This document shows, in pieces, positions 1 to 20,401 of a stretch of DNA of 20,401 nt. This stretch comes from a virus, in the IMG/VR virus record IMGVR_UViG_3300030329_004976, positions 1 to 20,401 of that record; one strand, given 5' to 3'. Made by a program: the position numbers and the translations under genes. Under the pieces are notes generated by a model, which made no database searches, was not told the origin of the DNA, and saw nothing but the letters and a program-made list of their open reading frames with translations. Position 1 is the first letter of the stretch, and every line of letters starts with the position of its first letter.

Positions 1-8
1 GAATATAA

Positions 9-155
9 ATGAATGAAGAATTTGACAACTGGGAAGAAATCCCTGATGAAGATTTATGGATGGATGGAGAACTAACAAGAGATGACTTAATGGTAAGAAT
101 GTTTATCAAAGTCATGGATGAAGGTAGTTGGAAACTAATAAGAAGGAAACAATAA
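9..155 (+). CDS. small acidic hypothetical protein (48 aa)
   Basis: This short frame starts at an ATG directly after an in-frame TAA (6-8) and ends with TAA at 153-155. The product is 48 residues, strongly acidic in its first half (many Glu and Asp) and basic at the C-terminal end (KLIRRKQ). The stop overlaps the start of the next gene as TAATG, which suggests translational coupling. No domain or family is recognised. The upstream ribosome-binding region lies outside the window, so the start cannot be checked. The coupling and the lack of competing frames make it a likely small phage protein. Confidence 0.55.
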   Translation: MNEEFDNWEEIPDEDLWMDGELTRDDLMVRMFIKVMDEGSWKLIRRKQ

Positions 156-433
156 TGGATAAAACAACTAAAAGATGGACTAAAGTAGCTTCAGATATAT
201 TAGTAGGCAGAACAATAAAGAAAGTAGCCTATTTAACGGAAAAAGAAACAGAAGAAGACTTTGGCTGGTATAAAAGACCAATTACTTTTACTCTGGATAA
301 TGGAACAGTAATTATAGCACAAATGGATGATGAAGGAAATGATGGTGGTGTGCTACTTGCTGAGTTTCCAGGACAAACAATGGAAGTAAATGGAAAGAAA
401 TATTTAAAAACAGAAATATTACCAGTGCTATAA
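155..433 (+). CDS. conserved small phage protein of unknown function (92 aa)
   Basis: The frame can be extended to a TTG at 128, but the ATG at 155 is the better start. An AGAAGGA ribosome-binding site lies at 141-147, about 7 nt upstream, and the ATG overlaps the previous stop as TAATG. The 92-residue product begins with a WTKVASDILVGRTI segment and contains ITFTLDNGT followed by a DDEGNDGG segment. From memory this pattern matches a widespread family of short uncharacterised phage proteins, probably a small beta-rich domain. No catalytic motif is evident. Its place among other small early genes suggests an accessory or host-takeover role, but that is inference only. Confidence 0.7.
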   Translation: MDKTTKRWTKVASDILVGRTIKKVAYLTEKETEEDFGWYKRPITFTLDNGTVIIAQMDDEGNDGGVLLAEFPGQTMEVNGKKYLKTEILPVL

Positions 434-455
434 ACAATAAAAGAAGGAGACTATA

Positions 456-974
456 ATGTCAAATAAAATAAGTGTACAACAAAGAAAGTATTTTACTCAA
501 AGAATAGTAGATGCTATGGATGAAAAGATAGCTATTCTTAAACAACGAAGAGCATCAGATGTTCAAAAACTATCTGAAGCTGAATATAAAAGATATTTAA
601 AAAATATTAAATTGGATAAGTCTTTGAATAAATACAAAAAGCTTAAAGAACAATATGATATATTAGCTGAAGGTATAGTGGCTGTATATGATGAAATTTT
701 AAGGAACCTTGGTAAAGGTAGATATGATAGTGGAGTTCCTACAATATATGCTGGATCCAGTTATGGAGATATGGATAAAGCATTTAGATATCTTTGTAGT
801 CAAACAGCTCTTGGTCAAGAAACAGAAACTGAATCAGGTAGAATGATTAAAGAACTTGAAGATAAAAAGAAAGCTGCTTGTGATCTTCTGCATGGAATAA
901 ATGAACTTGATGGATTAACAGCTGAAGTTAATAAAATCTTAAAAGGTGCAGGTGTACCACAACTAGGAGCTTAA
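456..974 (+). CDS. coiled-coil hypothetical protein (172 aa)
   Basis: The gene has a strong ribosome-binding site (GAAGGAGA around 443-450) six bases before its ATG. The 172-residue product is Lys/Glu-rich and mostly helical. An early helical stretch (about residues 8-75) looks like a coiled coil. A middle segment with Gly, Ser and Tyr (about 88-110) is followed by a second helical region (about 125-165). It is not recognised as a known family. It lies one base upstream of another coiled-coil gene, so the two products may act together. No enzymatic motif, signal peptide or membrane segment is visible. Confidence 0.7.
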   Translation: MSNKISVQQRKYFTQRIVDAMDEKIAILKQRRASDVQKLSEAEYKRYLKNIKLDKSLNKYKKLKEQYDILAEGIVAVYDEILRNLGKGRYDSGVPTIYAGSSYGDMDKAFRYLCSQTALGQETETESGRMIKELEDKKKAACDLLHGINELDGLTAEVNKILKGAGVPQLGA

Positions 975-975
975 T

Positions 976-1227
976 ATGTCTTATAATGGAGAAATAGATA
1001 GGTTAAATAGTGTAGTTGATACTTTATCATCAGCAATAAGAAGGCTTAAAGACTATAAACAAGAACCTTTAGATATATCACAAGAAATTGGTTCTGTTAA
1101 AAGTAGATTAGCTTATGCTAATGAACAAATGCAAGATGCTGTCGATCAAGCAGATAGTGCAAAAAGTGCTTTAGAAGATGTCTTTGATGCTTTAGATGAT
1201 CTTGAATTGAAAGTGAGGGACAGATAA
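976..1227 (+). CDS. small coiled-coil hypothetical protein (83 aa)
   Basis: The ATG lies one base after the previous stop, so translation is probably coupled; the ribosome-binding sequence (CTAGGAG, about 963-969) lies in the end of the upstream gene. The product is 83 residues with heptad-like spacing of Leu, Val and Ala. Its second half is Asp/Ala-rich, giving an acidic helical protein. No family is recognised. The gene ends with TAATG, overlapping the next start. A partner role with the upstream coiled-coil protein is possible but is inferred only from adjacency and shared character. Confidence 0.65.
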   Translation: MSYNGEIDRLNSVVDTLSSAIRRLKDYKQEPLDISQEIGSVKSRLAYANEQMQDAVDQADSAKSALEDVFDALDDLELKVRDR

Positions 1228-1577
1228 TGGGATTTGATATATATGGACTTGATCCTCAAACAGAAAAAGGTGACTACTTTAGAAATAATGTATGGTACTG
1301 GAGACCCTTGTGGTCTCTGGTATGCCACCATTGTGACGACATACTAACTGAAGAAGAAATGGAATATGGAAATTGGAATGATGGCAGAGCCATACAAGCT
1401 AAAACAGCTATTAAGATATATAAAAGACTAATAGATAAAATAGACACTATCAAAGATGAAATAAAAGAATATGAAGAGCAAAGAAAAATAGAAAAAACAC
1501 ATCATGTTGCTGATCTTGATAATGTCTTAGACTTTATAGAATTTTGTAAAGATTCTGGTGGCTTCACTATACACTAA
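1227..1577 (+). CDS. conserved phage hypothetical protein, YFRNNVWYWRPLW family (116 aa)
   Basis: The ATG overlaps the preceding stop by one base (TAATG). The 116-residue product opens with MGFDIYGLDP, then YFRNNVWYWRPLWSLV (about residues 17-32), a CHHC pair, and ends in an FCKDSGGF segment. I recognise this layout from memory as a recurring uncharacterised phage protein: an aromatic N-terminal motif, a helical middle and a conserved C-terminal FCxxSGGF. The CHHC at about 33-36 might bind a metal, but no second ligand pair is clear. The function is unknown. It is the last gene before a terminator-like hairpin, so it probably ends the first early transcription unit. Confidence 0.72.
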   Translation: MGFDIYGLDPQTEKGDYFRNNVWYWRPLWSLVCHHCDDILTEEEMEYGNWNDGRAIQAKTAIKIYKRLIDKIDTIKDEIKEYEEQRKIEKTHHVADLDNVLDFIEFCKDSGGFTIH

Positions 1578-1622
1578 AATCCTTGTGTTTTTTGGTGTTT
1601 CTAATGTAAATTACTAGGCAGA

Positions 1623-1656
1623 AAAGGACTGCAATTTGTAGTCCTTTCTTTGTCTT
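1623..1656 (+). terminator. probable intrinsic terminator after the first early unit
   Basis: Positions 1623-1647 form an almost perfect hairpin. AAAGGACT pairs with AGTCCTTT, and three further inner pairs (one G-U) give about 11 bp closed by a three-base loop. It is followed by a T-rich run (CTTTGTCTT). It lies in a 98-nt gap downstream of a stop codon and just before the ribosome-binding site of the next gene, as expected for a terminator separating two units. The T run is interrupted, so termination may be partial. Confidence 0.55.
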
Positions 1657-1675
1657 ATCAAACCAAGGAGAATAA

Positions 1676-2422
1676 ATGAAACTGTTATACTTTGATTTGG
1701 AGCATGGCTCTAAAACATTAGGTGGCCCTAAAGATGTTGAAAAACTATTTGGCTACCCAATGTTAGAATCAGGTAGTTGGAAAGAATTTTCAACTACAAT
1801 AAAGCAATTGTATAAGCCTGTAAAAATAGTAGAAGAAGTTAAAATAGGCAATACAACTGTAAAGCAAGAAAAAACAGAGATAAAACCTGCCAATGAAACA
1901 GAAATATCAGGAATTGTAGTAGATACAGTTTCTGAATTATCTAAAAAATATCAAAGGTCTTTAACTCTTGAAGATGGTACTATGAAATTAAAGGAATGGG
2001 GTAAGCTAAAGAATAATCTAGATAAAATGCTAGATATGCTTACTAAAATTCCAGGCATTGTAATAATGAATTGTCATAGTAAAACACAACATATGGATGA
2101 TGGTACTACTAAACTTATACCATACATAGATGGATCAAGCAAAGAAGATATATCTAAATGGTTTGACTTTGTATTCTATACTAAAGCTGTTACAGACTTG
2201 AAAGGTAACAGTACTTTTATATGGAGAACACAAAGAACTGAAAGATATGATAATGCTAAAGACAGAACTCAATTATTAGATGCAGAAATACCACAAGATT
2301 ATCAACTAGTAATTGATGCTGTTAAGAAAAAAGGCTGGAAAGGTGCTAAAATATTAGTAATTGGATCACCTGGATCAGGTAAAACATATAGTTTAAAAAC
2401 AATAAGGAAGGGGACTAAGTGA
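1676..2422 (+). CDS. Sak4/AAA_24-like RecA-fold ATPase, apparently circularly permuted (248 aa)
   Basis: Likely a phage recombination ATPase of the Sak4 type (Pfam AAA_24 as I recall it), acting on ssDNA. The segments seen are, in order: KLLYFDLEHGSKTL at residues 2-15 (normally the strand just after the P-loop helix), GIVVDTVSEL at 79-88 (Walker B, Asp83), GIVIMNCHSKTQ at 127-138 (sensor strand with His134), WFDFVFYTK at 162-170, and finally KILVIGSPGSGKTYSLKTI at 225-243. The last holds an intact Walker A (230-237) only 11 residues from the C-terminus. In ordinary family members this element comes first. Joining the C-terminus to the N-terminus recreates the expected order almost seamlessly. 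AAGGAG at 1665-1670 sets the start. The stop overlaps the next gene's GTG (GTGA). The family call is from motifs; the permutation is inference from motif order. Confidence 0.8.
   Translation: MKLLYFDLEHGSKTLGGPKDVEKLFGYPMLESGSWKEFSTTIKQLYKPVKIVEEVKIGNTTVKQEKTEIKPANETEISGIVVDTVSELSKKYQRSLTLEDGTMKLKEWGKLKNNLDKMLDMLTKIPGIVIMNCHSKTQHMDDGTTKLIPYIDGSSKEDISKWFDFVFYTKAVTDLKGNSTFIWRTQRTERYDNAKDRTQLLDAEIPQDYQLVIDAVKKKGWKGAKILVIGSPGSGKTYSLKTIRKGTK
2404..2413 (+). promoter_or_regulatory. ribosome-binding site that supports a GTG start
   Basis: AAGGAAGGGG, five bases before the GTG at 2419, is a strong Shine-Dalgarno stretch. It lies inside the codons for the last residues of the upstream ATPase. It supports GTG as the real start of the ssDNA-binding protein gene. 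Confidence 0.6.
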
Positions 2423-2934
2423 AAACCTTAACTGTAAAGAAAACAACAGGAGTGTCGTTTGGGGAAGGATGGCACGAAGTAGTAATGACTAAAGCTTCAC
2501 CAGGAAAATATTCTGGAGGAGAAGGAACTAAATATTTAGATGTATTCTTTGATGGCTATCCTGATAGCTTGAAATTAAGAGTGCATGAAAAATATAATAA
2601 AGATACCAATGAAGAATTTGCTGTATTAAACTTATACAGATATTCTAATTCAGGTATAAAAGAAGTTCTTGAAGGTAGTGATGGTAGCATGACTATTGGA
2701 ATAGAAGATGAACCTGAAAACTTAATTGGAAATAAAGTGAATGTTTATTTCTACAAGAATAAAGAAGGCTATACTAATGTTTCAGAAATAATTGCTCCTT
2801 CAGTCTTTAAAAACGACTTAGAAGAATTTGATGAAGCTGGTGTAGAAAGAATGAAAACTTCTTGTGAAGAAAGAATCAAAAGATACCTCAATAATAGCCC
2901 TACCGAAAGTAGCACCCCAGATCCTTGGGATTAA
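2419..2934 (+). CDS. putative single-stranded DNA-binding protein (171 aa)
   Basis: The 171-residue product is beta-rich in its first 130 residues (alternating hydrophobic strands such as KYLDVFFDGY and KVNVYFYKNKEG). It ends with a Ser/Thr/Pro linker and an acidic, aromatic tail, PDPWD. That layout, a compact OB-like body with an acidic tip, is typical of phage ssDNA-binding proteins, which often sit directly after a Sak4-type ATPase as here. The start is GTG at 2419, overlapping the upstream stop by 4 nt. It probably coats ssDNA for the ATPase and primase-helicase. The assignment rests on architecture and context; no diagnostic motif was identified, so another small beta protein is possible. 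Confidence 0.6.
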   Translation: MKTLTVKKTTGVSFGEGWHEVVMTKASPGKYSGGEGTKYLDVFFDGYPDSLKLRVHEKYNKDTNEEFAVLNLYRYSNSGIKEVLEGSDGSMTIGIEDEPENLIGNKVNVYFYKNKEGYTNVSEIIAPSVFKNDLEEFDEAGVERMKTSCEERIKRYLNNSPTESSTPDPWD

Positions 2935-2948
2935 TAAGATGAACACAA
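2930..2948 (+). repeat. copy 1 of a 19-nt intergenic near-repeat
   Basis: ATTAATAAGATGAACACAA matches 6124-6142 at 17 of 19 positions, including an uninterrupted 12-mer (ATAAGATGAACA). It overlaps the stop codon of the ssDNA-binding protein gene and lies directly before a hairpin. Promoter, operator or conserved start of a mini-ORF are all possible. Confidence 0.45.
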
Positions 2949-2949
2949 C

Positions 2950-2977
2950 TAGGGGAAGGACAGCCATTCTTCCCCTA
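2950..2977 (+). other. intergenic hairpin before the primase-helicase gene
   Basis: TAGGGGAAG (2950-2958) and CTTCCCCTA (2969-2977) form a perfect 9-bp stem with a 10-nt loop. No T run follows, so a classic intrinsic terminator is unlikely. It sits 7 nt before the AAGGAG ribosome-binding site (2985-2990) of the primase-helicase gene. It could protect or process the mRNA, or adjust readthrough. Confidence 0.5.
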
Positions 2978-2995
2978 TTCCACTAAGGAGTTATT

Positions 2996-4750
2996 ATGAT
3001 AAAAGAGGTTGCATTTGGCATTGCTAACAGGCATCATTTCATGCCTGAAGATGATGTTATAAAATGGAAAGGCACAACAGATACATATGCAAGTCTATAT
3101 AACTATGATGATAATGTAATAAAATACTTTAAAGAAAAACAAACTTTAGCAGGATATAGTGGTAAGATATATATGCCTAAAGAATTTTTCTTTGATGTAG
3201 ATGGTGATAGTTCTGAAAGAGCAAGACAACTAACTATTGGACTATGTGAATACTTAAAAGAATTTGATATAATATATAGATTATACTTTTCTGGAACAGG
3301 ATTTCATGTAGGAGTAAGTCAAGGTATCTTTAAGTGGGAACCATCAAAAGAATTACATCTTAGAATGAAGGATTGTTTAACATCTAATGGTATATTTAAT
3401 TATGCTGATAGTGCTGTTGTAGATAAAACAAGAATTATAAGACTTGTTAATACAAGGAATAGTAAATCAGGATTATTTAAAATACCTATAACTGAATCTG
3501 AACTACATACTGATATAGAAACAATTAAAGAACTTGCAAAAAAGGTAAGGATTCCAGATTGGTATTTAATAGAGAATGAAGAAGAAACTCCTATATTTGA
3601 TATAACTAAAAGAGTAAAAGTAGCAGGTACTACTCCAGTTGTAACAAGTAGTAGAACAGGAGATTCATTTTATTATCCTTGTATACAAAAGATGCTAGAA
3701 GGCATTTCTTATGGTTCAAGACATAATGTTTCATTAAGAATAGCAGCTTGGCTTAAAGACAGATATCCAGAACATGTCGTAAGAGTAGTTATGGAAGACT
3801 TCAGGCAAAGAGTTGACATGCCAGACAAACCATTTCCAAAAAAGGAAATGGACACAATAGTTGAAAATTGCTATACAGGTCACAATGGTAAAGGCTATAG
3901 ATATGGATGTAGTGATTCAGTAATGGATCATTTCTGTAATTCTAGCTGTACTTTATATGGATCAAAGAAAAGTCAAAAAGCAATAACAGCAGAAACAATG
4001 GAAGATTTGTTGCTTGATTTTATTGATTCTAAAGTAGAGCCTGTAAATATTGGAGCATTATATGGGGAAGATTTTCCTATATATCCAGGAGAAGTACTTG
4101 TCATACAGGCACCACCAAAGTCAATGAAAACTATGTTAATACAAAACTGGCTATGTGCTTTAAAGAAGCCAACATATTTCTTGGAACTTGAAATGAGCTC
4201 AAGACAAATATTTATGAGGTTTCTACAAATAAAAACAGGCATGAGTGAAGAAGAAATAATGACTTACTATAAAGGTAAGAAAAATGGTCTTCACAAAGGC
4301 TTTGAATGGCTTACTTTTGATACTAACAATTGCCATCCATTTGAAATAGAAAAAAGAGTATCAGTCTTAGCACAAAAACCTGAAATAGTAGTAGTAGACC
4401 ATATGGGACTACTTGCAACTAATCATAAAGATGCTAACATGAAAATGGAAGAAATATCTGAAGGATTAAGAAACCTAGCTATTAGGCAAAATGTAGTAGT
4501 AATAACTGTATCTGAAATAAGTAAAGGTGCTATAAGGGAAGGAACAGAAAACTCTATAGTAGCATCTAGAGGTAGCTTTAGAATAGCTTACTCAGCCAAT
4601 AAGATACTTTCATTACATGCTGATAGAGATAAAATGGATAAAAACAGAATCAAAAGACTAAGAATACAAACAGTTGCTAATAGAGAAAAAGAGCAGTTGA
4701 ATGTAAACTTAAGGCTTGATGGATTAAATATAGTAAAGGAAGGATACTAA
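2996..4750 (+). CDS. PrimPol (AEP primase) fused to SF4/DnaB-like helicase (584 aa)
   Basis: A bifunctional replication protein that would synthesise primers and unwind DNA at the phage fork. The N-terminal half carries archaeo-eukaryotic primase motifs: FFFDVDGD with metal-binding Asp67 and Asp69, FSGTGFHVGV with His104, and Asp143 in a VVDKTRIIRLVNTRNS segment. A Cys/His cluster at about 305-318 (C305, H312, C314, C318) may bind zinc. The C-terminal half is a RecA-fold helicase: Walker A-like APPKSMKT (372-379), the LELEMSS strand (about 396-402), Walker B EIVVVDHMG with Asp468, and a VVVITVSE strand. The Walker A lacks both usual glycines. AAGGAG at 2985-2990 fixes the start, and the stop overlaps the next ATG (TAATG). 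No separate polymerase is in the window. Confidence 0.88.
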   Translation: MIKEVAFGIANRHHFMPEDDVIKWKGTTDTYASLYNYDDNVIKYFKEKQTLAGYSGKIYMPKEFFFDVDGDSSERARQLTIGLCEYLKEFDIIYRLYFSGTGFHVGVSQGIFKWEPSKELHLRMKDCLTSNGIFNYADSAVVDKTRIIRLVNTRNSKSGLFKIPITESELHTDIETIKELAKKVRIPDWYLIENEEETPIFDITKRVKVAGTTPVVTSSRTGDSFYYPCIQKMLEGISYGSRHNVSLRIAAWLKDRYPEHVVRVVMEDFRQRVDMPDKPFPKKEMDTIVENCYTGHNGKGYRYGCSDSVMDHFCNSSCTLYGSKKSQKAITAETMEDLLLDFIDSKVEPVNIGALYGEDFPIYPGEVLVIQAPPKSMKTMLIQNWLCALKKPTYFLELEMSSRQIFMRFLQIKTGMSEEEIMTYYKGKKNGLHKGFEWLTFDTNNCHPFEIEKRVSVLAQKPEIVVVDHMGLLATNHKDANMKMEEISEGLRNLAIRQNVVVITVSEISKGAIREGTENSIVASRGSFRIAYSANKILSLHADRDKMDKNRIKRLRIQTVANREKEQLNVNLRLDGLNIVKEGY

Positions 4751-5241
4751 TGTCAGAAAAAAGAAGTTTCATTGATATAACAACTGATATTGTAATGGCT
4801 AAAGATGACTTTAGCCTTACTGATCAAGAGATAAAAGAAAAACTAGCTGGTCTGTATACTGAACTTGCTAGAAAAGAAGATGGTGTTTATTGGTTTTATA
4901 AAAAGTTAGACAAGGATATTGAGCTTGCTAAAGAATATAGACAGAAAATAGATAATGAAATAAAGAAAAGACAAACAGCTCAAAAGAACCTAAAAGAGCT
5001 TGTAATTGAAGCCAATACAACTGTTGATAAATTACCTAAATATTCTGATTTTAATCCAATAAAGATATTAGAATCAGCATCAGTAAATGTTATTGATGAA
5101 TCTATAATACCACAAGAATATTGGGTAGAACATAGAGCAGTTAAATTAGACAAGAAGAACCTACTTATTGATCTTAAGAAAGGAAAGAAGATTGATGGAG
5201 TAGAATTAAAGAAGAACCCTTATGTGAAAGGATTAAAATAA
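4750..5241 (+). CDS. Gp157-like phage protein (163 aa)
   Basis: The product resembles the Siphovirus Gp157 family. It has a helical, charged N-terminal region (about residues 20-90) containing LDKDIELAKEYRQKID, followed by a conserved small C-terminal domain in which a PQEYWV turn leads to LLIDLKKGKKIDGVEL and ends near KNPYVKG. The roughly 160-residue length fits the family. Early work on a Streptococcus phage linked Gp157 to phage resistance, but the biochemical role is unknown; its usual place among recombination genes suggests a DNA-metabolism accessory. It overlaps the helicase stop and the next start by one base each (TAATG), so it is probably co-translated with both. Confidence 0.75.
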   Translation: MSEKRSFIDITTDIVMAKDDFSLTDQEIKEKLAGLYTELARKEDGVYWFYKKLDKDIELAKEYRQKIDNEIKKRQTAQKNLKELVIEANTTVDKLPKYSDFNPIKILESASVNVIDESIIPQEYWVEHRAVKLDKKNLLIDLKKGKKIDGVELKKNPYVKGLK

Positions 5242-6083
5242 TGAAAGAAATTAGCAACCCATTTGCAGAAATAAAAAAGGTGCCTCTATTTGGAGACACT
5301 TTACAATCATCAGCCTATTCAGTTCATTTAAAAGATGAATTAAATTATGAAAAACCTTGGAATGAAGTAGGTATAGTAAGTAAAGACTATATGTTAGTAA
5401 ACAATAAAGAAATTACTGATATGGTAGAAAATATCATTGATCATTCTGATGTAGACTTTGCTTTAGATAAAACATTCTTTAATGGAAAGCAATTCATGAG
5501 ATGTTACAAAGCAACTGAAGAAATAGATGCTGAGGTTAAAGTAGGAGATAACTTAGGCATAGGAGTAATGGTAAGCAACAGCTATGATGGATCAACTTCT
5601 GGAAGATTTTCTATCTTTGCATATAGATTGTTATGCAAGAATGGAATGATGTCTAAAAGGATGTTCCAAAGCTATCGTTTTAAACATACTCATGAAAACA
5701 GCAATTGGGCTGAAGAAATGGAATCTGCAGCAGAAATAATTAAACATGCAGGAACTAATGTTAAGGAATTTGCTACAATATGTGGTAAATTAACTACAGA
5801 TTCTATTGATATTAATGATATGGGTAAAATCAGAAATAAGTATATACCTAAATTACCTGTATCAACTTTTGGCAAAGTAGTAGATCAAATATATAATGAT
5901 GAGTATTATAGTGACGACTTAGATATAACATCTTGGGACTTACTTAATGCTGGAACACATGTTCTTTGGCATAAAGAAAAACAAACTGTAGCTGATTTTA
6001 ATAATAATGATTATATCACTACTGGTTTCTTAAATTATGCTAAAACATTAAATGTTCCTACAGAGCCAATAGCAATGTATTAA
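5241..6083 (+). CDS. DUF932-like phage/plasmid protein (280 aa)
   Basis: The 280-residue product matches my memory of the DUF932 (phage/plasmid-like, TIGR03299-type) family. It has an early VSKDYMLVNNKEI segment (about residues 46-58), a FMRCYKA strand, then SNSYDGSTSGRFSIFAYRL (about 113-131) followed by CKNGMM, and a helical C-terminal half. Members occur in phages and plasmids, often near recombination genes; their activity is not established. The start overlaps the upstream stop by one base. The gene is followed by a 128-nt structured gap, so it probably closes the core replication unit. Confidence 0.75.
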   Translation: MKEISNPFAEIKKVPLFGDTLQSSAYSVHLKDELNYEKPWNEVGIVSKDYMLVNNKEITDMVENIIDHSDVDFALDKTFFNGKQFMRCYKATEEIDAEVKVGDNLGIGVMVSNSYDGSTSGRFSIFAYRLLCKNGMMSKRMFQSYRFKHTHENSNWAEEMESAAEIIKHAGTNVKEFATICGKLTTDSIDINDMGKIRNKYIPKLPVSTFGKVVDQIYNDEYYSDDLDITSWDLLNAGTHVLWHKEKQTVADFNNNDYITTGFLNYAKTLNVPTEPIAMY

Positions 6084-6092
6084 ATAAGAACT

Positions 6093-6188
6093 GGGGGGCT
6101 GGTTACTCCTCCTAAAATAAGCAATTGATAAGATGAACAAAAAACGCACACATCCTTCTATTATCAAATCACAACATACCAGCCTCCC
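6093..6188 (+). promoter_or_regulatory. structured intergenic RNA with two alternative stems
   Basis: GGGGGGCTGGT (6093-6103) pairs with ACCAGCCTCCC (6178-6188) to make an 11-bp long-range stem with one G-U pair. TTGATAA (6125-6131) pairs with TTATCAA (6161-6167) inside it. The same G run can instead pair with the local TCCTCC (6107-6112). A six-G run is striking in such AT-rich DNA. The element fills most of the gap between the DUF932-like gene and the next small gene. It could be a leader, attenuator or small RNA; no known riboswitch class is recognised. Confidence 0.45.
6124..6142 (+). repeat. copy 2 of a 19-nt intergenic near-repeat
   Basis: ATTGATAAGATGAACAAAA matches 2930-2948 at 17 of 19 positions, with an exact 12-mer core at 6128-6139. 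Its first part is also one arm of the inner stem of the structured gap. Finding it only in two intergenic gaps of this block suggests a regulatory role. Confidence 0.45.
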
Positions 6189-6211
6189 TTTCGCCTTAAG
6201 AAAGGATTAAC

Positions 6212-6292
6212 ATGGATATAATAACTTTAAAAGACCTAGAGGTCCCTCAAGAAGAGGTAACAAATAGAGGAGAAGATGAAAAGAGCAGTTAA
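6212..6292 (+). CDS. possible 26-aa acidic mini-protein
   Basis: An ATG preceded five bases upstream by AAAGGA (6201-6206) opens a 26-codon frame ending in TAA at 6290-6292. The product is acidic (MDIITLKDLEVPQEEV then a Glu/Asp-rich tail). It overlaps the next gene's start by 17 bases. It could be a real micro-protein or a leader that carries ribosomes to the next start, whose own AGGAG is very close. No homology can be judged at this length. Confidence 0.4.
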   Translation: MDIITLKDLEVPQEEVTNRGEDEKSS

Positions 6293-6509
6293 TAAAAAAC
6301 TATCAGTAAAAGAATTAGAAAAAAGAACTGACATATTGATGGAGCAATTGATGATATTGCAAGAAATGGTTGATATGGTAGGTGATAATTTTATAAAATA
6401 CATAAGATTCAAAAAAGATGAAAAAGGGTTTATGGACTTTATTAAAGCCAAGAAAGAGAGAAAACCTAAATCGGCAAAAAGCAAAACAAGAGTAAAAGCA
6501 AACAACTAG
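6276..6509 (+). CDS. small basic helical hypothetical protein (77 aa)
   Basis: The ATG follows AGGAG (6268-6272) by only three bases, tighter than usual. The 77-residue product has an N-terminal helical heptad region (VKELEKRTDILMEQLMIL, about residues 11-28) and a strongly basic Lys/Arg tail from about residue 47. It is the only gene here ending in TAG. The basic tail suggests nucleic-acid binding. Its last 40 bases overlap, in the -1 frame, codons that look like the N-terminus of the downstream HNH protein, so it might be expressed partly as a frameshift fusion. No family is recognised. Confidence 0.6.
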   Translation: MKRAVNKKLSVKELEKRTDILMEQLMILQEMVDMVGDNFIKYIRFKKDEKGFMDFIKAKKERKPKSAKSKTRVKANN

Positions 6510-6547
6510 GTATACCTTATGGGACAGCATGTAATAGACTTAAAAAA

Positions 6548-6865
6548 ATGTTGTTCTTTAAGCTTGTACAAGAAGTAGGTCTAGATTATTGCCATAGATG
6601 TGATGAGAAGATAGAAAACTATAAACAACTATCTGTTGATCATATTGAAACATGGCTACATAAATCAAATGATTTGTTTTGGGATATAGATAATATAGCA
6701 TATTCTCATCTTTCTTGCAATTCAGCAAAATCAGCATCTTCTACAGAAAATCCTCATCCAAGCTATGTATCATATAGTACAGGATGCAGATGTGAAGGCT
6801 GTAAAGAATGTAAAAGAATCTACACTAGATATTGGAGGTGGAAGAAAAAATATGAAAATAGGTAA
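6548..6865 (+). CDS. HNH endonuclease-like protein; start uncertain (105 aa from first ATG)
   Basis: Probably a phage HNH nuclease. From the ATG at 6548 the product has CHRC (C15, C18), LSVDHIETW (Asp31, His32), then DNIAYSHLSCNSAKS (His54, Cys57, Asn58), the usual order of zinc ligands and catalytic HNH residues. A C-terminal cysteine module follows, GCRCEGCKECKR (C80, C82, C85, C88), seen in several small phage nucleic-acid proteins. In the same frame upstream of the ATG, codons read LGIPYGTACNRLKK, which I recognise as the conserved start of this family. Yet that stretch (open from 6470) has no ATG, GTG or TTG. Expression may therefore use a rare start or a frameshift, or the sequence may contain an indel. 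Confidence 0.75.
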   Translation: MLFFKLVQEVGLDYCHRCDEKIENYKQLSVDHIETWLHKSNDLFWDIDNIAYSHLSCNSAKSASSTENPHPSYVSYSTGCRCEGCKECKRIYTRYWRWKKKYENR

Positions 6866-6944
6866 TTGTATGATATGTAATGAAAATGTTTATATATTAA
6901 ACTGTCATTACCAATGTCAAAATTGTGGCTATGCCATGAACTGA
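6852..6944 (+). CDS. 30-aa zinc-ribbon-like mini-protein
   Basis: A short frame overlaps the end of the HNH gene by 14 bases and stops at TGA (6942-6944). In 30 residues it has two cysteine groups: CMIC (C6, C9) and CHYQCQNCGYA (C18, C22, C25). The spacing resembles a minimal zinc ribbon, with His19 as another possible ligand. The dense and ordered cysteines make a chance frame unlikely. Phages often carry such tiny zinc proteins near nucleases, but the role is unknown. There is no clear ribosome-binding site, so translation probably depends on coupling to the HNH gene. Confidence 0.55.
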   Translation: MKIGNCMICNENVYILNCHYQCQNCGYAMN

Positions 6945-6996
6945 GAAGAAGGACAAGATATTGGTCAGGTTGATCAAAGGGAAAGAGAGAGTATAA

Positions 6997-7176
6997 ATGG
7001 TCAAGTTAAAAAAGTTTCCAAAAAGAAAGGTTCAGAAAAAACGGAAACAACACAACTACTATAATGGTAGTGGTACATCACATGAAAGAAGAGCTAAAGT
7101 TGCCAAACAAGCGGCTGGAGGTTGCTGGTGGATAGAAGCATTTTTAAGGATGTATCCTAATATAATAAAGAAGTAA
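6997..7176 (+). CDS. small highly basic protein (59 aa)
   Basis: The ATG at 6997 follows a purine-rich GGGAAAGAGAGAG stretch (6980-6992) that can act as a ribosome-binding site. The product is 59 residues with a very basic N-terminal third (MVKLKKFPKRKVQKKRKQ), a YYNGSGTSHERR turn, then an aromatic patch (GGCWWIEAFLRMYP). The composition suggests binding to DNA or RNA. No family is recognised. It lies in the same direction and at normal spacing in the cassette, between the zinc-ribbon mini-protein and an uncharacterised 88-residue gene. Confidence 0.55.
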   Translation: MVKLKKFPKRKVQKKRKQHNYYNGSGTSHERRAKVAKQAAGGCWWIEAFLRMYPNIIKK

Positions 7177-7177
7177 T

Positions 7178-7200
7178 CCAAGCTTTTGTGTTTGGGTTTT
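7178..7200 (+). terminator. weak terminator-like hairpin
   Basis: CCAAGC (7178-7183) can pair with GTTTGG (7190-7195), six pairs including one G-U, with a six-base loop and a following GTTTT. It sits right after a stop codon, but the stem is short, so this is a tentative partial terminator. Confidence 0.25.
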
Positions 7201-7216
7201 AAATAAGGAGAAGTAA

Positions 7217-7483
7217 ATGGCTTCAAGTAATAGATGGAGAGATTTAGGAACAGGTTGGCTCAATAGATGGAAAAAACATGATCCTAATGGTAAGAACAGC
7301 CCATTCTTTAAGGGAACAGCTACAATCAATGGTGAAGAAATGTTAATGACTGGATGGATAAAACAAGGAAAGTATGGAAAAGAAGATCAGTCAATATTCA
7401 TTAGTTTTACTGTTGAAAATGAACTAAGCAAAGAGGTTCAAGAAGCTAAACAATCAGTTTCCCTAGAAGACCTGTTTCAATAA
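7217..7483 (+). CDS. hypothetical beta-rich phage protein (88 aa)
   Basis: A strong AAGGAG (about 7205-7210) precedes the ATG. The 88-residue product starts with a basic, Trp-containing segment (SSNRWRDLGTGWLNRWKK) and then shows alternating strands (PFFKGTATINGEEMLMTGWI and QSIFISFTVENE), which suggests a small beta-barrel domain. A loose resemblance to short DUF736-like or OB-type phage proteins is noted but not convincing. It overlaps the next gene's ATG by one base (TAATG), so it may work with the nuclease encoded downstream. Confidence 0.65.
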   Translation: MASSNRWRDLGTGWLNRWKKHDPNGKNSPFFKGTATINGEEMLMTGWIKQGKYGKEDQSIFISFTVENELSKEVQEAKQSVSLEDLFQ

Positions 7484-7854
7484 TGGGGAATCCCAAAAGC
7501 AGTAAAGCAAAGGGAAGAAAGTTACAAAATATGGTGAGGGATGCATTGAGAGATGCATTCCCTAGCCTAGAAGAAGATGATATAAAATCTCAAACTATGG
7601 GAATGACAGGGGAGGATATAGTTCTGTCACCTGCAGCAAGGAAATCAATACCTTTTAGCTTTGAATGTAAAAATGTTGAAAGACTTCAATTCTGGCAATC
7701 AATTTCACAATGCGAAGACAACTGTAAGGAGGATTTGTCTCCTGTATTAATTGTTAAAAAGAATAGAAGGAATCCATATGCTTGTATCCCTATTGAAACT
7801 TTCATTAAACTGATAAGGAAAGATGATGACAGACATGGAATGGAAGATGATTAA
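7483..7854 (+). CDS. PD-(D/E)XK nuclease, Holliday-junction-resolvase-like (123 aa)
   Basis: A small phage nuclease expected to cut branched or junction DNA during recombination or before packaging. It opens with a basic Ser/Lys stretch and a helix (KAKGRKLQNMVRDALRDAF, about 8-26). The active-site pattern follows: GEDIVLSP with Glu44 and Asp45, then FSFECKN with Glu61 and Lys63, the E-x-K of the PD-(D/E)XK fold. PVLIVKKNRRNPYACIP (about 87-103) is a later strand pair typical of this family. The length of 123 residues is usual. The ATG overlaps the upstream stop (TAATG). The resolvase sub-role is inferred from family resemblance; a general endonuclease is the alternative. Confidence 0.75.
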   Translation: MGNPKSSKAKGRKLQNMVRDALRDAFPSLEEDDIKSQTMGMTGEDIVLSPAARKSIPFSFECKNVERLQFWQSISQCEDNCKEDLSPVLIVKKNRRNPYACIPIETFIKLIRKDDDRHGMEDD

Positions 7855-7993
7855 TTTAGAAATGAAAGAGTTTAAATACAGTCTTTCTAAGTTAACCAAC
7901 CCTTATATAAAAGAAGAAGCTAAAGCTAATGTCTTTGACTCAATAGAAAAGAAACTTGTGAAGAGGAGTAAAAGAATAAAGTTTAAGGATTAA
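7826..7993 (+). CDS. small basic hypothetical protein (55 aa) at the convergent junction
   Basis: A frame overlapping the end of the nuclease gene runs to TAA at 7991-7993. AAGGAA (7815-7820) is well placed for the ATG at 7826; a preceding ATG at 7823 is in frame but too close to the site. The 55-residue product is helical, with a Lys/Arg-rich end (KKLVKRSKRIKFKD). No family is recognised. It is the last plus-strand gene, and its stop overlaps the stop of the opposing giant gene within the sequence TTAA. Confidence 0.5.
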   Translation: MTDMEWKMINLEMKEFKYSLSKLTNPYIKEEAKANVFDSIEKKLVKRSKRIKFKD

Positions 7994-10900
7994 GGAAGAA
8001 ATTCCCTACCTACAGTTTCTACACCATGTACAATGGGTGGAGGGGCAGGTATAAATGGTGCTACCAATTTGCTTGCCCTTCTAATGTTTTCTTTTTCTTC
8101 AACATCTGAAGCTAAACCTAACAACCAAAACATTAAATCACTACTATACCCAAAACCATAGCCTAAAAATGGTATCTTTCTTATTTTGTAGAATATATTT
8201 CTTTGTATATCTTCCTCATCCTCATCTCCAAGTGCAGCCATAATTAAATAAATAGGTAAGCTTGTTGTTAAAGATATAAGATCAGAACTTAAGCCAGACA
8301 TTATCTTAGTAGGAAGAAATCTTCTTAAACCTATAGACAAAAATGGCCCAAACAAAACTAAATCCATAATCAATGTCAAGGGACCCTGTAACAAAACAAA
8401 ATTCCTGAGCCTAGCTATATCAGGATTCTTTTCCCAAGCCTTGCTGCCATCCTTAAGAGATTTCCCCAATTCTAACATAGTATTGCCTATAGCACTACCA
8501 TCTTTAATTTTCATAGACCTATAAGCATCTCTAAATAATCTAACATCATAACCAAACCTTTGTTGTGACCATATAGTAAACTTGGTCATAATGCCACCAC
8601 CAAGTCTTGACAACTCACCAGTATCTTGATTAGATAAACCAAAGTCTAATACTCTAGTATATTCTCTTCCAACCTCTAAAGCTTTAACCGTATCATCTTT
8701 TAATCTTTGAAGTTCAGATCCTTGAAGCTTTTCTCTTCTTCTTAATAAGTTCCAAAAGTCTTTACTAATAACACCTGCATTAATAGCTAAATCTACACCT
8801 ATAACAAAACTATGTGTTCTAAGTTCTTTTTCTGTACCACTCATAGTTAATAATTCTTTTAAATTGCCACTATAAAGAGCTTTATTAAATGTTTCAAATC
8901 CTTGACTAGATAATTCTATTAATCTTCTAAGCCCTACTTTACTAACATTTTGCATAGGATATGCTACATAGTCCTTTGTAATGGCCCAATTAGCCCATCT
9001 ATCTACTACTTTCTTAACTTTCTTCTCCCTTAATGATCTAAGCCTTGCTTTAATTACAGGATCAACCTCTGCATTTATATCTTTATCTAATTTTTTAATA
9101 CCAGGAATATATTTAGCTCTAATTTTAGCTTCTTTTTCAAATTTCTTAATAGCATCTTTAGGTTTCATACCAGCTTTTATATCAGCATAATATTGAAACA
9201 TTGCTTTAGTTATTTTCATAGATTCTTCAAGAGAAATATTATCTCTTTGACTTAAATCTTGAACTAAACCCTTACTAAAGAAATCACCAAAATCAAGTAT
9301 ACCAGACTTTAAAACTAACGACTCAATAGCTGGTCCCAATGCTTTTTGATCAATTTTTGCCTGTGCTTCTCTATACCTTTTCCAACCAACATGAATAATT
9401 TTTTGTACAGTAGCTGTCTTATTTAATATAGCTGTAGACATTCTACCTAAATATCTAGCTGTAATACCAGCACTTAAAGTCCTTACATACCTATCAAGCT
9501 TATATTCATCTACTTCAAAAGGTAGCTTTTTAATAAAACCTTTATATATCTTATTTAAACTTAAATCAACACCAAACACACTAGCTCTTGCCTCTGGCTT
9601 ATGCAAGACTGTATCATATAAACCAAATATATAATCTTTAATTAAATTATTTTTACCCTCAAACTTAGGATCAGCTGTTCTGACTGATGTAATAACCTTT
9701 CTTGCAAGTTGAGCTCTTTCTAATGTAGAAAACATATTTCTTAAATAATCATAATAAACTGACTGATCATCTCTCATATTTCTAATATCAATAGAATTGG
9801 TAATATGCTTTAAACTTTTAGCATCACGACTACTATGAACCTTTCTACCATAAACAGGATCTTCAGCTGCTTCATCTAATCTATCTCTAGTAACCTCTAA
9901 TCTTAATTTATTAGTCTCTTCTCTTTCAATTTCTTCAGCTAAAACTTTTTGCTCCAATGGGCTACCAAGATTAAATTTATCTCTAAGTTGATCAAGCCTA
10001 TCACTCACTTCTCTTAATAATTTATCATAATGGAATCTTAACATTTCATCTTGATATATAACAGGCCAACTATCTGGGTTCTCTTGTAAATTAACTGTAC
10101 CAGTAAAAAAGGGATTTAATACTGTAGATTTGCCAAACTTTTCATATAGAAACTTTCCTCTTTCTCTATCTTCTTCTTTAGAAATAACATACTTTCCATT
10201 TTTTTTCTTATTAAAATTACCTGTTAAAAATGCATCTATTATTTCTTTCCTTTTTAATTGTTTAATCCATAATCCAAGCTCAAGTCTTAAATCTTGTTCA
10301 ACTTTTTTAAACTCAAGCACTATATATTTAAATACTTTTTTATGTATACTTCTGGCTTTCTTAGATAAATCTACTATTTCTTGTATTTCTGCTTTGCTTA
10401 ATTTATCTTTTAAAATTAATTCCCTAGCTTCAATAACAAATCTAACTTCTGGATCAATAGTATTGCCTTCTTTTAATTGTTCTCTTTGTGTCTTATTTAA
10501 ATGCTTTCCTTTGACATATTCAGATAAAGGTATTAATTTTTGAAAAGAATAAGCTGGACTACCAGTTGAAGCATAAGTCCATAATCCATTAGCTTTATCA
10601 AATATATATGCAGCCTTACCTGTTTCTTTATCCTTAACACCTAGATACCTAGGATCATTAGGATCTTTAACAAATCCATGTTTAGCATTTATCTTTATAA
10701 TACCATCTTCAATTTTCATCCAACCATTCATAACTCTATTAAATATTCTAGTAATCTTCATCTTTTCCATATCATCATCTCTAAGAGCATCTAGCTGTTC
10801 ATATACCCATTCCATTCTTTGTCTTGTTTTATCACCCATAAACTTTGTTATATGCCTATTAACTTCAGATACAAAAGACTCCACTGCTTTAACTGCCAAA

Positions 10901-11523
10901 GCAAGAGCACCAGTCTTTTCTTTCCACCTCATGTTTCTTGGAGTAGATAAACTAATCATGACATTACCATAAACACCTGTAAAGTTTTTATTAGTACTAC
11001 TTATTTGTCCATATAATTGTTGATAAGTTTTAGATAAAATACTAGGATTAATAAAATTTAATTTAAGATTACCATTAATATTGGTACTTGATTCTCCTTT
11101 TTCGCCATACTTTCTTAACCTGCTTTTTATATTAGAACCAGTTATACCAGCTAATGCTATCTCTCCCATAGCATCTTTATTTCCAACATAAGTATTTAAT
11201 AATGTTCTGTTTCCACCAAATAAAGCATGCATTTTAAATATTATCTTAGCTGTTTCTCTTTCTTCTTTTGTTTTAAATAATTGATTTATTTTTCCTGCAA
11301 CAGAAACTCCTTTATCAAACAACTGATCTATAACCTTTTCATCTACAACTTCTTTGTCAAATTTCTTTTTTAAATAACCAGATATAGTATTGAACTTCTT
11401 GCGAACATGACTACTAATAGGGAAGTTATCATCTATTAATTCATTAATTTCAAAGGTACTTTTTTTATCAGCACTTACAGTTTCTTTGATATTGTCTTTA
11501 ACTGCTTTACAAGCTTTAATCAC
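7990..11523 (-). CDS. giant virion-associated protein with hydrophobic C-terminal region (1177 aa)
   Basis: The last gene of the minus operon. An in-frame ATG lies further upstream at 11544, but the GTG at 11523 is preferred because AGGAGG lies four bases before it. It overlaps the upstream stop by 8 nt. Residues 1-1000 are mostly charged, helical and Lys/Arg-rich with no enzymatic motif I can name. The C-terminal part has three hydrophobic stretches at about 1047-1066, 1075-1098 and 1117-1141, the second followed by an acidic GDEDEED. It ends with a Pro-rich tail. Length, operon position beside an RNA polymerase-bearing giant and possible membrane segments suggest a virion protein injected with the DNA, perhaps forming part of an ejection conduit. 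This is inference; no close family is recalled. Confidence 0.6.
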   Translation of the reverse strand: MIKACKAVKDNIKETVSADKKSTFEINELIDDNFPISSHVRKKFNTISGYLKKKFDKEVVDEKVIDQLFDKGVSVAGKINQLFKTKEERETAKIIFKMHALFGGNRTLLNTYVGNKDAMGEIALAGITGSNIKSRLRKYGEKGESSTNINGNLKLNFINPSILSKTYQQLYGQISSTNKNFTGVYGNVMISLSTPRNMRWKEKTGALALAVKAVESFVSEVNRHITKFMGDKTRQRMEWVYEQLDALRDDDMEKMKITRIFNRVMNGWMKIEDGIIKINAKHGFVKDPNDPRYLGVKDKETGKAAYIFDKANGLWTYASTGSPAYSFQKLIPLSEYVKGKHLNKTQREQLKEGNTIDPEVRFVIEARELILKDKLSKAEIQEIVDLSKKARSIHKKVFKYIVLEFKKVEQDLRLELGLWIKQLKRKEIIDAFLTGNFNKKKNGKYVISKEEDRERGKFLYEKFGKSTVLNPFFTGTVNLQENPDSWPVIYQDEMLRFHYDKLLREVSDRLDQLRDKFNLGSPLEQKVLAEEIEREETNKLRLEVTRDRLDEAAEDPVYGRKVHSSRDAKSLKHITNSIDIRNMRDDQSVYYDYLRNMFSTLERAQLARKVITSVRTADPKFEGKNNLIKDYIFGLYDTVLHKPEARASVFGVDLSLNKIYKGFIKKLPFEVDEYKLDRYVRTLSAGITARYLGRMSTAILNKTATVQKIIHVGWKRYREAQAKIDQKALGPAIESLVLKSGILDFGDFFSKGLVQDLSQRDNISLEESMKITKAMFQYYADIKAGMKPKDAIKKFEKEAKIRAKYIPGIKKLDKDINAEVDPVIKARLRSLREKKVKKVVDRWANWAITKDYVAYPMQNVSKVGLRRLIELSSQGFETFNKALYSGNLKELLTMSGTEKELRTHSFVIGVDLAINAGVISKDFWNLLRRREKLQGSELQRLKDDTVKALEVGREYTRVLDFGLSNQDTGELSRLGGGIMTKFTIWSQQRFGYDVRLFRDAYRSMKIKDGSAIGNTMLELGKSLKDGSKAWEKNPDIARLRNFVLLQGPLTLIMDLVLFGPFLSIGLRRFLPTKIMSGLSSDLISLTTSLPIYLIMAALGDEDEEDIQRNIFYKIRKIPFLGYGFGYSSDLMFWLLGLASDVEEKENIRRASKLVAPFIPAPPPIVHGVETVGREFLP

Positions 11524-14500
11524 AATTCCTCCTCTTAGCTTCATTCAAGCTAACATCACTTGCTTCCTGTGCTGTAGGCTCACCTCTCAAATACTTAGTA
11601 TTTTCTTTGTAATATTGATTAACAGACTTATGCAAATATGCATGAGGAGGTAATAAATCTAAATTACTATTTTTAATTTCTTTAAGCATAATTAAAGTTA
11701 CAATCTCTTGACCTTCTATACTTTTATCTTTTAATGGTTCTAATTGTTCAATTATTATATTAACTAAGTCAGGATTGGTTTGCCAACTATTGGGTTGAAG
11801 AGGTCTTCTATTTTTTGCTTCCGATGTCATAGCTGTTTCTGAATCTTTTAAAATACTTCTGGCAAATGATTGAGCTGCATTAAACTTAGTATTACCTATT
11901 TTGTTCCTTAAAATTTCTAATTTAGAATTAATATCCATATTTTCTTTAGCTTGCATATGTGCTGCTTCATAAGTAGTTTGATCAAATCTTAACGGAGACT
12001 TTCTGGAATCAGAACCTTGAGGACCAGATTCAACATATTTATCAAACATTTCATATACTTTAGTAACAGCTTTTTCTAATAAACCTACATTATTATTCCA
12101 TGTAACCGTAACATTATAAGGATGTCCATCTTTCATTATTGCTTTAGTATTGGGTAAAGTCTTATTCAATCTGGCATTTACAAATCTAGCATAATTTTGA
12201 CTATCATTTATAATGCCTTCTACAGAATTATTATCTCCACCAACAGTATTTAAATTCCTTATATTGGAAGCTATTTTATATCTCTTCCAAATTACTTCAT
12301 TAAAAGCTGTCCATACATCATTAGTAATCCATCCTGAATCACTTTCAACATCAAATGCATCTAATGTTAAGCCAGCTTTAGTTTTAAATAATTTTTTTCT
12401 AAAATCTGTAACATTGTAATTCCAATCTTTTAACAGTAAGAACTTAGGATTATCTACAGCTGCTTGCAGATAGATTCTTAATACCTTATCTGCGGTACCT
12501 TTAACACCATTTCCCATATCAATAATACCTGTATTAGGAACTATTATCTCAGTATCATTATTTTTAGTAACAATAGTGGCACTAATCATACTATTTCTAA
12601 TTAGACCAAATATCAACGATGATGATGCAATCTCTCCTATGGCAGTATTAGAATAAACCATAGCTTCAATCATTTGAGACCTGTCAGAAGGATGCAATGG
12701 ATTAAATTTATTTCTTTTGCCTATATATTTCTTTAAATCAACTCCTTCTATACTGTCTGTAAATTCTTTAGACTGAAAATAATCTTTTAATTTTTCATTC
12801 ATATTATCTGGCATAGACATTATATATAAAGCATCTCCATCATAATCACCCTCATATCCCAAGAAAGTGGTATCTCTATGTATCTGAACAGTTCCATTAA
12901 CATTAGTTAATCTCTTTATTCTTAAATAATTTACACCACCTGCATAAGCTATAGGACTTCTATATGCTAAAACTCTTATATCATTCTTATCTAACCATTT
13001 ATTGATTTGTTTAAATGTAGGCTTGCCTGTTATGTTTGTATCTTTTCTAAACTTAGTCATTAATTGTCTATTACTTGTTATAGCTTTCATATCAACAGCC
13101 AATTCATCAACCTTTAAATCTCTTGCATAATTAGGTGCAAAATAAAGAGGTATACCCATTTGCTCACCTAAATTAACAGCAGGATCTAATATCTTTCCTC
13201 TTGTAGTAATTTCTAACCTACCTGCATCTCTAGGTATTAAACCACCACTAGCCATTATATCATTATATAAATCAGTATCAAAATCTTCTTTAAACTTTGA
13301 TTTTAATTTATCAGCTAATATTTTAATCTTTTCTGGACTTCTTGTAGCCATCATTAAAGTCCTTAGTATTTGATCTGCCCTACTATTTGGACCAGTAAAA
13401 GCTTCTATTAAATCTGCAATTAAATCCATATCTGTTATATAATTCATCCATTGCAAAGGAAACTTAACAGTATTCTTCTTCCCTACAGACATCTTAATTA
13501 AACCAAATGCACTGCCTGGAATAGTAAATTCAACAGTTCTTTCTTTTCCTTCTGGATCTTTAGAATCAACATATCCTGTTCCATCTTCTTTAATATGACC
13601 ACTAGCCATCTTTCTTTCATCACCTGTCATAATCATATCAATAATATTACCTTTGGGATCTCTTATGTTACCATCAGAATCAACTTCTCCAACTAAAGTA
13701 TTATTATTCCATATTTTAAGACCAGCCTCTGGAACACTGTGCTGATGTTTAAGCATTAACATATTAACATCATTTAAAGGTATTATATTGCCTTTATCAT
13801 CTAAATAAGGATCAACATCATAAACAACACTTTTAAGCCATCCTATAGCCCTATCAATACCATATGCTTTAGCTACAGACCTTACATACCTTCTACTTGT
13901 AATAGTATTGCCATCACCTTCATAAGTATTTTTTAATGGTCCAATATTTTCCGTACCATTATGCTTTGGTCCATCACCTACTGAAAACTGTATTCTGCTT
14001 GCAGGTATATATCTAGCTTCCCCATCAGGAACTTTTTTATTTGTAAAAGCAGGAGTTAAAGGAACTTTCATTCTTTTCAATACATCGGCAAAGTCTCTAT
14101 TAACCCAGCCTGGAACAAAGCTATTTATATAATCAAATGCAGCAATAGCTCTTGCTCTTGCAATTATATCATATTGTGTATCTTTCTTTTTCCAGCTTAA
14201 ATAAATCTCTTTCTGTTTTTTGTTTATATACCCACCTGCTTCAGCTTGTGTCCAAAATTTATCCCAAAGTTTACTATCTTTAGATATATCAAAATGCTTA
14301 CCTTGAACTATACCTGTTGCTATTTTAGCTGAATCACCCCTACTAAATAAAAATACAAACGGATCAACAACTCCACCAACTTTTACATTTTCTAAAGCTC
14401 TTACTTCTTCAGAATTTAAAAACTTATAACTTTTTCTAGATTTAAACTTATAATCAGGATGAAGCATATAATAAGCATCTTTTTCAATTGTTTCAATTTG

Positions 14501-17500
14501 ATTAAACATTTTATTTGTAACAAAATACATTTGTCTTAATAAGGCAGATAAATGAGGTTTTGAATGGGCTATAAGATTTGTATCATATTGACTTTGTTGT
14601 TTAACAATGCCCATGCTATAATCACTCTTAAAAACTCTTTCTTCTGGACCAACTAATTTAATTTTGTATATAAACTCTTTCTTCTGTCCATTCCACTGCT
14701 TGTCAAAACGGATATAATTTATAGCATTACCAGCTCCAGCTTCTTGATTAACTAATATTCTGTTATGTAAAAATGTATGTAATTGAGCTGCAGCATCATT
14801 TTGAGCTTGATTTAATTGCTTTATATCTTTCTTTTTAAATGCTAATAAACTAGCTAAATCTTCTCTATACCATTCATCAAAATCTTTTGCATTAGCTGCA
14901 TCATATAATTTATTTCTTTCTGCAACAGTTATTTTGAAATCACCAAGCAATGTTAATGACCTGTCAATACCTCTTTGAACATTTTCTCTTGCATCAACTT
15001 CAGCCTCGCTGACAGCTATTTCATTATCTGTAACATTGTCAACCAAATATCTTGTTTTGTATGCTATTGCTTCTATAGATTCTGTATCTCCAACAAGCTT
15101 AACATGCTTACTAATAAATGATTCACCATCAGCTGTTTGACCTATATTAGCTACACCATTAAATGTTTCATCTTTATGTTGAGACATCCAATTATAAAAT
15201 AGCGGTATCCAATTCTTCTTTTCTTTTTCAAATCTATTAAGAACTTGATCAATAAATATTATAGGCTTAAATACTGTATCTGATGATTTATTGAACTTTC
15301 TAACTTGAGATTCAATATCATTCATCATAGTATTAAACTTCTGCTGAATAACAGCTTGTTCTTTTTTAGAAGGCTTTTTAATTTCTTGATATTCAACTTT
15401 ATTATTTTTAATAGTATATAAATCAGATTCTTTCATTTTAAAACTATAAAACTTCTCTGAAATTAAATCACCAAGTTCCTTATCAGTTAAAGCCATGCCA
15501 AAAAAGTTCTTTAAGGCATTAGTCCATTTTCTAAGCCAGGTTTTCAACCTGGAAACTAAACCTTTGTCTTGTATTTTACCTGCATAGTAATCACCTATAT
15601 ACTGAACTAAATTTTCTTCACCACCAAATCTTTTTAAACCTTCCTTTATAACAGGATGATTTCCCATAATCTTTATATAGATATGACCATACTCATGAGG
15701 AATGGTATCTAATGTTCCTTGTGTAGTAGACCATTCAACTATATTTTTAAAAGCTCTACCAGCTACTTCCTGACCTTCTTCATTAAATACTTTTTCTATT
15801 GCTTTAGCTTTTACAAAAGGAAATTGTTTCTTAAGTTTAGATGCAAGCTTATTAGCAACCTCTTTATTATCTTTAATTTTAGCTTTATCAGTTTTATCAA
15901 CTTGTTGAAAATCAATATCTTTATAACCTTCAGGCAATGGGGTCAAATCTTTATCTATTGCTTTGTCAACTTCTTTTTTAATAACTTCATCAGCTGATTC
16001 AAAAAGCTCAGCTTGTTTATACTCTCCTTTAATTGGTGAAATAATCTTATCTGGATCAGCTTTTTCTCCTGGTTTATTAACTATAGTATAACCTGCCTTA
16101 ACTAAAGCATTTATAGGAACATCAAAAACTGGCTTAGGCTCTATTTTCTTTCCATCTTTATCAGTCCATTGAGTAAGATCATACATTTGATATAAATCGC
16201 CTTCTTCAAAATCTTCTTTAGATATAATATCTTCTATGCTAGATACTCCTTCTTCAGCAAAGCTTAAGATATCTTTATTCATTTCTTTCACCATTTCACC
16301 ACTCACAGACTTAACCTTGTCTATTTCATATGTCACACCATCAGATACAAACATAGCCCCCTTAAATGGTCTTTCTCCTTTTTTTACTCCCCATGTTTTT
16401 TCAAATTTCCTATCATATGTTTTTTCAGTATCTTTAATTTCCTCATAACCTTTACCATCTTTTTTAGCCTTAAAAGCTACTGCTTCTCCAGCCTCTCCAA
16501 CATATGTTAGACCTAATCTTTTACGCCTTGTCTGTTCTGATTTTATCATTTTTAATGTTTCTAAGCTTCCCTTGTCTCCAGTCCTTTGATAAAATTTTTC
16601 AGGAGTTTCATTATCTTTTTGACCTCTTTCTACAGCATTAGCCTCGAATTGACTACGCTTCTGTTTTAAAAACTCATCACTAACAGTATCTATATCTAAA
16701 GACTTGCCAAATTTCTCTCCATCTTTTATTTCAAATACCTTATCAGTAAGTACAACAATCTCAGCTTTACCACCTTTAGCCCAATATTCTCCTGGATACT
16801 TAAAATCATCATCAATTTTTACATCATCTTTCTCTTGTTTGATCTTAGCCTCTTTAGCCATTTGATCAAGAGTTAGCTCTTCAGCTTTAACTTTTTCTGC
16901 TTCTTCAACTACACTTATATCAGCCTCAGCTTGTGCTATAGATTTTGCCTCTAAATATTCTTCTTGAGCTTGAGCTTCAGCACTTGCTTCTATTTCAGCT
17001 TGATTTATTTCATTTAAAACCTTTTCTAGATTTTGTATTTTTTCATCTGATATCTGTACATCATTTTTAATATTTGAAATAGAATTGATAAAATCTGTTC
17101 TATCTATATTGTTTTCTTCAAATGCTGCAGTTCCGTTTTCAACTACATAATCTATAGAATCTTCAATCCTATTTTTAAGTGCATTGCCACCTGCCTCTTG
17201 AGCATCAATTTTCGCATCTAATAATACCTGCTTTTCATCTGTAGTTATTCCTTCATCACCATAAGTAATTTGAGCTAAATTAACACCTCTTTTGCTTCTT
17301 GTTGGAACACCTGTAGGAGTTTCAAGACCAGATGTATCATCACTTATATTGTCATCTAATTGCTTGTCTTTGAAGTTGTCAAGCATCCTCCTGCTAAATG
17401 TAGAAGTACTAGCACCTACACCACCCATAAGTAATGTACCAGATAATGCTGACCAATAACTCTCTACAGTTTCAGGAGCAAAAGCTGAATGTTTAAAATC

Positions 17501-18475
17501 TTCTATAAAATTATCAAAAGCTTGATCAACATCCCCATCATACTTTTTATAAACATTTTGAACTAATTCTTGATTGATACTTTGAGTACCTTCGGTAAGA
17601 CCTTCAACTACAGCATTAGTTAAAACATCTCCAGTCTTGTTTAGAAATCTATTATCTGTTAACTTGTCTACCATTTTAGTAGTAAGCATTTTTTTAGCAT
17701 CTTTTCCAGCCATTCCAGACAATTTAGCTAATCTATTAATGCCATAGTATTCTAATAAACCATTGCCAATACCAACAGCTACAGCGGCATTAGCAGCTGT
17801 ATCAACTGCTTCATTAGGCTTTACACCTTTTTCTTCTACAAGATACCTCATGGCTTCATTATATTCACCAGAACCCTCTAAAGCACCCATAGACATCATT
17901 GATCCAGCTTGAGTTCCATATTTCAACATTTTAGCACCTGCACCCACAGCTTTTAAACCAACACTAACACCACCTGCACCCATCATCATAGTAGCTATTG
18001 ATGGAGCTAAATCAGAAACACCTCTAAGCATCATATCAAAATGCCAAAAATTCTTTAAACTAATAGGTTTATCTTTCTGCCATTCTAAATAACCTTGAAT
18101 ACCAGGATCATTTTCTATCCATTCATTCTGCTTATCTTGACCCCACTTTCTTAATTTTTCTGAAAAACCAAGAACAGTTTCTCTTGCTTCGCTATCTTCT
18201 TGAAGAATTTTAGTAGTCATACCTACTGCAGCAGCAGGAATTTCAACACCCATAGATTTAAAATTATACCAAGCTTTATTTATATGATCTCCAATGCTAG
18301 GATCATATTCTTTGACTTTGGGAGTATTATCAACTACTTTATTATAAACAGGATAGTCTTGTAACCATTTTTGAGTAAGCTTGTCATCTGTCCAATGATC
18401 ATACTGGTTGGGATGTTTTTTTCTAATAAGACCTGCAAACTCTTCTTGACTATAGAGTTGATTATTATCAGGCAT
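11516..18475 (-). CDS. giant protein with zincin-like metallopeptidase and DxDGD RNA polymerase domains (2319 aa)
   Basis: Likely a virion-packaged RNA polymerase. In order: an N-terminal region with small hydrophobic residues (about 150-400), an Ala/Glu-rich helical stretch (about 480-545), then DTIPHEYGHIYIK with HEYGH at 927-931, a zinc-peptidase HExxH. Near the C-terminus lie YRSPIAYAGG (Arg1839), GDYDGDAL with DYDGD at 1877-1881 (metal-binding Asp1877, Asp1879, Asp1881), SNTAIGEIA at about 1942-1950, and LQAAVDNPKF around Asp2008. This order resembles the catalytic half of beta-prime-like double-psi barrel polymerases, as in crAss-like phage enzymes. It would transcribe early genes after injection. 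The start follows the upstream stop by 3 nt with a weak GGAAAT site. The second barrel was not located by eye. Whether the peptidase cleaves the polypeptide itself is unknown. Confidence 0.8.
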   Translation of the reverse strand: MPDNNQLYSQEEFAGLIRKKHPNQYDHWTDDKLTQKWLQDYPVYNKVVDNTPKVKEYDPSIGDHINKAWYNFKSMGVEIPAAAVGMTTKILQEDSEARETVLGFSEKLRKWGQDKQNEWIENDPGIQGYLEWQKDKPISLKNFWHFDMMLRGVSDLAPSIATMMMGAGGVSVGLKAVGAGAKMLKYGTQAGSMMSMGALEGSGEYNEAMRYLVEEKGVKPNEAVDTAANAAVAVGIGNGLLEYYGINRLAKLSGMAGKDAKKMLTTKMVDKLTDNRFLNKTGDVLTNAVVEGLTEGTQSINQELVQNVYKKYDGDVDQAFDNFIEDFKHSAFAPETVESYWSALSGTLLMGGVGASTSTFSRRMLDNFKDKQLDDNISDDTSGLETPTGVPTRSKRGVNLAQITYGDEGITTDEKQVLLDAKIDAQEAGGNALKNRIEDSIDYVVENGTAAFEENNIDRTDFINSISNIKNDVQISDEKIQNLEKVLNEINQAEIEASAEAQAQEEYLEAKSIAQAEADISVVEEAEKVKAEELTLDQMAKEAKIKQEKDDVKIDDDFKYPGEYWAKGGKAEIVVLTDKVFEIKDGEKFGKSLDIDTVSDEFLKQKRSQFEANAVERGQKDNETPEKFYQRTGDKGSLETLKMIKSEQTRRKRLGLTYVGEAGEAVAFKAKKDGKGYEEIKDTEKTYDRKFEKTWGVKKGERPFKGAMFVSDGVTYEIDKVKSVSGEMVKEMNKDILSFAEEGVSSIEDIISKEDFEEGDLYQMYDLTQWTDKDGKKIEPKPVFDVPINALVKAGYTIVNKPGEKADPDKIISPIKGEYKQAELFESADEVIKKEVDKAIDKDLTPLPEGYKDIDFQQVDKTDKAKIKDNKEVANKLASKLKKQFPFVKAKAIEKVFNEEGQEVAGRAFKNIVEWSTTQGTLDTIPHEYGHIYIKIMGNHPVIKEGLKRFGGEENLVQYIGDYYAGKIQDKGLVSRLKTWLRKWTNALKNFFGMALTDKELGDLISEKFYSFKMKESDLYTIKNNKVEYQEIKKPSKKEQAVIQQKFNTMMNDIESQVRKFNKSSDTVFKPIIFIDQVLNRFEKEKKNWIPLFYNWMSQHKDETFNGVANIGQTADGESFISKHVKLVGDTESIEAIAYKTRYLVDNVTDNEIAVSEAEVDARENVQRGIDRSLTLLGDFKITVAERNKLYDAANAKDFDEWYREDLASLLAFKKKDIKQLNQAQNDAAAQLHTFLHNRILVNQEAGAGNAINYIRFDKQWNGQKKEFIYKIKLVGPEERVFKSDYSMGIVKQQSQYDTNLIAHSKPHLSALLRQMYFVTNKMFNQIETIEKDAYYMLHPDYKFKSRKSYKFLNSEEVRALENVKVGGVVDPFVFLFSRGDSAKIATGIVQGKHFDISKDSKLWDKFWTQAEAGGYINKKQKEIYLSWKKKDTQYDIIARARAIAAFDYINSFVPGWVNRDFADVLKRMKVPLTPAFTNKKVPDGEARYIPASRIQFSVGDGPKHNGTENIGPLKNTYEGDGNTITSRRYVRSVAKAYGIDRAIGWLKSVVYDVDPYLDDKGNIIPLNDVNMLMLKHQHSVPEAGLKIWNNNTLVGEVDSDGNIRDPKGNIIDMIMTGDERKMASGHIKEDGTGYVDSKDPEGKERTVEFTIPGSAFGLIKMSVGKKNTVKFPLQWMNYITDMDLIADLIEAFTGPNSRADQILRTLMMATRSPEKIKILADKLKSKFKEDFDTDLYNDIMASGGLIPRDAGRLEITTRGKILDPAVNLGEQMGIPLYFAPNYARDLKVDELAVDMKAITSNRQLMTKFRKDTNITGKPTFKQINKWLDKNDIRVLAYRSPIAYAGGVNYLRIKRLTNVNGTVQIHRDTTFLGYEGDYDGDALYIMSMPDNMNEKLKDYFQSKEFTDSIEGVDLKKYIGKRNKFNPLHPSDRSQMIEAMVYSNTAIGEIASSSLIFGLIRNSMISATIVTKNNDTEIIVPNTGIIDMGNGVKGTADKVLRIYLQAAVDNPKFLLLKDWNYNVTDFRKKLFKTKAGLTLDAFDVESDSGWITNDVWTAFNEVIWKRYKIASNIRNLNTVGGDNNSVEGIINDSQNYARFVNARLNKTLPNTKAIMKDGHPYNVTVTWNNNVGLLEKAVTKVYEMFDKYVESGPQGSDSRKSPLRFDQTTYEAAHMQAKENMDINSKLEILRNKIGNTKFNAAQSFARSILKDSETAMTSEAKNRRPLQPNSWQTNPDLVNIIIEQLEPLKDKSIEGQEIVTLIMLKEIKNSNLDLLPPHAYLHKSVNQYYKENTKYLRGEPTAQEASDVSLNEAKRRNCD
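11528..11533 (-). promoter_or_regulatory. AGGAGG ribosome-binding site that fixes a GTG start
   Basis: CCTCCT on the plus strand reads AGGAGG on the minus strand, four bases before a GTG (11523-11521). It lies inside the last codons of the upstream giant gene. It favours the GTG over the in-frame ATG at 11544. Confidence 0.65.
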
Positions 18476-18478
18476 AAA

Positions 18479-20401
18479 TTAATTTCCAGTTAATAGTGGT
18501 AAATTAGAATTTCTATAGGCTGTAAGATTTTCTTCTTCTTTTAATATTTGATCTAACTCATTTAATAAATCTGATATTTCTGACTTATAATAAGAATTGT
18601 CAGTGTACATATTTATTGCATCATCTATATTTTTCATACTAGCACTAGTTAAAAGACCCATACCTCCAAGTTCTCCTGTAATTAATCCTTCTAAATCTGA
18701 AGATTTCAAAGCATTCAACCTATTAACTACTATATTATACCTGTTATTTATATTTATCTCATCTTCACTTAATTCAGGATTTAAACCAGGAAAAGTACCA
18801 GACCATTTTAATCCTTTTCCTTTTACAACTCCAGTATTTTCTAAGTTTTTCTTTTCTTGTTCCAAAGAAAGTATTTCATTTCTTGAATCTATCAAAGCCT
18901 CTCCAGAAGAAGTAGACTCTACAGCTCTATTCTGAAAATTAGATATTTCATTAAGAAGTCCTTCAGCTTTGCTTTTTAATACTGGAGAACTTATATTTTC
19001 AACATCTTGAGTCATTAAAGCAGCTTCATTGTTTAAATCCTCTAAAGTAACTGTAGGAACTACAATATCTTCTTCGCCCTTTTCTTCAGCTGTTGATCCA
19101 CCTACATCTATTCCTAAATCACTTGGATCAGCCTCTGTTCCACCTGGCTGTAATTGTTGAAGAACTTGTTCAGGTTGATTCAATAAATTCTGTGCATCTC
19201 TTAATTCACCATAATGAAATAACTGCTTTTTCATATACTCTATACCTTGAGAAGTTTGAGAATTATAATCTAGCTCTTTACTTAAATCTATCTCTCCAAG
19301 CCTTGCAACTATTTTATCCATAGCTGTCCTTTTAAGAGCTGCATCCTCTGTACCTTTATATTCTTTCATTAAATCATCTAATTTATCATCCCAAGTAGGA
19401 TTTGGAATAGCCATAATACCATCAGGTTCAGAATGAGTTAATTGTGTTATTATATTTCTATCCAAATTTTTAATCATATTTTCCATTTGAAATGGATCTT
19501 TATACCAGTCTTTGTTTTCAGTATAGCTAAATGAAGACATCTTGAATGGAGTATTTTCCATAAATTTTGTACCAGTTAAATTACTTTCCAATGCTTTATA
19601 GTCTTGACTAATCAATCTCATTCTTTCATTAAATATTTCTTTATTTAAAATAGCTCCTGTACCATATCTTCCACCAAGTAATTCATTTATACTCTGTTGT
19701 GTCTTACTATTAAGATTAGCTATCTGTGCATCTCTGTAATCTAAATCTTTAAATTGTTGAGCTAAATCAAGGCCTTCTTTTAAACCTGGAGCTTCTGATA
19801 TAAACCCATGATATTGAGGACTACCTTCTTCAAAAGGATTTCCAGTTAATTTTAAATATTCACTAAAATCTTCTGCAGTAATAATTTTATCACCTGTTAA
19901 ATCTTTAGTAATTAATGCAGTTTTTCTTTTTCCTTCTTGAATACCAGCTAGCACTTCATTTAATGTTTGTTCCCATTGCTTGCCTTCCATTAATTCATTA
20001 TTCTGATATCCAATATAATCAGTTAAACTTTCAGCAGCATCAACACTACCATCCCAACTATTATCGTGATCTGTTTTGACAAGCTCAGTTAATTCTCCAA
20101 TACCTTCACTCTGATCTTCAGCTGGTAACATTGTGAATTGACTTGCTATTAAACCAGTCTTAGCTATAGCATCTTCTTTTTTCTCTATATCTTTCATCAA
20201 ACCATCTAATTGTTTTATATTTTGATTGATTTGAGTTTCAAGCAAGAAATTTTTCTGACCTAGTTCATGCTTTTTTTCTAAAACATTTAATTCATGTACT
20301 CTGTTTTTTTCAGCTTCTTTAGACTGAGCTATCATCTGTGGTAATTGATATTCTAAAAATATAGCTAATGGATCTTGTTCAAATGTTATTGGCTTTCCCA
20401 T
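18479..20401 (-). CDS. helical virion-associated protein (at least 640 aa; start at window edge)
   Basis: The first gene seen of the minus operon. An ATG occupies the final three bases of the window (20401-20399), so the protein may be complete at 640 residues or may extend further. The sequence is helical and charged. A clear coiled-coil stretch lies at about residues 28-80 (KNRVHELNVLEKKHELGQKN onward), an acidic low-complexity linker at about 415-450 (GGSTAEEKGEEDIVVP), and further helices in the C-terminal third. No catalytic motif or membrane segment is seen. It sits 3 nt before the RNA polymerase-bearing giant, so the two are probably made together. A structural or internal virion protein is the best guess. 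Confidence 0.6.
   Translation of the reverse strand: MGKPITFEQDPLAIFLEYQLPQMIAQSKEAEKNRVHELNVLEKKHELGQKNFLLETQINQNIKQLDGLMKDIEKKEDAIAKTGLIASQFTMLPAEDQSEGIGELTELVKTDHDNSWDGSVDAAESLTDYIGYQNNELMEGKQWEQTLNEVLAGIQEGKRKTALITKDLTGDKIITAEDFSEYLKLTGNPFEEGSPQYHGFISEAPGLKEGLDLAQQFKDLDYRDAQIANLNSKTQQSINELLGGRYGTGAILNKEIFNERMRLISQDYKALESNLTGTKFMENTPFKMSSFSYTENKDWYKDPFQMENMIKNLDRNIITQLTHSEPDGIMAIPNPTWDDKLDDLMKEYKGTEDAALKRTAMDKIVARLGEIDLSKELDYNSQTSQGIEYMKKQLFHYGELRDAQNLLNQPEQVLQQLQPGGTEADPSDLGIDVGGSTAEEKGEEDIVVPTVTLEDLNNEAALMTQDVENISSPVLKSKAEGLLNEISNFQNRAVESTSSGEALIDSRNEILSLEQEKKNLENTGVVKGKGLKWSGTFPGLNPELSEDEININNRYNIVVNRLNALKSSDLEGLITGELGGMGLLTSASMKNIDDAINMYTDNSYYKSEISDLLNELDQILKEEENLTAYRNSNLPLLTGN

Follow-up and report, generated by a model that had tools for sequence, protein, structure and literature searches.

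Among described proteins, the closest to the one analyzed here are the Sak4 proteins (PHROG 124), represented by HkaL of phage HK620 and by the Sak4 proteins of coliphage CAjan and Streptomyces phage Hiyaa. They are small RecA-core ATPases with a Walker A motif, an acidic beta-2 strand, a Walker B motif, a sensor, and a C-terminal helix. The HK620 Sak4 binds single-stranded DNA (ssDNA) and is an ATP-dependent annealase that does not carry out strand exchange; it is stimulated by the neighboring single-strand DNA-binding protein (SSB), whose last six residues are required, and up to 80% of sak4 genes adjoin an ssb gene (PMC5928155). We analyzed a 20,401-nucleotide stretch of viral DNA (IMG/VR record IMGVR_UViG_3300030329_004976, positions 1 to 20,401; hereafter, the window) encoding a protein that has all of these elements and, like ordinary Sak4, is small and has an SSB-like gene next to its own. 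In ordinary Sak4, the P-loop is N-terminal, whereas in the window protein it is C-terminal and beta-2 is the first strand.

RecA, Rad51, and UvsX have the core fold that is predicted for the window protein and, presumably, the same catalytic residues; however, their order is natural, whereas the window protein is permuted, lacks additional DNA-binding domains at either end, and would not be expected to perform strand exchange. YjeQ/RsgA, YlqF/RbgA, and YqeH are circularly permuted GTPases, P-loop NTPases with a rotated motif order that set the precedent for such a rearrangement. These are TRAFAC GTPases of ribosome assembly, whereas the window protein is of the ASCE/RecA type, belongs to a phage recombination module, and is cut just after the P-loop helix. 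To our knowledge, natural circular permutation in P-loop NTPases is textbook material for one GTPase group only. In the open-licence literature, we found no paper that joins Sak4 with circular permutation, and a wider search there for permuted RecA-type ATPases returned permuted methylases and GTPases only; subscription papers and preprints lay outside this scope, so a prior description is possible.

Motif order and expression signals of the window sak4 gene

The sak4 reading frame extends from an ATG at 1676 to a TGA at 2420-2422 and encodes 248 amino acids (Table 1). A preliminary description of this DNA had reported the motif order as beta-2, Walker B, sensor, and, last, Walker A; the coordinates, the reading frame, and the motifs confirm that order, with the Walker A sequence GSPGSGKT at residues 230-237. 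Across 41 diverse sequences of the family, the invariant positions include D7, E9, D83, T84, H134, G235, K236, and T237. In the candidate loop that would correspond to RecA loop L2, PYIDGS-[ST]-K is conserved, and the confidence of the structural model (pLDDT) is about 70 at residues 151-160.

The start of the gene is credible, since AAGGAG lies 5 bases upstream of the ATG, a hairpin precedes it, and in several relatives an in-frame stop directly abuts the ATG. An AGGAG-type site is also present 5' of the gene in the relatives inspected. The upstream hairpin has an extended stem of 18 bp (-20.8 kcal/mol, z -4.9) and a T-rich tail, and its right arm, GTCCTTTCT, is also found 5' of the gene in close relatives. 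At the other end of the gene, the ribosome-binding site of the next gene had been proposed to lie inside the C-terminal codons of sak4, and this was borne out (AAGGAAGGGG). A second, strong hairpin separates ssb from the primase-helicase gene and may delimit the sak4-ssb unit.

Table 1. Features of the sak4-ssb region (positions are those of the window)
Feature	Position	Strand	Basis or remark
Terminator-like hairpin, AAAGGACTGCAATTTGTAGTCCTTT and CTTTGTCTT	1623..1647	+	Just 5' of sak4; folding, relatives
Shine-Dalgarno sequence AAGGAG of permuted sak4	1665..1670	+	5 bases before ATG
Circularly permuted Sak4-like ATPase gene	1676..2422	+	248 aa; profile matches and homologue conservation
New N terminus, strand beta-2 KLLYFDLEHG (residues 2-11)	1679..1708	+	D7, E9 invariant
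Walker B strand GIVVDT (residues 79-84)	1910..1927	+	D83, T84 invariant
Sensor strand IVIMNCH (residues 128-134)	2057..2077	+	H134 invariant
Candidate ssDNA-binding loop, putative counterpart of RecA loop L2 (residues 136-158)	2081..2149	+	Function inferred
Old C-terminal helix QDYQLVIDAVKKKG (residues 207-220)	2294..2335	+	Aligns with last helix of ordinary Sak4 (in CAjan, PHLGSVINKMKG)
Junction joining old C and N termini, WKG (residues 221-223)	2336..2344	+	Joint alignment
Old N terminus in its new C-terminal place: strand beta-1 AKILVI with Walker A GSPGSGKT (residues 224-237)	2345..2386	+	Profiles, model, alignment
P-loop helix and new C terminus YSLKTIRKGTK (residues 238-248)	2387..2419	+	Translation, model
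Ribosome-binding site of next gene, AAGGAAGGGG	2404..2413	+	Within final sak4 codons
Likely single-strand DNA-binding protein, 171 aa, tail TPDPWD	2419..2934	+	GTG start overlaps sak4 stop by 4 bases
Hairpin 3' of ssb, stem around AGGGGAAG/CTTCCCCT	2950..2977	+	About -18.5 kcal/mol for the stretch; GC-rich, without T run

Profile, database, and model evidence for a rotation

In its natural order, the window protein matches the AAA_24 profile (PF13479) in two swapped pieces: residues 2-197 fall on profile positions 24-194 (67.7 bits), and the isolated 28-residue C terminus matches positions 2-22. Following in silico rotation, in which the last 28 or 42 residues were moved to the front, the protein matched AAA_24 over its full length and above the cut-off, in one stretch covering positions 2-194 of 195 (84.6 or 84.5 bits, respectively), whereas four control rotations scored 67.7 to 73.4 bits. 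The best PHROG for the protein is PHROG 124, "Sak4-like ssDNA annealing protein," which is likewise matched in swapped pieces that merge into a single match upon rotation; here, the score rose from 71.6 bits (E value, 1.5e-19) in natural order to 92.8 bits (5.4e-26) upon rotation, while the control rotations gave about 74 bits. The proposal that joining the C terminus to the N terminus restores a normal order therefore holds, given that rotation produces one full-length profile match and the controls fail to do so. In seven related IMG/VR contigs of 48 to 62 kb, the same open reading frame matches AAA_24 from about position 22/24 to 195 and then from 2 to 24, and nowhere else do these contigs score above the AAA_24 cut-off. 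Since the two pieces tile AAA_24 in the window and in these seven relatives, and since 97 of 98 homologues have the same order, a chance origin of the motif order is excluded. Among the Pfam and NCBIfam matches of the window protein, AAA_24 is the best family and no GTPase family is present.

We compared natural and rotated queries by tblastn in 50,697 phage records. The natural-order query had no match at an E value of ≤1e-3, whereas the rotated query matched 169 records at an E value of ≤1, 40 of them covering at least 80% of the query. Because the E limits of the paired searches differ, coverage rather than the number of matches is the fair comparison; with a family consensus as the query, 80% coverage was reached by none of the 88 phage matches in natural order but by 49 of the 55 in rotated order. 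The rotated query aligns collinearly with ordinary phage Sak4 and with RecA-like recombinases; identity to ordinary Sak4 after rotation is only about 22 to 28%, and the best-characterized member, that of HK620, aligns poorly. A PDB sequence search with the permuted-family alignment found no relatives. In a separate scan, a profile of the permuted family was run against rotations of five ordinary Sak4 proteins, with the best local piece scored; this proved uninformative, since HMMER breaks its alignment in the variable region that follows beta-2, and the curated profiles were used instead.

An AlphaFold2 model built from 41 natural sequences (pLDDT 90.5, pTM 0.88) forms one domain that includes the C-terminal P-loop; it supersedes an earlier run with 8 sequences, in which pLDDT was 72 and the P-loop end was poorly placed. 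By block, pLDDT is 94 to 95 across residues 211-240 and 68 across residues 241-248. The preliminary description had raised the possibility that the P-loop lies outside the RecA core, and the model speaks against this, with a confidence of about 94 at the P-loop and a pTM of 0.88. The core model and the rotated profile cover the 248 residues, so that the protein consists of the core only. In a Foldseek search of BFVD, A0A516LUR7, a 248-residue viral homologue that is 48% identical, matched end to end with a TM score of 0.92, providing an independent model. Further BFVD matches were phage proteins annotated as AAA and RecA-like recombinases, mostly at TM scores of 0.5 to 0.66 in this order-dependent comparison. 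A permuted chain is penalized by Foldseek, because the comparison runs in chain order; in that order, a search against the PDB gave no significant RecA match. Taken together, the profiles, the database search, the conserved order, and the model support the assignment of the window protein as a circularly permuted Sak4/AAA_24 RecA-like core.

Chain ends, conservation, and descent

The helix DYQLVIDAVKKKG had been described as a linker that bridges the old termini. This did not hold up, as ordinary Sak4 proteins have a C-terminal helix with which residues 207-220 align. When rotated members were aligned jointly with eight ordinary Sak4 proteins, the CAjan C-terminal segment RSGRLDAVEVPHLGSVINKMKGIN corresponds to RTQLLDAEIPQDYQLVIDAVKKKG; the helix-to-helix correspondence is a reading of two chain ends and is supported by the PHROG 124 match, which reaches position 259 through the helix. 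On the strength of this alignment, the helix is ancestral, and the old ends are joined with almost no linker, about three residues leading to AKILVIG. The cut falls in the loop that leads from the P-loop helix to beta-2 in the ordinary order. Because the acidic residue of beta-2 is catalytic by what is known of RecA (Glu96, whose counterpart we take to be Glu9 here), the permutation would open the chain inside the ATP site.

Scans of IMG/VR yielded about 155 to 160 loci of the permuted family. Relatives were to be checked for the position of the P-loop, and among 98 distinct homologues from the fetched loci, with identity down to about 38 to 47%, it is C-terminal in 97 and N-terminal in none. 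Ninety-six of these sequences are strictly permuted, L014 is permuted and truncated at the contig start, and L121 is frameshifted before the P-loop. In L121 (80-804), the frame shifts immediately ahead of the old C-terminal helix, so that the P-loop is lost in that frame, through either a sequencing error or a broken gene. An additional N-terminal P-loop in homologues, another possibility raised at the outset, was looked for and not found, and the in-frame upstream extension held no P-loop in any of the 82 sequences checked. Given the C-terminal P-loop in 97 of the 98 homologues, we class the window protein as a permuted variant rather than as an ordinary Sak4. The frameshifted L121 illustrates that sequence errors do occur, and an assembly artefact, a contig-end wrap, or a frameshift might likewise have misplaced the P-loop, as the preliminary description had considered. 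This explanation is in practice refuted and retains a vanishingly small probability: the same order recurs across about 160 loci in many separate contigs, at identities from 98% to about 38 to 47%, and the gene lies well inside the contig with its frame uninterrupted through the junction.

The permuted sak4 gene is under strong purifying selection. In comparisons with close relatives by the Nei-Gojobori method, dN/dS was about 0.04 to 0.09 (dS, about 0.75 to 0.8; dN, 0.03 to 0.06), and the 23 C-terminal codons carried 1 to 4 amino acid changes versus 7 silent ones. These data bear on the idea that the C-terminal P-loop is vestigial or coincidental and that the protein, as an AAA_24 relative lacking a genuine P-loop, does not bind ATP in the usual way. 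The P-loop is indeed no more than about 20 residues from the C terminus, and the end of the following helix is modeled less confidently (residues 241-248). We nonetheless regard this idea as very improbable, since Walker A is retained in 97 of the 98 distinct homologues, the C-terminal piece supplies precisely the AAA_24 positions (2-22) that the N-terminal piece misses, and the P-loop end shows few amino acid changes despite many silent ones.

In a small tree, all of the permuted sequences lie together to one side of a branch supported at 99/97, while long branches leave the exact sister group unsure; this topology is consistent with a single permutation event. Unpermuted or duplicated intermediates were sought in viral contigs with increasingly divergent members, and permuted forms only were recovered; a scan led by the divergent copy L138 alone found nothing. 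Bacterial and archaeal species genomes gave a single match, L138:2402-3175, in a Flavobacteriaceae MAG contig. This copy is permuted and divergent (42%), and an SSB-like gene comes next to it on the contig, which is small; the match may point to a host among the Bacteroidota or reflect stray binning.

The SSB-like neighbor and probable function

Of the 43 records examined, among them the window and L138, 42 have a gene of one family directly 3' of sak4 (for two of the 42, the gene caller chose a shortened start). A P[FWI] pair (PF, PW, or PI) occurs within the last six residues of 31 of the 42 tails; the HK620 SSB ends in PPF. Relatives of this gene match PHROG SSB families at 1.5e-5 and 2.4e-4, with at most 3 of 30 members matching at 0.01, and none of the 30 reaches Pfam. 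Profile comparison by hhalign was not significant with either the HK620 SSB (2.6% probability) or CAjan gp50, and a PDB sequence search with the SSB-like alignment found no relatives. The gene after sak4 is likely an SSB, an assignment that is weak by sequence.

The genes 3' of ssb encode a primase-DnaB fusion, a Gp157/Gam-like protein, a DUF932 protein, an HNH nuclease, and a PDDEXK/RusA-like nuclease and constitute a replication-recombination region. Within it, the Gp157/Mu Gam-like gene (4750-5241) is directly followed by the DUF932 gene (5241-6083), and this pair may be connected with the protection of DNA ends. Farther along, the minus strand encodes two very large proteins, one of 1184 aa (7990-11544) and one of 2319 aa (11516-18475), with L176 counterparts of 1269 and 2167 aa; they are possibly internal virion or ejection proteins. 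In IMGVR_UViG_3300029319_000094 (L004/L176-L178; 48,095 b), the large structural-type genes are on the opposite strand, and the primase-helicase gene is split between the two contig ends, with query residues 1-333 in one part and 334-584 in the other. Since this gene spans the contig ends, the record probably represents the whole genome of a close relative, assembled as a circle.

The sak4 gene directly precedes the SSB-like gene, with the primase-DnaB fusion gene two genes downstream, and its Sak4 membership is based on the ATPase core alone, AAA_24 being a broad family. It is thus conceivable that the permutation is real and that the protein is a RecA-core ATPase with another replication job, such as loading or regulation of the primase-helicase or remodelling of SSB. 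We consider this distinctly unlikely, since the best PHROG is an ssDNA annealing family and pairing of sak4 with ssb, seen for up to 80% of sak4 genes, is typical of annealases (PMC5928155). The window protein is a Sak4 by ancestry and probably also by function.

The explanation that we favor, and hold to be quite likely, is that the window encodes an active, SSB-recruited, ATP-dependent annealing protein of the Sak4 type with a RecA core, permuted once in an ancestor of this phage clade. In that single event, the old C-terminal helix would have been fused to the old strand beta-1 and the chain reopened in the loop separating the P-loop helix from beta-2, leaving the fold unchanged. The site for ATP binding and hydrolysis would then be assembled from both chain ends, with Lys236 and Thr237 contributed by the C terminus, Glu9 by the N terminus, and Asp83 from between them. 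The protein probably binds ssDNA coated by the SSB of the next gene, probably through recruitment by the SSB C-terminal tail, and complementary strands would probably be annealed during phage replication and recombination. By analogy, the window sak4-ssb pair most likely works like the HK620 pair. It is possible, if doubtful, that the permutation is itself functional, with both chain ends at the ATP site and nucleotide binding coupled to subunit contacts or to the cotranslated SSB; direct coupling of this kind, unmatched by ordinary Sak4, could arise because the P-loop helix and the catalytic strand are at free chain ends by the ATP site.

The permuted Sak4 belongs to a family of uncultured tailed phages, in which the rotation is real and has been selectively kept in about a hundred relatives. 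It adds a second case of a permuted P-loop NTPase, in a recombinase of the RecA/ASCE branch, and indicates that the fold tolerates opening of the chain at the ATP site. Profile annotation hides such permutations, as PHROG and Pfam report "Sak4" or "AAA domain" and the swapped order is not displayed. The family may provide a new annealase for recombineering, and it offers a test, provided by nature, of the connections within the chain that RecA-type allostery requires.
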